64,000 nt of DNA from Bacteroidota bacterium (GTDB taxonomy: Bacteria; Bacteroidota; Bacteroidia; B-17B0; Aurantibacillaceae): NCBI GenBank assembly GCA_018267825.1, contig JAFDXR010000003.1, positions 328,952 through 392,951 of the forward strand, given 5' to 3'. A program made the translations under genes and the position numbers. Each line of letters starts with the position of its first letter. Position 1 is the stretch's first letter. A model generated the notes under the pieces. It had not been told where the DNA came from. It was given only the letters and a program-made list of their open reading frames with translations, and searched no databases. Positions 1-64,000 of this stretch are shown in pieces.

Positions 1-1735
1 ACATCACATACGGATGTTTCTCTTTGAAAACATCAATGCCGAAGGTCCGGTTAGTATATGGAAGATTTAAAATGCCCATCACCGTAGCCGGTATATCGGG
101 CTGGTAGCAGGGACTACTGATGGTATCCGCTTTAAATAGTTTTGGCTGATGAATGATGCATGGTATATGGTTGTAACTGATCGGCATTTCGTATGTATGC
201 CCCATCGATAAACCATGATCCCCAAGGAAAATAAAAACCGTGTTCTTGTACCAGCTTTGTTTCTTAGCCTCATTCATAAAACGGCCAATGGCCCAGTCGG
301 CATAAAGCGTACAATTCTCCTTTTCGTTGGCACCATTTGGCTTAAAGGGTATATCCTGTGGGATTTTCCATGGTCCGTGATCGGAGGCCGTCATCAGCAC
401 AGCAAGAAAGGGTCTTTCCGACTTACGGTTCGATTGTGTTTCAATTAGTTTATCAAACAGCAGGTGATCGGGCACACCCAGTGCACTCACGGCCTGTCCG
501 AAATTAAAATCGTATTCGCTGATAAAATGTTCGAAGCCGTTTAGTTTATAAAAGCCCGACATGTTATCAAAATTAGGATCATGTGTTATATAGGAATATG
601 TATCGTAACCATGCTCTTTCAGAAGGCTGCCAATGCCGCTGAAAGGGGCTTTGATATAACTGCGCATTGATTTCTCTGCCAGTATAGCCGGGAAACCCGA
701 CACTGTAGAAAACAATCCATTGTACGTATGAATACCCGACGAAAAGAAGTTCTCACAGAAAACAGATTCACGGTTCAATGCGTGGAGATTCGGTGTCAGA
801 TTATTTCCACCATAGTAGCCCATCTTATACACCGACATACTTTCCATAATCACGATCACTACATTATAGGGCCTGGCGCCTCCCGAATCGGGCAAAACTT
901 CGCGGTCAATATTTTTCTGATACGGGGTTTTTGCGCCCAGGTAATGCCGTGTGTAAAGCAGATCCGCATCAATATCAGCAGGCACTTCATAGTGCGAGGA
1001 GCCTTTGTCGTACACGAGCGATTTCCAGAACGTGAAATTCGGATTGATGGCAATCTGGTTGGTGAATGCATGTTCCGAAACAATGGCTATGCCTTCCTGC
1101 AATCCATCGCGATCCATAATACGGCCACGCGCACCGCCAATAAGCAAACCGACAGCAACACCAAAAGCCAGGAATGTCACATACCACTTCGGATGCTTTT
1201 CTACCGCCAGTTGATTTTTAAAAACCCTGTACTGGCGGTTAAACACATAAATAGCCGGAACGACTATAGCAATGAACAAGAGCAGGTAACCCCAATAGGC
1301 GAAACTTCCGAAGATCATGCTCAGCATAAACCCGGGGCTTTCCTTCCATAGCAATGCATTGCGGTTGAGGTGGCTCCCAAACTGATCGTAGCAGGGAATA
1401 TCGACCGTGCAAATAAAATAATACACTGCGAGCATGCTCACAAAAACGATATAAGTGCCCCGGTAAAGAAATGAAAGATATTTCGGAAACAAGGCAGCCA
1501 GTGTCCACAACAATGTCGGCAGAAATGCAATCCAGCAGAAAACAGCACTGTCGAATTCGAGGCCAATGCGGAATGCTTTCAATCGTAGAATCCATGGCAC
1601 TTCGTCGGTATCAGCCGACTGGTTTACTGAATAAAAAATGAAACGAAAACAAAAGAAGATGACCAGGTTCAGACCATACAACTTCAGTAACAAACGGATA
1701 TAGGGCGGTATTGCGTTTTTAAGTCTTTCAGGCAT
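1..1735 (-). CDS. LTA synthase-like sulfatase-fold membrane protein (partial)
   Basis: This reading frame is open from an ATG at 1735 to the window edge, so the C-terminal end is missing. The first ~250 residues contain about five hydrophobic segments, followed by a large extracytoplasmic sulfatase/phosphatase domain. Visible marks are the strand NVVIVIMESMS, where the metal and nucleophile region of the alkaline-phosphatase superfamily begins, then TPNLHAL, and near the end VFIFLGDHG, a metal-binding Asp-His. This is the layout of the LTA synthase/phosphoglycerol transferase family. In Bacteroidota, which lack lipoteichoic acid, such proteins probably transfer phospho-head groups to envelope glycans or lipids (inference). 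The start overlaps the recN stop by 8 bp, which suggests translational coupling. Short frames read in other phases here are shadows. Confidence 0.85.
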   Translation of the reverse strand, partial: MPERLKNAIPPYIRLLLKLYGLNLVIFFCFRFIFYSVNQSADTDEVPWILRLKAFRIGLEFDSAVFCWIAFLPTLLWTLAALFPKYLSFLYRGTYIVFVSMLAVYYFICTVDIPCYDQFGSHLNRNALLWKESPGFMLSMIFGSFAYWGYLLLFIAIVVPAIYVFNRQYRVFKNQLAVEKHPKWYVTFLAFGVAVGLLIGGARGRIMDRDGLQEGIAIVSEHAFTNQIAINPNFTFWKSLVYDKGSSHYEVPADIDADLLYTRHYLGAKTPYQKNIDREVLPDSGGARPYNVVIVIMESMSVYKMGYYGGNNLTPNLHALNRESVFCENFFSSGIHTYNGLFSTVSGFPAILAEKSMRSYIKAPFSGIGSLLKEHGYDTYSYITHDPNFDNMSGFYKLNGFEHFISEYDFNFGQAVSALGVPDHLLFDKLIETQSNRKSERPFLAVLMTASDHGPWKIPQDIPFKPNGANEKENCTLYADWAIGRFMNEAKKQSWYKNTVFIFLGDHGLSMGHTYEMPISYNHIPCIIHQPKLFKADTISSPCYQPDIPATVMGILNLPYTNRTFGIDVFKEKHPYVM

Positions 1736-3383
1736 TGAGCAATTCTTTCGCATTTTTCAACGCTGCTTCAGTAGGTTTACCTGTGCTGAGCATTTTGGCG
1801 ATCTCTTCGATACGCTCCTGTTTGGTGAGTGCGCGTATATTGGAAATGGTTTTTTCTTTACTGTCGGCTTTATAAACGAACAAATGATTGCTGCCTTTGC
1901 CTGCAATCTGCGGTAAATGGGTAATCGTAATAACCTGCATGGTTTGTCCCATACCGGTAAGTATTGTTCCGATTTTATCCGCCACATCACCACTTACGCC
2001 GGAATCGATCTCATCGAAAATAATGGTTGGCAGTGCTGTGCGTTTGGCGAGCTGGGCTTTCAGGCACAACATCAGTCGCGATAGCTCACCCCCCGAAGCT
2101 ACCTTGTGAAGCTCTTTAAATTCTGCCCCTTTGTTGGCGGTAAACAGAAAACGGATAGAATCCAGTCCGTTTGGTCCGAATGTATCTGCCTGTTGCAATT
2201 CGATTTTGAATTGCGCATTCGGCATAGCCAGGTTCAGGAGCATTTCCCGGATGCTTTCTTCAATGGCAGGAACAGCTTTGCGGCGCTTAGCGGACAAATC
2301 GGTAGCAAGTGATTTGCATTGCTTATCCAGTGCTGTAATATTTTTCTGAAGTTTTTCGATGTCCTTTTCAAGCGATGAGAATCCATCCAGTTTCTGTTCC
2401 AGGTCTTCTTTCACCTGCAACAATTCCTGTTCAGATGCTACACCATGTTTCTTCAGGAGCCTGTTCAATCCGTCCAGGCGGGTATTCACTTCTTCGAGCC
2501 GGGCGGGATCATACACCACATCTTCTTCGGCACTGTCCATATCGGTAGCCAGTTCTTTGAGTTCGATATATGCCGAATTGAGCCGTTCATGAAGCTCTGT
2601 AAAGTGTTTCGAAAATTTTGAAAGCTGCTGAAGCTGTTGTCTTGCCAATGCCAGTGCCGATAGTACGTTTTCATCGCCACCATGAATGACTGCAGCCGAT
2701 TTTGACAAGCCTGATTTAATGAACTCAGCATTTTCGAGTGTTTCACTCTCTTCTTCCAGCTGCTTCAGGTCTCCCTCGCGGATACCGGCTTCAGATAATT
2801 CGCTGAATTGAAACTGCAGGTAATCCAACTCCTTGCGGGCCTGTTGTTCCTGCATCACCAGGTCATCCAATTCCTTACGGGCTTTGTTGTATTGCCTGAA
2901 TGTCGTTTTATATTCACTGAAAAGAGCATTTGTAGAAGCAAACGCATCAACGAGCCCGAACTGAAAGCTTGTTTCCCGCAACAGCAGCGTTTGATGCTGC
3001 GAATGAATATCGAGCAGGTTTTCGCCCAGCGATTTCATTACGGTGAGTGTTACCGGCGTATCATTGATAAAGGCCCGTGATTTCCCTTCCGGTGTAATTT
3101 CGCGGCGAAGAGTACATGTTGTCTCATAATCCAGTTCATTCTGGGTAAAAAAAGTTTCCAGTCCATAAGCCTTGATCTCAAACAAGGCCTCTACCACACA
3201 TTTTTTGGTTTTGTCGTGCAGGGAACTCACATCGGCACGTTCGCCCAGGGCGAGGTGGAGGGCTCCCAGCAATATAGACTTTCCGGCACCGGTTTCACCG
3301 GTAATAACTGTGAGCCCTGAACTAAAATCGACTTCCGATTGTTCTATCAGGGCAAAATTCCGGATACGTAACTGCTTCAGCAT
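1728..3383 (-). CDS. recN: DNA repair protein RecN
   Basis: RecN is an SMC-like ATPase in double-strand-break repair and recombination. The 551-residue product begins MLKQLRIRNFALIEQ, the typical RecN N-terminus. It has a Walker A motif GETGAGKS at residues 29-36, a long central coiled coil rich in Glu, Lys and Leu, an ABC signature ASGGELSR, and a Walker B TIIFDEIDSGVSG near the C-terminus. The frame stays open for 61 codons upstream, to 3566. That extension is not RecN-like and the conserved start fits the family, so the ATG at 3383 is chosen. It is probably co-transcribed with the overlapping downstream sulfatase gene. Confidence 0.97.
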   Translation of the reverse strand: MLKQLRIRNFALIEQSEVDFSSGLTVITGETGAGKSILLGALHLALGERADVSSLHDKTKKCVVEALFEIKAYGLETFFTQNELDYETTCTLRREITPEGKSRAFINDTPVTLTVMKSLGENLLDIHSQHQTLLLRETSFQFGLVDAFASTNALFSEYKTTFRQYNKARKELDDLVMQEQQARKELDYLQFQFSELSEAGIREGDLKQLEEESETLENAEFIKSGLSKSAAVIHGGDENVLSALALARQQLQQLSKFSKHFTELHERLNSAYIELKELATDMDSAEEDVVYDPARLEEVNTRLDGLNRLLKKHGVASEQELLQVKEDLEQKLDGFSSLEKDIEKLQKNITALDKQCKSLATDLSAKRRKAVPAIEESIREMLLNLAMPNAQFKIELQQADTFGPNGLDSIRFLFTANKGAEFKELHKVASGGELSRLMLCLKAQLAKRTALPTIIFDEIDSGVSGDVADKIGTILTGMGQTMQVITITHLPQIAGKGSNHLFVYKADSKEKTISNIRALTKQERIEEIAKMLSTGKPTEAALKNAKELLNA

Positions 3384-3604
3384 AATTGTGTTTACGAATA
3401 TCGGGATTAAGCCATGAAAAATATGCCCCATAAAACCCATTTTTTCAACAAGTTTCGATAGAAAAAACTTACGGCTAAACAACACAAACGTTTCAATCAC
3501 TCGTTTTATGACTTTACTCAAACGCATGTAACCTAAATCGTTTATCAGCGTAATAATAATGTACAAAGCATTGTATAAACTCCCACATCAAAAAACCTTT
3601 TACC

Positions 3605-4471
3605 ATGAGACAGCTTAAGATCACCAAACAGATTACCAACAGGGAAACGGCCTCGTTGGACATGTATTTACAGGACATTGGTAAAGTGGAATTGATAACG
3701 GCGGATGAGGAGGTTGTACTTGCTCAGAAAATCAAGGCCGGCGATCAGCGGGCACTTGACAAATTGGTGAAGGCCAATCTTCGTTTCGTGGTATCTGTGT
3801 CCAAACAATACCAGAATCAGGGGTTGAGCTTACCCGACCTTATCAATGAAGGGAACCTCGGCCTGATAAAAGCCGCTCAGCGTTTCGATGAAACCCGTGG
3901 TTTCAAATTCATTTCTTATGCCGTATGGTGGATTCGCCAGAGCATATTACAGGCCCTGGCCGAGCAATCGCGGATTGTACGTTTACCGCTCAATAAGATC
4001 GGTTCTATTAATAAGATCAATAAGACCTATGCTATTCTTGAGCAGGCTCTGGAGCGTGAACCAAGCGCCGAAGAACTGGCCGAAGCCCTTGACCTGTTGC
4101 CGGAAGATATTCGTGACACCATGAAAAATCAGAGCCGCCATATGAGCATGGATGCCCCCTTAAGCACCGGCGAGGAAGGTGGCAGCATGTACGAAGTGTT
4201 GGAAAATATTCATGCCTCATCGCCCGACAACGACCTGATTGTGGAGAGTCTGCGCCGTGAGATTGAGCGGGCGCTTACAACCCTGACGGCCCGCGAGGCC
4301 GATGTGGTGAAATTATACTTCGGTTTGAGTGGCGGTCACTCCCACTCGCTCGAAGAAATCGGTGAAAAGTTTGAACTGACCCGCGAACGTGTTCGTCAGA
4401 TCAAAGAAAAAGCCGTAAGACGATTGAAACATACCTCTCGCAGCAAAGTGTTGCGTGGGTATTTAGGATAG
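3605..4471 (+). CDS. rpoD: Primary sigma factor RpoD/SigA (Bacteroidota type)
   Basis: This is the housekeeping sigma-70 subunit of RNA polymerase. The 288-residue protein starts [14 protein letters not shown] and lacks region 1.1, as usual in Bacteroidota. Region 1.2 ([12 protein letters not shown]), region 2 ([20 protein letters not shown], then [13 protein letters not shown]), region 3 ([13 protein letters not shown]) and the region 4 helix-turn-helix ([20 protein letters not shown]) follow in order. A sigma of this type recognises the TTTG/TAnnTTTG promoters seen through the window. It is divergent from recN across a gap of about 220 bp. A hairpin terminator follows at 4506. Confidence 0.97.
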
Positions 4472-4505
4472 TATGTTTTGTGTGTTCTGTTTAGTTAGTA
4501 AAATT

Positions 4506-4539
4506 GGGTAAACGCGCTGTTTACCCTTTTTTATTTTCC
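4506..4539 (+). terminator. Rho-independent terminator after rpoD
   Basis: A perfect 8-bp stem, GGGTAAAC / GTTTACCC (4506-4513 and 4519-4526) with a 5-nt loop, is followed by a T-rich run. It lies 35 bp after the rpoD stop. The T-run abuts the -7 element that drives rpe. Confidence 0.85.
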
Positions 4540-4547
4540 TATCTTTG
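4540..4547 (+). promoter_or_regulatory. Bacteroidota -7 promoter element for rpe
   Basis: TATCTTTG matches the phylum's TAnnTTTG element exactly. The first rpe ATG downstream is at 4570, giving a leader of roughly 17 nt. The upstream in-frame start at 4504 lies before this element, so it would not be in the transcript. Confidence 0.7.
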
Positions 4548-4569
4548 TGGCATCAAAAACTTAGCTATT

Positions 4570-5217
4570 ATGCCGCATTTAGTTGCCCCATCCGTTTTAT
4601 CTGCCGATTTTGCCAATCTTCAGCGCGACGTTGAAATGATTAACCGGAGCGAAGCCGATTGGTTCCACGTAGATGTGATGGATGGCGTATTTGTACCCAA
4701 TATTTCCTTTGGATTTCCGGTGATAAAAGCCGTAAAAAAATATGCAGCCAAACCTTTGGATGTGCACCTCATGATTGTGGATCCGGATCGTTATACGCAG
4801 GCTTTTAAAGAGGCCGGTGCCGATATCCTGACTGTTCACCTGGAAGCCTGCACGCATCTTCACCGCTCTATACAGAACATTAAATCGCATGGCATGAAAG
4901 CCGGTGTAGCCATTAACCCACACACTTCTATACACCTGCTACAGGACATTATTGCGGATATTGACCTGGTTTGCATGATGAGTGTAAACCCCGGATTCGG
5001 CGGACAGAAGTTTATTGAAAACACCTATACAAAAGTAAAAGATCTGCGCCAGCTGATCGGTGATAAAAAATCGCAGGCACTTATCGAAATTGATGGGGGT
5101 GTGGATCTGAATAATCATAAAAAACTGGTAGAATGCGGCGCCGGTGTACTGGTAGCAGGTAATACCGTTTTCTCAAGTGCCAATCCAACAGAAACTATTT
5201 CGTTGTTGAAGAAATAA
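4570..5217 (+). CDS. rpe: Ribulose-phosphate 3-epimerase
   Basis: Rpe interconverts D-ribulose 5-phosphate and D-xylulose 5-phosphate in the cytoplasmic pentose phosphate pathway. The 215-residue TIM barrel begins MPHLVAPSVLSADF. It contains the catalytic and metal motifs HVDVMDGVFVPNISFG, DVHLMI, MSVNPGFGGQKFI and EIDGGV, and ends with the phosphate-binding VAGNTVF segment. Length and motif order are normal. The start at 4570 is preferred over the in-frame start at 4504, because the promoter element at 4540 lies between them and the conserved N-terminus begins at 4570. Confidence 0.97.
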   Translation: MPHLVAPSVLSADFANLQRDVEMINRSEADWFHVDVMDGVFVPNISFGFPVIKAVKKYAAKPLDVHLMIVDPDRYTQAFKEAGADILTVHLEACTHLHRSIQNIKSHGMKAGVAINPHTSIHLLQDIIADIDLVCMMSVNPGFGGQKFIENTYTKVKDLRQLIGDKKSQALIEIDGGVDLNNHKKLVECGAGVLVAGNTVFSSANPTETISLLKK

Positions 5218-5243
5218 TGTGACTTTGGTCGCAGGATTTTATT

Positions 5244-5864
5244 ATGAATATGACCATGACTATAAAATCCATATTTCTTCTGTTGGCATGCAGCCCCTTT
5301 TTATTTTCCTGTACGAAAAGCATCACCATTCATGTAAATCCCGATGGGAGTGCACAGGTACAATACCTGCTCAAATACGATAACCTGGGGAAAGCTGACT
5401 CTGCGGTATCCAGGGACGAACAAAGAAAGAAGAGAGACACTACGTTTTATTTTTACAAGAAGGCGTTCTCATCTTCTGAGATATCGGATTTTGATTGCCG
5501 GGTCAGCAGAAAGCTAAATCCCCGTGTCAGGTTCCGGATTGCCCATCTTGATTCGGTAGCCCGTTTCCTGGACCTGGAGAGCGACAGTGTTGAATATTTT
5601 ATTTTCACAAAACCCCATCAGGTTATACTGGATGCCGGAATGGGAGACACCGCAAAAGTCGGGTCGAATGATAGCAAAGAGGATCTTGATTTTCTGGAGG
5701 CCATGCGTTTTGATCTCACACTTTATACGCCGGAAAAAATAAAAAAGGTAACCAATGAAAGCGGTTTGCCCGTAAAGGTTTCGGGCCGGAAATTCTATAT
5801 CAAAACAACCCGCTCCAGAATAGCACATTCGGGTAAAAGAAACCGGATCATTTTAGAGTATTAA
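5244..5864 (+). CDS. Hypothetical lipoprotein
   Basis: The product is 206 residues long and is not recognised beyond its export signal. A hydrophobic signal segment ends in a lipobox-like LFSC around residue 23, so it should be a lipid-anchored envelope protein. The mature part starts KSITIHVNPDGSAQVQYLL, a beta-rich segment common in Bacteroidota lipoproteins, and is then a mix of charged and aromatic stretches without cysteines or repeats apart from one Cys near residue 84. It sits 26 bp after rpe on the same strand, so it may be read through from the rpe promoter. A strong bidirectional hairpin follows the stop. Confidence 0.75.
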   Translation: MNMTMTIKSIFLLLACSPFLFSCTKSITIHVNPDGSAQVQYLLKYDNLGKADSAVSRDEQRKKRDTTFYFYKKAFSSSEISDFDCRVSRKLNPRVRFRIAHLDSVARFLDLESDSVEYFIFTKPHQVILDAGMGDTAKVGSNDSKEDLDFLEAMRFDLTLYTPEKIKKVTNESGLPVKVSGRKFYIKTTRSRIAHSGKRNRIILEY

Positions 5865-5875
5865 AACACTCCATA

Positions 5876-5901
5876 AAAAAAGCCCTTTTTCAAGGGCTTT
5901 T
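5876..5901. terminator. Bidirectional hairpin terminator
   Basis: AAAAAGCCCTT and AAGGGCTTTT form a near-perfect stem with a 4-nt loop and A/T tails on both sides. It lies between two converging genes (stops at 5864 and 5922) and can serve both. Confidence 0.85.
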
Positions 5902-5921
5902 AAATTCTAATTTATAGTTGT

Positions 5922-6203
5922 TTAGTTCTGTAGTTTTTTGTGTTTTTTGTCGCCACCATCGCGGTCATCATCGCCACCTCCATAAATACCATTATCGATA
6001 GTGCCTGATACAGTTACAGTAGTACCTGAGTTATCACCGCTACCATCGGAGTTGGCTGTACGATTGCTGGATTTACCAGTAGTCGTCGTGCTCTGAGTCT
6101 CTGTATTTGAATGATTGCAGGTTGGTTTTAAATCCGACTTTCTGCAGCTCACTATAGCAAGTGATGCAACAATCATAAATACAATTACTTTAAACGTTTT
6201 CAT
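5922..6203 (-). CDS. Small Ser/Thr/Gly-rich lipoprotein
   Basis: The product is 93 residues long with a signal segment MKTFKVIVFMIVASLAIVSC ending in a lipobox-like AIVSC near residue 20. The mature peptide is low-complexity: Ser/Thr/Asn-rich, then TVTVSGTIDNGIYGGG, then an acidic DDDRDGGD and a basic KKHKK tail. It may be a surface or periplasmic lipoprotein, and no family is recognised. A TACCTTTA element at 6224-6231 would give a leader of about 15 nt. The downstream neighbour on the same strand is the sensor kinase, but transcription is directed away from shared regulation, and a hairpin closes this unit at 5876. Confidence 0.7.
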   Translation of the reverse strand: MKTFKVIVFMIVASLAIVSCRKSDLKPTCNHSNTETQSTTTTGKSSNRTANSDGSGDNSGTTVTVSGTIDNGIYGGGDDDRDGGDKKHKKLQN

Positions 6204-6223
6204 CGGAATCTTCTTAGTTTAGT

Positions 6224-6231
6224 TAAAGGTA
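6224..6231 (-). promoter_or_regulatory. -7-like element for the small lipoprotein gene
   Basis: Read on the minus strand, TACCTTTA matches TAnnTTTG except for the last base. It lies 20 bp upstream of the ATG at 6203. Confidence 0.45.
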
Positions 6232-6266
6232 GGTAATTATTTGGATTTCAGCCAAATTTTTAACAT

Positions 6267-9263
6267 TTAATTGATGATAAGTTCGACCCTGGTGCCCAAA
6301 ACCTCATTTTCTGCCGATTTCACCTCAAAAGGGCCATTAATTTCGATGCTGATATTGTTCATTTTCCCGAGTAACTGGATCCTTTGGGTCGTGATAAATG
6401 TGCCACGCGAAATGTGGGGTGCATTCACCTGTCCCTTGCGGGCTTTACTCTCCTCAATACCTATCCCGTTATCCTGGATGCTGATCACAATGTGTTTCTC
6501 GCGGTTGTATTCAATACAGATATCAATACGTCCATGCCTGCCCGAAGGAAGAATACCATGCAGGATACTGTTTTCGACGTAGGGCTGCAGCAACATAGGG
6601 GGAATCTCCGTGGCTTCAACATCAATATCATCGGCGATACGTATATCGTAATCAAATTTTTCTTCGAAGCGCATCAACTCAATCTGCAGGTATAGTTCCA
6701 GTCTTTCAATCTCTTCGGAGAGTGGCACGAGGTTACTCATGGAACTGTCGAGGTTCATGCGAATGAGTTTGGCAAAACGCGACAGGTATTTATGCGCCGA
6801 AAGTTTGTCCTCCTTATTCATGTAGTACTGAATAGAATTCAGTGCATTGAATATAAAGTGCCTGTTCATGCTGGAATTGAGGCTTTGATGTTCCAATACC
6901 ATGAGTTTGGATTTGTACTCGAGTTGTTGCGTGAGGTGATTTTTCCGGATCTCATTTACGCGCCGTTTGTAGAGTCCCCACAATACCGACAGTACAAACG
7001 CAGCGCACAGCAAAATGAACCACCAGCGGGTCCAGAAAGGTGGCAGAATCTCGAAACTGAAAACAGCAGGTACCTTATTCCAGTTGCCCATCACATCGCC
7101 GGCCATGACCTTGAATGTATATTTGCCGCTCGGCAGGTTGGAGTATGTTGCAAATGTGGCGTCTGTTGGCGAAGACCAGGTTTCGTCGAAACCTTCGAGC
7201 ATGTATTTGTAGCGCACCGCGGAAGGATTGCTGAGTTTTATACCCATGTAGTCGAAGGTAAAGTGCGTGGTCTGATAGTTTACTTTTAAGTGTTTGGGCA
7301 GGAGAGTCATTGAATCGATTTCGCCGGGTCCTTTTGCCCAACTCGTGTCTTTGAGAAACAGCCTCACACCGGAGATATGAATAAGCGGTTCAATGTTGCT
7401 GGCGTAAAAATCACGGATATTGGGATCGTATTTAATGACGCCTTCTGTGGTTCCCATCCATACATTTCCGAGATGATCTTTAAATGCCGCATTCTGATTA
7501 CACTCCATGCCAGGCAGCCCATCGAAAATAGTGTAATGCCTGAACTTGGTCTTTTTTGTTTTCACATACTCTTTGGTATCCAGTGCAAAAACCCCGCTAT
7601 TGGTTCCTATCCAGAGGAAGCCTTTGTTATCGATAACGAGGAAACATACATTGTTGGAATTCACAATGTCGTCGAGGTATATTTTTGAAAATGTGTTTCC
7701 GTCGTAATAATTAATTCCTGCTTTCGATCCGATCCATAAATGGTTATCGGCATCAACCACGAGTGAAAACAGGCTGTTGTTGCACAAACCGTTTTCTGTT
7801 GTGTATTTTGTAAATACGCCGTTCTGCCATTTGTAAAGCCCGTTTTTGGTGGCAAACCAAAGTCGCCTGTTATGATCTTCGACAATGGCCATGACATCCT
7901 TTCCGATATTATCAACTTCGCTGGTGAAATTTCGAAATGTTTTACCATCAAATACTGAAACGCCTTTGGTTGTTCCGAACCAGAGGTTTCCCTGGTAATC
8001 CTGGCATCCAGAGTACACTATTTTTGCTTCGAGGCCATCGTTGATGCTATAGTTTTTTATTTTCTTCCCATCGAAACAACTTACTCCATCGGAGGTACAG
8101 AACCATAGATTCCCGTTTTTATCTTTGAGACTGGCCCATACGGTATTGTTATTGAGTCCTTCGTTGGTGGAATATACAGTTGTTTGTGCACCGTCTTTCC
8201 TGGTAAGGCCTTTTCCGAATGTAGAGAACCAAAGGGCATGGTTATTATCTTCGAGAATGGAGAGTACGATATTGCTGCTCAGATTATCTTTAACGGTGAG
8301 ATAGGTGAATGTTTCGCCAAGAAACCTGCAGAGGCCTTTGCCATCAGAACCAATCCAGATGTTGTGTTCACGGTCTTCAAATACCACATTGGTATTATCG
8401 AGCGGCAAACCTTCTGCTTCTGTAAACCGCACAAAAGTTTCGCCATCGAATTTGGAGAGCCCGAATTTTGAGGCAAACCATATATTGCCTTCGGAGTCTT
8501 CGATGGCCGAGCGGATCCAGTCGTTAATGAGGCCGTTACTCTGATTGTAGTTTGTAAATTTTTTACCGTCGTAACTATAAACCCCTTCGCCAAAGGTACT
8601 GAACCAAAGTCTTTTGTCGCGCCCCATAAATATATGACTTACATTGAAGGGCTGATAGAGGCTTGTATCGGGATGGCCGAATGTTTTGCCATCAAAGAAA
8701 AATATCCCATTTTTGGTACCGAACCAAACCCTCCCCTTATCGTCGACACAGGCTGTGCGGACATTGTTGCTCATGATACCGTTCTCTTCCGTGAAGTATT
8801 CAAATTTCTTACCATCAAAACGACATATTCCGGCGCCGTCGGTTGCCAGCCAAAGGTTTCCGGCATTATCCTGTACAATAGCATTTATAAGGTTTTCAGA
8901 CATTTCATCCTTAAAAGGAAATGATTTGAATTTTTCGCCATCAAAATAATTGAGTCCACCCATGGTACCGATCCATATACCCATTTTCCTATCGGCTGCG
9001 AGCGAAAAAATCTGGTTATCGATCAGGCCGTTCTGAATGGAGTAGTTTGTAATTTTTTTTCCGTCGTACTTCGACAGTCCGGCGAGTGTACCCATCCAGA
9101 GGTAACCGTTTTTGTCCTGCGTGATGCACCGGACCTGCGATTGAGCCAGCCCCGATTCTGTTGAATAATTAATGAAATTATAATGCTGAGCCTGTAAGGC
9201 TGTATAGGTCAGGATGTATAACCATACTGAAAGGATACAAAATTTTATTCGCGGGGTGATCAT
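6267..9263 (-). CDS. Propeller-type sensor histidine kinase (LytS/His_kinase family)
   Basis: A 998-residue membrane sensor. A signal peptide (to about residue 25) is followed by some 13 two-component-regulator propeller repeats, each with a DGKxF...NGL and a (L/I)W(I/F)GT core, which form extracytoplasmic beta-propellers. A Y_Y_Y domain (YKYMLEGFDETW, residues ~665-735) leads to one membrane helix at ~743-765 and a coiled linker. The LytS-type kinase core has its phospho-acceptor His at ~802 in NRHFIFNALNSIQ. The ATPase N-box (LQPYVENSILHG, ~893) and G-box (DNGIGI, ~931) are intact. It therefore probably phosphorylates the LytTR regulator encoded just upstream at 9412. Nothing in the sequence shows its ligand. 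Confidence 0.93.
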   Translation of the reverse strand: MITPRIKFCILSVWLYILTYTALQAQHYNFINYSTESGLAQSQVRCITQDKNGYLWMGTLAGLSKYDGKKITNYSIQNGLIDNQIFSLAADRKMGIWIGTMGGLNYFDGEKFKSFPFKDEMSENLINAIVQDNAGNLWLATDGAGICRFDGKKFEYFTEENGIMSNNVRTACVDDKGRVWFGTKNGIFFFDGKTFGHPDTSLYQPFNVSHIFMGRDKRLWFSTFGEGVYSYDGKKFTNYNQSNGLINDWIRSAIEDSEGNIWFASKFGLSKFDGETFVRFTEAEGLPLDNTNVVFEDREHNIWIGSDGKGLCRFLGETFTYLTVKDNLSSNIVLSILEDNNHALWFSTFGKGLTRKDGAQTTVYSTNEGLNNNTVWASLKDKNGNLWFCTSDGVSCFDGKKIKNYSINDGLEAKIVYSGCQDYQGNLWFGTTKGVSVFDGKTFRNFTSEVDNIGKDVMAIVEDHNRRLWFATKNGLYKWQNGVFTKYTTENGLCNNSLFSLVVDADNHLWIGSKAGINYYDGNTFSKIYLDDIVNSNNVCFLVIDNKGFLWIGTNSGVFALDTKEYVKTKKTKFRHYTIFDGLPGMECNQNAAFKDHLGNVWMGTTEGVIKYDPNIRDFYASNIEPLIHISGVRLFLKDTSWAKGPGEIDSMTLLPKHLKVNYQTTHFTFDYMGIKLSNPSAVRYKYMLEGFDETWSSPTDATFATYSNLPSGKYTFKVMAGDVMGNWNKVPAVFSFEILPPFWTRWWFILLCAAFVLSVLWGLYKRRVNEIRKNHLTQQLEYKSKLMVLEHQSLNSSMNRHFIFNALNSIQYYMNKEDKLSAHKYLSRFAKLIRMNLDSSMSNLVPLSEEIERLELYLQIELMRFEEKFDYDIRIADDIDVEATEIPPMLLQPYVENSILHGILPSGRHGRIDICIEYNREKHIVISIQDNGIGIEESKARKGQVNAPHISRGTFITTQRIQLLGKMNNISIEINGPFEVKSAENEVLGTRVELIIN

Positions 9264-9348
9264 ATAATCGCTTGATGGTTGACAGCCTGTGTGACTATTG
9301 TACCGTCTAAAACGAATATAATAAAGTTATTGTGTGAGCCCGGACTCA

Positions 9349-9384
9349 GTATACAGGATGTAGTCTGTATTGTATAAGATGTAG
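9349..9384. promoter_or_regulatory. Candidate LytTR operator: direct repeats 21 bp apart
   Basis: GATGTAG occurs at 9357-9363 and again at 9378-9384, each preceded by a GTATA-type half (GTATACAGGATGTAG and GTATAAGATGTAG). The 21-bp spacing is two DNA turns. LytTR regulators are known to bind paired direct repeats on one helix face. The site lies between the response regulator and kinase genes, upstream of the kinase start at 9263. Confidence 0.4.
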
Positions 9385-9411
9385 CCATTGTTTATCCAAA
9401 TGCAGGATTGT

Positions 9412-10194
9412 TCACCCTGTCTGTTTGAAAAACTCCAGGAATTGTGTGATTCTGAGGCGCGAAATGGCCAGGCGGGTACCATCTTTCATAATCACGAAGT
9501 GGCCGCCGTCGTTGAGGTATTCTTTAACATAGGACACATTGACCAGGTGCGATTTATGAATCCTGAAAAACTGTTTCGAGTCGAGCATGTTTTCATAAAC
9601 ACCGATAGAGCGTGTATCGACATATTTGGTTCCGTCTGAAAAAATAATGGAGGTATAATTTCCTTCGCCTTCGAGGTAAACGAAATCGGCAGGATCCACA
9701 ATTTTAAATCCCTTGGCGTGGTTGATGGTGATCCTGGAAACACCGGCAGACGGTAACATGGTGCGTGACAGGTTTTCGAGTGATTTGATGTAGTTGATGA
9801 GCTGCTCATTGTTCTCGGTAAACAATTGGTTTGTGCTTACCAGTTTTTTGACGGCTACTTTCAGATCGTCGACATCCACGGGTTTGAGCAGGTAATGAAT
9901 GGCATTGGCATTCAGGGCCTTGATGGCATATTCTTTAAAGGCGGTCACAAATACCACCTGGAATTTTTTTTCGGGAATAGAATTCAGAAAATCGAAGCCT
10001 TCGGTTCCGGATGGCATGCAGATGTCGAGAAAAATAACCTGCGGTTCCAGCTTATAAACCATGTCGCGGGCGGTATTCACATCCGCGGCTGTTCCCAACA
10101 CTTCAATTTCGGGGCAATAATTTTCGAGAAGATATTTTATATTCTCCCGTGCATGTGTTTCATCATCAACTATGAGTGCCTTGAGCTTCATCAT
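9412..10194 (-). CDS. LytTR-family response regulator
   Basis: A 260-residue cytoplasmic transcription regulator. The receiver domain has the acidic pair VDDE (residues 9-12), the phospho-acceptor Asp57 in IFLDICMP, the conserved Thr in VVFVTAF, and the Lys in LLKPVD. The C-terminal part (~150-255) is a LytTR DNA-binding domain with FVYLEGEGNYTSIIF, ...KQFFRIHKSHLVNVSYV... and a closing RL-(A/S)ISR segment. It is the natural partner of the propeller kinase transcribed downstream, 148 bp away. That gap carries a direct repeat that may be its own target. Confidence 0.93.
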   Translation of the reverse strand: MMKLKALIVDDETHARENIKYLLENYCPEIEVLGTAADVNTARDMVYKLEPQVIFLDICMPSGTEGFDFLNSIPEKKFQVVFVTAFKEYAIKALNANAIHYLLKPVDVDDLKVAVKKLVSTNQLFTENNEQLINYIKSLENLSRTMLPSAGVSRITINHAKGFKIVDPADFVYLEGEGNYTSIIFSDGTKYVDTRSIGVYENMLDSKQFFRIHKSHLVNVSYVKEYLNDGGHFVIMKDGTRLAISRLRITQFLEFFKQTG

Positions 10195-10290
10195 GATAAA
10201 GATGAAATTTTTTTTTGAAGAAAAAAATGCCGGACGATTTATTTCTTTGGCAAAGTCAGTTCACGGCTTATTAAACGTGCTGCTTTATAC

Positions 10291-10887
10291 TCAGGTATTC
10301 ATCAGATTCAGGCGGGAGAACATGTCCTGCTGTGTCATTTCCCTGACCTCACCCGGCTTTAGGTCACCGAGTTCCAGATTATCGATGGATGTACGGATCA
10401 GGCGCTTACAATCATGCCCGATGGCAGAGCACATTTTCCGTACCTGGTGATATTTGCCTTCGCGAAGGGTAATTTCGAGCCAGGTCTGCGGCAGGTCTTC
10501 CCTGAACTGGTGCTGGCGTTCGGTAATCCAGCCTGGTTTTTCAATGCGTTTTACTTCACAGGGCATGGTATGGTAATGGCCAACGCGTTTGGCTATAATA
10601 TCGACCCCGCTGCTCATCATCTGCAGTTTCTCATCACTCACTATTTTCTCAACCTGTACAATGTATGTGCGTGAGTGTTTCAGGTCGGGGTGCAACAGGC
10701 GACGTGTGAGTGATTTGTCAGTCGTAAGAATCAGGAGGCCCTCACTGTTGTCGTCGAGGCGGCCAATGGCATGGATTCCTTCCGGAAATTCAAAATCCAG
10801 ATCGCCCAGCAAGCGCTTTTTGTGCGGTGACACAAACTGCGAAATCATTTTATAAGGCTTATGGATAATGAAATAGCGGGGGCTCAT
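10291..10887 (-). CDS. RsuA/RluE-family rRNA pseudouridine synthase
   Basis: This enzyme isomerises a specific uridine in rRNA to pseudouridine. The product is 198 residues and starts YFIIHKPYKMISQF, which matches the RluE-like class without an N-terminal S4 domain. The catalytic motif HAIGRLDDNSEGLLILT holds the active-site Asp, followed by RTYIVQV and the family's C-terminal LREGKYHQVRKMCSAIGH. RluE acts on 23S rRNA; which uridine this homologue targets cannot be read from sequence. It reads on the minus strand after the glycosyltransferase gene with a 30-bp gap and could be in the same transcript. Confidence 0.9.
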   Translation of the reverse strand: MSPRYFIIHKPYKMISQFVSPHKKRLLGDLDFEFPEGIHAIGRLDDNSEGLLILTTDKSLTRRLLHPDLKHSRTYIVQVEKIVSDEKLQMMSSGVDIIAKRVGHYHTMPCEVKRIEKPGWITERQHQFREDLPQTWLEITLREGKYHQVRKMCSAIGHDCKRLIRTSIDNLELGDLKPGEVREMTQQDMFSRLNLMNT

Positions 10888-10921
10888 GGCGTTGTATGTT
10901 TCACAATGATGTAAAAACGGA

Positions 10922-12118
10922 TCAATGGGTTTTAGGCGAATACCCGAATACTTTCAACAATATCCAGGTGATGATAAACCCGAGAATGCCTGCTGCAAAA
11001 GCCATGACTGTAGCACCGATGATGTAAACATACAAATTCATGAGCGTAGAAACCGACAGCAGGTGACTGAAGGCGAGATCTACCCGTTCGTTCAGTACCA
11101 ATTCCCCTGTTTTCACGCTGCCATAGAGTATGAAGGGAATCATGGGCGGAACGCTGATCTGGGCTGCGAGCCCGGCGATAGCTTTATTGAGCTTAAGTAC
11201 GTGGGCTACAATAAGCACCAGGGCAAATTGAAATCCCCAGAGCGGAACGATCCCGAAAAATAATCCGAGTCCAACGGAAGCCGCCTTTTGAAAGGCTGTT
11301 TCGTGACGGGCCACAACATCCTGTTTCCACACCTTTTTCAGGTTCGTGATTGTAAATTTCCGCAGGAGCATAATATGCCGCCAGAACAGGAAGGCAAGAA
11401 TGCACAGGTAAGTATTTAAAAAACTGATGCGTGTAAAATCCTTGCCGGGTCTGAAATGCGACACCCGCTCGCCCTGTGGCGCATAATATACACTTACAGG
11501 CACCTGAACAACCGGAATGCCCCGCCACGCTGCTTTTACAATCACTTCGATTTCAAGTTCGAACTTGGTGGTGAAGAGCCATATTTTTTTGAGACGTTGC
11601 ACGGGGTATAAACGGAAACCACTTTGTGTATCCGGCAAACGGATACCTGTTTCGACCCAGAACCAGAAATTGCTGAACTTATTGCCAAAGGTACTTTTAC
11701 CGGGAACATTATCAACAGCCATATTGCGGGCTCCAATGATGAGGCTCCCCGGTTCCTGCTCTATCTTATTGAGAAAAACAATGAAATCTTTCGGAAAATG
11801 CTGCCCATCGCTGTCGATCGTGATCACATAATCAAATCCCATTTCCACTGCTTTTTTGAAGCCGTTTCGCAGGCCAACGCCTTTGCCTTTATTGACTTCA
11901 TGCGTAATAACCGTAAGGCCCGGATAGCGCGACAGGATTTGCGGTGTAGAGTCGGTGCAGCCATCGTTTACAACCATAACATCGCTGCAGTATTCCAGTG
12001 TGGAAAGGATAACCTGTTCGATCGTTTTGTCGTTGTTGTATGTAGGTATCAACACACAGCATTTCAGTTGCCTGAATTTCTGCTTTACAGCTGCCGGTGA
12101 TAAGGATCCCTGTTCCAT
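10922..12118 (-). CDS. GT2 glycosyltransferase fused to a DUF2062 membrane domain
   Basis: The N-terminal half is a GT-A family 2 glycosyltransferase: CCVLIPTYNND, VVNDGCTDST (the DxD-like sugar-nucleotide site), GKGVGLRNGF, TIDSDGQH and a later GFRLYP. It most resembles dolichyl/undecaprenyl-phosphate sugar transferases. The C-terminal ~150 residues hold several membrane helices with the DUF2062 pattern GLFFGIVPLWGFQ, then isoleucine/valine-rich helices. This two-domain architecture is known in Bacteroidota. It probably makes or uses a lipid-linked sugar at the inner membrane (inference). An in-frame GTG at 12130 overlaps the -7 element, so the ATG at 12118 is chosen. Confidence 0.88.
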   Translation of the reverse strand: MEQGSLSPAAVKQKFRQLKCCVLIPTYNNDKTIEQVILSTLEYCSDVMVVNDGCTDSTPQILSRYPGLTVITHEVNKGKGVGLRNGFKKAVEMGFDYVITIDSDGQHFPKDFIVFLNKIEQEPGSLIIGARNMAVDNVPGKSTFGNKFSNFWFWVETGIRLPDTQSGFRLYPVQRLKKIWLFTTKFELEIEVIVKAAWRGIPVVQVPVSVYYAPQGERVSHFRPGKDFTRISFLNTYLCILAFLFWRHIMLLRKFTITNLKKVWKQDVVARHETAFQKAASVGLGLFFGIVPLWGFQFALVLIVAHVLKLNKAIAGLAAQISVPPMIPFILYGSVKTGELVLNERVDLAFSHLLSVSTLMNLYVYIIGATVMAFAAGILGFIITWILLKVFGYSPKTH

Positions 12119-12129
12119 AGAAGTGGGCA

Positions 12130-12137
12130 CAAAAGTA
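12130..12137 (-). promoter_or_regulatory. -7 element for the GT2/DUF2062 gene
   Basis: Minus-strand TACTTTTG matches TAnnTTTG exactly, 11 bp before the ATG at 12118. It excludes the GTG at 12130 as the start. Confidence 0.6.
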
Positions 12138-12245
12138 CATAAATAGTCTTAAGGCTAAAAGCCTTTCTGTGCTTATTCATTCTTACGCCGTGGCAGCGCT
12201 TTCCAGGTTTTTTATGCTAGACGGTTTTAAAATCACATTTTTTTT

Positions 12246-12253
12246 TAAGTTTG
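12246..12253 (+). promoter_or_regulatory. -7 element for the 12260 gene, near-leaderless
   Basis: TAAGTTTG matches TAnnTTTG exactly. Only six bases separate it from the ATG at 12260, so the transcript would start at or within a few bases of the start codon. Confidence 0.55.
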
Positions 12254-12259
12254 TGCTTC

Positions 12260-13303
12260 ATGTATTTTTCCAGATCCGTTGTCATAATCCTCCTGATGGT
12301 TTTGTCGCTGGCTGCTCATGCCCAGAAGGCACCTAAAACACGTGAAGCGAAGCCTAAAAAGGAGCGTAAGAAAAAAGAAAAAAAGATTCCGGAGAATATT
12401 GAAGCATTCAACAAATCCTTTTTATTCAAACCAAAATTTGCGCTACCGGGGGTATGGTTCAATGTAAGCAGCCGCCTCACGGGCAAGGGCGGCAATTTTA
12501 CCTGGAAGCCAGCGATGCCGGGCATTGTGGGGGCTGCAATAAAAATAAAGAAGGTTTATATTTCCGGGGCGATTTTACTTCCTCCCTCCGATTCTTTCAA
12601 AAAGAAATATGGCACTACCAAGTCGCGTGATATCTATATCAATATACAGGGACGTGTTGTATCCTGGGGTTTGTATTACCGGGATTACAAAGGGTTTTAC
12701 CTGGCCGATTATAAATCGAATTACACCAACTGGAATTTTGATTCGCTGGGATATCCTAAATCCAATAACCTCCGGGTGATTGAAGGTGGGGTGAACCTGG
12801 GATTCAATTTCAACAAGAACTTTTCGATGGCTGCGGCTTTTGCACAAAGTGAGCGTCAGAAAAAGAGCGCGGGTTCTTTCCTGATGAGTATATCGGAGCG
12901 GTATCAGCATATTGAAACAGACTCGAATATTGTGCCGGGGAGCCAGGCCGATTTTTATCCGAACCTGAACCGGCTGAAGCAGGGAAATTTTTTCAGCACC
13001 ATTCTGGCTTTTGGGGCGGGTTACCAGATTGTGATGGGTAAATTTCATCTTACCCCGGTGGCCCTCATTGGTTCGGGGATCCAGGTTCAGAGCTACACGC
13101 AACATTATAACCAGGGCTATCGCAGCCGTTTATGGTTCAATGTACCCACCTATGCCAATGCCCGCGGTCAGCTTGGATACAACGGCGACAATTTCTTCGC
13201 GAATCTCATTTACCAGTTCGAATTCAACAGTATCCCGATCCGCGAATCGAGGATCCGCCTGATCCGGAATTCGGTGGAGCTTGGTGTCGGCATCCGCTTC
13301 TAA
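12260..13303 (+). CDS. Probable outer-membrane beta-barrel protein
   Basis: The product is 347 residues and not assigned to a named family. A signal peptide (VVIILLMVLSLAAHAQ) precedes a very basic stretch (EAKPKKERKKKEKKIPEN). The rest is built of alternating polar and aromatic strands with Gly and Tyr turns (SWGLYYRDYKGFYLADY, NLGFNFNKNFSMAAAF, LAFGAGYQIVMGKF). It ends in ...SVELGVGIRF, with the terminal Phe typical of outer-membrane barrels recognised by BAM. The Lys-rich linker may sit in the periplasm. The start at 12260 follows the promoter element; an in-frame TTG at 12251 overlaps that element. Confidence 0.75.
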   Translation: MYFSRSVVIILLMVLSLAAHAQKAPKTREAKPKKERKKKEKKIPENIEAFNKSFLFKPKFALPGVWFNVSSRLTGKGGNFTWKPAMPGIVGAAIKIKKVYISGAILLPPSDSFKKKYGTTKSRDIYINIQGRVVSWGLYYRDYKGFYLADYKSNYTNWNFDSLGYPKSNNLRVIEGGVNLGFNFNKNFSMAAAFAQSERQKKSAGSFLMSISERYQHIETDSNIVPGSQADFYPNLNRLKQGNFFSTILAFGAGYQIVMGKFHLTPVALIGSGIQVQSYTQHYNQGYRSRLWFNVPTYANARGQLGYNGDNFFANLIYQFEFNSIPIRESRIRLIRNSVELGVGIRF

Positions 13304-13365
13304 CGTAATGATTTTAGTAATTTAAGTAATTCTGTTTAAGCCCACCCGGGGTTTCAAACATTTCT

Positions 13366-13373
13366 TATCTTTA
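13366..13373 (+). promoter_or_regulatory. -7-like element for the AI-2E permease gene
   Basis: TATCTTTA differs from TAnnTTTG only in the last base and lies nine bases before the ATG at 13383. Confidence 0.45.
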
Positions 13374-13382
13374 TACTACCCT

Positions 13383-14471
13383 ATGCATTTAAACAAATAC
13401 ATTGTTCCCGTTCTCACATTGCTGGCTCTTGCGGGCTTCTGCTATTTTTTCAGCTCAGTGGTGGTATATATTATTATCGCCCTGGTGCTGACCCTGATCG
13501 GGCGCCCCGTTAAACAATTCATCACACAATTCAAAATCGGTAAATTTTCCGTGCATGATGGCTTAGCCTCCCTCCTGACCCTGGTATTGTTTATGGGTAT
13601 TATTTTCCTGCTTGGTTTTATTTTTTTACCTCCGCTCGTCAAGGAGGTGGATTTCCTGTCGAAGCTTAATCTCTATGATGTCATTCACAATATATTTGCG
13701 CAATACCCTGAGCTCAACAAAGCTATGAGTTCATTCGGTACACAGGAGGATGTAAAGCTGGCAATCACTGAGCAGATGAATGCTTTCATCAATTTCAACA
13801 ATGTGTCTTACATTCTGAATCACACTTTGTCGTATGCCAGCACTATTCTGGGTGGCGCTTTCTCGGTGCTGTTCATGACCTTTTTCTTTCTGAAAGATGA
13901 GAAGATGGTTGTGAAACTTTTATTGCTGGTAACACCGACCAATTACGAAGGCGCCATGTTTGACATTATACGCACATCGCGAAGCATGCTTGGTAAATAT
14001 TTCACCGGATTATTTATAGATATGTTACTGGTTTCATTCCTGGTAACACTTTGTATGTGGCTCTTTGGTGTCAAGAATGCGCTGATGATCGGCTGCATGG
14101 CTGGTGTTATGAATGTGATTCCCTACGTAGGTCCGATCATCACCATGTTGTTTTCTATTTTCCTGGGCGTGAGCGGTTGTATTGAATATGGGCAATATGA
14201 ACTCATCAGCAGTACCATTACCAAGATTGTTCTGATCCTCATCAGCATAACCCTCACGGATGCAATTCTCATCCAGCCCTTTATATTTTCGAATACCGTA
14301 AAAGCACATCCGCTCGAATTATTTGTGGTCGTTCTGATGTCGGGTATTATTGGCGGCATTACCGGTATGATCGTCGCCATTCCAGCTTATACGCTGATCC
14401 GCATCATTGCCAAAGAATTTTTGATCCGCTTTAAATTTTTCAAAAAACTCACTGAAAATATACCCGAATAA
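13383..14471 (+). CDS. AI-2E family (PerM/YdiK-like) permease
   Basis: A 362-residue inner-membrane protein with about eight hydrophobic helices. Helices 1-2 (VPVLTLLALAGFCYFF, then VVVYIIIALVLTLIGRPV) start the protein. A cytoplasmic or periplasmic amphipathic stretch follows at ~95-140. Later come FFFLKDEKMV, LGKYFTGLFIDMLLVSFLV, NVIPYVGPIITMLFSIFLGV and a final IIGGITGMIVAIPAYTLI. These are the hallmarks of the COG0628 family, whose members include suspected autoinducer-2 exporters and ion/H+ antiporters; the substrate here is unknown. The stop is 2 bp before the next ATG, so the two genes form an operon. Confidence 0.9.
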   Translation: MHLNKYIVPVLTLLALAGFCYFFSSVVVYIIIALVLTLIGRPVKQFITQFKIGKFSVHDGLASLLTLVLFMGIIFLLGFIFLPPLVKEVDFLSKLNLYDVIHNIFAQYPELNKAMSSFGTQEDVKLAITEQMNAFINFNNVSYILNHTLSYASTILGGAFSVLFMTFFFLKDEKMVVKLLLLVTPTNYEGAMFDIIRTSRSMLGKYFTGLFIDMLLVSFLVTLCMWLFGVKNALMIGCMAGVMNVIPYVGPIITMLFSIFLGVSGCIEYGQYELISSTITKIVLILISITLTDAILIQPFIFSNTVKAHPLELFVVVLMSGIIGGITGMIVAIPAYTLIRIIAKEFLIRFKFFKKLTENIPE

Positions 14472-14473
14472 TT

Positions 14474-15130
14474 ATGCAAACAACTTTTCAATTTTTAAAA
14501 GGCCTTGCCAAAAACAACTCCAAAGAATGGTTTGATGCCAACCGCAAAACCTATGAAACCGGTAAAGCAGAAATGGAAGGCACGGTTAAACAGATCATTG
14601 ACCGGGTCGCGAAATTCGACAAAGAGATAGAAGGGCTTGAAGCGAAAAAATGTTTATTCCGTATCAACCGCGACATTCGTTTCAGCAAGGATAAAACGCC
14701 TTATAAACAAAACATGGGCGCCAGTATTAATCCCGGCGGTAGAAAATCGCCACTACCCGGTTATTATGTGCATGTAGAACCGGGAAAAAGTTTTTTAGCC
14801 GGTGGTTGCTATGCCCCTGAACCCGACATATTGTCGGCCATTCGCCAGGAGATTGATTACCATGGTACCGAATTCCGGAAAATTCTGAATGCAAAAGATT
14901 TCAAAACCTATTTTGGTGGACTCGCTGATGAAGAAAAAGTAAAAAGTGCCCCGAAGGGTTACGACAAAGATCACCCGGATATTGAGTTACTGAAAAACAA
15001 ACACTTTATTGTGATCCATTACCTGAAAGACAGCCAGGTAAACGATAAGGATTTTCCAGTATATGCCGCTAAGGTTTTCAAAGCCATGCATGCTTTTAAC
15101 CTGTTCCTGAGACGCTGTGTGGAAAAGTAA
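14474..15130 (+). CDS. DUF2461 domain protein
   Basis: A 218-residue cytoplasmic protein with the DUF2461 signature: TFQFLKGLAKNNSKEWFDANR at the start, then KCLFRINRDIRFSKDKTPYK and YYVHVEPGKSFLAGGCYAPEP, with regularly spaced Phe, Arg and Lys residues. The fold is predicted to be alpha/beta and no enzymatic function has been established for the family. It follows the permease with a 2-bp gap and is likely co-translated with it. No signal peptide or membrane segment is seen. Confidence 0.9.
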   Translation: MQTTFQFLKGLAKNNSKEWFDANRKTYETGKAEMEGTVKQIIDRVAKFDKEIEGLEAKKCLFRINRDIRFSKDKTPYKQNMGASINPGGRKSPLPGYYVHVEPGKSFLAGGCYAPEPDILSAIRQEIDYHGTEFRKILNAKDFKTYFGGLADEEKVKSAPKGYDKDHPDIELLKNKHFIVIHYLKDSQVNDKDFPVYAAKVFKAMHAFNLFLRRCVEK

Positions 15131-15194
15131 CGAGAGACTGAGTTAAGCGGTTTATTGCCTTTTTAAAAGACTTCCGACGGTATGGAAATATGCG

Positions 15195-15202
15195 TATCTT
15201 TA
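15195..15202 (+). promoter_or_regulatory. -7-like element for the subtilase gene
   Basis: TATCTTTA lies 17 bp before the ATG at 15220. It sits inside the reading frame that opens with an earlier ATG at 15190, so that earlier ATG is not the start. Confidence 0.5.
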
Positions 15203-15219
15203 AAAGAAAGTCGCAGACC

Positions 15220-18012
15220 ATGCCAAAATATATCCTGATTTGTTTTTTTTATGTATGCAGCGTTTGGCTTCACGCGCAGCGCCAATATACATTTACCGAT
15301 GCTTCGGAGTACCTGCCTAAAACGGTGATCCTGAAAGTAAAACCGCAGTTTCGCGCGTCCTGCACAGAATCAGGTATTGACCATGCGCTTTACCGGAAAC
15401 TGGCTGCTGATCTACAGGTAAACCGGATTTATAAAAAATTTAAAAATGAACAGGCGCCTGCCGTCGAAAAAAATTCGCTGGGACAGACGCTGACAGATCT
15501 GTCGCTGATCTATGAAATTACCTACTCAGGCAATATCCCTATGGAGAAAGCACTAAGCAGCCTGATGAGCACGGGTTTGTTTCAATATGCAGAGCCACAC
15601 ATCGTGCCAAAGCTCAGCTACAATCCCAATGATCCACTGGCTAATCCATCGAACCAATATCACCTGCAGACCATTAATGCATTTAATGCCTGGTCGGTAA
15701 ACCGCGGCGACAGCAGCATTGTTATCGGCATAACAGATACAGGAACCGACACGTCGCACCTCGATCTGTTCAACAGCATTAAACGTAACCTCGCCGATCC
15801 TATTGATATGATCGATAATGACGGTGATGGTTATGTAGATAATTACATGGGCTGGGATCTTGGCATGAATGACAATGATCCCACCTACCAGGCTAATGCA
15901 CACGGCGTGCATGTATGCGGCATTGCCGGTGCCACCGCCGACAATAATACAGGCGGTGCAGGTGTGGGATTCAATTGCAAAATTCTGCCGGTTAAAATCG
16001 GTGACGCCAATGGGAATTTGATTGCGGCCTATGAAGGCATTAAGTATGCGGCCGATCATGGCTGTACTGCCATAAACTGCTCGTGGGGAGCCAACAGCGG
16101 CACACAATACGGGCAGGACATTGTAAACTACGCTACCATCAATAAAAATGCACTGGTAGTGGCAGCTGCAGGTAATAATGGAAATTCAATCGATTTTTTT
16201 CCGGCGGCTTTTGACCATGTATTTGCGGTAGCTAATACCGACGCTTCCGATGTCCTTGTATTGAGCTCAGACTACGGTTATTTTGTGGACGTATGTGCTC
16301 CGGGTAACAACGTCAATTCGACCTGGCCGGGAAACTTCTATATTACCCTCACTGGTACATCCATGTCTTCGCCTTGTGTGGCCGGAGCCGCAGGGCTTGT
16401 CAAGAAACAATTTCCATCGTATACCGGCCTTCAGATCGCAGAGCGCCTGAGAGTAACGGCAGACAATATTTACGGGTCCAATCCATCCTACATAAATAAG
16501 CTGGGCAGCGGGCGTATCAATCTGTACCGTGCCCTCACCGATCCGGCCACTCCATCTATTGTATTTGACAACAAACTGATCACGGATCATAATGACGACA
16601 CATTTGTCAGTGGCGATACACTTTTCATTTCGGGGCATTTCAACAACTACCTGGCACCGACCACGGCCTTAAGCGCTACGCTTACTTCACTCTCCGCCTT
16701 TGCCAATCCGCTCGACAATACAACATATCCCGGTGTTGTGAATACATTGAACTATGCAGATAACATCAGTGATCCGTTCACCTTTAAATTATCGGGGAGT
16801 ATCCCTTTAAACCAGTCTATCGATTTCAGACTGGATATACAGGACGGAACTTACCAGACTGTTGCCTTCTTCAGTGTATACCTGAATACAGATTACATCA
16901 ACATTACCATAAATGATATTAACACAACCGCAACAAGCCTTGGCCGGATCGGCTATAATACCAATGGACAGGCCCAGGGTCTCGGATTTAAATAAAATGC
17001 CACTGATCTGCTGTATGAAGCGGGCTTCATGGCGGGACATGATACAGCGCATGTATCGAACTGTGTACGGGGTTCAAACCCCAGTGTTAATGATGCTGAC
17101 TTCAGTTATGTAAGCCGCATTCAGAAAGTGATTCCGGCAGCCATGTCTGATTTTGAAACGGACGCCACTTTCAACGACAATGCCGCTTTTTCGCCACAGA
17201 ACCTGGAAGTAGAGCAAAAGACTTTTGCATGGACAGCAGCACCCAATGAAAAATTTGTGATCTGGGAATACACCCTTAAAAACACACATGCCACAGACAC
17301 CCTGAAAACATTATATGCCGGGGTGTTTGCCGACTGGGATATTGACGGTTCTACATTTGCACAAAACCGCAGCGCTTATGATGCGGCTACAAAAATGGGT
17401 TATAGTTATTATACTGCCACCGGCGGAAAATACGCAGGTATTAAATTGCTGACCAGTAATGGATCACCAAATTTTTACGCCATGGATAATGTTACGGGTG
17501 GCAGCGGAGGCATTGATCCGACTGATGGATATACAACCAAAGAAAAATACCTGACCTTATCGACACCAAGGCTGGCGGCTGGCGTCAGCGGTAATGGCAA
17601 CGACATTATTAACGTTATGAGCACAGGCCCGTTTGTATTGAATCCCGGACAAACCGTAAAAGTGGCCTTTGCATTGCTTGGAGGTGATAGCCTCAGCGAT
17701 TTAAAGACACATGCCAACCAGGCGCAGGTTGTTTACAACGGATTGCCAACCAAAACGGATGTGATTACAGATGGAAACATTCAGTTGAATATATATCCGA
17801 ACCCGGCAACACAAAGGCTTGTGATTTCTTCAGCACAGGTCATACTGGAATCATACGAAATCCGGAACCCCGGCGGTCAGCTGATTGGTGCAGCGCCGGT
17901 GCAGTCGAACCAGGCTACTGTAGATGTTAGCGGTTTTGCCGAAGGTGTTTACTTCATTCATGTTCGTACCAGGCAAGGTGAGCTTGTGAAGAAGTTTATT
18001 AAACTGAAGTAA
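15220..18012 (+). pseudogene. S8 subtilisin-like protease with T9SS domain, split by in-frame TAA
   Basis: A secreted serine protease of about 930 codons. After a signal peptide ending in SVWLHAQ comes a propeptide-like region. The S8 catalytic domain has Asp173 (ITDTGTDTSHLD), His228 (HGVHVCGIAG) and Ser381 (GTSMSSPCVAGAAG). Downstream beta-sandwich domains lead to a T9SS type A tail (YPNPATQRLV ... EGVYFIHVRT). At 16993-16995 the frame is broken by TAA (codon 592), in the segment GLGFK-stop-NATDLLYEAGFMAG. The frame continues on both sides without shift, so one base change explains it. The first part keeps the whole catalytic triad but loses the sorting signal. It could be a true nonsense mutation or a sequence error. 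Confidence 0.8.
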
Positions 18013-19078
18013 GTTCGTTATAAATCATCGACTCCGATTTATTCACCCATTCTCTGAATCGCTGATTTGTATTTTCAACAAAATTCGGGGCAACATGAAT
18101 CAACCGCGACACATTGAATGTGGTGTCGTATAATCCTGCCCCCGCTTTATAAGCGTCGCGTGAATTGCAATACTGCTCGAAATGTCCGGCGATGGGCACC
18201 ATCAATACGGGCTTGCCAAGGTACATGGCTTCGCATACCGATTCGAATCCGGCTGTAGTGGCGAGGCCTTTGGCACTGGCCATTTTATAGAGAAACTCTT
18301 TATCGTCGATCTGGTGAATATTGAAATTCGGATGACCGTATTCGATGTCCCTCGCTGTGATACTATCCGTAAAGCAATGCAGTACCACTTTCTCATGCTG
18401 GCTGTGCCAATGTGCCAATTCCTTGGCATAACCATTATTTACAAGGTAAACGAGGATGAAATCTTCTGTTCCGGATTTCAGATCAAACAACTCTTTGCGG
18501 AGCAAGGGCGGCACAATTTTCACAGAATTGAACTGTTCCGGTAAATCATAAAAAGATATTGCCAGTTTTTTATCGGCCCGGCATGAAGTGACACGTGTGA
18601 AAAATTTGAGCGCGATGCGGTCGCCCAGAAATCCTTTGGGAAACTCAAATTTCTTATGCAGGTAAATGTACTGATGTGCGATGCATATATGTTTCACTGC
18701 CGGTTTCTTTTTAAAGAAATAATACCCGGTAAGCAATTCAAAAAAATTGATAACTACATCCGGTTTCGCTTCGCGGATGGTTTCATCAATCAGTCGAAAG
18801 CTCTCTTTGTATACACTGATATTGCGAATACCATGCACCACACTCTGAAACACTTTGATTGATTTATTTTCTTTATCGGTCACAAAATTCGGTGTTTGCA
18901 CTTCCACAATTTTAGTTTTGACCTTCTTGTAGAAAAACTCCGGCTTGGTGCGTTTGCCGCTCGAGCCAAGAATAACGGCACTGACCGTATGACCATTGGC
19001 AATAAGCATTTCGTATAAACTGATGGCCTGCGTCATATGCCCGCGGCCTTCTCCCTGAACAGAAAAAACAAAATTCAT
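17999..19078 (-). CDS. MurG-like glycosyltransferase (MJ1255/VC2487-type)
   Basis: The product is 359 residues. It starts MNFVFSVQGEGRGHMTQA, a GT-B N-terminal glycine loop with the GxGHxTQA pattern, and ends with a donor site such as GLATTAGFESVCEAMYLGKPVLMVP, as in MurG-type enzymes. The reaction is a sugar transfer from a nucleotide sugar; the acceptor is not known. It lies 1 bp after the LpxH-like phosphatase gene on the same strand. In Bacteroidota such pairing suggests a role in envelope glycolipid synthesis (inference). Its 3' end overlaps the protease gene's 3' end by 14 bp in convergent orientation. Confidence 0.85.
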   Translation of the reverse strand: MNFVFSVQGEGRGHMTQAISLYEMLIANGHTVSAVILGSSGKRTKPEFFYKKVKTKIVEVQTPNFVTDKENKSIKVFQSVVHGIRNISVYKESFRLIDETIREAKPDVVINFFELLTGYYFFKKKPAVKHICIAHQYIYLHKKFEFPKGFLGDRIALKFFTRVTSCRADKKLAISFYDLPEQFNSVKIVPPLLRKELFDLKSGTEDFILVYLVNNGYAKELAHWHSQHEKVVLHCFTDSITARDIEYGHPNFNIHQIDDKEFLYKMASAKGLATTAGFESVCEAMYLGKPVLMVPIAGHFEQYCNSRDAYKAGAGLYDTTFNVSRLIHVAPNFVENTNQRFREWVNKSESMIYNELTSV

Positions 19079-19079
19079 A

Positions 19080-19928
19080 TTACGCTGATTTTTTAATGGT
19101 TTGATCGATCAGTGCATCAACAGCCTGCTGTGCCTCGGCTTTGCGCTTCGTATGTTCTTTGAGCCAATCGTTGTAATACACAATGTGCCAGTTCCCTTCC
19201 ATATCTTCTACAAGTGCACTCAGCGTTTCCACCCAGTCGCCTGAGTTCAGATAATGTACTCCATCGATCATGCGATCGGCAGGTTGATGAATGTGTCCGC
19301 ATATAATACCATCACATTTGCGGTCTTTAGCGACTTTGGCCAGTTCGTTTTCGAAATCGGTCACAAACGATACTGCACTTTTTACTTTATTCTTAACTAC
19401 CTGCGACAGGGAGTAATAGGGTAATCCGCGCTTGGCCCTGTAGGTATTATAGTGGCGGTTGAGCCAGAGTAAGAATGTATAGCCAACATCGCCCAGCTTG
19501 GCAATCCATTTCAAGTTATGAGTGACGCTATCGAAGAGGTCGCCATGAACAACAAAATATGTCTTGCCAAAACTTTCGTGGTAATGCCATTTCCTGATAG
19601 AGAAATTTCCGAGCTTGAAGGGAAGAATTTCATCCAGGAAATCGTCGTGGTTTCCACGGAGGTAGATCACTTCGCATTTACGTTTAGAAACATAATTCAT
19701 CACGAGTTTAAAAAACTTAGTGTGTTTGCGTTTCCATTTTCCGGAGCGTTTCAGCTGCCAGCCATCGATGATGTCGCCGTTCAGGATCAGCTTTTCACAG
19801 GTGTGATGCTTTAAAAATTTAATGATCTCTTTGGCTTTACTGCTTTTGATGCCCAGATGCAAGTCTGAAACAACGATGGTTTTGTAATGTGTTTTCAATG
19901 GAGTTTTCCGCAAAGTAAACACAGACAC
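19080..19928 (-). CDS. LpxH-like calcineurin-fold metallophosphatase
   Basis: A 282-residue metallophosphoesterase related to UDP-2,3-diacylglucosamine diphosphatase, which makes lipid X in lipid A synthesis. Metal-ligand motifs are in order: SDLHLG, LNGDIIDGW, YLRGNHDDF, VVHGDLFD and GHIHQPA. A long helix-rich insert lies between the VHGD and GHIH motifs. Start choice is uncertain. The GTG at 19928 gives the longest form. Starting from a TTG at 19898 would give the compact N-terminus KTHYKTIVVSDLHLG. A near-match of the -7 element (TTTACTTTG) lies between these two. It is translated with the glycosyltransferase, one base apart. Confidence 0.85.
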   Translation of the reverse strand: MSVFTLRKTPLKTHYKTIVVSDLHLGIKSSKAKEIIKFLKHHTCEKLILNGDIIDGWQLKRSGKWKRKHTKFFKLVMNYVSKRKCEVIYLRGNHDDFLDEILPFKLGNFSIRKWHYHESFGKTYFVVHGDLFDSVTHNLKWIAKLGDVGYTFLLWLNRHYNTYRAKRGLPYYSLSQVVKNKVKSAVSFVTDFENELAKVAKDRKCDGIICGHIHQPADRMIDGVHYLNSGDWVETLSALVEDMEGNWHIVYYNDWLKEHTKRKAEAQQAVDALIDQTIKKSA

Positions 19929-20169
19929 TTTATCCTGACGCTATGAAATAATTACTGCTTGTTTATTTAAATGTATTGTTATAATTAAATCACGACCAAC
20001 ATCTTATTGTTAATACTGGTGAAACAATTACTTATCTGTGTGCTGGTAATTTTGTTGTGCAGAACATCCTGTCCTGTATAAAGTGAACACCCTAGAGGCT
20101 TCCTTTCCAACAATCCACAAGGAAGAATCCGAAACCGCTTTATTTCATGATTAACCAAAATATGAAACC

Positions 20170-21264
20170 ATGAAATACTCAACGCGTGTTTTGCTTTGTA
20201 TATTATTCATAATAATCTGCATGGCTCCGTTAAAACAAGAGGCGCAAACCGTGACCGGTTATCTCAGTAACAAAACCACCTCGGCCGCTCAAGGCTGTGG
20301 CTGTACAGGCTGCAACGATGCCACGACAAATGCCGCCGCCAATTACCCTGATCCTTTTGGTTGCTGTGGTGTTACAGAACCAATTGCCAATTCAGGAAGT
20401 TGTACACGCACTACCAAAACACGCACGATTGTGGTACCGGCCGGTTGCACCGTTAACGGCACTGTGGCCTTCGGCGACCGCACAGGCTGTTCGGGCTCCA
20501 CACAGGGACCAGGCATGGATGCGAGCGATGCATACAGCGCTATCGGCTCCGGCGGGACTACCAATGCCAACGTCAGTGTTTCGGGCATGTCGAGCAATTT
20601 TCAAAGCTCCAATACATTCACACAGGTTGGCGGCCAGATTGTTTTCTCGCTGACGGCAGACCGTGTAGCGGAGTTGTTAACTTACACCCTCACATTTTCA
20701 GGCCCCGGATGCACGCCAAGTCCGCTGCCTATCACCCTGATCCATTTCAGTGTTGAAGAACTCGAAGAAGGTTTCCATTTATTCTGGGCCACGGCAAGTG
20801 AACAGAACAGCCATTATTTTGAAGTGGAATATTCTGCAGATGGCAGCTCATTCTATAGCCTGGCCCATGAACCCGCCGCAGGCAATTCACAAAGCCAGAA
20901 AGAATACAGTATACAGGTTCGCGACACATTTAGTACAGAGCTTATCTATTTTCGTTTGAAACAGGCCGACAATGACGGGAGTATACATTTCTCGCCAGTA
21001 ATTGCTATAAATGCTCATACCACAAAGCCTTTTGTTGTAAAACCCAATCCGACCGGGTCGGGCTATGTATATATTCAAACCGCGGAAAAAACGACAAGGG
21101 ACTGCACATTCGAGCTATTCGATGCCACAGGAAGGATGCTTGAAAATGGCTCCATCACAGAACCCGGCCTCGAGTTGTCGTTGTTGAAATACGGAAATGG
21201 ATTGTACCTGCTCAAAATAGATGAGCATGGAAAATACTACTACATCAGAATACTGTACCCTTAA
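20170..21264 (+). CDS. Cys-rich T9SS cargo protein
   Basis: A 364-residue secreted protein of unknown role. A signal peptide (STRVLLCILFIIICMAP) precedes a Cys-rich N-terminal domain (about ten Cys in residues 40-185, including QGCGCTGC and FGCCG) that may form several disulfides. It is followed by a beta-sandwich linker with PLPITLIHFSVEELEEGF. The C-terminal T9SS type A domain has PNPTGSGYVYI and ends GNGLYLLKIDEHGKYYY. It would pass the outer membrane by type IX secretion. Nearby genes do not explain its target. A hairpin-like CTTCCTT/AAGGAAG lies 45 bp upstream. Confidence 0.85.
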   Translation: MKYSTRVLLCILFIIICMAPLKQEAQTVTGYLSNKTTSAAQGCGCTGCNDATTNAAANYPDPFGCCGVTEPIANSGSCTRTTKTRTIVVPAGCTVNGTVAFGDRTGCSGSTQGPGMDASDAYSAIGSGGTTNANVSVSGMSSNFQSSNTFTQVGGQIVFSLTADRVAELLTYTLTFSGPGCTPSPLPITLIHFSVEELEEGFHLFWATASEQNSHYFEVEYSADGSSFYSLAHEPAAGNSQSQKEYSIQVRDTFSTELIYFRLKQADNDGSIHFSPVIAINAHTTKPFVVKPNPTGSGYVYIQTAEKTTRDCTFELFDATGRMLENGSITEPGLELSLLKYGNGLYLLKIDEHGKYYYIRILYP

Positions 21265-21265
21265 A

Positions 21266-21679
21266 TCAGCTGACGGAACGGTTGTTACGAATCCTGGATA
21301 AGGTTGTATTGAGCATGGCAATCACTTTCATACCCTGGGACGCTGTCAGTTTTATCTTTGTTTCAGGGTATTGGTATTTAAGTTCCTTCAGCACCGATTT
21401 AAAATGTTCGTTGAACAGGGTAATCTCATTGAACACCTGTTTCTTCAGTTTCGATTTCATGGCCGGGCTTACCTTATAAGCCTCTTCCAGGGCCTTCACC
21501 AGTTTAGAATTCTTGTATTTGCCGGTTGTTTTAAAATCGGCGTATTCTTCCTTGATGATTTGTTTTAACGCTTTGTTTACAAGAAGATGCGATAAGTAGA
21601 TCGATTCGATGTAGAATGCCTTACTATACGCTTCTTTGTTTTTCTCGATAAGGGTGGGGACTATTGCAGACATAGGCAT
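21266..21679 (-). CDS. Small helical cytoplasmic protein
   Basis: A 137-residue protein with no signal peptide and no recognised domain. It is almost entirely alpha-helical by composition (Lys, Leu, Ala, Glu). It has a central YIESIYLSHLLVNKALKQII helix and a basic linker, and ends in NTTLSRIRNNRSVS. The helix pattern loosely recalls HEPN-like or four-helix bundle proteins, but no catalytic RxxxxH motif is visible. It may belong to a stand-alone gene, with no obvious partner. It converges with the T9SS gene at 21264, two bases apart. Confidence 0.6.
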   Translation of the reverse strand: MPMSAIVPTLIEKNKEAYSKAFYIESIYLSHLLVNKALKQIIKEEYADFKTTGKYKNSKLVKALEEAYKVSPAMKSKLKKQVFNEITLFNEHFKSVLKELKYQYPETKIKLTASQGMKVIAMLNTTLSRIRNNRSVS

Positions 21680-21731
21680 TTTATATTATACAATAATAGC
21701 ATGCTATTGTTAATTTTACGTTACCAAGCAC

Positions 21732-21764
21732 AAAAAAGCGGCTCCCGGATTTCCGGAAGCCGCC
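21732..21764 (-). terminator. Terminator of minus-strand transcripts upstream of 21787
   Basis: Read on the minus strand, GGCGGCTTCCGG and CCGGGAGCCGC form a long GC stem followed by TTTTTT. It terminates the 21787 gene. Confidence 0.85.
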
Positions 21765-21786
21765 ACAATTAAGCTATGACAGCTCA

Positions 21787-24700
21787 TTATTTCATCATAC
21801 GAATCCGCTTAATAGATTCGCCGATACGAATCTCCAGTATATAAAGACCTGATGGCAGGTGCAATTGTGCTGTAGTGAAGGTCCCCTGGTTTTGGCCCGG
21901 GTATAAATTCAGATCGTAAGATAGGTCAAGTTTCTGCCCTATACTGTTGTACAAACTCAGATGCATGTTCTGACGCACCGAACTGTTTATATCCAGTTTA
22001 ATCTCATCGGAGAACGGATTCGGATAAACATCCATTGATTCGATTCCGGTTAAACCTGCCGTGATCCCTGTTGTATTGATATTATAAGGCGCCGAAGTAT
22101 TCTGGCAACCGTTGGGGTCTGTGATCTTCACGGTATAGTTTCCATTGACGTAATTCGTTTTATAGCTATTTGTTGTTGCGCCCCCGATCGGGTTTCCATT
22201 CAGATACCATTGGTAGGCAGAAGCTGCAGTGCCTGTATGCAGTGTATCGGAAGAAAGCGAAATAACAGGCTGTGCAGGCAGTGGATTTACAGTCAGCGCA
22301 GACGATTGTGAAGTATTCACACAACCTGTAGACGCTGTAATCTTCACCATATAGGAACCAGCTACAGTGGCCGTGTATGTAGATGTCGTAGCACCGGAAA
22401 TAATACCTGAACCGTTATACCATTGGTACGAAGCACCGCTTGCAGCAGAAGCATTCAGCACCACCTGGTTACCCTGGCACACGGAAATTGTTCCCGATGG
22501 TGTGATCGTCACGGTTGGAGACGGAATCACCGAAATCGCCTTTGCATTTGAAATAGCCGTACAGCCGTTTGCATTGGTAGCAAACAACTCGTATGTACCG
22601 GCTGTCTTGGCATACAGTGCAGATGTGGCGCCATTACCAACGGATACATTATTATTCTTCCATTGATATGTGATTCCTGAAACAGAAGCTGTGTTCAATA
22701 ATGCCGAATCGCCCTGGCAAATAGTAAGTGTGGATGCTGCAATGGTAACGTTGTTGCAGATATTTAGTTTTTTGGAACGCGGGAATGAAAACACCCATAT
22801 CGTGCTCTTCACATTATTCGGTGACATTACACCATCCGAATTGTTTGATACAATCCCGAAATCGTTATCGTTGGCAATAGCTATACAGGTGTCATTTACA
22901 ATGGCTAATCCCTCTGCCTTTTCAATTGTTGGATCATACCCGCTACTGATCAGATCGAGCAGCAGTGTTTTCTTAACCACGGTAACTCCGTTGGCTGCAG
23001 CCGTTGTTGAATCCAATAACTGTTCGAAAGATTTTGTGCCGCCGGCATAAGCCAATTGGTTATTCGGATTGATGGGTGTGGCAGGCGTTAAATCAACCAG
23101 GTAAACTTTTGCATAAGCCTCAGAAGATCCTTTGCCATGCTCAAGCACCAGTATCTCGTGATCGTTCACTGCAATAGCATCACCGATATAGCGCTTGTCA
23201 TTTTTAATTGTGCTTAATGCACCGCCTGAAGGTACGGCATCATGTTCATAGCCCAGCATACGTGTTGCATTGGTACGTGTGTCTATTTCCACAAACCGGT
23301 GAAGCCGGGTATTTTTCTTGAGATTTACATCACTTGCCGGAAACAGTAAGGTATTTTGCAGGAAGCCGTATACTTTTTCGTTTGGTGTAAATGCAATCCC
23401 TTCAAACCCTTTATTCGGGTTTCTGAATTTAAAAATCGTATCAATCCCGATATCCTGTGGTTGTGCATTGGCTGTACCTCCCCATGGTGCGTAACGGTTG
23501 ATGACTTTACCTGTATTATCGACATGCCAGATACTCACACCATATTCTTCGGACACCCAGTAGTCATTGTTATTACCATTGGCAAGGCCTTCGGAGTCGA
23601 TGCCCCAGATATCAGGAGTACCTGTAGTACCATTGGTATCGATTAGTGCAATTTCGCCGGTGCCACCTGTCTGCGGTGGATTGATCAAGCCTGTGGCGTT
23701 GGTATTGTCGGGACGTTTCATACCAAATGAAGAAACGAACACCAGCGAATCTCCCTGGCACTTCATGCGCATCACATTTGGATTAAATCCTGGTAAAGGG
23801 AATAGTTTCGCTGAATTGTTACTACCACCCATACTGATCGCGTGGTTATTATTATTTGCATCGAGGTTTGGTCCGCGATCGGTAATTGCATAAAACTCAT
23901 TGTTTGTACCACTGATATACTGCAAGCCTGAAAAACCACCATTCATGATGGATTGGCCCTGGCTGTTGCCAATGGCAAAAGGATGCTTCCACGTATAGGT
24001 TGTAAATACGACACCCCGGTTCATTACTGTGAACGTTTGTGTAACCGACATGGTATTTGCAGCCATATCCTTGATACCGGTTACACTGAGTGTATACACC
24101 TGCGATACTGTTAATGGCGAGGAAAGATTCAGAAGCACTGTATCATTACTACCCGTAAGGCTTGCCGTATTAATTCCCAGAACAGGCGACAAGGTATAAT
24201 TACTGATTACTCCGGCAGAAGATGCCAGTATGGGTTCGTTGAATTTAAGTTTCAGCAGTGTCGGACTTTGCATCAGCAGGTTGACAGCCGAGGGTGGTGT
24301 TATATCCACGGTACTCAGCAGAACCGATGAAGTGCCGGCGGTGGTTGTAGTTCCGGCCGTCCAACTGCGTGGTACATTCCATGTATCGGAGAGATAGTTA
24401 TATGTTCCGGAGGCCGTTACAATAACATCGCTGCCCGGGTCAGGTCCGAAGAAACTACTGCTTTGCAGTTTGCCTCCCGGGTAAATATCATTCAGCGGCA
24501 ACTGATAACCTTTGCTTCCCGAAGAAACCAAAGCCGATCCGATCGCTGAACCATAGAATATAGCATCCACCGGGACTTTTGATGAGTCGATGGATGCAAC
24601 GGGTAAATTGAATACAGCCACGCCATCGGCATTGCTACCACCATTACCTACTACACCGGCGGCAGAAGGCGTACCAATACCACCATCACCGGTTGCGGTT

Positions 24701-25056
24701 TTTACGTTTTTAACGCGGATTTTTGTCCCGGTAATATTCATACAACTTCCACCAACGTAAACTACGTCGCCCTGGTTCACAGAACCGCTGTTGATTTCGA
24801 ATGCATAGGTAACAGCTCCACCTTCCACCCAGCCCTTTTGTGTGGCTGTTCCGTTATTGCAAACTATAACCGTATAAGGTGTCAAAGAAAAATTAATGTT
24901 TTTGGCAGCACGCAGTTCGATGTACTCTTTACAGGAATCAGTTCCATTGGGATTGGCGAGAATTTCGGAAATAAGTAAGCCGGGGTTCTGTGCCCGGAGC
25001 GTAATTGCGATGAGCAACGAAAAAATAATGGTAATGCCTTTGTAGTGTTTTGCCAT
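21787..25056 (-). CDS. Large T9SS protein with lamin-tail-like and esterase-like phytase domains
   Basis: A 1089-residue secreted multidomain protein. A signal peptide to about residue 22 is followed by a lamin-tail-like beta-sandwich (LLISEILANPNGTDSCKEYIELR) and a SbsA/Ig-like domain (KLKFNEPILASS). Residues ~350-750 look like an esterase-like phytase beta-propeller (FSGLQYISGTNNEFYAITDRGPNLDANNN; AIADND-type motif TCIAIANDNDFGI). Then come two or three Ig-like/PKD repeats (ICQGDSALLNT, VCQGNQVVLNA) and a C-terminal T9SS domain (YPNPFSDEIKLD ... GLYILEIRIGES). It is probably a surface or secreted phosphatase-like enzyme or adhesin; neither role is demonstrated. Confidence 0.85.
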   Translation of the reverse strand: MAKHYKGITIIFSLLIAITLRAQNPGLLISEILANPNGTDSCKEYIELRAAKNINFSLTPYTVIVCNNGTATQKGWVEGGAVTYAFEINSGSVNQGDVVYVGGSCMNITGTKIRVKNVKTATGDGGIGTPSAAGVVGNGGSNADGVAVFNLPVASIDSSKVPVDAIFYGSAIGSALVSSGSKGYQLPLNDIYPGGKLQSSSFFGPDPGSDVIVTASGTYNYLSDTWNVPRSWTAGTTTTAGTSSVLLSTVDITPPSAVNLLMQSPTLLKLKFNEPILASSAGVISNYTLSPVLGINTASLTGSNDTVLLNLSSPLTVSQVYTLSVTGIKDMAANTMSVTQTFTVMNRGVVFTTYTWKHPFAIGNSQGQSIMNGGFSGLQYISGTNNEFYAITDRGPNLDANNNNHAISMGGSNNSAKLFPLPGFNPNVMRMKCQGDSLVFVSSFGMKRPDNTNATGLINPPQTGGTGEIALIDTNGTTGTPDIWGIDSEGLANGNNNDYWVSEEYGVSIWHVDNTGKVINRYAPWGGTANAQPQDIGIDTIFKFRNPNKGFEGIAFTPNEKVYGFLQNTLLFPASDVNLKKNTRLHRFVEIDTRTNATRMLGYEHDAVPSGGALSTIKNDKRYIGDAIAVNDHEILVLEHGKGSSEAYAKVYLVDLTPATPINPNNQLAYAGGTKSFEQLLDSTTAAANGVTVVKKTLLLDLISSGYDPTIEKAEGLAIVNDTCIAIANDNDFGIVSNNSDGVMSPNNVKSTIWVFSFPRSKKLNICNNVTIAASTLTICQGDSALLNTASVSGITYQWKNNNVSVGNGATSALYAKTAGTYELFATNANGCTAISNAKAISVIPSPTVTITPSGTISVCQGNQVVLNASAASGASYQWYNGSGIISGATTSTYTATVAGSYMVKITASTGCVNTSQSSALTVNPLPAQPVISLSSDTLHTGTAASAYQWYLNGNPIGGATTNSYKTNYVNGNYTVKITDPNGCQNTSAPYNINTTGITAGLTGIESMDVYPNPFSDEIKLDINSSVRQNMHLSLYNSIGQKLDLSYDLNLYPGQNQGTFTTAQLHLPSGLYILEIRIGESIKRIRMMK

Positions 25057-25261
25057 GATCTGATTTTTATCTGCGACAAAACTCCAGTTATGGGCTTAGC
25101 ATATATTTAATGGAACATAAAAGAATGGTTAATGATTCTAAACGCATATTAAGCGATGTACTCCGTGATCATTATTCATGTTAAGAAAACAGGGTGAACC
25201 GGCTGGAAATAAAATTCCGGATTTACCCTGAATTCAATGATAACAGGGCATCCGACTATTT

Positions 25262-25285
25262 TTAACATACTTAATAATATGTTAA
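25262..25285. promoter_or_regulatory. Inverted repeat in divergent intergenic region
   Basis: TTAACATA (25262-25269) and TATGTTAA (25278-25285) form a perfect 8-bp inverted repeat with an 8-bp spacer, in the 288-bp region between divergent T9SS genes. It could be an operator. There is no T-run, so it is unlikely to be a terminator. Confidence 0.3.
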
Positions 25286-25344
25286 CCAAAACCTGTTGTC
25301 TGAACCATGATAATATCGGACATTTGCACAAATTATGATTTAAG

Positions 25345-28212
25345 ATGAAAAAGAATTTTACGAAGCTTTATGCTTTTTTTGGTGCATTATCGCGCGCAAA
25401 AAAAAGCCTGATGATGAGCGGCTTTACTGTATTGAGCCTGGCTGCATCTGCCCAGTTTACACAGGGAAATGTGGTTGTACTTCAGGCCGGTGACGGAACC
25501 GCCACACTTACAGCGAACGGCAGCCCCATTGTATTGAAAGAATTTACGCCACTTGGTGCTGCCGGTTACAGCCTGGCCCTGCCAACCACAACAGCAGCCG
25601 GAAGTCCACTGGTAATCAGTGGAACAGCCACATCAGAAGGATTGCTGACACTTTCCTCAAATCCCTATTTTCTGATTGTACCCGGGTATGCAAACACATT
25701 TACTGCATCCATTTCAGGGGCTTCGGGAACCAATGTTCCCAGGGCGATTGGTCGTGTAGATGCAGCGGGAACTTTTACCCGTGTCGCAACCAGTACTTCA
25801 TTTTACAGCAGCAACAACATGCGTGGCGCAACCTCCGATGGTATTGGCAATTACTGGGGCGCAGGATCAAGCCAGGGAACAAATTACTTCGGTGTGACTT
25901 CGTCTCCCGCACTGGTTCAAAACCTGACCACCAACACACGCGGTGTTGCAATTTACAACTCCCAGTTGTATTACTCTACCAGCTCCGGCACACATGGCAT
26001 TTACAAAGTAGGCACCGGAACACCTGTAACTACAGCCACTTCTACCATTGCTATCGCTACAGGCTCAACTTCGAGTCCATATCAGTTTGCCTTCAATGCC
26101 ACAGGTGATGTATGTTATGTTGCCGACGACGCCAGCATCAGTGCAGGCGGTGGAATCCAGAAATGGACCTACAGTGGTTCTGCCTGGTCACTGGCTTATA
26201 CATTTGCTACAAGTACCAACACTTCCGTAACCGTAGGAGCACGTGGTTTAACAGTTAACTTCAGCGGCGCAAACCCTGTGATTTATGCCACATCGGCAGA
26301 AGCCAGCGCCAACCGCTTAATTTCGATCATCGACGGCGGTTCAGTAGCAACATCAACGATCACCACATTAGCGACCGCCACCACCAACTGTATTTTCCGC
26401 GGAGTAGCATTTTCTCCAAGTCCATGTAATACACCTACCATCAGCGGCGTGAGCGTAAGTTCCGCTACATGCGCTAACCTGCCCGTGACACTGAGTGGTT
26501 CTGCCACAGGCTCAGCCCCCCTGAGCTACAGCTGGACAGGTACCGGCACCATTACTGCTGCCAATACGCTTACAGCTACTGTTAACGGAGCCAGCAACAG
26601 CAATTACACACTTAGCGTAAACAATGCCTGTGGAACAGCAACATCTGTTGTGACAGCATCGGTAAATGCTTTGCCGACACTGACTGCCAATGCTACCAGT
26701 ACTGTACTTTGTCCCGGCCAGAGTGTTACACTGAGCGGCAGCGGTGCTTCTACTTATACCTGGGGCAGTGGTGTAACCGACGGTGCTTCTTTTACACCAA
26801 CAGCAACGGCGGCGTATACTGTTACAGGTACGAATGCATCGGGCTGCAGCAATAGCGCTACTGTAAGCGTAACAGTTAACACCTTGCCAAACGTATCAGC
26901 CACATCGGCTACAATATGCCCGGGCCAGACCGCCAGCTTAACAGCAAGCGGCGCCACAACTTACACCTGGAATACCAGTTCGACAGGAGCTACATTGACA
27001 GTAACACCAACAGGCAACACCGGTTATACAGTAACCGGCGCAGACGCTGCAGGTTGCACAAATACAGCAACGGCGACAGTAACTGTACATTCATTACCAA
27101 ACGTTACAGCAACATCTGCTACTATATGCGTCGGGGCTACGGCAACATTGACTGCCAGCGGAGCCACAAGCTATACCTGGAATACAAGTGCTACAACAGC
27201 CTCTATCACAGATAATCCGGCCAGCACAACAGGCTATACCGTAACAGGTACGGATGCGGCAGGCTGTACAAACACAGCAACAGCGATGGTAATGGTGAAT
27301 TCATTACCGAATGTATCTGCCACCTCTGCTACTATATGCAGTGGCTCTACTGCGACATTGACCGCGAGCGGAGCCACAAGCTATATCTGGAACACAAGCG
27401 CTACAACAGCCTCTATCACAGATAATCCGGCCAGCACAACAGGCTACACCGTAACAGGTACAGATGCGGCAGGCTGTACCAATATGGCAATGGCCTCCAT
27501 TACGGTAAATAACCTTCCGAGCGTTACAGCAACATCTGCTACTATCTGCACAGGCTCTACTGCTACACTTGTAGCCAGCGGTGCAATCACATACAGCTGG
27601 AGCACAGGCGCCACAACAGCAGGCATATCTGATAACCCGACTACCAATACCAGCTATACCGTAACAGGCACAGACAACAACGGGTGCAGCAACTCATCCG
27701 TTGATATGATTACCGTAAACAGCTTACCGACTCTGTCTATGAGTCCTGTAAGTTCTCCTCTGTGTGCCAACAACCCAAGCGTTGCACTGAGCGCAACACC
27801 AACTGGTGGTGTATTCAGCGGCACCGGTGTGAGCGGAAACTCATTTGATCCTTCGATAGCTGGTTCCGGTACATATACCATTACCTACAGTTATACTGAT
27901 GCCAACAGCTGCTCTAACACTTCGGCTCAAACAGTAACCGTATCGACCTGTACAGGTATTACGGAAAACACGCATCATGTGTCAGCACATATTTACCCTA
28001 ACCCTGCGCAGGATGTATTGCATATTACCGTTGAAAACGTAAGTGACGAATATACTGTCGACGTATTCGATGCCCTGGGCAATATGATTTATCACGGTAT
28101 AAACCATGATTCAGAAACCAGCATTTCGACTGAAAGCTGGAACAAAGGTCTCTATGTGGTTCGCCTGACAAATGGTAAATCACAACACAACTACAAACTC
28201 ATCAAACAATAA
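25345..28212 (+). CDS. T9SS protein with propeller-like and Ig-like tandem repeats
   Basis: A 955-residue secreted surface protein. A signal-like N-terminus (MMSGFTVLSLAASAQ) is followed by ~330 residues of beta-propeller character with repeated short strands and Thr/Ser-rich turns. A Ser/Thr-rich Ig/PKD-like array of about seven domains follows (ATICPGQTASLTASGATTYTW...), from roughly residue 360 to 860. The T9SS type A domain (IYPNPAQDVLHI ... GLYVVRLTNG) closes the protein. The domains bear the (T/A)ATI-C and YTW patterns common in adhesin-like Bacteroidota proteins. Units in the middle are nearly identical to each other (see the repeat entry). A strong terminator follows. Confidence 0.85.
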   Translation: MKKNFTKLYAFFGALSRAKKSLMMSGFTVLSLAASAQFTQGNVVVLQAGDGTATLTANGSPIVLKEFTPLGAAGYSLALPTTTAAGSPLVISGTATSEGLLTLSSNPYFLIVPGYANTFTASISGASGTNVPRAIGRVDAAGTFTRVATSTSFYSSNNMRGATSDGIGNYWGAGSSQGTNYFGVTSSPALVQNLTTNTRGVAIYNSQLYYSTSSGTHGIYKVGTGTPVTTATSTIAIATGSTSSPYQFAFNATGDVCYVADDASISAGGGIQKWTYSGSAWSLAYTFATSTNTSVTVGARGLTVNFSGANPVIYATSAEASANRLISIIDGGSVATSTITTLATATTNCIFRGVAFSPSPCNTPTISGVSVSSATCANLPVTLSGSATGSAPLSYSWTGTGTITAANTLTATVNGASNSNYTLSVNNACGTATSVVTASVNALPTLTANATSTVLCPGQSVTLSGSGASTYTWGSGVTDGASFTPTATAAYTVTGTNASGCSNSATVSVTVNTLPNVSATSATICPGQTASLTASGATTYTWNTSSTGATLTVTPTGNTGYTVTGADAAGCTNTATATVTVHSLPNVTATSATICVGATATLTASGATSYTWNTSATTASITDNPASTTGYTVTGTDAAGCTNTATAMVMVNSLPNVSATSATICSGSTATLTASGATSYIWNTSATTASITDNPASTTGYTVTGTDAAGCTNMAMASITVNNLPSVTATSATICTGSTATLVASGAITYSWSTGATTAGISDNPTTNTSYTVTGTDNNGCSNSSVDMITVNSLPTLSMSPVSSPLCANNPSVALSATPTGGVFSGTGVSGNSFDPSIAGSGTYTITYSYTDANSCSNTSAQTVTVSTCTGITENTHHVSAHIYPNPAQDVLHITVENVSDEYTVDVFDALGNMIYHGINHDSETSISTESWNKGLYVVRLTNGKSQHNYKLIKQ
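26668..27720 (+). repeat. Tandem 210-bp Ig-like domain repeats
   Basis: Unit boundaries (the LPN/LPT motif) fall at 26668, 26881, 27091, 27301, 27511 and 27721, giving 213 bp then four exact 210-bp (70-residue) periods. The units at 27091 and 27301 are nearly identical at the DNA level, including a long shared stretch around ATCACAGATAATCCGGCC, so they were copied or homogenised recently. Confidence 0.85.
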
Positions 28213-28230
28213 GATTGAGTCTTATCCTAT

Positions 28231-28264
28231 AAAAAAACAGCGGGAATAACCCGCTGTTTTTTTT
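28231..28264. terminator. Strong hairpin terminator
   Basis: AAAAAACAGCGGG and CCCGCTGTTTTTT form a long stem (about 12 bp) with a short loop and T-run, between convergent stops at 28212 and 28282. It probably works in both directions. Confidence 0.9.
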
Positions 28265-28281
28265 ATATCCATATTCATAGA

Positions 28282-29424
28282 TTATGCCCTGTTTTTGCGG
28301 GCACTGAAATACAACCACACATAGCCAAGCATACCGGCTATGAATGAGGAAATGAGGATAGCCATTTTCGATACCGTAACAATGGCTTCATCGCTGAAAG
28401 CGAGCAGTGAAATAAAAACAGACATGGTAAAGCCAATGCCGCCCAGAAAACCGGCACCGATAATATAACGCCAGTGCAGGTCGCCGGGCAGACGACATAA
28501 CCCACTCGCAACAGCCAGAAAGCAAAACAAAATAATTCCCGTTGGTTTACCGATCACCAATCCGCAAAGAATCCCTATTCCATTTGCATTCATTAAATGT
28601 CCTGCCCAACCCGGCTCTATAACCAGGCAGGTATTGGCAAGTGCAAACAATGGCAGAATAATAAACGCCACCGGTTTATGAAGTGCATGTTGTAATTTAT
28701 ATGAAGGCGAATGCTCTCCGCCATCACCAAATGGAATAGAAAATGCCAATAACACTCCACTGATGGTGGCATGCACCCCTGAATGCAACATGCAATACCA
28801 CATGAGAATGCCGCCTGCCAGATACGGGAGCAGGTTATGTACTTTCAGACGTTTCAGCAGCAGCAAGACAACAAAAATACCAAGTGCAGAAAACAGGTAA
28901 AGCAATGACACTGTATCCGTATAAAAAATAGCGATCGCCAGGATGGCCCCAAGATCATCGATAACAGCGAGGGCTGTCAGGAAAATTTTCAGGGATAATG
29001 GCACTTTGTTTCCCAACAGAGACAGAATGCCGATAGCAAAAGCAATATCGGTAGCCATGGGAATACCGGCACCGGCCTGTGTGGGTGTACCATAATTAAA
29101 AAAGAGGTGAATAAGTGCCGGTACACACATGCCACCAATGGCAGCAATAACAGGCAACAGCGCATTTTTGAATGAGGAAAGTTCACCCCGGTATATTTCG
29201 CGTTCGAGTTCCAGGCCGATCAGCAGAAAAAATACAGCCATCAGCCCGTCGTTGATCCAGTGCGTGAATTCATGACCTGCCAGGTCCATCTGAAAAATGG
29301 CGGTATATGAGTCGTGCAGTGAAGAGTTGGTAAGTGCGAGAGAAAGTGCCGTACAGAGCAACAGGATAATACCACCGGCCTTCTGGCTTTCGAAAAAATC
29401 TTTGAGGAGTCGGGCCGGATTCAT
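28282..29424 (-). CDS. nhaA: Na+/H+ antiporter NhaA
   Basis: NhaA exports Na+ in exchange for protons at the inner membrane and so supports pH and salt homeostasis. The 380-residue product has about 12 hydrophobic helices. The N-terminal GLMAVFFLLIGLELEREI motif and the aspartates of the ion site, TDIAFAIGILSLLG and AVIDDLGAILAIAIFY, are present. The end (KMAILISSFIAGMLGYV) is normal for the family. It follows lspA on the same strand with a 27-bp gap. Confidence 0.96.
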   Translation of the reverse strand: MNPARLLKDFFESQKAGGIILLLCTALSLALTNSSLHDSYTAIFQMDLAGHEFTHWINDGLMAVFFLLIGLELEREIYRGELSSFKNALLPVIAAIGGMCVPALIHLFFNYGTPTQAGAGIPMATDIAFAIGILSLLGNKVPLSLKIFLTALAVIDDLGAILAIAIFYTDTVSLLYLFSALGIFVVLLLLKRLKVHNLLPYLAGGILMWYCMLHSGVHATISGVLLAFSIPFGDGGEHSPSYKLQHALHKPVAFIILPLFALANTCLVIEPGWAGHLMNANGIGILCGLVIGKPTGIILFCFLAVASGLCRLPGDLHWRYIIGAGFLGGIGFTMSVFISLLAFSDEAIVTVSKMAILISSFIAGMLGYVWLYFSARKNRA

Positions 29425-29451
29425 GGTTACCTGGAATAAAACCTGCGCCGT

Positions 29452-30150
29452 CTATACAACAGGTGGCGTTTCCGTTCCGGTATGGCCGGGTGTTGATTCG
29501 TGGGTATCTGTTTTTGGAATCTTCTTAAAGAATTTCCGTTGAAACAACAGGATTAAAACAACACCTACCGAAATGGCTGCATCGGCAAAATTAAAGATAG
29601 CACTGAAAAATTCGAATTCCTCACCCCCCCAGAAAGGAACCCAGTCGGGAAAGGTGCCGTGAAAGATGGGAAAGTAAAACATATCGACAACATGGCCATG
29701 CAGGAACCCGGTGTAACCATGTGTACTGAATTGTGCCACACCGCTGTATTCTTCCCAGCCAATCATCGGGTTCATGGTCATGCCCCGATCGAAAATCAAT
29801 CCATAGAACGCGCTGTCGATAATATTGCCAAGGGCTCCGGCCAGCACGAGTGATACACACACAATAAAGCCTTTGTGTTCGCCGTCGTTTACAATTTTCC
29901 GGATATAGAATACACCACCGAAAACAGCAATGATCCGAAACAGGCTCAATGCCAGTTTACCGTAGTTGCCGCCGAACTCGAGGCCAAAGGCCATTCCCGG
30001 GTTTTCGGTAAAGGTGATGCGAAACCAATCGCCGAATACCCTGCAGACCTCACCAATAGGATAATGCGATTTGATATAAAGCTTTATGCACTGATCGATG
30101 AATAAAACAAGGAATACTGTTATGATTGGTAGCTTATATTTTGAAAGCAT
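29452..30150 (-). CDS. lspA: Prolipoprotein signal peptidase (signal peptidase II)
   Basis: LspA cleaves lipoprotein signal peptides after diacylglyceryl attachment at the inner membrane, which is needed for the many lipoproteins in the window. The 232-residue protein has four membrane segments and the LspA motifs ENPGMAFGLEFGG, GALGNIIDSAFYGLIFDRG and the catalytic second aspartate in FNFADAAISVG. It is longer than the ~165-residue E. coli form because of a periplasmic insert around WEEYSGVAQFSTHGYTG, as in other Bacteroidota. An embedded -7 element lies upstream at 30186. Confidence 0.95.
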   Translation of the reverse strand: MLSKYKLPIITVFLVLFIDQCIKLYIKSHYPIGEVCRVFGDWFRITFTENPGMAFGLEFGGNYGKLALSLFRIIAVFGGVFYIRKIVNDGEHKGFIVCVSLVLAGALGNIIDSAFYGLIFDRGMTMNPMIGWEEYSGVAQFSTHGYTGFLHGHVVDMFYFPIFHGTFPDWVPFWGGEEFEFFSAIFNFADAAISVGVVLILLFQRKFFKKIPKTDTHESTPGHTGTETPPVV

Positions 30151-30166
30151 AGCCGGGTATAAAACA

Positions 30167-30200
30167 AAAAGGTTACCTTTTTTCGCAAAGATAACCTTTT
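30167..30200 (-). terminator. Terminator hairpin after the DksA-like gene
   Basis: On the minus strand AAAAGGTTA (30200-30192) and TAACCTTTT (30175-30167) form a 9-bp stem around a 16-nt loop, followed by TGTTTT. It lies between the DksA-like stop at 30234 and lspA. Confidence 0.65.
30186..30193 (-). promoter_or_regulatory. -7 element for lspA inside the hairpin
   Basis: Minus-strand TATCTTTG matches TAnnTTTG exactly. It overlaps the hairpin's first arm and loop, 35 bp before the lspA ATG at 30150. Confidence 0.6.
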
Positions 30201-30233
30201 ATGTGAGTTAGATTGGTGTATGAAATGTAAAGA

Positions 30234-31460
30234 TTAACTGCTTTGATTTAATTTGGCATCGATACCCAAAGTAGCATGTGGTACAGAACGTAAACGTTCT
30301 TTTGGAATCAGTTTACCCGTTACACGGCAAATACCGTAGGTCTTGTTTTCGATACGCACAAGTGCATTTTTCAGGTTGATGATATATTTCTCCTGACGGG
30401 ATGCGAGTTGTGCAGTTTCTTCTTTTGATAAAACATCACTTCCGTCTTCCAGTAATTTAAAGGTAGGCGATGTATCGTCTGTACCGTGGTTATCGGCATT
30501 GGAAAGTGTTTGTTTCAACAATTCGTAATCCGCCTGTGCTTCGGCCAGTTTTTCCAGGATAAGGGCTTTGAATTCGGCCAGTTCCTTATCTGTATAACGG
30601 GAGCGGTTATCTTTTGTATTTACGAACGGTTTAGGTTGATCACCGGCTGTTTTTTTAATCAAGGGTTTGGTGATATCGATCTGAAGCGGGCGATTACGGA
30701 TATAAGATTCAGAGTCGAATGATTTACCTGTACTTTTCTTTCTGCGGCCACGGCCACGTTTTTCAGGAATCTCATCATCGTCATCGTCATCGATTGGTCC
30801 GGCGCCTTCTACTTCAAGCATCGGAGGTTCGTCCAGATCTACTTCTGCAACATCGTCCTCATCTGCTTTTTCATAATCATCTTTTACGTCCACATCGGCG
30901 TCGTCTTCCTCTTCCTCTTCAATGTCTTCAACATCATCATCTTCTTCATCATCGCCACCTTTACGACCTTTTTTTGCTTTCGGTGAAGGCTTTGCTGATT
31001 TTTTTATCGCGTCGATAGGCTTTCCTGCAGCTTTTTTCTTCAGGTCTTCCTTCGCTGATTTTTTTGGTTCTTCTTTTTTAGAAGCTGGCTTAGACGGTAC
31101 CGGTTTTGCAGCAGGTTTCGCTACCTTTTTCACTTCCTTCGCCGGTTTGGTTGCTTTTGCAACTGGCTTGGCTGATTTCTTCTCTACTTTTTTCACCACG
31201 GGTTTAGCTATTTTTTTAGCAGGCGTTGCTGGTTTCTTATCAACCTTCTTAGGAGCAGGTTTTGCTTTTCCTACAGGTTTTTTCGCAACTTGTTTCGCAA
31301 CCGGTTTACTTACTTTTTTGGCAGCAGGTTTTGCTGCTTTCTTAGGCGTTGATGTCTTTGCTACTTTTTTAGGCGCAGGTTTTTTAGCGGCAGGTTTGGC
31401 TGCTTTTTTTGCAGGTTTAGCTGCTTTCGCTTTTTTATTGATTGTCTTTGCCATCTTCAT
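30234..31460 (-). CDS. TraR/DksA-like protein with histone-H1-like tail
   Basis: The product is 408 residues. The first ~190 residues are a low-complexity polycation of Lys, Ala and Pro (AAKPAKKAAKPAAKK), the same composition as bacterial H1-like nucleoid proteins. An acidic stretch (EDDDVEDIEEEEEDDADVDV) follows, then a short Arg/Lys-rich turn (KRGRGRRKKSTGKS). The final ~120 residues are a TraR/DksA domain with a long coiled coil and the conserved YGICRVTGKLIPKERLRSVPHATL. Only one cysteine is left of the four-Cys zinc site, as is common in Bacteroidota DksA-like proteins. DksA works with (p)ppGpp on RNA polymerase. The tail may bind DNA (inference). It is 10 bp from the ileS stop. Confidence 0.85.
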   Translation of the reverse strand: MKMAKTINKKAKAAKPAKKAAKPAAKKPAPKKVAKTSTPKKAAKPAAKKVSKPVAKQVAKKPVGKAKPAPKKVDKKPATPAKKIAKPVVKKVEKKSAKPVAKATKPAKEVKKVAKPAAKPVPSKPASKKEEPKKSAKEDLKKKAAGKPIDAIKKSAKPSPKAKKGRKGGDDEEDDDVEDIEEEEEDDADVDVKDDYEKADEDDVAEVDLDEPPMLEVEGAGPIDDDDDDEIPEKRGRGRRKKSTGKSFDSESYIRNRPLQIDITKPLIKKTAGDQPKPFVNTKDNRSRYTDKELAEFKALILEKLAEAQADYELLKQTLSNADNHGTDDTSPTFKLLEDGSDVLSKEETAQLASRQEKYIINLKNALVRIENKTYGICRVTGKLIPKERLRSVPHATLGIDAKLNQSS

Positions 31461-31470
31461 TAAATCTTAA

Positions 31471-34400
31471 TCAGTTTAACTTTTCAATTGAAATTAACGT
31501 AGAAATAGTATCATCCACCTCAACAGCATTTGCGGATGCCGTGCTTAAATTTTGAACCAGTTGCAAATCGCCTGTCAAAGTTTCGGAACAAATATAGTTT
31601 AAATTATTAGTTATGGCTTTATCCAGCCCTTCATTTTGTTGAATTTTAACCGAAATTTTATCCGTCACATCAAGGCCTTTGTCCTTGCGGATGTTCTGAA
31701 TACGGTTCACGATTTCGCGGGCCAGACCTTCCTGGCGTAAATCCTCGGAAAGTACCACATCGAGGGCCACTGTCACAGGGCCGTTATTAGCCACTTTCCA
31801 ACCCGGAATATCAACCGGGATGATCTCCACATCTTCGGGTTCAAGCACATACTCCTTATCATTTACAGGCACTACAGCCTTTCCATGACGTTCCACATCA
31901 TGGATGATGTTCGTGCTGTGATCTGCCGCATAAGCCTGTACCGCTTTCATATCAGCGCCACACTTCTTACCCAGCGTTTTGAAATTCAGTTTCAGGTTTT
32001 TGACAATATGCGTGTTGCTTTCATCCACAAACTCGATCTCTTTCACATTTACTTCGGCCAATATCAGATCTTTCACTGCTTCAATGCCCGATTGCATCTC
32101 TTTATCGAGAACCGGGATCTGTATTTTCTGCAGGGGTTGCCGCACTTTGATATTTTCCTTTTTACGGATCGAAAGTACCATGGATGAAATCTTCTGTGCC
32201 AGCTCCATGCGTTCATTGAGTTTCAGATCGATGAGCGTTTCATTGGCATGCATGAAATTGGTGAGATGCACCGAATCTGCAGCCATGGCTGTATTCTCAG
32301 CTGTTCCGAGTGGCGCGCGCAGGTTGCCATACAACCAATCGCCAAAGAACGGTGCAATAGGACTCATGAGCTGAGCCACAACGAGCAGACACTCATGCAG
32401 TGTTTCATAAGCTGCTTTCTTATCGGGATTCATATCCCCTTTCCAGAAACGGCGACGGCTCAGGCGTACGTACCAGTTACTGAGGTGTTCATCCACAAAT
32501 GTTTCAATGCTCCGGGCCGCACGATGCGGTTCGAAGTTTTCGTAATGTGCCGTTACATCCCTGATGAGGCTGTGCAGCTCGGATAATACCCAGCGATCGA
32601 GCTCCTGGCGTTGCGCCACAGGCACCTGGTCGGCCGGATTGATCACAAACTGATCTACATTGGCGTAGAGGGCATAAAAACCATAGGTGTTGTAAAGGGT
32701 TCCGAATAATTTACGCTGCACTTCGGCAATGCCTTCCATGTCGAACTTCAGGTTATCCCATGGTGCGGCATTCGCGATCATGTACCAGCGGGTGGCATCA
32801 GCACCATATTTTTCAATGGTTTCGAAAGGGTCTACGGCGTTACCAAGACGTTTACTCATCTTGTTGCCATTCTTATCGAGCACCAATCCGTTGCTCACCA
32901 CATTCTTATAAGCTACCGAGTCAAAGTTCATCACGGCAATAGCATGCAGTGTAAAGAACCAACCGCGGGTCTGGTCAACACCTTCGGCGATGAAATCGGC
33001 CGGATAATATTTTTTGGAATCGATCAGGTCTTTATTTTCAAACGGGTAATGCAATTGTGCATAAGGCATCGCACCACTATCGAACCAAACATCGATCAGG
33101 TCGGGTTCACGGAACAGTTTCTTTCCGTTTTTCTCCAGAACGATGTTATCGGCGTAAGGCTTATGAAGATCGAAACCTTCGTAATTGGCATCTGACATAT
33201 CGCCTGTTTTATAGGCTGCCAGGGGGTTTTCAGCCATCACACCTTTAGCCAGAGCATTGGCAATCTCCTTTTGCAGTTGTTCTACCGAACCAATGCAGAT
33301 TTGTTCGCTGCGGTCTTCGCTGGTCCAGATCGGGATCGGGATCCCCCAGAAACGGGAACGGGACAGGTTCCAGTCGTTCAGGTTCTCGAGCCAGTTGCCG
33401 AAACGCCCGGTACCGGTAGCTTCCGGTTTCCAGTTGATCGTTTTGTTGAGTTCGATCATGCGATCCTTCAGGGCCGTAGTGCGGATGAACCAGCTATCAA
33501 GCGGGTAATAAAGCACCGGCTTGTCAGTACGCCAGCAATGCGGATAGCTGTGGACGTATTGTTCTTTTTTAAAGAGTTTACCTTCTTCCTGGAGTTTGAG
33601 AACAATGCGCTCATCCACGCTCAGGTAGGCTTTCAGTTCTTTGATTTTCCCATTGTCTTCCAGGATTTTTTTCTGAAACTGGAATTCATGTGCTTTCTCT
33701 TCGTCGCTCAGGTAAGCTTCTTTCACGTACTCTTCGCCATAGAGGAAGATACCGTCTTTTACTTCAGGTAAAAATTTCCCGCGTTTATCAACCAGGGTAA
33801 GCGCGCCGATACCATTCTGGCGGGCCACACGGAAGTCGTCTGCACCAAAGCTCGGCGCAATGTGTACGATACCTGTACCATCGGTGGTGGTTACAAAATC
33901 ACCTACGATCACGCGGAAGGCATCACCATCGGGTTTAGCAAAGGGCAGGAGTTGGTTGTAGACCGTACCGGCCAGCTCAGAGCCCTTATAGGATTTTATA
34001 ACCTGGAATGGAATGGCTTTATCACCTGCCTTGTAATCTTCAAATTTCAGCTCTGCGCTTTTTGACGGAAAATACTTATCGAGTAAATCCTTGGCGAGGA
34101 TAACAACCACAGGTTCCAGTTCTTTACCTTTTACCGGGTGTGGATGAAATGTTTTTACGGCTACGTACTCAATATCCTTACCCACAGCCAGTGCTGTATT
34201 GGAAGGCAGGGTCCATGGTGTGGTGGTCCAGGCCATGAAAAAAGCTTCTGCTCCCTTTTCAAGTAAAGCGGATGCATCCGCAATCTTAAACATGGCCACA
34301 GCCGTGCGGTCTTTCACGTCGCGGTAGCAGCCGGGCTGGTTAAGCTCGTGGGATGAAAGCCCAGTACCGGCAGCCGGCGAATACGGCTGAATGGTAAAGC

Positions 34401-34926
34401 CTTTGTATAAAAGATCTTTCGTGTAAAGGTTGTTCAGCAACCACCAAACACTTTCAATGTATTTGTTATCGTAGGTGATGTATGGATTTTCCATATCCAC
34501 CCAGTAGCCCATTTTTTTGGTGATATCGGACCACTTATCGGTGTATTTCATCACGTCTTTACGACATTCGATGTTGTATTGTTCCACGGTAATTTTCTTA
34601 CCGATGTCTTCTTTGGTAATGCCGAGGGCTTTCTCTACACTCAGCTCAATAGGCAATCCATGAGTATCCCAGCCGGCCTTGCGTTTTACCTGGAAACCCT
34701 GTAATGTTTTATAACGACAGAAAATATCTTTAATGGTACGGGCCATCACGTGGTGAATACCCGGCATACCATTGGCACTCGGAGGCCCTTCGTAAAACAC
34801 CCATGGCGCCTGGCCTTCGCGGGTGCTTACTGATTTTTCAAATGTATGATTCTCTTCCCAGAACCGAAGAACGTCTTTGCTGATCTGGGACAGATTAAGG
34901 TGCTTATACTCAGGATACTTTTTCAT
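31471..34926 (-). CDS. ileS: Isoleucyl-tRNA synthetase
   Basis: IleS charges tRNA-Ile with isoleucine in translation. The 1151-residue protein is the long form found in Bacteroidota. The HIGH-like motif is PSANGMPGIHHVMARTIKDIF and the KMSKS-like motif is NKMSKRLGNAVDPFE. The editing CP1 domain occupies ~residues 190-420, with TPWTLPSNTALA, and an anticodon-binding domain follows. The zinc-binding C-terminal region of the bacterial class is not obvious. It heads the ileS - DksA-like - lspA - nhaA run. No clear -7 element is seen in the 177 bp upstream. Confidence 0.97.
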   Translation of the reverse strand: MKKYPEYKHLNLSQISKDVLRFWEENHTFEKSVSTREGQAPWVFYEGPPSANGMPGIHHVMARTIKDIFCRYKTLQGFQVKRKAGWDTHGLPIELSVEKALGITKEDIGKKITVEQYNIECRKDVMKYTDKWSDITKKMGYWVDMENPYITYDNKYIESVWWLLNNLYTKDLLYKGFTIQPYSPAAGTGLSSHELNQPGCYRDVKDRTAVAMFKIADASALLEKGAEAFFMAWTTTPWTLPSNTALAVGKDIEYVAVKTFHPHPVKGKELEPVVVILAKDLLDKYFPSKSAELKFEDYKAGDKAIPFQVIKSYKGSELAGTVYNQLLPFAKPDGDAFRVIVGDFVTTTDGTGIVHIAPSFGADDFRVARQNGIGALTLVDKRGKFLPEVKDGIFLYGEEYVKEAYLSDEEKAHEFQFQKKILEDNGKIKELKAYLSVDERIVLKLQEEGKLFKKEQYVHSYPHCWRTDKPVLYYPLDSWFIRTTALKDRMIELNKTINWKPEATGTGRFGNWLENLNDWNLSRSRFWGIPIPIWTSEDRSEQICIGSVEQLQKEIANALAKGVMAENPLAAYKTGDMSDANYEGFDLHKPYADNIVLEKNGKKLFREPDLIDVWFDSGAMPYAQLHYPFENKDLIDSKKYYPADFIAEGVDQTRGWFFTLHAIAVMNFDSVAYKNVVSNGLVLDKNGNKMSKRLGNAVDPFETIEKYGADATRWYMIANAAPWDNLKFDMEGIAEVQRKLFGTLYNTYGFYALYANVDQFVINPADQVPVAQRQELDRWVLSELHSLIRDVTAHYENFEPHRAARSIETFVDEHLSNWYVRLSRRRFWKGDMNPDKKAAYETLHECLLVVAQLMSPIAPFFGDWLYGNLRAPLGTAENTAMAADSVHLTNFMHANETLIDLKLNERMELAQKISSMVLSIRKKENIKVRQPLQKIQIPVLDKEMQSGIEAVKDLILAEVNVKEIEFVDESNTHIVKNLKLNFKTLGKKCGADMKAVQAYAADHSTNIIHDVERHGKAVVPVNDKEYVLEPEDVEIIPVDIPGWKVANNGPVTVALDVVLSEDLRQEGLAREIVNRIQNIRKDKGLDVTDKISVKIQQNEGLDKAITNNLNYICSETLTGDLQLVQNLSTASANAVEVDDTISTLISIEKLN

Positions 34927-35103
34927 AAAATGTGCGTCAATATTTTCCTATAACCTGTATCGGCACTTCTCTCCTGTATATGCTACATTTTGAGAAACAC
35001 GCTATGACACAAGGCGCTAAAAAAAGAAGAGCGAATTTACGAAAAAAAATGCAAGAATTTACATTATTAATTCACTGATAATCAATAACATAAATATGAA
35101 AGC

Positions 35104-36054
35104 CTAAAAACGATAGCCAAAGTTCACACCGGCTTTAAATGTATTGAAAGGATAGCTTATGGCCGCATAGCTATAGGAATTATAGCCCGGAGTTGCATAT
35201 TTGGCAGGATCGTTGGCAATAAATGTATCGTCATGGTAACCAAAAGCCGCATTGATCATGAAATCGAAATGTTTGGTAATACGGAATAATACACCATTAT
35301 TGATGCAAAAAGAATAACGGTTCATCACGAAACCATGTTGCGTCGTCGTATAGGGATAGCCCGAATAACTTGTTTTGACGAAGTCGCCATTATACTGTGC
35401 CATTGAAACCAGGGGACCTACAAAATACGTGACACGGCGGGTATTGCTGGCCTGGTAATTCACACCTAATCCCACTTCCACGGTTTTCTGTGTAAAGTGA
35501 TAATCACTTATATTGTCTTTCGAGTATCGTTCGATGAGGGTTGAATTGGTGAAGCCCGGAGGAGCAAACCCGAACGAAACCGGCACATAGAGATTTAAAT
35601 TATTATTGGCGAATTCACGGAGATAACAAAAGCCGATCCCGCCATTCATGGATTCGAGCAGATTCACCATCACCAGGTTTTTGGTTGATGTAAGCTCTGC
35701 GAACAATTGCTTTTGCCTGTCGGTTCGCTGCTTCTCAAGCGAATCATGCTGAGCCTGTAGCTGAGCCCTGTATTCATCGTAGTTTATAACAGCGGGCTGT
35801 TGGCCTGACTGGGGGGCAGATGATGTATTGAATACTTCGTGCGATCCATTCTGATAGATAACCATTGCCACCTCGCTTTTATTTACAATGATTGTAGGAC
35901 CATCCTGGTAGGTGAAAAGTTTATATTTGATTTCCGTGGTACTGATCTCCAGAATTTTAGCGTCGATCTTTGTATTGTCTTTTTTAAAAATCTGGTCCTG
36001 TGCAAACAGAAAAGAACCGACACATAAGAATAAAAAAAGCGCGATGTATTTCAT
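35104..36054 (-). CDS. Secreted outer-membrane-like protein
   Basis: The product is 316 residues and starts at an ATG (36054) after which a clear signal peptide, IALFLFLCVGSFLFAQ, begins. A short N-terminal domain (KIDAKILEISTTEIKYKLF) of a type seen in Bacteroidota outer-membrane proteins is followed by a coiled Gln/Glu/Lys segment (~100-125) and a set of amphipathic aromatic beta strands ending in AGVNFGYRF. The final Phe fits an outer-membrane barrel. No specific function is recognised. An in-frame start 21 bp upstream gives a short basic extension that does not fit a signal peptide. Confidence 0.75.
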   Translation of the reverse strand: MKYIALFLFLCVGSFLFAQDQIFKKDNTKIDAKILEISTTEIKYKLFTYQDGPTIIVNKSEVAMVIYQNGSHEVFNTSSAPQSGQQPAVINYDEYRAQLQAQHDSLEKQRTDRQKQLFAELTSTKNLVMVNLLESMNGGIGFCYLREFANNNLNLYVPVSFGFAPPGFTNSTLIERYSKDNISDYHFTQKTVEVGLGVNYQASNTRRVTYFVGPLVSMAQYNGDFVKTSYSGYPYTTTQHGFVMNRYSFCINNGVLFRITKHFDFMINAAFGYHDDTFIANDPAKYATPGYNSYSYAAISYPFNTFKAGVNFGYRF

Positions 36055-36152
36055 AAAAAAAATTTGTGGCGGCACCCATATTATAAGGACCAGAAGTGCC
36101 GGCCGGTTTTATGGATTATAAACGATGCTGACCCGAAGATATTGTGTTGTAT

Positions 36153-37232
36153 TTATTTCTGCCCGAAGAACCGGCGCTCCCTTAATTGTGTCATCGGGTG
36201 CTCATATAACACATACACAACGAATGCAAAAACAACAATGGCTATATATTTAACTGCTATAAAATTTCCGGCAGCTCCTAAACAGGACTCTGCCAGCTGT
36301 ATTGTAAACAAATGCGTGAGGTATATACTATACGTTAAAATGCTTATCAGCGTTAATGGCTTATACAGAATCTTTATTTTCTTCAACGATACATTTATCC
36401 ATGTACTCTTCTCGAAATACGGCACCATCAATACAACGGCCAGGCTAAACACCGGAAACCATAATGCCCTGGCCCATGGATTGGATTCTACAAGTGCTGC
36501 AGGGTCAGGCACACCACGAATCATAAAAGCGAGTGAAACGATAATCAATAAAGACAGTATCGGGAACAATGGTTTATTGAGGCGCTCATATTTCAGAGGA
36601 TCAGATTCGCGGAAATAAGCCAGTATAACCCCCATACAAAGTGAATCGAGACGCAGTGGCACACTCGGACGAATACCGGTAAACGGGGTGTGACGTACAA
36701 ATGCAAAATATAATTTCAATGCCAGAAGGGCCAGGCAAAACGAAACAAGAATGAATATAATTCTCTTAATGGTTGTTTTCCGCCGATGCAATATGTAAAG
36801 CAAAACGGGGATCAAAAGGTAAAACCATTCTTCGATGACAAGGCTCCAGGTAACACCCATGAAACTGATTCCGTAAAAATGGTTTTGAAGAAAGAACAGG
36901 TAGTAAACAATATTCCAGCCTATGGAACAACCCGTTGCAAAAAACTTCACCAGGATAACAAGATAATACAATGGCAGAGTACGCCACCAGCGCTTTTTCC
37001 AGAACCCGAACAAATCCTGTATTTCGAGATCTCCCTTATTAGCAAATGACCGGAATAAAATCTGCCCGATCAGAAATCCACTGAGCACAAAAAAGAATTC
37101 CACACCAATAATACCCGATTCCTGAAGAAAAAAAGTCCCACTGTGGCTGTACACAACCAGCATAATAGAAAGTGCCCGGATTATATCGAGCCCGAAATTG
37201 CGCCGGGAATCTATCAGTCCTTTTATGAACAC
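36153..37232 (-). CDS. Acyltransferase family 3 (OafA-type) membrane protein
   Basis: A 359-residue inner-membrane protein of the acyltransferase_3 family. The N-terminal motif LDIIRALSIMLVVYSHSGTF (with the R-x10-H-type catalytic His) and GVEFFFVLSGFLIGQILFRS are diagnostic. About nine further hydrophobic helices follow, ending in FAFVVYVLYEHPMTQLRE. Such enzymes O-acetylate or otherwise acylate cell-surface polysaccharides or lipids. The acceptor here is unknown and no polysaccharide locus lies beside it. The small protein at 37275 lies 42 bp upstream on the same strand. Confidence 0.9.
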   Translation of the reverse strand: MFIKGLIDSRRNFGLDIIRALSIMLVVYSHSGTFFLQESGIIGVEFFFVLSGFLIGQILFRSFANKGDLEIQDLFGFWKKRWWRTLPLYYLVILVKFFATGCSIGWNIVYYLFFLQNHFYGISFMGVTWSLVIEEWFYLLIPVLLYILHRRKTTIKRIIFILVSFCLALLALKLYFAFVRHTPFTGIRPSVPLRLDSLCMGVILAYFRESDPLKYERLNKPLFPILSLLIIVSLAFMIRGVPDPAALVESNPWARALWFPVFSLAVVLMVPYFEKSTWINVSLKKIKILYKPLTLISILTYSIYLTHLFTIQLAESCLGAAGNFIAVKYIAIVVFAFVVYVLYEHPMTQLRERRFFGQK

Positions 37233-37274
37233 AGGCGTAATATTACGTATTTTAACGTTTCAACCTGCACCCGT

Positions 37275-37700
37275 TTATTTCGAAAAACGGATCATCTCTG
37301 CTTCTTCGAGACCTGCATGGCTGAACAGAAGTCCTTGCACCGAATTATCTTTTTCCTTTGCGGTTTTCACATACGCATGCAGGCGTTTATCGAAACTCAG
37401 GTTCTCACGGAGTTCATTGGCTCCATCCAGGATTTTCTCAACGACGTTCTTATCTTTATCCTGTGCAATGTCGCTCAGGCTCCCGGCGGTTTCAAGCATA
37501 TTGTCCTGGCTTATTTTACCAAGACTTTCATAACCCGCCTGCGGATCGGATTCAATAAAGATATACACCCCGTCTATCGATTTCACGCTGGCATCAGTGA
37601 TAGCCGCACGCGTAGGGTCTTTGATATGGAGTTTCGGGTAATACAGGTACATGCCCCAGCCTCCGAGAGCGATTCCGATTATAAGTGCGAGTATTTTCAT
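37275..37700 (-). CDS. Small membrane-anchored protein of unknown function
   Basis: A 141-residue protein. It starts with a hydrophobic segment (KILALIIGIALGGWGMYLYY) that could be a signal anchor, followed by a hydrophilic, mainly helical domain (DPTRAAITDASVKSIDGVYIF). No cysteine, lipobox or known domain is visible. It may be a periplasmic helical protein tethered to the inner membrane. It could be co-transcribed with the acyltransferase gene immediately downstream, but no shared function is evident. Confidence 0.6.
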   Translation of the reverse strand: MKILALIIGIALGGWGMYLYYPKLHIKDPTRAAITDASVKSIDGVYIFIESDPQAGYESLGKISQDNMLETAGSLSDIAQDKDKNVVEKILDGANELRENLSFDKRLHAYVKTAKEKDNSVQGLLFSHAGLEEAEMIRFSK

Positions 37701-37797
37701 AGCATTATTTTAATAATCCAATTTACAGGAAAGTGCTTTGTGCAATCCGGATTTCTGAAAAACATTTGAACGATGCAATGATAAAAACCCGGGAAGC

Positions 37798-39108
37798 CTA
37801 TAAATTGCATTTCATCATTTTATAATTCTGATCATCGGCCAGGTTTTTCTGAATAAAATAAGCGCTTCCGGCATGGATAATAATTTTATCAGGTAAGAAC
37901 GGCGTATTTTGAATATCCGTGCGCGATACTTCTTTACCACTTACCATGTCAATTTTAATAAATGTCAGGGTACTTCCCGTAAATCGTACCATGTAAGTTT
38001 CTTTATAGGCTTCATCAACATATATATTGTGCGACAGGTCCTTTTCTCGCATGGCCAGCAAGGGCCTGTTATAAATCACTTCATGCGCCGGCGATATCGT
38101 ATACAAAAGAGTATCGGTATAATTGACCATATAAAGATTCGTATCGACCTTTATGAGCTGGGATTCAACACTGCCCAGCCAGGCGCGGTAACTATCGTCG
38201 AGCGGAAGTGCTTCGCGGTACTTTTCAAGATTTTGTTTGATCACATCAATAGGCTCGTTATACATGGTATAATGCGAGGCACGGCGGGTGTCCAGGAAAT
38301 ACTGTAGGTTATAATCCAGTTCAAAACTCCGGATCTTTTCAGTATCCGCAAAGTTTACCAACTCATGACTTACCCCTTTCTCGCGTTCTGTAAAATAAAC
38401 GTAATGTGTACGTAGTTTCCGATACGACATATACTGAAAATAATATTCATCGCGTTTATTGCAAACACAATGCCCGATTACCTGATCAAAAGCCTGCCGG
38501 CTATAGGGAGGCAACACATTCAGTTTAACGTAATCATAAAACACCTGCCAGATACTATCCTGGCTGTATATATGTACATTTCCGATACAATCCCGCCGAA
38601 GGCCTGTGGTATGTCTATGTGTTTTCATACGCGTCATCAGTTTGCCGCTTTCATCCATCAGTCGCAGATTATTCTTATTGCTCCCGGAGGTAAGAAGCAA
38701 GAGGTTTCCGTTCAGCAGATCAAAATCGAGAATAATCTCCTGGCTTTTCGGATTGAGGATGCTTTTTTTCTCGGCGGAAATAACCACGTCTTCCAGCTGG
38801 AAACTCTTCTGGCTGATAAAAAAAGTATCGGAAGGATGCTGACTCAGTTTATATTCTGCCGTACTATAACCCAGCATGGTAAAAACAAGGACCTGGTCTT
38901 TGGTGCCCACAGGCAGATTCATTTGAAAGCGCCCCTGCGCATCTGTATTCGTATAATGCGACTGGCCTTTGAGTATCACGAGGCACCCATAAACAGGGCG
39001 TCGCGTGGTGGCATCAATCAATAACCCGGTGTAAGATTGGGCCATAGCCGAGTATACCGGAATCATAACCAGGAAAATAATACAACTATAAAAGCGGATT
39101 GCTTTCAT
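37798..39108 (-). CDS. CarboxypepD_reg-like domain protein, propeller-like body
   Basis: The product is 436 residues, secreted. A signal peptide ending in YSAMAQ leads to a carboxypeptidase-D regulatory-like domain (TGLLIDATTRRPVYGCLVILKG ... LVFTMLGYSTAEY), the kind of beta-sandwich that caps TonB-dependent receptors and surface proteins. The remaining ~300 residues have alternating short strands with Asp/Trp/Tyr turns (LLLLTSGSNKNNLRLMDESG, CIGNVHIYSQDSIWQVF), suggestive of a beta-propeller. Neither a barrel nor a T9SS tail is seen. Substrate and role are unknown. Confidence 0.7.
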   Translation of the reverse strand: MKAIRFYSCIIFLVMIPVYSAMAQSYTGLLIDATTRRPVYGCLVILKGQSHYTNTDAQGRFQMNLPVGTKDQVLVFTMLGYSTAEYKLSQHPSDTFFISQKSFQLEDVVISAEKKSILNPKSQEIILDFDLLNGNLLLLTSGSNKNNLRLMDESGKLMTRMKTHRHTTGLRRDCIGNVHIYSQDSIWQVFYDYVKLNVLPPYSRQAFDQVIGHCVCNKRDEYYFQYMSYRKLRTHYVYFTEREKGVSHELVNFADTEKIRSFELDYNLQYFLDTRRASHYTMYNEPIDVIKQNLEKYREALPLDDSYRAWLGSVESQLIKVDTNLYMVNYTDTLLYTISPAHEVIYNRPLLAMREKDLSHNIYVDEAYKETYMVRFTGSTLTFIKIDMVSGKEVSRTDIQNTPFLPDKIIIHAGSAYFIQKNLADDQNYKMMKCNL

Positions 39109-39155
39109 AAATAAGAAGCGTCAGATGATATAAAAATAACGAAATTAATGTCTGT

Positions 39156-40553
39156 TTATCTCTTAAGATAAATATTCAGCAGAGCCTCATAAACCCTGAT
39201 TCCCTGCCCAAGTGCCTGTACCGGAATACGCTCATTACCTGCATGCACACTCTCCATCATGGATGGGCTTAACACAAAGGGCAAAACTCCATAGGCCGGG
39301 ATATTCGCCTGCCGGAAATAACTGTTATCGGTGGTGGCCGGAAAAAGCACCGGCAATACATGAGCCTGCGGAAACTCGCTGAGAATGGCTTTTTGCAGGG
39401 CTTCGTAATGCACGCCCAGTTCCGAGGGATCTGCTTCCGGCGACTCATCCAGCACCGTGATTTTGATGCGTGGATCAATAATACGAAACAGGAATTTCAT
39501 GAATAAAGGACGCTCCGATTTATTGGGCAGAAGGCGGCAATCGTAAAACGCCGTCGCTGTTTGGGCCACCTGGTTTACCGACCCACCCGGATTCTGCAGA
39601 CGCGTAAGCTGATAGGAATTGGTAACAAGCGTCGCCATGGCTTCATTTTCGGAAACTACCTTTTTGCGGAAAGGCTTAAAGATCCACCAGTTCAGGTGCC
39701 CTACAATAAAGCCACGGGTGCCGCCCATTACTTTTCCGAGTTCACGGAATGTTTTCTGAGTACTCTTATCAATATAAATACGTCTTTCGCTACGCTCAAT
39801 TTTATCAATGGCACGCAGCAATATTTTATTGGCATTGTTGACCGATGCCACCGAACCATGCCCCCGTGAGCGGACATTGACTTCCAGTTTCAGCCAGAGG
39901 CTTTTTTTCTCGGCATTGGAAACAAAAAAACATAAGTCGTTTTCCTTGCCCGGCACAGCTCCCCGAAGTCCACCTCCGCCCTCGCCAAACACCACCGCGG
40001 GATTAAGACGCGACAGCCATTCGGAATGCATCAGTGTGGCCGCACCGTTTTTTCCCCCGGTTTCTTCGCCCGACAAAAAAAGAATCGCCACATTGTATTT
40101 CAGGGAATCATTCCCATGCGTTTGTTTAAATGCCTGCAATGCAAAAAGCTGCATCACCGCCAGGCCTTTCATATCCAGTGCACCGCGTCCATAAATGGTA
40201 TCCTGATGAACGGCTCCGGAAAAAGGCGGAAACTTCCATCCACCCGGATCTTCGGCCGGAACCACATCCAGGTGATTCAATAATAAGACGGATGGTTTTG
40301 AGGAAGGCAAAGGCAACAAGGACGCACAGAAATTATAAGACGAATCGCTATCGGAAAACACGGATGTGTAAAGCCCCATGGAATCGCAGAGGTGCTGCAT
40401 GTATAATGCAGCCTGCTTTTCATGGCCGGAAACACTTTGAATCCGGATATAGGATGACAGTACCGATGCGGGTTCCTGTTGCGCAAAAAATGCCCCGTGA
40501 ATAAACACAGCACTGAGTACCCACAACCGTTTTATCCACTGATAACAACTCAT
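39156..40553 (-). CDS. M20-family metallopeptidase, secreted
   Basis: A 465-residue exported zinc peptidase or amidohydrolase. It has a signal peptide (LWVLSAVFIHGAFFAQ) and then the M20 motifs: VLLLNHLDVVPAED (metal His-Asp), YGRGALDMKGLAVMQ (bridging Asp) and FLSGEETGGKNGA (catalytic Glu pair). A dimerisation-type insert lies in the middle, and a final His-containing MESVHAGNERIP fits the last metal ligand. M20 enzymes remove C-terminal residues or hydrolyse acyl amino acids; its substrate is not shown. It begins 7 bp after the SIMPL gene, so the two form an operon. Confidence 0.9.
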   Translation of the reverse strand: MSCYQWIKRLWVLSAVFIHGAFFAQQEPASVLSSYIRIQSVSGHEKQAALYMQHLCDSMGLYTSVFSDSDSSYNFCASLLPLPSSKPSVLLLNHLDVVPAEDPGGWKFPPFSGAVHQDTIYGRGALDMKGLAVMQLFALQAFKQTHGNDSLKYNVAILFLSGEETGGKNGAATLMHSEWLSRLNPAVVFGEGGGGLRGAVPGKENDLCFFVSNAEKKSLWLKLEVNVRSRGHGSVASVNNANKILLRAIDKIERSERRIYIDKSTQKTFRELGKVMGGTRGFIVGHLNWWIFKPFRKKVVSENEAMATLVTNSYQLTRLQNPGGSVNQVAQTATAFYDCRLLPNKSERPLFMKFLFRIIDPRIKITVLDESPEADPSELGVHYEALQKAILSEFPQAHVLPVLFPATTDNSYFRQANIPAYGVLPFVLSPSMMESVHAGNERIPVQALGQGIRVYEALLNIYLKR

Positions 40554-40560
40554 AAACTGC

Positions 40561-41241
40561 TTACTTAACCAGGTCGTAGCTCACCTCTGTTTTGCAGTAT
40601 ACTGTAATATAGCCGGGGTTGAGTACATATTTCTCACCCAGCATGTCAGAAATCTGGATCATGGGCAGTCGCTCAAAACTGTTTTTGGTTTCCATAACCA
40701 GCTCTTTAATCTGGAAGGCTTTTCCGATGTCCTGCCCTGCCGCGTCTGAGTATATCTGCGCGCGTCCCCTGGCATTGACAACTGCCTGGCGGCGTGCCTG
40801 TGCATAGAGTGTTTCCATAGCAGAGTAGCGGTAAGATATGCCCGTGATCGTGGTCACATTGCGACGATAAAGGTCGATCACGAGATCCTGAAGCCTGCTC
40901 ATGTTTTTGACGGTGATTATATATTCTTTCACAAAATACTGGCTTCCGTCACGAAACCTCACAATCGGTGCATTTTCCCTGATCTCCACATCCTCTGATG
41001 CACTGAGCTTTACCTGTATGTCTGCATCACTGAACAGAAAAGCTGCCGAACTCAGGTTATTACCAACATTTGAAACAGGTTTTTCAATATCCAGTGTAAG
41101 CACAGCCATATCAGGCAGAACCTTTACAGCAGCTTCTCCGGTAACCGTTAATAATGGAATGTTTTGAAACACCTGTGCCTGTAGGGTTACCGACAATACC
41201 AGATAAAGCAAAAAAAGAACTGTCCGAAATAATTTTCTCAT
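40561..41241 (-). CDS. SIMPL (DUF541) domain protein
   Basis: A 226-residue exported protein with a signal peptide (RKLFRTVLFLLYLVLSVTLQAQ) and then the SIMPL pattern: PLLTVTGEAAVKVLPDMAVLTLDIE, a Glu/Asn-rich segment, ITGISYRYSAMETLYAQARRQAVVNARGRAQ and a conserved C-terminal YVLNPGYITVYCKTEVSY. SIMPL proteins are periplasmic; the family was named after a signalling-interacting protein and no enzymatic activity is established. An in-frame GTG at 41265 is upstream but the ATG at 41241 starts the signal peptide. It is followed by the peptidase gene. Confidence 0.88.
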   Translation of the reverse strand: MRKLFRTVLFLLYLVLSVTLQAQVFQNIPLLTVTGEAAVKVLPDMAVLTLDIEKPVSNVGNNLSSAAFLFSDADIQVKLSASEDVEIRENAPIVRFRDGSQYFVKEYIITVKNMSRLQDLVIDLYRRNVTTITGISYRYSAMETLYAQARRQAVVNARGRAQIYSDAAGQDIGKAFQIKELVMETKNSFERLPMIQISDMLGEKYVLNPGYITVYCKTEVSYDLVK

Positions 41242-41405
41242 AACAATGCGCGGTAAAATATTCACTACGAATTTAATAAAAGATAAGCCGGCCAGACTGT
41301 TTTTAGATTTTTTAATAGAACCAGTGTTTGTTTCTGTCAGAATACAAGCTTATCTTTAATCATGCTCCCATCCGGGCAGGATTTTTAACCGGAAAACAAT
41401 ACACC

Positions 41406-42404
41406 ATGAAAACTCTATTTTCATTCCTCGGCATCCTGATCTTATTCAGCTCCTGCAGTAAATATGGCTATGTCACCGTGCATTACCCGATCCGTCCCAT
41501 GATGCATTTTCCTGACAGCATCCAACGTATGGCCCTTGCCGACCGTTCGCTCACCAGGAAAGAAAACATGAAAGGTTCTGTAATCGAAGCCATTATTACG
41601 GGTGAAATCGGCGGGTCTGACAAACGTGCGTCTCTCGAATCGATGCGGGCTGTTTACGACCGCTTTAACAACTGGCGGGGTGTACAGGTACTGAACTCCA
41701 ACGGTCTTAAACTGTATGGCACGGGAACCGGCGAAGTGCCCGATCCGCTTCCGTGGCAACAGGTTCGTTACCTCTGCGATTCGCTGCACAGCGATGTATT
41801 GCTGGTGCTCGAAATGTTTGACTCCAACTCAAACCTGCTGCAATCGGCTGTGGCCAGTGAGGTGGTACAGATTGCCACTACCGGAAACTCCAATCCTCCA
41901 CCGGTGCAGGTGCGTATGACCGTGAACAGCTACTGGCGACTATATGATCCTTACCATGAGCAGATTCTTGATGAATTCCGCTCATCCAATTACATGAATT
42001 TTAATGTGAGTAGTCCCCTGAGTCCGCCGCCGCCGGAGGCTTTGCAGCAAACGGCCTATCAGGCGGGTATTGAATACATTCAGCGTTTCCTGCCAACGTA
42101 TTACAATGTGCGACGCGATATGTATAAGCGTGGTAAGGGGCGTGATAAACTGGCTTTTAAACGGGCCTTCCGTAAAGCAGAGGTTGCCGACTGGAATGCA
42201 GCGGCAGAAGACTGGACCAAACTGGCAAAATCGCACAAACGCCGGAACGCAGGCCGTGCCTGTTTAAACCTGGCAGTGGCCTACGAAGTGCTCGGACAAA
42301 CCAGCAAAGCGCTTGAGTGGGCCCGCAAAGCCTACGAAGAGTACAACAATAAAATTGCCCGGAATTATGTAGATAACCTGCGTTTCAGGCTGCGTTATGA
42401 ATAA
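41406..42404 (+). CDS. DUF6340-like lipoprotein with helical-repeat tail
   Basis: A 332-residue protein whose signal sequence ends in ILFSSCSKYG, with a lipobox-like SSC. It begins MKTLFSFLGILILF at 41406, 78 bp after an earlier in-frame codon, and the signal peptide decides this start. The body has a Bacteroidota pattern (VTVHYPIRPMMHFPDSIQRMALADR), a stretch of beta strands, and about 100 C-terminal residues of TPR-like helices (AGRACLNLAVAYEVLGQTSKALEWARKA). It may bind envelope partners. It resembles the DUF6340 family, with no known function. The stop is convergent with the WG-repeat gene. Confidence 0.75.
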   Translation: MKTLFSFLGILILFSSCSKYGYVTVHYPIRPMMHFPDSIQRMALADRSLTRKENMKGSVIEAIITGEIGGSDKRASLESMRAVYDRFNNWRGVQVLNSNGLKLYGTGTGEVPDPLPWQQVRYLCDSLHSDVLLVLEMFDSNSNLLQSAVASEVVQIATTGNSNPPPVQVRMTVNSYWRLYDPYHEQILDEFRSSNYMNFNVSSPLSPPPPEALQQTAYQAGIEYIQRFLPTYYNVRRDMYKRGKGRDKLAFKRAFRKAEVADWNAAAEDWTKLAKSHKRRNAGRACLNLAVAYEVLGQTSKALEWARKAYEEYNNKIARNYVDNLRFRLRYE

Positions 42405-42412
42405 TTCTTTTC

Positions 42413-43327
42413 TTACTTCCCTACTTTCTGTTTGGTGGTAAGATCGATTTCATAAACCGATTCGTTCTCGGTTTTCGCGACCCAGGCTGTTTTTTTACCG
42501 GCTGAAGAAACAGAGTAATACTCGAATGGCAGAATAACTTTATTGGAAGCGTCGATTATTCCCCATTTACCACCTTTTTTCACCACGAGGTAATCACCGC
42601 TTGGCCATGCATCTTCGTATTCGAAAGGAATTACCACTTTGCCGGTGCGATCTATGAAGCCGTATTTTCCGCCCTGATCCTTGCGGGCAGGAGCCAGTCC
42701 CAACTCATCCGAATAACTCTCGATCATGTAATACGAGAAAGGAACAATGATTTCATTTTTGAGATTTACCACCCCGCAGATATTATCCTTACCCACCGGC
42801 CACAAGCCATTTGAAATACGTTTTGACCAGAATTCATATTGGTATGGGATCAGCATTTTCCCGGAAAGGTCCATTAATCCCACATTCGACGTATTGGTTT
42901 CGCCAACCACCAATACTTTATCGCTGGCATAAAATTCGAGCCTGCCGTATTTTACCGGGATAACTTCTTTGCCGGTACTGTCGATCATACCATGCAGTGC
43001 ATCAAACTCTCCTGTTTTTATTTCAATGATACTGTATCCATGATCAAATGATCCGGCACGATCATACTTACACGGTACCACCTCTTTACCTTCGGCATTG
43101 ATAAATCCGTATTTGCCATTCTTATTGATCACATAGCTCAGCCCCGGTTTGTAGCCGAAGTTGAAATCCACTTCCTTGTAAATGGGTTTCACGATGTATT
43201 TATCTTCTGCATCTGCAATGCCGTAGAGCCCGCTTTTTTCATCCTGTCTGGCGTAATTCTGCGCCTGGCCCGCAATATGTAAAACCAGTAAGGTAAGTCC
43301 GATGGACCACGTTTTGGAGAGTGTCAT
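42413..43327 (-). CDS. WG-repeat protein, exported
   Basis: The product is 304 residues. A signal peptide (KTWSIGLTLLVLHIAGQAQ) is followed by about seven WG-type repeats in which G(K/L)YG(F/I)I(D/N) alternates with (K/E)(V/I)(V/I)P (examples: NKNGKYGFINAEGKEVVPC, GKYGFIDRTGKVVIPFEYE, KWGIIDASNKVILPFEYY). Such repeats form beta-propeller-like scaffolds and are common in Bacteroidota surface proteins. No catalytic motif is seen. The start follows the ATG at 43327; a longer in-frame form would add an unlikely N-terminus. A TATCTTCG near-match to the -7 element lies just upstream. Confidence 0.85.
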   Translation of the reverse strand: MTLSKTWSIGLTLLVLHIAGQAQNYARQDEKSGLYGIADAEDKYIVKPIYKEVDFNFGYKPGLSYVINKNGKYGFINAEGKEVVPCKYDRAGSFDHGYSIIEIKTGEFDALHGMIDSTGKEVIPVKYGRLEFYASDKVLVVGETNTSNVGLMDLSGKMLIPYQYEFWSKRISNGLWPVGKDNICGVVNLKNEIIVPFSYYMIESYSDELGLAPARKDQGGKYGFIDRTGKVVIPFEYEDAWPSGDYLVVKKGGKWGIIDASNKVILPFEYYSVSSAGKKTAWVAKTENESVYEIDLTTKQKVGK

Positions 43328-43419
43328 ACGTTTATTTTTAAAGAATACCGAAGATACAAAAAATGGAATAAATAACATTTAGACAAGCATGACTCTGTGA
43401 GACATGAAAAAACCGTCTT

Positions 43420-43884
43420 TCAGAAATGCCGCATGTACGGCCTGGATGCAAAGGGTGAAAAAGGCCATGGGATCACCAGCAGAATAATCAATAAAGCCAG
43501 CGTAAACCAGATAGCCATGGTTTTGAATTTTTCAGGATCTGTTTGTTTTCGTTTGGCTTTGGCTGAGCCGATGGTTATGAAGACAACAGCCAGCAACATG
43601 GTTACACTGTGTTCCATGCCAAAGAACCTGACCTCCCGCTGATGAACAGCATCTTTGTACTGGCTCAGAAAATAGGCTATAAGCGGGCTTACAACATATA
43701 AGCCAATGCCGATCACCAGCTGCACATGAGCAATGGTAGCTGTGGTATGACGCAGGGTATTATCAAACCTGGAAAATGGAAGTTTCCGGAACCAGCCCCT
43801 GTAAGCTCTGTAAAGGGCGTACAGAAGACTGATGAGCACCAGCCACCGGGTGAGAGAATGAAGTGCTAAGAGAGTGTTGTACAT
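43420..43884 (-). CDS. Small cytochrome-b561-like membrane protein
   Basis: A 154-residue integral membrane protein with four hydrophobic segments. Conserved histidines are at LHSLTRWLVL, HTTATIAHVQLVIGIGLY and GMEHSVTMLLAVV, and a closing VIPWPFSPFASRP is present. This arrangement is shared by Bacteroidota proteins commonly called 'cytochrome b' but haem binding is not demonstrated. A conserved basic loop (SAKAKRKQTDPEKFKTMAIWF) sits between helices 3 and 4. It is followed by the TPR gene's stop 14 bp away, so they may be co-transcribed. Confidence 0.7.
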   Translation of the reverse strand: MYNTLLALHSLTRWLVLISLLYALYRAYRGWFRKLPFSRFDNTLRHTTATIAHVQLVIGIGLYVVSPLIAYFLSQYKDAVHQREVRFFGMEHSVTMLLAVVFITIGSAKAKRKQTDPEKFKTMAIWFTLALLIILLVIPWPFSPFASRPYMRHF

Positions 43885-43898
43885 GTTTATGTATGCGT

Positions 43899-45080
43899 TT
43901 ATTGCGCCTGTTGAATGAGTTTATCGATGTCGCGAATATCATTGTCCATACTTTTCCCCTTAAGAAAAAGTGCTTTAGCTGTGGCTTTATCTCCTTTTAA
44001 GAGGTAATACACGCCGCGGTGTGCATATACATAAGGATTAGACGGATCAAGGGTTTCGGAGGTGTCAATATCTGAGAGACCTTCTTCCAGAAGACCCAAT
44101 CTGATTTTGGCAAGGCCACGGTTATTAAAAGGAAAAGGTTTACCCGCGTCCAGCCGGATAGCTTCATCAAGGGCAATAACCGCTTCTTTGTATCTCTCCA
44201 GGCAAAGCAGATCATACCCTTTATTATTCCATAAATCCGCATCTTTCGGAAAGCGGACCAGGGCCTGCTCAATCACCTCAAGTGCTTCGCTGTAAAATCC
44301 CTGCTTCGAGTATGCATACGCTTTTCCCATAAAAAGCCACTTATCTCTGCCATCTTCCTGAATGCACTCCTCTGCCATTTTTATGGCTTCCTGGTATTGT
44401 TTCAGGTGAATAAGAATATAAATGCGATTGGCCTTAACGTCTTTTCCCTTATATCCGAGCAGAACAGCCTGATCGTAAGCTCTGGCAGCCTCCTCATACC
44501 GCTTTGTTTTCATGAGGGCATAGCCATATACTGCGAAGGCATGTGCATCCATGGTGCCATGCTTTACAAAAAGATCAAGAAAGCGGCAGAGCAGATCATA
44601 CTCTTTTATGCGGAGCAGAATCTCATCCCACTTCCCCTTTACGATATTGAAGTTCTGCGGCTTCCTTTCTATATCCTTCTCTATCTGATCCAAAACCGCA
44701 TTAGCCTCATCGCGCCTGTTCAGATGCGCAAGCACTACTGTTTCATTGAAGCGATCATAGACGGTGTATTCACCCTGCGCTTTCAACCACAACTGCAAGT
44801 CGTAAGCCTTTTGATACAATTTTGCTTTAATATAGAGGTGAAACCCGATACGGCATATTTTAGATGTACGATCCTCCGGTTCGATTCCTTCAAAATAAGA
44901 AATACCATCACCAATTTGCCCTTCGAGATACAGCGAGAGCAAGGCCTCTTGTTCAAGAACTCCTTTGTCGGGTTCAATCACCGGAATGTCGCTTTCGGGA
45001 AGAACCGGCGTTTTACTGGTTCTATACCACAAAAAAGCAACAATAGCGGCCAGGAAAAGAAATGTAAAAAAATACACCAT
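43899..45080 (-). CDS. Membrane-anchored TPR protein
   Basis: A 393-residue protein with an N-terminal membrane helix (VYFFTFLFLAAIVAFLWY) and a Pro/Asp-rich linker, then about eight TPR-like helix pairs (AFAVYGYALMKTKRYEEAARAYDQA, ADLWNNKGYDLLCLERYKEAVIALDEA, PYVYAHRGVYYLLKGD). TPRs mediate protein-protein contacts. A periplasmic or cytoplasmic scaffold role is likely, but the partner is unknown. A good -7 element (TACCTTTG) lies at 45104-45111 with a leader of about 20 nt. Confidence 0.85.
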   Translation of the reverse strand: MVYFFTFLFLAAIVAFLWYRTSKTPVLPESDIPVIEPDKGVLEQEALLSLYLEGQIGDGISYFEGIEPEDRTSKICRIGFHLYIKAKLYQKAYDLQLWLKAQGEYTVYDRFNETVVLAHLNRRDEANAVLDQIEKDIERKPQNFNIVKGKWDEILLRIKEYDLLCRFLDLFVKHGTMDAHAFAVYGYALMKTKRYEEAARAYDQAVLLGYKGKDVKANRIYILIHLKQYQEAIKMAEECIQEDGRDKWLFMGKAYAYSKQGFYSEALEVIEQALVRFPKDADLWNNKGYDLLCLERYKEAVIALDEAIRLDAGKPFPFNNRGLAKIRLGLLEEGLSDIDTSETLDPSNPYVYAHRGVYYLLKGDKATAKALFLKGKSMDNDIRDIDKLIQQAQ

Positions 45081-45103
45081 ACACTGCAGACAGATAGTTC
45101 CGC

Positions 45104-45111
45104 CAAAGGTA
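45104..45111 (-). promoter_or_regulatory. -7 element for the TPR gene
   Basis: Minus-strand TACCTTTG matches TAnnTTTG exactly, 23 bp before the ATG at 45080. Confidence 0.6.
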
Positions 45112-45163
45112 AGGCAATACGATCAGAAAAAAGAACACAACAACATGGTCGGGATTCCAGGCT

Positions 45164-45940
45164 CTATTCCTTATCCAGAAAGCTCAGCTTAAACCGATTT
45201 GTTTTATGATCCCAGTCGACGATCACACGATCTTCATTAAAAATGCGCAGCCTGAACATACGCAGTGTTTCGAAGTTGGCATCAAAGTCGGGATCCTCCC
45301 AGCACACCATGCCCTTTTCAAGCGGATGCAGGGCAATAGCTGATTTCCGGCGGGCGATGCCTACATAATCGATACTGCTTGAGTAGTATCCTTTTGAGGG
45401 CTTCATCCAATCGTACGATTTATTGGCTTTGATCACAAGTGCTTCCGGAAGGCCCGCAAAATCCATGTAAATACCCAGCAATGTATCGCCTGGAACTTTG
45501 TTGTGAATCACAAATTTCACCTCACCCGATTCTTTGGAAGCCATGTAAAGTGAATCAAATGTTGCATTATCCATGTCGTGCCTGTTCATAAGACCGGAAA
45601 GCACCATGAGTTTGGATGCATCATAAATATCGAATCCTTCATCGCAGCACCCAATGGTGAGAACATAGTTTTTACCGGGTGGAATGCGCGAATAAATGGT
45701 ATCGATAGGCTCGCGCGCACCTTCATTAAAAAAAACAATGGTATCGGTATCGGGGTAGTGCGGGTAGATAGTGATACGATCGGGAGCCGGTTTAAAACTA
45801 ATGCCGTTGATTTGCCAACGATATGTACTCTGACGGGAAGAGATCAGGTAATCATCGCAGATCACTGTTGTCTGCCCGTAGATGAAGGTTGCAAAACCAT
45901 TTAACCACAGGCACAGATAAAACACATAAAGATATTTCAT
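45164..45940 (-). CDS. Exported protein of unknown function
   Basis: The product is about 258 residues. A signal peptide (KYLYVFYLCLWLNGFATFIYGQ) is followed by a short domain with TTVICDDYLIS, then a mostly beta region (ITIYPHYPDTDTIVFF, KNYVLTIGCCDEGFDIYD). The C-terminal ~60 residues have paired Phe/Arg strands (RIFNEDRVIVDWDHK). No family is recognised. In-frame starts at 45955 and 45946 are also possible and only change the first residues. It is immediately downstream of a 54-codon membrane frame at 45966, so they probably share a transcript. Confidence 0.65.
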   Translation of the reverse strand: MKYLYVFYLCLWLNGFATFIYGQTTVICDDYLISSRQSTYRWQINGISFKPAPDRITIYPHYPDTDTIVFFNEGAREPIDTIYSRIPPGKNYVLTIGCCDEGFDIYDASKLMVLSGLMNRHDMDNATFDSLYMASKESGEVKFVIHNKVPGDTLLGIYMDFAGLPEALVIKANKSYDWMKPSKGYYSSSIDYVGIARRKSAIALHPLEKGMVCWEDPDFDANFETLRMFRLRIFNEDRVIVDWDHKTNRFKLSFLDKE

Positions 45941-45965
45941 TTGCATGCCGGGCATTCTCGTCGGG

Positions 45966-46130
45966 TTACAGCAGGTCCGGGCCTTCAGTGTCGTTCTTGC
46001 CATTCGATGATTTATTGCCGGAAGGCTCATCCTCCATCGCGGCCAGAATCCGGTTGCGAACGGGTGGTGAAATGATCAGCAGGCCAATCAATACGATACA
46101 GGCTATGAATATTTCTGCGACAAGCGTCAT
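45966..46130 (-). CDS. Small single-helix membrane protein (54 aa)
   Basis: A 54-codon frame with a start at 46130 and stop at 45966. It begins MTLVAEIFIACIVLIGLL, a hydrophobic membrane segment, and has a polar tail (NRILAAMEDEPSGNK, then KNDTEGPDLL). Support comes from the exact -7 element TAATTTTG (46135-46142) only four bases before the ATG, and from the adjacent secreted-protein gene starting 10-25 bp downstream. It may be a small assembly or regulatory peptide (inference). Confidence 0.5.
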   Translation of the reverse strand: MTLVAEIFIACIVLIGLLIISPPVRNRILAAMEDEPSGNKSSNGKNDTEGPDLL

Positions 46131-46134
46131 GCTG

Positions 46135-46142
46135 CAAAATTA
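46135..46142 (-). promoter_or_regulatory. -7 element for the 54-aa gene, leaderless
   Basis: Minus-strand TAATTTTG matches TAnnTTTG exactly and ends four bases before the ATG at 46130, so transcription would start at or beside the start codon. Confidence 0.5.
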
Positions 46143-46225
46143 ATCTTTTTGCGTATTACAGATACATGAGAGATATCAGATAACGCTCATACTACAAATT
46201 ATCCGGCCGAAAAATGTTCCTGCTT

Positions 46226-46930
46226 TTAATCCCACCAAAAAAACAACCGGTGGCTGCGCTTCATTTCATCGGCCAGGGCCTCTACCGAACCTGTACCCTG
46301 GTCTACCACATCAGGGCATACCTTATACACCTCCTGTGCAAATGCGGTCCAGTTCGTCGGTTCGCTCTTGATCAGAAACTCACACCAATCGCCTGAAGCG
46401 CCGATGAGCTCCAGGGAATAACGATCGTCGAATTGTTTAATGATCCTGCAAAGACTATCAGTATCAATATCGTAATTAATTCCATCTGTTTTGATCTCTT
46501 TCAGTATGGTATATTTATCGGTTGTTTTCAGAATACCTATGTGATCGGCCCGCCCGTTGATGCCAAAACCATTTTCCAGAAGAAAAATACTGTAGCCCCG
46601 TTTCCTGAAATTCTCGCGAAGGCTCAATACCAGGTTATAAGACTTTGTATTTGATTCCTGAATCACAAGGCCGTTCAAATGCATGGGATCTACTTCTGTT
46701 TCTACACCATGCTGAATCATTTTGGAAAGTGAATAATGGAATGGCTCCATCGTGCCGGAGCATAATTTCCGGAGATCCTGGATAACCGAACTATCGAGTT
46801 GCATGCTGTCGCACCAGTGCCGTTCTTCAGCATTAAGGACATAAGCCTGCACAGGGGCTTGCTGCCGGCAGGAAATAAGTGTTACCAGCATCCATACCAG
46901 TGAACCACATATGATCTGTTTCTTTTTCAT
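46226..46930 (-). CDS. DUF4253-domain lipoprotein
   Basis: The product is 234 residues with a lipobox-type signal (SLVWMLVTLISC, ending near residue 21). The body is an N-terminal helical part and then the DUF4253 pattern: ILKEIKTDGINYDIDTDSL, YSLELIGASGDWCEFL and a terminal ...SHRLFFWWD, where the Phe-Phe-Trp-Trp-Asp end is a strong family mark. The DUF4253 family has no assigned activity. It is the last gene of a compact set that begins with the CYTH gene at 48640, with a 37-bp gap after the small membrane protein. Confidence 0.8.
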   Translation of the reverse strand: MKKKQIICGSLVWMLVTLISCRQQAPVQAYVLNAEERHWCDSMQLDSSVIQDLRKLCSGTMEPFHYSLSKMIQHGVETEVDPMHLNGLVIQESNTKSYNLVLSLRENFRKRGYSIFLLENGFGINGRADHIGILKTTDKYTILKEIKTDGINYDIDTDSLCRIIKQFDDRYSLELIGASGDWCEFLIKSEPTNWTAFAQEVYKVCPDVVDQGTGSVEALADEMKRSHRLFFWWD

Positions 46931-46967
46931 CGTTTTTGAATTTACTTTTACAAACCAGGTTATATTT

Positions 46968-47228
46968 TCATGGTGTCAGGTCGCGGTTCAGCAGCTCTTC
47001 TATTTTCGGTTTTCTTTTCCTGAGCAGAAAGAGCCCCCAGAAAACGAGGCCTACAGCCGGCAGAAAGAATACAATAAACCCAAGTACATAGCCGATCACA
47101 TAAGGTGTACCGTGGGCTTCTCCCGCTTTCATGATAATGGATGGCAGAGAGACAACAAATGTCATAATCATCAGAAACCCAAACACAGAGCCGATGATAA
47201 TTAATAAGATTCCAATTGCTTTTCGCAT
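46968..47228 (-). CDS. Small two-helix membrane protein
   Basis: An 86-residue product with two hydrophobic helices (AIGILLIIIGSVFGFLMIMTF and YVLGFIVFFLPAVGLVFWGLF) joined by a short polar loop, and a basic tail (LRKRKPKIEELLNR). It resembles generic small inner-membrane proteins and has no recognised family. It lies 3 bp downstream of the EF-Tu-domain-II-like gene, so these are probably co-translated. Role in that group is unknown. Confidence 0.7.
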   Translation of the reverse strand: MRKAIGILLIIIGSVFGFLMIMTFVVSLPSIIMKAGEAHGTPYVIGYVLGFIVFFLPAVGLVFWGLFLLRKRKPKIEELLNRDLTP

Positions 47229-47231
47229 AAA

Positions 47232-47540
47232 CTATTGCTGTTTATAAATAAGAGCTTCAACCGGGAATGACGTTAACCTACGTAACTCTTCTATTTCTTT
47301 TTCATCCCTGCAGCGAATAAGTAAACCTATTACATTCACACCAGGCTTACCACCAAAAGATATTCCATTGATCTGTCGCAACCTGTTTTCACCAAAGGCC
47401 ATAAACTCCATGTAATCACCTGTATGTATATTCCCTTCCCTGGCTTCCCCGACAAATACAAGTCCCCTCCCTGTGATCACGAATACGGCTTCGATAGTAT
47501 ACCTGGCAGAAAGTCTGAGTTCATTTTTTTCAACAGTCAT
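47232..47540 (-). CDS. EF-Tu-domain-II-like small protein
   Basis: A 102-residue soluble protein. The core FVITGRGLVFVGEAREGNIHTGD is strikingly like the translation-factor domain II beta-barrel, whose usual form is FxITGRGxVxxGxVxxGxIxxGD. The rest is a beta-barrel-compatible segment (ISFGGKPGVNVIGLLIRC) ending in a helix. No GTPase domain is present, so it cannot be a full elongation factor. It may bind an RNA or protein surface, as domain II does (inference). Its start overlaps the stop of the preceding gene by 4 bp (ATGA), so it is translationally coupled. Confidence 0.65.
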   Translation of the reverse strand: MTVEKNELRLSARYTIEAVFVITGRGLVFVGEAREGNIHTGDYMEFMAFGENRLRQINGISFGGKPGVNVIGLLIRCRDEKEIEELRRLTSFPVEALIYKQQ

Positions 47541-48163
47541 ACTCCCGGATTTTTCACGGTTACACGCATCACTCTAAGCCGGATCAAGCGATCTATCAGG
47601 TTGGAATAAAAGTCGTAAATTTCATGCAACTCCTCCAACTGCGTTACTTCTTTTTCGATTAAAAAATATAGCATCGCCTTTTCAGGTGCCGGTTTTTCAC
47701 CAAAAAGCCCTTCCTTCTCTGTCAGCTCCAATCGCTGAACCTTTTGTTGCATACAGGCCTTCCGGAAGTTTTCATCAGCAAACAACAATTGCACTAACGC
47801 TTCATCATTCCCTTTGATCATGAATCTTTTATCGAAGGTTTCATCTCCGACTACGATGTCCTGGGCTCCAAACATCTTTCCGATAGTTTCAAAAATTCCC
47901 TGCGGTGCCAGGCTGAACCAAAAACCACCCGGATTTTCGAACTCTGTACAAACCCTTGTATACTCTTCTTCGCGTGTGACTCCCCCAACAGTTGTATAAT
48001 GTGTATATGCATCTATCACCACGGAAAACCCATTGTGAAAAACCTGCACTTTATCTCCACCCTCCGGCACATAAACACCCTGCCTTTCCTGTGCAAACTT
48101 CTCCCACAGAGGACCATAGTCTTTACCGGAAATTGCTTTATATATATTTTTTATAATTGACAT
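47537..48163 (-). CDS. Conserved-looking protein of unknown function
   Basis: A 208-residue soluble protein with no signal peptide. It has a hydrophobic beta core (VQVFHNGFSVVIDAYTHYTT), then GFWFSLAPQGIFETIGKMFG, and a segment GDETFDKRFMIKGNDEALVQLLF that loosely recalls the DUF3137 family. The C-terminal part is helical (EVTQLEELHEIYDFYSNLIDRLIRLR). It lies 9 bp downstream of the CYTH gene and overlaps the EF-Tu-like gene by 4 bp, the tightest coupling in the set. Function is unknown. Confidence 0.65.
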   Translation of the reverse strand: MSIIKNIYKAISGKDYGPLWEKFAQERQGVYVPEGGDKVQVFHNGFSVVIDAYTHYTTVGGVTREEEYTRVCTEFENPGGFWFSLAPQGIFETIGKMFGAQDIVVGDETFDKRFMIKGNDEALVQLLFADENFRKACMQQKVQRLELTEKEGLFGEKPAPEKAMLYFLIEKEVTQLEELHEIYDFYSNLIDRLIRLRVMRVTVKNPGV

Positions 48164-48172
48164 GAATGCTCC

Positions 48173-48640
48173 TTACCAACTCATAAACGGTTTGACAGCC
48201 AATTGAGAATTTGCATAGCGGCTATCGGCTGTTACATTATTGCCAACCCAGGCAGGTTTCGCATACACTTCATCTTCGGCATTCAGTTCTATTTCAGCCA
48301 CCATCAAACCATTGTTGGCACCATGAAATTCATCCACCTCCCAGGTCTTTCCCTCGAATGTAACCAGGTGCCGTGTTTTTTCGACCAGGTTGGTACAAAA
48401 GTAACGGATGAGTTCATGCGCATCTTCGAGTGGAATTTCATATTCAAATTCAGGACGTGAAGAAGCAACGGCGCGGCCCTTGATGGTGATATATCCTTGT
48501 GCTCCTTTGGTACGTACACGAATGGTTTTGTCGGGATCGGTGAGCAGATACGCTTGTTTTATATCAACACTCTTCTCCGGCTTTACCAATTTCCAAAGGT
48601 TCATGTCGACAAGGTACTTATGTTCTATTTCTATGGCCAT
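48173..48640 (-). CDS. CYTH-domain protein (triphosphate tunnel enzyme)
   Basis: The product is 155 residues and starts MAIEIEHKYLVD. EIEHK is the ExExK signature of the CYTH superfamily. Further marks are KAYL/QAYL, TIRVRTKGAQGYITIKGR and FEYEIP, then a late VAEIELNAEDE. CYTH proteins hydrolyse inorganic or organic triphosphates, or act as adenylate cyclases in some lineages. The size and short tail fit a triphosphatase. The gene heads the five-gene minus-strand group down to 46226. Confidence 0.9.
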   Translation of the reverse strand: MAIEIEHKYLVDMNLWKLVKPEKSVDIKQAYLLTDPDKTIRVRTKGAQGYITIKGRAVASSRPEFEYEIPLEDAHELIRYFCTNLVEKTRHLVTFEGKTWEVDEFHGANNGLMVAEIELNAEDEVYAKPAWVGNNVTADSRYANSQLAVKPFMSW

Positions 48641-48718
48641 ACAACGAAGGGGGGAATTTGTTACTTATAAATTTAGGAAATTTACCGATTCCATGACGTT
48701 CTATTCACCCGCCATAGT

Positions 48719-49267
48719 TTATGCATCCACCCGATCAGCCCGCCTGTAATGCAATTGCACGAGCCCTTTTTCAAAATGCCTGGCTGACACCAGCGACAGG
48801 CTCTGCTCCGGCCGACCATCATGGAAAAGACGTATCCCTTCGCCCAGCAACACCGGAATAATGGAGATGATAAACTCATCGATCAGTTTGGCTTTCAGTA
48901 GTTCGTTCACGACTTCCGCACCGCCATCAATGAAAATGTGTTTACCCGCTTCGCTCTTCAGCTTTGCCAGCAGGGCCTCCGGGCTTCCGGTATAAAACTG
49001 TGTTTTACCAATAGCAGGCCGTGCCGTGCGTGTCATGACGTAAGTATCTTTATCGGCATGGGGGAACTCCGGAACCTGTGTCATGACCCAATCGTAGGTT
49101 CGTCGGCCCAGGATCACCGTATCGACGGTATTTATAAACTCATGATACCCATAATCCTCCCCTTCCTGTTGCACCATGGCCAGGAAACTCAGATCATCAT
49201 GGGGTTTGGCGATATAGCCATCCAGGCTGGCAGCTATGTATAGTATAACTTTTCGGGGTGTTGACAT
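48719..49267 (-). CDS. Dihydrofolate reductase-like (RibD C-terminal) protein
   Basis: A 182-residue protein of the DHFR/RibD-C superfamily: VILYIAASLDGYIAK at the start, VILGRRTYDWVM as the NADPH-binding turn, GKHIFIDGGAEVVNELLKA and IPVLLGEGIRLF. Proteins of this group reduce pterin or related substrates, but here the substrate is unknown. They are not the essential FolA type. It lies on the minus strand, upstream of the CYTH group, and is read from the side of the REP locus. Confidence 0.88.
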   Translation of the reverse strand: MSTPRKVILYIAASLDGYIAKPHDDLSFLAMVQQEGEDYGYHEFINTVDTVILGRRTYDWVMTQVPEFPHADKDTYVMTRTARPAIGKTQFYTGSPEALLAKLKSEAGKHIFIDGGAEVVNELLKAKLIDEFIISIIPVLLGEGIRLFHDGRPEQSLSLVSARHFEKGLVQLHYRRADRVDA

Positions 49268-49298
49268 GTTGATGTTTTTGTTTTATGGTTTAATTTCT

Positions 49299-49316
49299 GT
49301 TGATGATAACACCAAT
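49299..49316. repeat. REP-like hairpin (imperfect)
   Basis: TTGATG-ATAA-CACCAA at 49300-49315 forms a hairpin with one A-C mismatch. It shares the ATAA/TTAT loop and the GCCC-rich neighbour (as GGGGC on this strand) with the other four repeats in the locus. Confidence 0.6.
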
Positions 49317-49386
49317 GGGGGGGGCGAAAAGGATGGGAAAATTTATATAATCCTGAGGCCTTGCTTCAATTTAAATTCTTTATGCC

Positions 49387-49410
49387 CATGCAGGTGTTAT
49401 CACCTGCATG
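49387..49410. repeat. REP-like hairpin upstream of the RAYT gene
   Basis: CATGCAGGTG and CACCTGCATG form a perfect 10-bp stem around TTAT. It is preceded by GCC and lies 68 bp upstream of the RAYT start. Confidence 0.8.
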
Positions 49411-49477
49411 CCACATTCTTACTGAATTTTACTACGATTTTAAGTGCCGATTCCATCCAGTTGCTGTACTTTCAATC

Positions 49478-50014
49478 ATGGCAAATTTAAGACATAAAAC
49501 CGGTTTATATTTCTTCACAGCAACAAATCTGAATTGGCTCCCCGTGCTTGAATCATCGAATCACAAAAACATTATCATACAAAGCCTCTGCTTCATGGTT
49601 GAACATCAGCGCATTGAAGTATTCGGTTTTGTCATTATGCCCAATCATATACACCTGATATTGAGAATTATTGAACCACATAAAAAGTCCGACATACAAC
49701 GGGATTTCTTAAAATTCACTGCCCAGCGAATCCACTTCAACCTTATTAAAACAAATGACCCTATCCTTGATCTGCTTGTTGTGAGATCAAAAGACAGGAT
49801 GGTACAGGTATGGGAACGCCATGCATTTTGGTTCGAATTGGATACGACCAATACACTGCTCCAGAAGCTGCGATACATTCATAACAATCCCTTGCAGGAA
49901 AAATGGAGATTAGCCGAGCAGGAAGAAGATTATTATTATTCCAGTGCTGCATTCTATAAAGGAGGCGACAATGAGTTTCCTTTTCTTAAACATTATGAGA
50001 GCTTATTTGATTGA
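49478..50014 (+). CDS. REP-associated tyrosine transposase (RAYT)
   Basis: A 178-residue Y1 transposase of the IS200/IS605-related RAYT group. Its HUH motif is MPNHIHLILR. Nearby is GLYFFTATNLNW; later comes LRYIHNNPLQEKWRL, the family's helix that carries the catalytic Tyr region, and a Tyr-rich DYYYSSAAFY. RAYT enzymes cut and join single-stranded REP hairpins, so the nearby repeats are its likely substrates. The start is the ATG at 49478. An earlier in-frame start at 49361 runs through a REP hairpin and is rejected. Codon use and length look intact. Confidence 0.88.
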   Translation: MANLRHKTGLYFFTATNLNWLPVLESSNHKNIIIQSLCFMVEHQRIEVFGFVIMPNHIHLILRIIEPHKKSDIQRDFLKFTAQRIHFNLIKTNDPILDLLVVRSKDRMVQVWERHAFWFELDTTNTLLQKLRYIHNNPLQEKWRLAEQEEDYYYSSAAFYKGGDNEFPFLKHYESLFD

Positions 50015-50016
50015 GA

Positions 50017-50040
50017 CCTGTTGGTGATAACACCAACAGG
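50017..50040. repeat. REP-like hairpin after the RAYT gene
   Basis: CCTGTTGGTG and CACCAACAGG form a perfect 10-bp stem around ATAA, immediately after the RAYT stop and followed by GGC. The stem differs from the upstream copy by compensating changes. Confidence 0.8.
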
Positions 50041-50163
50041 GGCATGAAAATGGAGATTAGCCGAGCAGGAAGAAGATTATTATTATTCCAGTGCTGCATT
50101 CTATAGAGGAAGCGACAATGAGTTTCCTTTTCTTAAGCATTATGGGAACTTATTTGATTGAGA

Positions 50164-50187
50164 CCTGTTGGTGATAACACCAACAGG
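50164..50187. repeat. REP-like hairpin, duplicated copy
   Basis: Identical stem and loop to the copy at 50017 (CCTGTTGGTG-ATAA-CACCAACAGG), 147 bp on. It lies 17 bp before the ATPase gene's 3' end. Confidence 0.8.
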
Positions 50188-50204
50188 GCGCATAAGTCAA
50201 ACTA

Positions 50205-52208
50205 TTACGAGGCCAGCATAACAAGCAATTCCGTAGTTTCCGCAGGTATATTTGGATAAAGCTTACATATCATGTTTATCATTTTATTGTGCAGTTCATT
50301 CTCGTTAGCGAATTTGCTAATTGGCTCAAAGGTCTCTTTCAATCTCTCAAACAAATCATGGCCTCTTATAGTCAAATACCATTCTGGGATATTTAACTCT
50401 ATTTCATTTCCATATCGACATCGAGAAATACTAGTGCTTGTTCGCAAGCTTTTAAATTTTTCAGTCAGTTTATTTAAAACAAAATTCACTGCCTCTTGCG
50501 CTTTATGGCTCTTTATCAAATCATATTGGTTGTCAGTTTCGCTAATTCCCAACTCCCTCATCAGTATGCCATATCGTTCATCTAATAAGTATGTTGCTAG
50601 ATAAATAGGATCGAATACAAAATTCTCTATGCTATAACGACTCTGATTACCATGAACATAAATATGTCTCTCGTCATTATTTTTTAAATCCCAATCAATT
50701 ACTCCATATGCTGTTGTATTCCCTGAATTCCTTATTGCCTTAACAACGTTTATTACCTGATCACAGTTTCCTTTTCCTAAACTATTAGATATAAAGTACA
50801 ATTTATGCTGCATTGCCTTATCAGCGTTTATTTTATCAAATAACTGCTGATAATATTTCAAGTCAGTTGGTCCTTCCACAAATACTTGCCGATGGTTTTG
50901 GTAATCGATCGAAAGATTTGGCAATCCACTAGTCAATGTTTTTAAAGCTTCATCCTTCGAGATTTGCTTTAGTTGTGTAAATGGCACATTAGAAAGTTGA
51001 TAAATTGAATCCTCAGGGGCTAGTGCGATTGTCATTGGCGAATGTGTTGTAATAATTACTTTTATACCTAGTTGCTCTACAAACACTCCATTTAAAACAT
51101 CTATTAAAATTTTAGACATTTCAGGATGTAAGTGTGCGTCAGGCTCGTCTAAAATTATAACATCTGGATATTCAAAATTTCTTTCGTAATATTCTGATGT
51201 AAAAAGCTTAATAACTAATCCAATAATAATCTTTTCCCCCGATGACAAAAACTGAAATGGTATGGGCTTTTCTGTGTCTTTCCTTATAAATTCGTATTGA
51301 ATTTCGGCGGTTGGAGAAAAACTTTTTTCAGTTATTCCCTTAAATTCGTATGGTAGTTTAAATTTCTCAAAGAAACCATTTAAAACCTTCCATGGAGCTT
51401 CATATCTTTGATCAAATTCTTCTCTTGAAAGTGAATTATTTTGTTCCCCGTTTTCTTTTTTCATAAACTGCTGGTAACTATTCTGATACCTTAATTTTAA
51501 ATACGAATAAAAAACTCGTTCCAGCTTCGAGTATATTAAATCCGTCGAATCGTAATATTGCATCGGTATATTTGAATTCATAAAATCCGACATAGTCAAA
51601 TCTGAAAACTTTTTCTCTTGATAATTAGCTACAATGCTAGCAATCTCAAACACGCGCCAATTATTTAATAAATGATCGACTAACCAGTTAATAAGCATGT
51701 TTTCTTCATTCATAGCAATCAACCCTCTTGCTCTAGGCATATTCATTAGCTCCTCTCGACTAAATAATCTACTCTCACAATCAACAAGTGTCTTAAAGTA
51801 ATCCAGACGTCCTGATTCTACTCTCTTTGTTTTCAAAAGAGCGTCTCTTGAAATCTCATTATTATAAAATGCTACAAAAATTTCACCTATTCCATCTCTA
51901 CCATTATTTATTTCCCTATACCTGTTAAAAAAATCTTGCTCTTGATCTCTCATGAGACTTGGAGAAGACAGACCAATATCATGAACAACCAGCGGCTCAG
52001 TATAAATTTTATTATATGCTGGCACTATTTGAATATCGTCAGATTCGATTAGGCGTGATTCGCTTTTCTTTTGTGAGTAGATTTTAAAAAGCTCTACGAG
52101 TTGTGACTTTCCGCTACCATTTTTTCCAGTGATAACTACAAAATTTGGCATCTCGTCAGTCTCAAATTTTGCAAGAGATTTAAATACACTATCAAATTTC
52201 AGTCTCAT
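50205..52208 (-). CDS. AAA15-type ATPase with TOPRIM/DUF4435-like domain
   Basis: A 667-residue stand-alone protein. Walker A GKNGSGKS (residues 28-35), a long coiled-helical insert (~90-310), ABC signature LSSGEK (321-326), Walker B VIILDEPDAHLHPE (350-363) and H-loop TTHSP (387-391) show an AAA15/OLD-type ATPase. The C-terminal part carries EGPTD (445-449), DWD (505-507) and IEN (527-529), the metal-binding layout of a TOPRIM nuclease. The YSIENFVFDP stretch resembles DUF4435, the AriB half of the PARIS anti-phage system. It is visibly AT-rich (sample rows ~28% versus ~45% GC in nrdA), has no partner gene, and is flanked by REP hairpins. It is probably an acquired defence-type gene. Confidence 0.85.
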   Translation of the reverse strand: MRLKFDSVFKSLAKFETDEMPNFVVITGKNGSGKSQLVELFKIYSQKKSESRLIESDDIQIVPAYNKIYTEPLVVHDIGLSSPSLMRDQEQDFFNRYREINNGRDGIGEIFVAFYNNEISRDALLKTKRVESGRLDYFKTLVDCESRLFSREELMNMPRARGLIAMNEENMLINWLVDHLLNNWRVFEIASIVANYQEKKFSDLTMSDFMNSNIPMQYYDSTDLIYSKLERVFYSYLKLRYQNSYQQFMKKENGEQNNSLSREEFDQRYEAPWKVLNGFFEKFKLPYEFKGITEKSFSPTAEIQYEFIRKDTEKPIPFQFLSSGEKIIIGLVIKLFTSEYYERNFEYPDVIILDEPDAHLHPEMSKILIDVLNGVFVEQLGIKVIITTHSPMTIALAPEDSIYQLSNVPFTQLKQISKDEALKTLTSGLPNLSIDYQNHRQVFVEGPTDLKYYQQLFDKINADKAMQHKLYFISNSLGKGNCDQVINVVKAIRNSGNTTAYGVIDWDLKNNDERHIYVHGNQSRYSIENFVFDPIYLATYLLDERYGILMRELGISETDNQYDLIKSHKAQEAVNFVLNKLTEKFKSLRTSTSISRCRYGNEIELNIPEWYLTIRGHDLFERLKETFEPISKFANENELHNKMINMICKLYPNIPAETTELLVMLAS

Positions 52209-52235
52209 AATTAAATTCTATTTAGTATTTACGCC

Positions 52236-52259
52236 CTTGCAGGTGTTATCACCTGCAAG
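52236..52259. repeat. REP-like hairpin right of the ATPase gene
   Basis: CTTGCAGGTG and CACCTGCAAG form a perfect 10-bp stem around TTAT, preceded by GCC. It is 28 bp upstream of the ATPase ATG and 84 bp from the nrdA stop. Confidence 0.8.
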
Positions 52260-52274
52260 TTGCACCACCCCCAC

Positions 52275-52307
52275 AAAAAACCCCCTCCAATTCGCATCAG
52301 AGGGGGC
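52275..52307 (-). terminator. Terminator of nrdA
   Basis: On the minus strand, GCCCCCTC and GAGGGGG form a GC-rich stem (7 bp) around a 12-nt loop, followed by TTTTTTG. It lies 36 bp beyond the nrdA stop. Confidence 0.85.
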
Positions 52308-52342
52308 TTCGATTATAACTAAGGGTTAGTTATTGTTTTCGT

Positions 52343-54763
52343 TTAGGATCCGCAGGCCTCGCAGGCTTCCGGGTTATCGAGCGAGCAGCTCAGCTGAGCT
52401 TGTTGCTCGTCGTAGCTCAGTACATGAGCTTGTCCGCGTTCCACCAGTAACTGGTCTTCGTTGCCAAGCACCTGTACATTCGGTTGCTGCAGGGCATTTT
52501 GATCTACGGTAAACTTGATTGCGTCTGCTGCTGCTTTGGTACGCAGGTAGTACATACCGGTTTTGAGACCGCGTTTCCAGGCGTAGAAGTGAGCCGATGA
52601 CATTTTCGCGAAGTTCGCATCCTGGATAAACAGGTTGAGCGATTGCGACTGGTCGATGAAGGCACCACGGTCTGCAGCCATATCAATGATGGTACGTTGT
52701 TTAATTTCCCATACGGTTTTGTAGATCTCTTTAATGTTCTGAGGAATCTCAGCAATGTTCTGTACAGAACCGTTGGCTGCAATGATCTTGTTTTTCAGGG
52801 TATCGTTCCAGATGCCCAGTTTCACGAGGTCGCGCAGCAAGTGTTTGTTCACTACCACAAACTCTCCGCTTAATACGCGGCGTGAGTAAATGTTGGAAGT
52901 ATACGGTTCAAAGCACTCGTTGTTACCCAGGATCTGTGATGTAGATGCTGTAGGCATTGGAGCCAATAACAGGGAGTTGCGTACACCGTGTTTTTTAATT
53001 TCTTCGCGCAGTACATCCCACTCCCAGCGGCTGCTAGGGGTTACGTTCCACATATCCTGCTGGAAAATACCTTTGCTGATCGGCGATCCTTCAAATGTTT
53101 CGTATGGTCCGTCTACTTTCGCCAGGTCTTTCGATGCTGTTAAAGCCGCGTAGTAAATGGTTTCGAAAATTTCGGAGTTCAGGCGTTTTGCCTCATCGCT
53201 TTCAAACGGATAACGCATCAGGATGAAGGCATCGGCCAGACCCTGTACACCTAAGCCGATCGGGCGGTGACGCATGTTCGATTTGCGTGCTTCCGGAATC
53301 GGGTAGTAGTTACGGTCTATGATTTTATTTAAGTTCTTCGTTGCTACGTAAGTGATCTCGAATAATTTCTGGTGATCGAAGGTTCCTGTTTTTTCATCCA
53401 CGAAACGCGGCAGGGCAATCGACGCCAGGTTACACACGGCTACCTCATCGGCGCTGGTGTACTCGATGATCTCGGTACATAAGTTCGACGATTTAATGGT
53501 ACCAAGGTTTTGCTGATTGGATTTGGAGTTGGCCGCATCCTTGAACAGCATATACGGGTTACCGGTTTCAATTTGTGCTTCGATGATCGCAGCCCATAAT
53601 TCGCGGGCAGGAATCTGGCGACGGAATTTACCTTCGGCTTCGTACTTGGTATACAGTTTTTCGAACTCTTCGCTGTGGCAGTCGCTCAGACCCGGGCATT
53701 CGTTCGGGCACATGAGGCTCCACATACCTTCTTCTTCCACACGTTTCATAAACAAATCCGGTGTCCAGAGTGCGGTAAATAAATCGCGGGCGCGCATTTC
53801 TTCTTTCCCGTGGTTTTTGCGGATATCGAGGAACTCGAAAATATCGGCATGCCATGGTTCGAGGTATACGGCAATAGAACCTTTACGTTTTCCACCACCC
53901 TGATCTACGTAACGGGCAGTTTCGTTGTATACTTTCAGCATCGGGATAATTCCGTTGGAAGTACCGTTGGTGCCTTTGATATAAGAACCTGTAGCGCGGA
54001 TGTTGTGAATGCTGATACCGATACCACCGGCCGACTGGGAGATTTTCGCACAGTTTTTCAGTGTATCGTAAATACCGTCGATGCTGTCTTCTTTGGCTTG
54101 CAATAAGAAGCAGGAACTCATCTGAGGTTTAGGTGTACCGGCGTTGAAGAGGGTTGGTGTGGCGTGTGTAAACCAACGCTCGCTCATGAGGTTGTATGTA
54201 TGGATAGCAGCCTGGATATCTTCCTTGTGGATACCAACGGCTACACGCATAATCATGTGCTGAGGGCGTTCAGCAACCTGTCCATGCATTTTTAAGAGAT
54301 ACGAACGTTCAAGCGTTTTAAAACCAAAGTAATCGTAACCGAAATCGCGGTCGTAGATGATAGATGAGTCTAACAACTGGGCGTTGTTCATTACGATCTC
54401 ATGTACATCATCGGCGATCAGTTTAGCCGAGGTATTGGTTTTCGGATCTATATAATTATATAATGCATCGATCGTTTTGGAGAACGACTTAATGGTATTT
54501 TTATGGAGGTTGCTCACGGCGATACGCGACGCGAGTGATGCATAATCCGGGTGACGCACCGTGAGTGATGCAGCCGTTTCAGCAGCCAGGTTATCGAGTT
54601 CGCTCGTTGATACACCATCGTATACACCGTCGATTACCTTCTTGGCAACCTGGATAGGATCTACGTGGTTAGGATCTAAGCCATAGCTTAGTTTTTGAAT
54701 ACGTGCCGTGATTTTGTCAAATTTCACGGACTCGCTTGTGCCATCTCTTTTAATTACAAACAT
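52343..54763 (-). CDS. nrdA: Ribonucleoside-diphosphate reductase, alpha subunit
   Basis: NrdA is the large subunit of the class Ia reductase that makes deoxyribonucleotides. The 806-residue protein starts with an ATP-cone ([18 protein letters not shown]). It contains the catalytic site cysteines ([27 protein letters not shown]), a substrate loop and the [14 protein letters not shown] stretch. It ends in [10 protein letters not shown], the Cys pair that carries electrons from thioredoxin. It is intact and of normal length. NrdB is encoded upstream, 231 bp away, and the two are separate frames on the same strand. A terminator follows at 52275. Confidence 0.97.
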
Positions 54764-54994
54764 ACGCCCTTTGTTTTTAGTGGTTTTTAAAATTGTTTTT
54801 TGAGTGTCTTTAGGTTACAACAAGTTATAACTATAATCGTTTTTTTCTTTTTCGGTCAGAATTCGTTATTAACAATCTGCCGGTTAATTAATTTGCTTCG
54901 TTCCGGAGGGTAAAATGTCCTTGCAAATCCATGTAATTTGCTCACTTTATTAAAGTTACGGATAAATAAGGGATTTTGCCCGACGAAAATTCTG

Positions 54995-55969
54995 TTAAAA
55001 GTCTTCGTCCAACTTGAACACGTTGTTGTCTTCTTTGTTAGACATAACGCCGGCTTTCTGATACTCGGCCACACGTTTCTCAAAGAAGTTGGTCTTGCCC
55101 TGTAAGGAGATCATTTCCATGAAATCAAACGGGTTTGACGCGTTATAGAATTTGGCGCAACCCAAGGCTACGAGCAGCCTGTCGGCCACAAATTCTATGT
55201 ATTGGCACATCAGGTCGGAGTTCATGCCAATCAGTTTTACCGGGATGGCATCCGACACGAATTCTTTTTCAATAGCTACCGCATTGGTGATGATTTCGGT
55301 TACCTTTTCTTTAGGCAACTGGTTTTTCACGTATTTAGTATACAGCAGGCAGGCGAAATCGCAGTGCAGACCTTCGTCGCGGGAGATAAGCTCATTACTG
55401 AAGCTTAAGCCCGGCATGAGGCCGCGTTTCTTGAGCCAGAAAATAGAACAGAAAGAACCGGAGAAGAAAATCCCTTCTACTGCCGCGAAAGCAATGAGAC
55501 GTTCAGCAAATGTTCCGTTGCTGATCCATTTCAGAGCCCATTCGGCTTTTTTTCCAACGCATGGTACTGTATCTACTGCATGCAATAATTTATCCTTTTC
55601 TACAGGATCTTTGATATAAGTATCAATGAGTAAGGAATAGGTTTCGGAGTGAATGTTTTCCATCATGATCTGGAACCCGTAAAAACAACGGGCTTCCGGA
55701 TACTGAACTTCGTTGAGGAAATTGATGGCGAGGTTTTCATTCACAATACCATCACTGGCTGCAAAAAATGCCAGTACGTGTTTAATGAAATGACGTTCGT
55801 TATCGTTCAGCTTATTATTCCAGTCGGCAATATCCGAAGCCAGGTCAATTTCTTCTGCAGTCCAGAAACTGGCTTCTTCTTTTTTATACATTTCCCAGAT
55901 GTCATTGTATTTGATCGGGAATAAAACGAAACGATCCTTGTTTTCTTCTAATATTGGTTCTGTCATCAT
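54995..55969 (-). CDS. nrdB: Ribonucleoside-diphosphate reductase, beta subunit
   Basis: NrdB holds the di-iron/tyrosyl-radical cofactor. The 324-residue protein is of the eukaryote-like R2 form common in Bacteroidota: [15 protein letters not shown] has the first metal ligand, [13 protein letters not shown] has Glu, His and the radical Tyr, and [14 protein letters not shown] the later Glu/His ligands. It ends in NVFKLDEDF, the tail that binds NrdA. Length and order are normal. Transcription precedes nrdA; a TTGAC/TATATTTT pair at about 56015-56040 may be its promoter. Confidence 0.97.
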
Positions 55970-56014
55970 TAAGTACGTTTAATTCGTGTTTTTTATATAT
56001 CAACCCTCACATGT

Positions 56015-56040
56015 AAAATATAAAGGGGGGAATAAGTCAA
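56015..56040 (-). promoter_or_regulatory. Candidate nrdB promoter
   Basis: Minus-strand TTGAC (56040-56036) and TATATTTT (56022-56015) are spaced about 18 bp, resembling the -33/-7 pair of Bacteroidota with an imperfect -7. The ATG is 46 bp downstream. Confidence 0.4.
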
Positions 56041-56067
56041 AATTTATAATCACAAAACTGGATAAAA

Positions 56068-56217
56068 ATGCTTCTGAAATCAAATAATGAAATTAACATT
56101 AACCCCTCTTTTTTTAACATCGTGAAATTGACGGAAATCAGTCCCTTTCAGGCGAAAGAACTGATAATCAAGGCAAACACCGCAAATGAAAAATTTATTA
56201 AAAAAAGATTTTGCTGA
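56068..56217 (+). CDS. Possible 49-aa small protein
   Basis: A 49-codon frame in the nrdB-ompA gap: MLLKSNNEININPSFFNIV then a helical ISPFQAKELIIKANTANEKF. The sequence is hydrophilic with a basic end (KKRFC). No promoter or homologue is evident and an overlapping 40-codon frame starts at 56186, so it is a weak candidate. Confidence 0.2.
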   Translation: MLLKSNNEININPSFFNIVKLTEISPFQAKELIIKANTANEKFIKKRFC

Positions 56218-56393
56218 CATCGTTTTTTTGTTAAGTAGATATACGGAAAACCGGTTGAAATGTATACCTGATAAAGACTTCAGGGGAAACGATTACAGAC
56301 ATTTTTAAGTGTCAGTAAACCGGGTGCCACCCCCCTGAAAAGTTTTCTGTGCAAAAAACTGATCCAGCCCAACCACCACTTTAAAACTTCCTG

Positions 56394-56401
56394 TATGTTT
56401 G
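56394..56401 (+). promoter_or_regulatory. -7 element for the ompA-like gene
   Basis: TATGTTTG matches TAnnTTTG exactly, 49 bp before the ATG at 56451. Confidence 0.5.
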
Positions 56402-56450
56402 TTACCGTACCGTGTTTTATTAAATAACAGCCCCCTTTTATTCCCGCTTT

Positions 56451-57749
56451 ATGCCAGCATTTACATCGTCGCCCTTACACAGATTCCTCTATAGCCTGCT
56501 ATTCCTGTGCTGTAGCATGAGCCTGCTCAGGGCTCAATCCGACACCCTGCATTTTACACTCCACTATCCCGAAGGACAGTTTATTTCGAACGAACCCCTG
56601 GATCAGCAACTCGACTCACTGCTGGGGCATGCCGGCTTTTACGACACCGACTATGAACTCACCGTTAAACAGGTCATCATCTTCGGACATACCGACAATA
56701 AGGGTTCCCGCAAAAGCAACCAGAAACTATCAGAACAACGTGCCCAATACATATACGGCTACCTGCTCAGTGCCCGCAATTTCTCCGGGTTTCAACAAGG
56801 CATTGTAACCGGTATGGGCGAAGAAGAACCCATTGCCGATAACAAAACCGAAAGCGGACGAGCCGCCAACCGTCGCTGCGAAGTGTCGGTCATTTATACC
56901 CGCAAAAAAACAGCACAAACCGAGCAGGATCCAGTGTGGGGCGACACGGTTATAAATATGGGCGACGGCAGCACGCTCCGCATCAACCTGGCCGATTACC
57001 GTCGCATACGGTCATGCCTCACCTACACCCGCAAAACCAGCCTGTACGACGTCTTTGAAGAACTGGAGCGCCTCTCAGGCAACGGCACAAGCCCTAACTA
57101 TTACATCTTCGGAAAGATTTCAGTGCAGTGGTGCGCCGACCAGTGCCTCAACAACATCGCCACACTGAGCATTCCGGTGCCCGACAGCCTCGCCAGGAAA
57201 TACCTCAATGAACTCCGGAGCTATGTGCGTAACTACCCCGCACTGGCCGGACGAACCGTGAGGCTGGTGAAACACAGCAACCGTAAATGGTATGTGGATG
57301 TAAGTTCGCGTTGCCATATTGAATGGATCGGTTGTGGCTATTGCGGCGGGGTGCATGGCGGAGGTGGCGGTAAGCGCATGAAGATTGTGGCGCGCAACGG
57401 CTATCGCTTACTTTATGCTTCGCCTTATGGCGGAGGCTCCTACCTGGCCATTGATGGAGATGGCCGTGCCCGGCGAAAATTCAAATTCAGGATTCCATGC
57501 CCCGGCAGTGTGCCTACCATCCAGGTTATTGCCATCAAAAAAGACCGCAGCGATACTTTGTATTATGCTTCGGGAACTGAACAAACGATCGACTTCCGCC
57601 GTCGCTGCTTTAATTGTATAGATAAAGAGGTAGTGGTAAAAAAAGTACTGGGCATTAAAATCCATAAGCGCCTGCTCCGCCGCAAATACATCATCCGCGA
57701 AAGAAATTATACCGAAAGACAGGGCTGGAAACCGAAAATGAAAAAATAA
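56451..57749 (+). CDS. OmpA-family protein with extra C-terminal domain
   Basis: A 432-residue envelope protein. A signal peptide (LYSLLFLCCSMSLLRAQ) precedes an OmpA-like peptidoglycan-binding domain: IIFGHTDNKGSRKSNQKLSEQRAQ (residues ~78-105) and GRAANRRCEVSVIY. Beyond it lies a segment of ~270 residues that does not look like the OmpA fold, with Cys/Gly clusters (HIEWIGCGYCGGVHGGGGG, RRCFNCIDKEV) and a very basic tail (RKYIIRERNYTERQG). The domain order (OmpA first, unknown second) is unusual; normally OmpA is C-terminal. It probably anchors an unknown domain to the cell wall. Confidence 0.8.
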   Translation: MPAFTSSPLHRFLYSLLFLCCSMSLLRAQSDTLHFTLHYPEGQFISNEPLDQQLDSLLGHAGFYDTDYELTVKQVIIFGHTDNKGSRKSNQKLSEQRAQYIYGYLLSARNFSGFQQGIVTGMGEEEPIADNKTESGRAANRRCEVSVIYTRKKTAQTEQDPVWGDTVINMGDGSTLRINLADYRRIRSCLTYTRKTSLYDVFEELERLSGNGTSPNYYIFGKISVQWCADQCLNNIATLSIPVPDSLARKYLNELRSYVRNYPALAGRTVRLVKHSNRKWYVDVSSRCHIEWIGCGYCGGVHGGGGGKRMKIVARNGYRLLYASPYGGGSYLAIDGDGRARRKFKFRIPCPGSVPTIQVIAIKKDRSDTLYYASGTEQTIDFRRRCFNCIDKEVVVKKVLGIKIHKRLLRRKYIIRERNYTERQGWKPKMKK

Positions 57750-57768
57750 ACATATCCTATTTTACTGC

Positions 57769-58227
57769 CTAATGCGGGCGATAAGTCGGTATTGTATCTG
57801 TTTGTTGCACTGGTCTGCGCAATGGATGCGGGTTTTCAAATTCGAGAAATATTTTAAGCAAGAACACAGGGAAGGCCAGTATATCCCATGGATCGAGTTT
57901 ATGCTCCTGGCTGAAATTAACCTTCCTGGTGACATGCCCAAGCGTATCATAATACACCCATGTCCCGGTATTTTCATCTTTGGAAAAAAACAAGTCCTGG
58001 CTCTTGATGCCATTGCGGTAAAAATAATACCAGGCCCCATCTTTGATATAAGTACCCGGTATGTAATTGCCTAAAATCTTAACATGAACCGAGTCTTCGT
58101 AATATACAATGTGATTGTATTTCTGCCTGAGTTGCCGGGCTGGATCTTCAGGATGTTTTTCAAAAACAAACTGCGCACGAGCCCTCCACGGAGCCAGTAT
58201 GATGATTATAAAAACAAAAAAACGCAT
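57769..58227 (-). CDS. Small exported MORN-like protein
   Basis: A 152-residue protein. A signal peptide (RFFVFIIIILAPWRARAQ) precedes MORN/YwqK-like turns (YIKDGAWYYFYRNGIK, GTWVYYDTLGHVTRKV), as found in short Bacteroidota exported proteins. The C-terminal portion has a hydrophobic amphipathic patch (AFPVFLLKIFLEF). No family function is known. It lies 9 bp after the TPR sensor kinase gene and may be read with it. Confidence 0.6.
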   Translation of the reverse strand: MRFFVFIIIILAPWRARAQFVFEKHPEDPARQLRQKYNHIVYYEDSVHVKILGNYIPGTYIKDGAWYYFYRNGIKSQDLFFSKDENTGTWVYYDTLGHVTRKVNFSQEHKLDPWDILAFPVFLLKIFLEFENPHPLRRPVQQTDTIPTYRPH

Positions 58228-58236
58228 GCAGTTTAT

Positions 58237-60141
58237 TTAATGAAGCGGCACTTCCACAATAACCGTTGTACCCCTGCCAGGCTGCGAATCAAAATGCACA
58301 GAACCATTGAGGAATTCGATGCGCGACTGAATGCCCTTTAACCCAATGCCCTCAAAGGTTTCGAGTTTGGAGGTGTCGAACCCTATTCCATTATCCTCGA
58401 TCATGAACGAAAGTTCCTTGTCGTGCCGGATCAATTGCATACTGATCTGACTGGCTTTCGCATGTTTAATGATATTATTGACTACCTCCTGAATAACGCG
58501 GTATAACACGGTTTCCAGTTGCGGCTCCAGGCGCTCATCCAGCCCAACAATCTCAAGGTCTACACGCAGGCTCGGCTGGTTGCCGAGCTTCCCGATAAAC
58601 TCACGGACAGCACTCGCCAATCCCATTTTAATAAGCGTATTCGGCATCATGTTATGCGATACGGTTCTGACTTCTTTTACCGAATCATCAACCAGGCTGA
58701 TGGCGTTGTGCAGTGCATCCTGTTCCTCAGGGGTAGCGGGTTTCACCTTCGACTCGAGGTTGCTCAGGTTCAGTTTGGCAGCTGAAAGGAGTTGCCCCAC
58801 GCCATCATGCAGATCCTGTGCAATGCGACGGCGTTCTTTTTCTTCGGCATCGATCACCGCCCGTGTGCGTGCTTCTTTCTGCCGACCTATTTCGGCATCC
58901 AGCTCTGCTTTTTGCTGTACCTGTTTTTTGCGGTAGAAGAGGTATGCGCTTATACTCAGCAACACAAGCAAGGCCAGTACAGCCATGATCACAATCGTTT
59001 TGATATAGCCCTTTTCTGTTTCCACCTCGAGATCGGCTTTGTGCCGGGCAATCTCCAGATCTTTCTTCTCCACGTCAAATTTGGTTTGCATCTCCGCCAT
59101 GCGTTCATCAAGCCGTCGGCCGTATAAAGAGTCTTTCAGAAACACCAGGGAGTCGCTGTATTGCAGTGCTGTTTTGGGATCATTGGTCAGTTTATAATAT
59201 GCAGAAAGATTGGCATAGAGGCTTACCAGGTTATCGGGGTCATTGGTTTGTTCATACAGATGGCGCGAGTAGCTGAAATACTCAAAGGCCTTTTTATAAT
59301 CCTTCAGTTCGATATACAGCTCACCCAGGTTATTGGCTACCGACGATTGTCCATCCAGATTCCCAAGGGTTTCAAACGCCTTCAGGGCTTTCTCAAGATA
59401 TTCAACAGCCTTGCGGGGTTGTCCCATCATCACGTAGAGTCCTCCCAGATTGTTATAGTTCCACACGATAGAGGTATGATCGCCCAGTTTTTCGCGGATG
59501 GCTGTAGAGCGCAAAAAGAAACTCAGGGACGAATCCAGCTGATCGTGCTCTGCATATAAAATCCCCATTGTATTGTATACATGCCCCAGTGAGGTTTTAT
59601 TGCTGTTATTCGCGGCTATACCCTCCGCCTGGCGCAGGTATTTATCGGCCTGGTTAAAATTGTTTTGCTGCTGATAGGCATTCGCCACATTCACCATCAT
59701 ATTGGCAATATTGGTACTGTCTTTCATTTTTTCATACCAGCGCAGTGACTCCAGTCCGTACTTCACCCCATCGCCCAGTTTCACAAGCATGATGCAGGCC
59801 ACACTCATTTCATGGTTGAGGGTTGCTTTGTAATAAGGCGGGGCATTGGCAGCCAATGATTGGAGTGCCGGGGCAATCAGGGCCAGAGCCGAATCGCCAA
59901 GATCTTTCTGATGATAGACCCGGGCCAAAGCCAGTACTGCTTCATAGTAGGCCGGGCTGTGCGGACAATCTTTCAGCTGATTGTACGCTTTCATGGCCAG
60001 TCTCTGCGATTCTTTTAAATCAGAAGCCAGGGCTCTGTGCGATTGATCGGCCCACTGACGAACCTGGCTCGTATCACAGGTTTGTGCGGTAATAAGGCTG
60101 GTGAATAACACCAGGAAAATACAATGGAATAAAAAACGCAT
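58237..60141 (-). CDS. TPR-containing sensor histidine kinase (HisKA_3 type)
   Basis: The product is 634 residues. A signal peptide (FHCIFLVLFTSLITAQ) is followed by about eight TPR repeats in residues 65-330 (VYNTMGILYAEHDQLDSSLSFF, NYNNLGGLYVMMGQPRKAVEYLEKA), then a membrane helix at 380-403 and a coiled linker. The kinase core has the NarL-type His445 in RRIAQDLHDGVGQLLSAAKLNL and an ATPase domain ending GLKGIQSRIEFLNGSV. No response regulator is next to it, so its partner is elsewhere (orphan kinase). It probably senses through extracytoplasmic TPRs (inference). It is divergent from rimO. Confidence 0.9.
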   Translation of the reverse strand: MRFLFHCIFLVLFTSLITAQTCDTSQVRQWADQSHRALASDLKESQRLAMKAYNQLKDCPHSPAYYEAVLALARVYHQKDLGDSALALIAPALQSLAANAPPYYKATLNHEMSVACIMLVKLGDGVKYGLESLRWYEKMKDSTNIANMMVNVANAYQQQNNFNQADKYLRQAEGIAANNSNKTSLGHVYNTMGILYAEHDQLDSSLSFFLRSTAIREKLGDHTSIVWNYNNLGGLYVMMGQPRKAVEYLEKALKAFETLGNLDGQSSVANNLGELYIELKDYKKAFEYFSYSRHLYEQTNDPDNLVSLYANLSAYYKLTNDPKTALQYSDSLVFLKDSLYGRRLDERMAEMQTKFDVEKKDLEIARHKADLEVETEKGYIKTIVIMAVLALLVLLSISAYLFYRKKQVQQKAELDAEIGRQKEARTRAVIDAEEKERRRIAQDLHDGVGQLLSAAKLNLSNLESKVKPATPEEQDALHNAISLVDDSVKEVRTVSHNMMPNTLIKMGLASAVREFIGKLGNQPSLRVDLEIVGLDERLEPQLETVLYRVIQEVVNNIIKHAKASQISMQLIRHDKELSFMIEDNGIGFDTSKLETFEGIGLKGIQSRIEFLNGSVHFDSQPGRGTTVIVEVPLH

Positions 60142-60202
60142 GTCTAAAATTAATCATTTTCGTGTAATAGAACAGTTTGCAGGCTGACTGGCAAATAGTT
60201 CG

Positions 60203-60210
60203 TATCTTTG
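60203..60210 (+). promoter_or_regulatory. -7 element for rimO
   Basis: TATCTTTG matches TAnnTTTG exactly, 11 bp before the ATG at 60222. TTTG at 60176-60179 could be the upstream element, 23 bp away. Confidence 0.65.
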
Positions 60211-60221
60211 CCACCTATCTC

Positions 60222-61535
60222 ATGAAAACAAAAACACGCCGTAAAAACAAGGTCAATGTGGTAACATTGGGTTGCAGTAAAAACCTCGTCGACAGTGAAG
60301 TACTGATGGGTCAATTGCGCGCCAATAAGTTTGATGTGGAACACGAAAGCGAAAGTGATGATCATAATATTGTGATCATTAATACCTGTGGCTTTGTGGA
60401 AAGCGCCAAACAGGAAAGTATTGATACCATTCTGCGCTACGTGGATGCAAAAAAAGACGGTGCTGTTGAAAAGGTGTATGTGACCGGCTGCCTGAGCGAA
60501 CGCTATAAAGGCGACCTGGAAAAAGAGATTCCCGATGTAGATGCCTATTTCGGCACACGCGAGCTGCCTAAAATTCTTAAAACCCTCAAAGCCGACTATA
60601 AACATGAACTCGTGGGAGAGCGCCTTCTGACCACCCCACAGCATTACGCCTATTTCAAAATATCGGAAGGCTGCGACCGCCCATGCAGTTTCTGCGCCAT
60701 ACCGCTCATGCGTGGCGGCCACGTATCCGTTCCTGTTGAAGAACTTATAGAGCGTGCGAAAACACTGGCCGCTAAAGGCACACGCGAATTACTCCTGATA
60801 GCGCAGGACCTGACTTATTACGGACTCGACATTTATAAAAAGCGGGAACTGGCCAAACTGGTGGATGCCCTCAGCGATGTGAACGGGATCGATTGGATAC
60901 GCCTGCATTACGCCTTTCCGAGCGGGTTTCCGATGGATGTACTGGATGTGATGAAGAACCGCAGCAATGTGTGTAACTACCTCGACATGCCTTTGCAACA
61001 TATTAGTGACGATATGCTCAAGAGCATGCGCCGCGGGATCACCAAACAAAAAACCATTGATACTGTAAACGCCATCCGTGATAAAATTCCGGGCATTGCC
61101 ATCCGGACTACCCTCATTGCCGGTTATCCGGGCGAAACCGAAAAAGATCACGAAGAAATGCTTCGTTGGGTGGAAGACAGCAAGTTTGAAAGACTTGGCA
61201 TCTTCACGTATTCACATGAAGAAAACACCCATGCCTATAGCCTGAAAGACGATGTGCAGGAAAAAGTAAAAAAAGCACGTGCCGACGCTGTGATGCAGGT
61301 GCAACAGGAAATTTCATACAAACTCAACCAGGAGAAAATCGGAAACACCTATAATGTTTTGTTCGACCGCAAGGAAGGCGAATACTTTATCGGCCGTACC
61401 GAATTTGACAGCCCTGATGTAGACAATGAAGTCCTGGTGAAAGCTCTCGGTGATACCTATGTACGCATCGGCGATTTTGCGAAGGTGAAAATAACCGACG
61501 CCAGCGACTTCGATCTATACGGTCAGCTCGTTTAA
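60222..61535 (+). CDS. rimO: Ribosomal protein S12 methylthiotransferase RimO
   Basis: RimO adds a methylthio group to a conserved Asp of ribosomal protein S12. The 437-residue protein has the UPF0004 domain (VVTLGCSKNLVDSEVLMGQL, with Cys ligands for the second cluster), the radical-SAM site CDRPCSFCAIPLMRGG (CxxxCxxC), and a C-terminal TRAM domain (VLFDRKEGEYFIGRTEFDSPDVDNEVLV). The start is the ATG at 60222, which follows the TATCTTTG promoter element. An earlier in-frame codon at 60177 lies upstream of that element. It is divergent from the TPR kinase. Confidence 0.96.
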   Translation: MKTKTRRKNKVNVVTLGCSKNLVDSEVLMGQLRANKFDVEHESESDDHNIVIINTCGFVESAKQESIDTILRYVDAKKDGAVEKVYVTGCLSERYKGDLEKEIPDVDAYFGTRELPKILKTLKADYKHELVGERLLTTPQHYAYFKISEGCDRPCSFCAIPLMRGGHVSVPVEELIERAKTLAAKGTRELLLIAQDLTYYGLDIYKKRELAKLVDALSDVNGIDWIRLHYAFPSGFPMDVLDVMKNRSNVCNYLDMPLQHISDDMLKSMRRGITKQKTIDTVNAIRDKIPGIAIRTTLIAGYPGETEKDHEEMLRWVEDSKFERLGIFTYSHEENTHAYSLKDDVQEKVKKARADAVMQVQQEISYKLNQEKIGNTYNVLFDRKEGEYFIGRTEFDSPDVDNEVLVKALGDTYVRIGDFAKVKITDASDFDLYGQLV

Positions 61536-61800
61536 ACACTATGTTTTCGTTTTTTAAAAAAGCATACCCTTAGGTTTCCTTTTCTCTCAAAGATGTATTG
61601 ACTCATTCTTTCGGAGCATATTCCGATGAACCCCGTGTTTCTGTGGCCCGGCCCCACTTGCATCCTGGTGCCTGTGACTTTCTTTGAACTAAAAAAAGTT
61701 AAATCGGAACCGCTCCCGGGCTGAGGCCTTGTGGGGGTATTGGTGCATTACAGAATTTCATTACCTTTAATAAGGAATTAGAATTTCAAACCTTTACCTC

Positions 61801-62271
61801 ATGAAATTACTGACTATACTCTTCTGCCTGTTTATGGTTTTGGCCAGCTGTATTCAGTCACCCAATTATCCGCCTTCCAATCCACCCGTAACTCCTGCTG
61901 CATCGTACGACGGTACCATTCAGAACTCCAATTACTCCACGGCTGGTTATATCAAGGAGGACGGCACTGTGCAGAATCAGAATTACTCTACCCTTGGTTA
62001 CTTCAAAGATGATGGCACCGTGCAGAATCAGAATTACTCTACCATCGGCTATATCAAAAATGATGGACGTGTTGAAAACAGTAATTATTCCACAATCGGT
62101 TATATAAAACCCGACGGCACTGTTCAAAATCAGAACTACTCAACTATCGGTTACATAAAAAACGATGGCACCATTCAGAACCAGAACTACACGACTCTTG
62201 GTTATGCCAAAAACACTGATAAAACAAGGGCTGCGGCAGCAGCTTTCTTTTTCTTCTTCCATTTGAACTAG
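61801..62271 (+). CDS. Beta-flower repeat lipoprotein
   Basis: A 156-residue lipoprotein (signal ending MVLASCIQS, lipobox at residue ~17). After a Pro-rich linker come six 17-residue repeats of the pattern DGTVQNQNYSTIGYIKN, the type found in the '5-fold beta-flower' family, and then an Ala/Phe tail (AAAAAFFFFFHLN). Such repeats form a closed beta-sheet wheel. Six, not five, are present here. It lies 3 bp upstream of the S41 protease gene, so the two form an operon. Confidence 0.8.
   Translation: MKLLTILFCLFMVLASCIQSPNYPPSNPPVTPAASYDGTIQNSNYSTAGYIKEDGTVQNQNYSTLGYFKDDGTVQNQNYSTIGYIKNDGRVENSNYSTIGYIKPDGTVQNQNYSTIGYIKNDGTIQNQNYTTLGYAKNTDKTRAAAAAFFFFFHLN
61909..62214 (+). repeat. 51-bp tandem repeats, six units
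   Basis: The 17-codon unit repeats at 51-bp intervals; units 2, 3 and 5 are most similar. Divergence in units 1, 4 and 6 shows that the array is not new. Confidence 0.85.
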
Positions 62272-62274
62272 ACT

Positions 62275-63729
62275 ATGCCCGGGCTGTTCTTACGTTTATG
62301 GCTTGCTGTCCTTTTCGTTGGACCCCTCCTGTATTCAGGGCTCAGCGCACAGGAACCATACTCCATCAATAAAACCTTCAGCCCCGAAGAATTGCGCCAG
62401 GATCTCGACCACCTGGCCCGTTACCTCCCGCATTTTCATCCGGATCCTTATCGCTATATCAGTAAAGACTCGCTGATGAAATTTGTTGAATTTCAGAAAG
62501 CATCTATCACCACGCCGCTTACCGAGCGCGAATTCAGGGTTTATGTAAAACAGGTGGTTGCAAAAATAGGTTGCGGTCATACCGACATCAACGCCTCCAG
62601 GGCCTATAACAAAGCCATTAAAGAAGTGGTGAGACCCTTGCTGCCGGTCAATGTTTTTATTACCGACAGCATGAAACTGATGATCCTGAATGACCTTTCG
62701 GATACCGACGGCATTTTTCCGGGCGATGAAATTGTGAGTATTGATCATGTTCCGACACAGGCCATTCTTAACCGTATTTTTTCGACCTACACTGCCGACG
62801 GCTATATCAATACTTCCAAGCGTCAGGGCCTTCGCTACGACTGGTTCAAATACTTTTACGGATTGTGTTATGGCTTTGCTTCCGAATATAAGCTTGGCAT
62901 TAAACATCAGGGGCAGGTGACCAGCTATACGCTCAAAGCCCGCCCATCAACAAAGGATTCACTTTATATGTCGGCAAAACCCGCTCAGGATACTATTTAC
63001 AAAACAAAGACATGCCAGTTCTGGATGGATAAGCAGCACAACGATCTTGCCGTAATCCGCATACATTCGTTTGATGGCAGGCACTGGCGGAAATTTTATC
63101 GCAAAACATTTCATTACCTCCGCAAACACAAGGTACAGAACCTGGTTATTGATCTGCGTGACAATGGCGGCGGCGATATCGGAAAGGGCCTGGCATTTAT
63201 GTCGTACATTATTCCGAAGCCCTTTTGTGTATACTTTGACCGCAAGCCAAACCTGATCCCCTTGAGCAGGCATCTTCGCATGCCATTCTCTTCGAGGGTT
63301 ACACCTATCCTGTTTACACTATCGCCACTCGAATTTATACGCCATGGCCGCCTGAGGCATTATATGCCAGGTGTACCGAAGCACCGCAACCGCTATCGTA
63401 ACCAGGTGTATGTGATGGTGAACGGGAAAACTTTTTCAATGAGCAGCATTGCTGCTTCGTATTTAAAATACAAGGCCGGTGCCACCATTGTGGGAGAAGA
63501 AACCGGTGGATGTGCCATGGGAAGCAATGCCATTGTAAATGGAAAACTGTATTTACCGCATAGCGGCATCAATATCAGCATTCCGATATATCACATCTAT
63601 CATGATCTGCCGCTTGAAAATAACGGACGTGGCGTAATGCCCGATTACCCGGTACATTATACGGTTGATGACGTCTTCCTGGGCCGTGACCAGGACCTGG
63701 AAAAAGTAAGAGCACTGATCAGGAAATAG
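62275..63729 (+). CDS. S41 family peptidase (C-terminal processing type)
   Basis: The product is 484 residues. An export signal (LFLRLWLAVLFVGPLLYSGLSAQ) is followed by an N-terminal helical region, a PDZ-like segment (MILNDLSDTDGIFPGDEIVSIDHVPT) and the S41 catalytic region: LVIDLRDNGGGDIGKGLAFM, VMVNGKTFSMSSIAASYLKY (nucleophile Ser region) and IVGEETGGCAMGSN. The tail motif HNGxGVxPDYPV (NNGRGVMPDYPVHY) is family-typical. It cleaves periplasmic or surface polypeptides (inferred). Co-transcribed with the beta-flower lipoprotein. Confidence 0.92.
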   Translation: MPGLFLRLWLAVLFVGPLLYSGLSAQEPYSINKTFSPEELRQDLDHLARYLPHFHPDPYRYISKDSLMKFVEFQKASITTPLTEREFRVYVKQVVAKIGCGHTDINASRAYNKAIKEVVRPLLPVNVFITDSMKLMILNDLSDTDGIFPGDEIVSIDHVPTQAILNRIFSTYTADGYINTSKRQGLRYDWFKYFYGLCYGFASEYKLGIKHQGQVTSYTLKARPSTKDSLYMSAKPAQDTIYKTKTCQFWMDKQHNDLAVIRIHSFDGRHWRKFYRKTFHYLRKHKVQNLVIDLRDNGGGDIGKGLAFMSYIIPKPFCVYFDRKPNLIPLSRHLRMPFSSRVTPILFTLSPLEFIRHGRLRHYMPGVPKHRNRYRNQVYVMVNGKTFSMSSIAASYLKYKAGATIVGEETGGCAMGSNAIVNGKLYLPHSGINISIPIYHIYHDLPLENNGRGVMPDYPVHYTVDDVFLGRDQDLEKVRALIRK

Positions 63730-63745
63730 ATCTCCGGTAAAATAA

Positions 63746-63772
63746 CAAAAGCCGGTTTTGTACCGGCTTTTG
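63746..63772. terminator. Bidirectional hairpin terminator
   Basis: CAAAAGCCGGT and ACCGGCTTTTG form a perfect 11-bp stem with a 5-nt loop between converging genes. Confidence 0.9.
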
Positions 63773-63788
63773 ATTCAATTCATATATT

Positions 63789-64000
63789 CTATTTTACAAC
63801 ATGAATGGTACGTGAATACTTATCGTGTATCAATTTCACAATATAAACACCGGGCTCAAAACTTTCCGGGAGTATATATTCTTCTCCGGCTTTCAGGTTA
63901 ACCCCGGCAAGCTCCTCTCCGGATACATTCCAAACTGTAAGTGTATAATTGCCGTTCCCGCATAACTGTAATGAAGGGTTGCCCTGCCCGTTATTTATCA
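63789..64000 (-). CDS. T9SS sorting-domain protein (C-terminal fragment)
   Basis: The C-terminal ~70 residues of a protein that starts outside the window. The fragment has the T9SS type A-like fold: NYTLTVWNVSGEELAGVNL, a conserved ...FEPGVYIVKLIHDKYSRTIHVVK end. The N-terminal domains and function are unknown. The stop is the TAG read at 63791-63789. It faces the S41 gene across a terminator. Confidence 0.75.
   Translation of the reverse strand, partial: INNGQGNPSLQLCGNGNYTLTVWNVSGEELAGVNLKAGEEYILPESFEPGVYIVKLIHDKYSRTIHVVK

What the first reader, a model, noticed from the sequence alone, without database searches (positions are those of the whole stretch)
49299..52259. Five REP-like hairpins with compensating stem changes around a RAYT
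Five hairpins share a TTAT/ATAA loop and a GCC flank. Stems alternate between CAGGTG/CACCTG and TTGGTG/CACCAA forms, so both arms change together, which is evidence that the fold is selected. The copies at 49387 and 50017 are inverted around the RAYT gene. The copies at 50164 and 52236 bracket the ATPase gene. RAYTs are known to act on REP hairpins, so this could be a mobilisation unit.
Basis: partly seen in the sequence, partly recalled or inferred. Interest (0 to 1): 0.75.

Follow-up and report, generated by a model that had tools for sequence, protein, structure and literature searches.

The report
RAYT gene with its REP hairpins
A small single-stranded-DNA transposase gene sits between inverted copies of a hairpin repeat that this Bacteroidota genome carries at some sixty mostly intergenic sites; it is a REP/RAYT system of a rarely described type, while the neighbouring ATPase gene is most likely a bystander.

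Summary
The hairpins are real. Four perfect 10-bp/4-nt-loop hairpins lie at 49387, 50017, 50164 and 52236; the fifth (49297) is decayed. Their core GGTGTTATCACC occurs 61 times in the 4.82-Mb genome (reversed control 0), mostly with a 5' GCC tag and mostly between genes. The genome's only RAYT (49478-50014) is predicted to fold like E. coli TnpA-REP. Bacteroidota relatives of this RAYT (37-57% identical) usually carry the same outward-tagged hairpins, with loops that change with the RAYT lineage. This is a REPtron, most like TnpA-Y1 subclass 2.6, whose repeats the literature calls only 'atypical'.

The stem changes are compensatory. They also mark the two ends of a unit: one GCAGG-type and one GTTGG-type hairpin in all six pairs (three independent places), as in E. 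coli Y/Z BIMEs.

The proposed ATPase mobilisation unit is not supported. Its bracketing hairpins have tags pointing inward, the reverse of every unit seen in this genome, and one comes from a 147-bp tandem duplication. The ATPase (33% GC against 45%) has no close homologue in 86 family genomes and looks separately acquired. An empty-site test was impossible: no second genome of the genus is held.

The parts
49297..49325 (-). decayed right-end-type REP hairpin (49297-49318) with its GGC tag at 49323-49325
   Evidence: matches the family with stem mismatches; does not fold better than shuffles
49379..49410 (+). left-end REP of the RAYT unit: TTTATGCC tag and GCAGG-type hairpin 49387-49410
   Evidence: model match
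49478..50014 (+). RAYT (REP-associated tyrosine transposase), 178 aa, HUH = H57/H59, catalytic Tyr133 by homology
   Evidence: NF047646 71.9 bits, below cut-off 80; invariant residues; fold match to 4er8; only RAYT in the genome
50017..50047 (-). right-end REP of the RAYT unit: GTTGG-type hairpin 50017-50040, tag GGCATGA outside
50045..50194 (+). about 147-bp tandem duplicate of the RAYT tail (codons from about 141) plus right-end REP
   Evidence: 96% identical over 142 nt; aligned
50164..50189 (-). second right-end REP (GTTGG type) inside the duplicate; tag faces the ATPase gene
52228..52259 (+). left-end-type REP (TTTACGCC tag, GCAGG-type hairpin 52236-52259) between ATPase and nrdA; tag faces the ATPase gene
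   Evidence: model match
50205..52208 (-). AAA ATPase with DUF4435, defence-type; neighbour, judged not part of the REPtron
   Evidence: GC 33.4% against 44.7%; inward tags on both sides

Best explanation
This is a REPtron: one RAYT (TnpA-REP, an HUH-Tyr single-strand endonuclease) gene inside a pair of inverted, outward-tagged REP hairpins, with its cognate REP population dispersed in the genome. Most likely the RAYT binds the folded single-stranded hairpin in the strand that shows the TTAT loop and the 5' (TTNY)GCC tag, cleaves beside the tag with Tyr133, and joins ends, so copying or moving REP pairs in trans; its own gene is one such unit. Shown here: the repeat family, tag, stem covariation, outward polarity, link with the RAYT clade, predicted fold. 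Inferred: binding, cleavage position and mobility, by analogy with E. coli TnpA-REP. The ATPase gene is not part of the unit.
For: 61 cores against 0 reversed; GCC before the stem in 40 of 46 paired copies; 39 of 46 extragenic against 85% of random positions in ORFs; single RAYT with invariant HUH and Tyr and 4er8 as top fold match; matching hairpins on both sides in 16 of 25 loci of the clade (14 inverted), 2 of 21 distant RAYT loci and 0 of 27 nrdA controls; palindrome in 8 of 9 family genomes with a clade RAYT against 9 of 78 without; loops cluster on the RAYT tree.
Against: No insertion event was observed, for lack of sister strains. NF047646 score is just below its cut-off. Several copies sit in local arrays that could arise by duplication alone. 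G047 has 13 hairpins but only distant RAYTs.
Confidence: 0.87

Rival explanations
1. The ATPase gene is cargo of a REP-bounded mobile unit moved by the RAYT.
For: It lies tightly between two hairpins (17 and about 27 bp away), has a foreign GC content and is absent from relatives.
Against: Tags face inward, the reverse of the RAYT unit and of all short units in this genome; the left hairpin is part of a RAYT-tail duplicate; the three nearest ATPase homologues (about 30% identical) lack hairpins; the ATPase is found once in the genome.
Confidence: 0.05
2. The REPs are now immobile: copies spread long ago, and today change by recombination, tandem duplication and decay, with the RAYT kept for a host role.
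For: Local arrays (four tandem units at C6:8478-9051); a roughly 75-nt body fixed to one REP type; identical REPINs in G048 nested in another repeat; decayed copies.
Against: An intact single-copy RAYT with all catalytic residues, and REPs dispersed over many contigs with unrelated flanks.
Confidence: 0.25
3. The hairpins are transcription terminators or structured RNA elements that happen to lie near the RAYT.
For: They are intergenic and strongly folding; one copy, L033:11982, is followed by a T run.
Against: A run of five T within 12 nt of the hairpin occurs in only 1 of 43 copies on either strand; no Rfam match; the GCC tag and the RAYT-linked loops are not expected.
Confidence: 0.03

Closest known systems
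TnpA-Y1 subclass 2.6 (Bertels group 5) REPtrons of Bacteroidetes (PMC6006769)
   Same: Bacteroidota; about 179 aa; NH[LIV]H and YIH[QN]NP motifs; gene flanked by non-GTAG hairpins with copies elsewhere in the genome.
   Different: WE instead of the consensus WQ; the paper calls the structures weaker and gives no tag in its main text, whereas these are strong perfect hairpins with a GCC tag.
E. coli REPtron with Y/Z REPs and BIMEs (PMC8266576, PMC6006769)
   Same: One RAYT; two REP types in inverted pairs; predicted fold matches 4er8.
   Different: GTAG tag and bulged stems in E. coli; here GCC tag and a perfect 10-bp stem.
Group 3 REPtrons of Stenotrophomonas and Marinomonas (PMC8266576)
   Same: Short perfect palindromes with a specific loop.
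   Different: GTAG tag; other RAYT subclass (2.5).
CGTC-tagged REPs (PMC3733652)
   Same: Tagged palindromic repeats, reported in Bacteroidetes among other phyla.
   Different: Different tag; the paper says they apparently lack a dedicated transposase.

Membership tests
REP-associated tyrosine transposase (RAYT/TnpA-REP) | HUH motif plus catalytic Tyr in a TnpA-IS200-like fold | tested here: met
   H57, H59, Y133 invariant in 22 homologues; 4er8 is the top structural match
REP-associated tyrosine transposase (RAYT/TnpA-REP) | NCBIfam NF047646 curated cut-off (80 bits) | tested here: not met
   71.9 bits; the model is an annotation threshold, not a functional feature
REPtron | RAYT gene flanked by inverted REPs that recur elsewhere in the genome, mostly between genes | tested here: met
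REPtron | canonical 5' GT[AG]G tag | tested here: not met
   tag is GCC in 40 of 46 copies; non-GTAG tags are described for subclass 2.6
REPtron | RAYT cleaves its REP in a strand-specific way | not testable with these tools
   Needs biochemistry
TnpA-Y1 subclass 2.6 | NH[LIV]H, YIH[QN]NP, about 179 aa, Bacteroidetes | tested here: met
   NHIH, YIHNNP, 178 aa; relatives in Bacteroidota
TnpA-Y1 subclass 2.6 | WQ motif | tested here: not met
   WE at W112; a consensus, not an invariant feature
TnpA-Y1 subclass 2.6 | placement by the published subclass profile or tree | not testable with these tools
   Profile and supplementary tables were not available
ATPase-carrying REP mobilisation unit | hairpin tags outward around the cargo | tested here: not met
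   tags at 50187-50189 and 52233-52235 both face the ATPase

The most novel reading that the evidence does not exclude
A Bacteroidota-wide RAYT lineage recognises a GCC-tagged, perfect 10-bp hairpin whose loop co-evolves with the enzyme. In some members the two ends of a unit carry different but self-complementary stems, so that each end folds on itself rather than with its partner (predicted for the C6 and C4 units; a G048 unit with matching stems is predicted to fold into one long hairpin). Stem type would then be a left/right end code.
Probability: 0.3. Interest if true: 0.6.

Novelty: new member of a known kind. Interest (0 to 1): 0.42.

Why it matters
REP/RAYT systems are known mainly from GTAG-tagged repeats, most of all in Proteobacteria. 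The literature searched here says only that Bacteroidetes subclass 2.6 genes have atypical structures. This case gives an explicit tag, stem and loop, a single-RAYT genome with about 60 targets, and natural loop variants paired with their own RAYTs, which makes the question of how RAYTs recognise and co-evolve with REPs testable outside Proteobacteria.

Tried and rejected
ATPase as cargo: rejected on tag polarity. Terminators: rejected, no T tracts. Rfam family: none. Empty-site test: not possible, because the genus holds only this genome and the 3' side of nrdA is not syntenic in the 17 relatives with enough sequence. A sequence search of PDB chains gave nothing; the fold search did. Looking for copies of the REP-linked body without its REP found none over its first 75 nt.

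Full report
Observation. The region 49297-52259 holds four perfect hairpins with a 10-bp stem and a 4-nt loop, at 49387-49410 (+), 50017-50040 (-), 50164-50187 (-) and 52236-52259 (+), and one decayed copy at 49297-49318. In the whole window only one other hairpin, terminator-like, has a stem of at least 9 bp and a 4-nt loop. As single-stranded DNA the four fold at -11.3 to -11.7 kcal/mol with z-scores from -5.4 to -7.8; the decayed one does not beat shuffles. Read so that the loop is TTAT, each has GCC at the 5' foot; at 50164 the GCC is shifted one base into the stem.

Genome-wide family. The 12-base core GGTGTTATCACC occurs 61 times in the 4.82-Mb genome and its reversed control never. Of 59 copies with readable flanks, 46 have at least four more Watson-Crick pairs, and 40 of those have GCC directly before the stem. 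A few bare cores, such as those in L010, L015, L031 and L032, lack the stem and are probably chance matches. A covariance model gave 63 sites at E < 1e-4, adding copies with other loops. Over 43 distinct copies the tag reads T-T-N-Y-G-C-C, with the first T and G, C, C at 39, 38, 37 and 39. Copies are mostly extragenic: 39 of 46 lie outside ORFs of 100 aa or more, whereas 85% of random positions lie inside such ORFs; six of the seven exceptions are an ORF made of the repeat array itself or the over-long start of the RAYT ORF.

Compensating stem changes. On 33 distinct copies five of ten pairs change on both sides; the covariation score is 0.382 against 0.130 shuffled, and every slid register is far lower. 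The rows were selected for pairing, so the percentage paired is biased upward; the variety of pair types (C-G, T-A, A-T, G-C) is harder to explain by that. A further point changes its meaning. In every outward-tagged pair seen in this genome one end is GCAGG-type and the other GTTGG-type: the RAYT unit, four tandem short units at C6:8478-9051 and one at C4:116-252. These are three independent places, so the rule is suggestive, not proven, and in some relatives both ends are alike. The two stem forms are therefore mainly two end types, like Y and Z in E. coli BIMEs. In silico, two such units (from C6 and C4) fold as two separate hairpins, whereas a unit of relative G048 with matching stems folds as one long hairpin; a second G048 unit with differing outer stems folds as two.

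The RAYT. The ORF 49478-50014 is the only RAYT found in the genome. It matches NF047646 at 71.9 bits, under the cut-off of 80. H57, H59, W112, Y133, H135, N137 and P138 are invariant in 22 homologues. The AlphaFold model (pLDDT 94.6) has E. coli TnpA-REP bound to a REP hairpin (4er8) as best PDB match, followed by the ISDra2 and IS608 transposases.

Relatives. Sixteen named Bacteroidota loci (Mucilaginibacter, Runella, Dyadobacter, Pontibacter, Marinigracilibium, Daejeonella and others) and a set of relatives in the same family were examined. Of 25 loci with a RAYT at 37% identity or more, 16 have a matching hairpin on both sides of the gene (14 inverted, two in direct orientation: L048, L049), usually with GCC outside; of 21 more distant ones, 2; of 27 nrdA control loci, 0. 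Loops are TTAT, TTGT, TTTT, TTCT or TCCY/TCCC. They cluster on the RAYT tree: 6 changes, shuffled mean 9.4, none of 200 shuffles as low, although most deep branches are weakly supported. Across 87 family genomes the strict palindrome GTTGGTGNNNNCACCAAC is present in 8 of 9 genomes with a RAYT of this clade and in 9 of 78 without (Fisher p = 3e-6; genomes are related, so this is a guide only).

The ATPase. It is an AAA ATPase with DUF4435, like defence ATPases of the PtuA, AriA and ATPase-Toprim kind. Its GC is 33.4%, against 44.7% with sd 2.6% for 2-kb stretches of the window, and no homologue above 31% identity was found in 86 relatives. It looks acquired on its own. It lies between hairpins, but their tags face it, which is the reverse of every unit. 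The left hairpin belongs to a 147-bp tandem duplicate of the RAYT tail and right-end REP. The simplest reading is RE, [LE-RAYT-RE], RE duplicate, ATPase, LE: the ATPase sits between units. Why it lies there is not known. The nrdA 3' side is not syntenic in the family and no second genome of the genus is held, so an empty site could not be examined.

Mechanism. Inferred from E. coli TnpA-REP (PMC8266576, PMC6006769): the RAYT binds the folded single strand carrying tag and TTAT loop, cuts near the tag, and transfers ends, dispersing REP pairs in trans. In the tail duplicate the repeated segment ends at about GGCAT, just outside the tag, which would fit cutting near the TT/NYGCC junction; this is inference from one event.

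What is known. PMC6006769 describes subclass 2.6 (Bertels group 5): Bacteroidetes, NH[LIV]H, YIH[QN]NP, about 179 aa, flanked by atypical structures without GT[AG]G. The present RAYT fits except for WE instead of WQ. PMC3733652 covers GTAG and CGTC tags, and the main text of PMC2817692 does not mention Bacteroidetes. No searched paper was found to define a GCC tag; supplementary tables could not be read, so this may be listed there. Verdict: a new, well-defined member of a known kind; interest moderate.

Noticed in passing
L162:2340-2604 (own genome contig C27, about 23 kb right of the window): Four direct GCC-tagged hairpins with a TTCT instead of TTAT loop, a different REP family; the genome search found no RAYT of its own for them. 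A relative (G031) has this loop beside its RAYT.
   Followed up: partly
window 50205-52208: Defence-type AAA ATPase with DUF4435, 33% GC, no homologue above 31% identity in 86 family genomes.
   Followed up: partly
L009:4482 and L009:4598; L053:4154: Hairpins whose loop is flipped relative to the GCC tag (tag with ATAA, or AAAA, instead of TTAT, or TTTT), as if the hairpin had inverted on its foot.
   Followed up: no
L017, L021, L022, L025, L028, L029, L033: A roughly 75-nt body (GTAAAACATGTATCC...AGAAAGAAGG) always attached to a GTTGG-type REP, often next to another repeat (GAATAAATGTTCGGCTCCTCCGGAGCC) that also occurs alone.
   Followed up: partly
L053 (Daejeonella sp. H1SJ63): Only a RAYT tail (residues 129-176) plus a hairpin is matched, resembling the window's tail-plus-REP duplicate.
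   Followed up: no
L143, L145, L146, L147, L148 (genome G048): Identical REPIN copies nested in a GTCGAGCGAAGT-type repeat, several of them at contig ends.
   Followed up: partly
G047 (family relative): Thirteen strict hairpins, mostly with a TTGT loop, but only distant RAYTs (about 33% identical): orphan REPs or a diverged enzyme.
   Followed up: no
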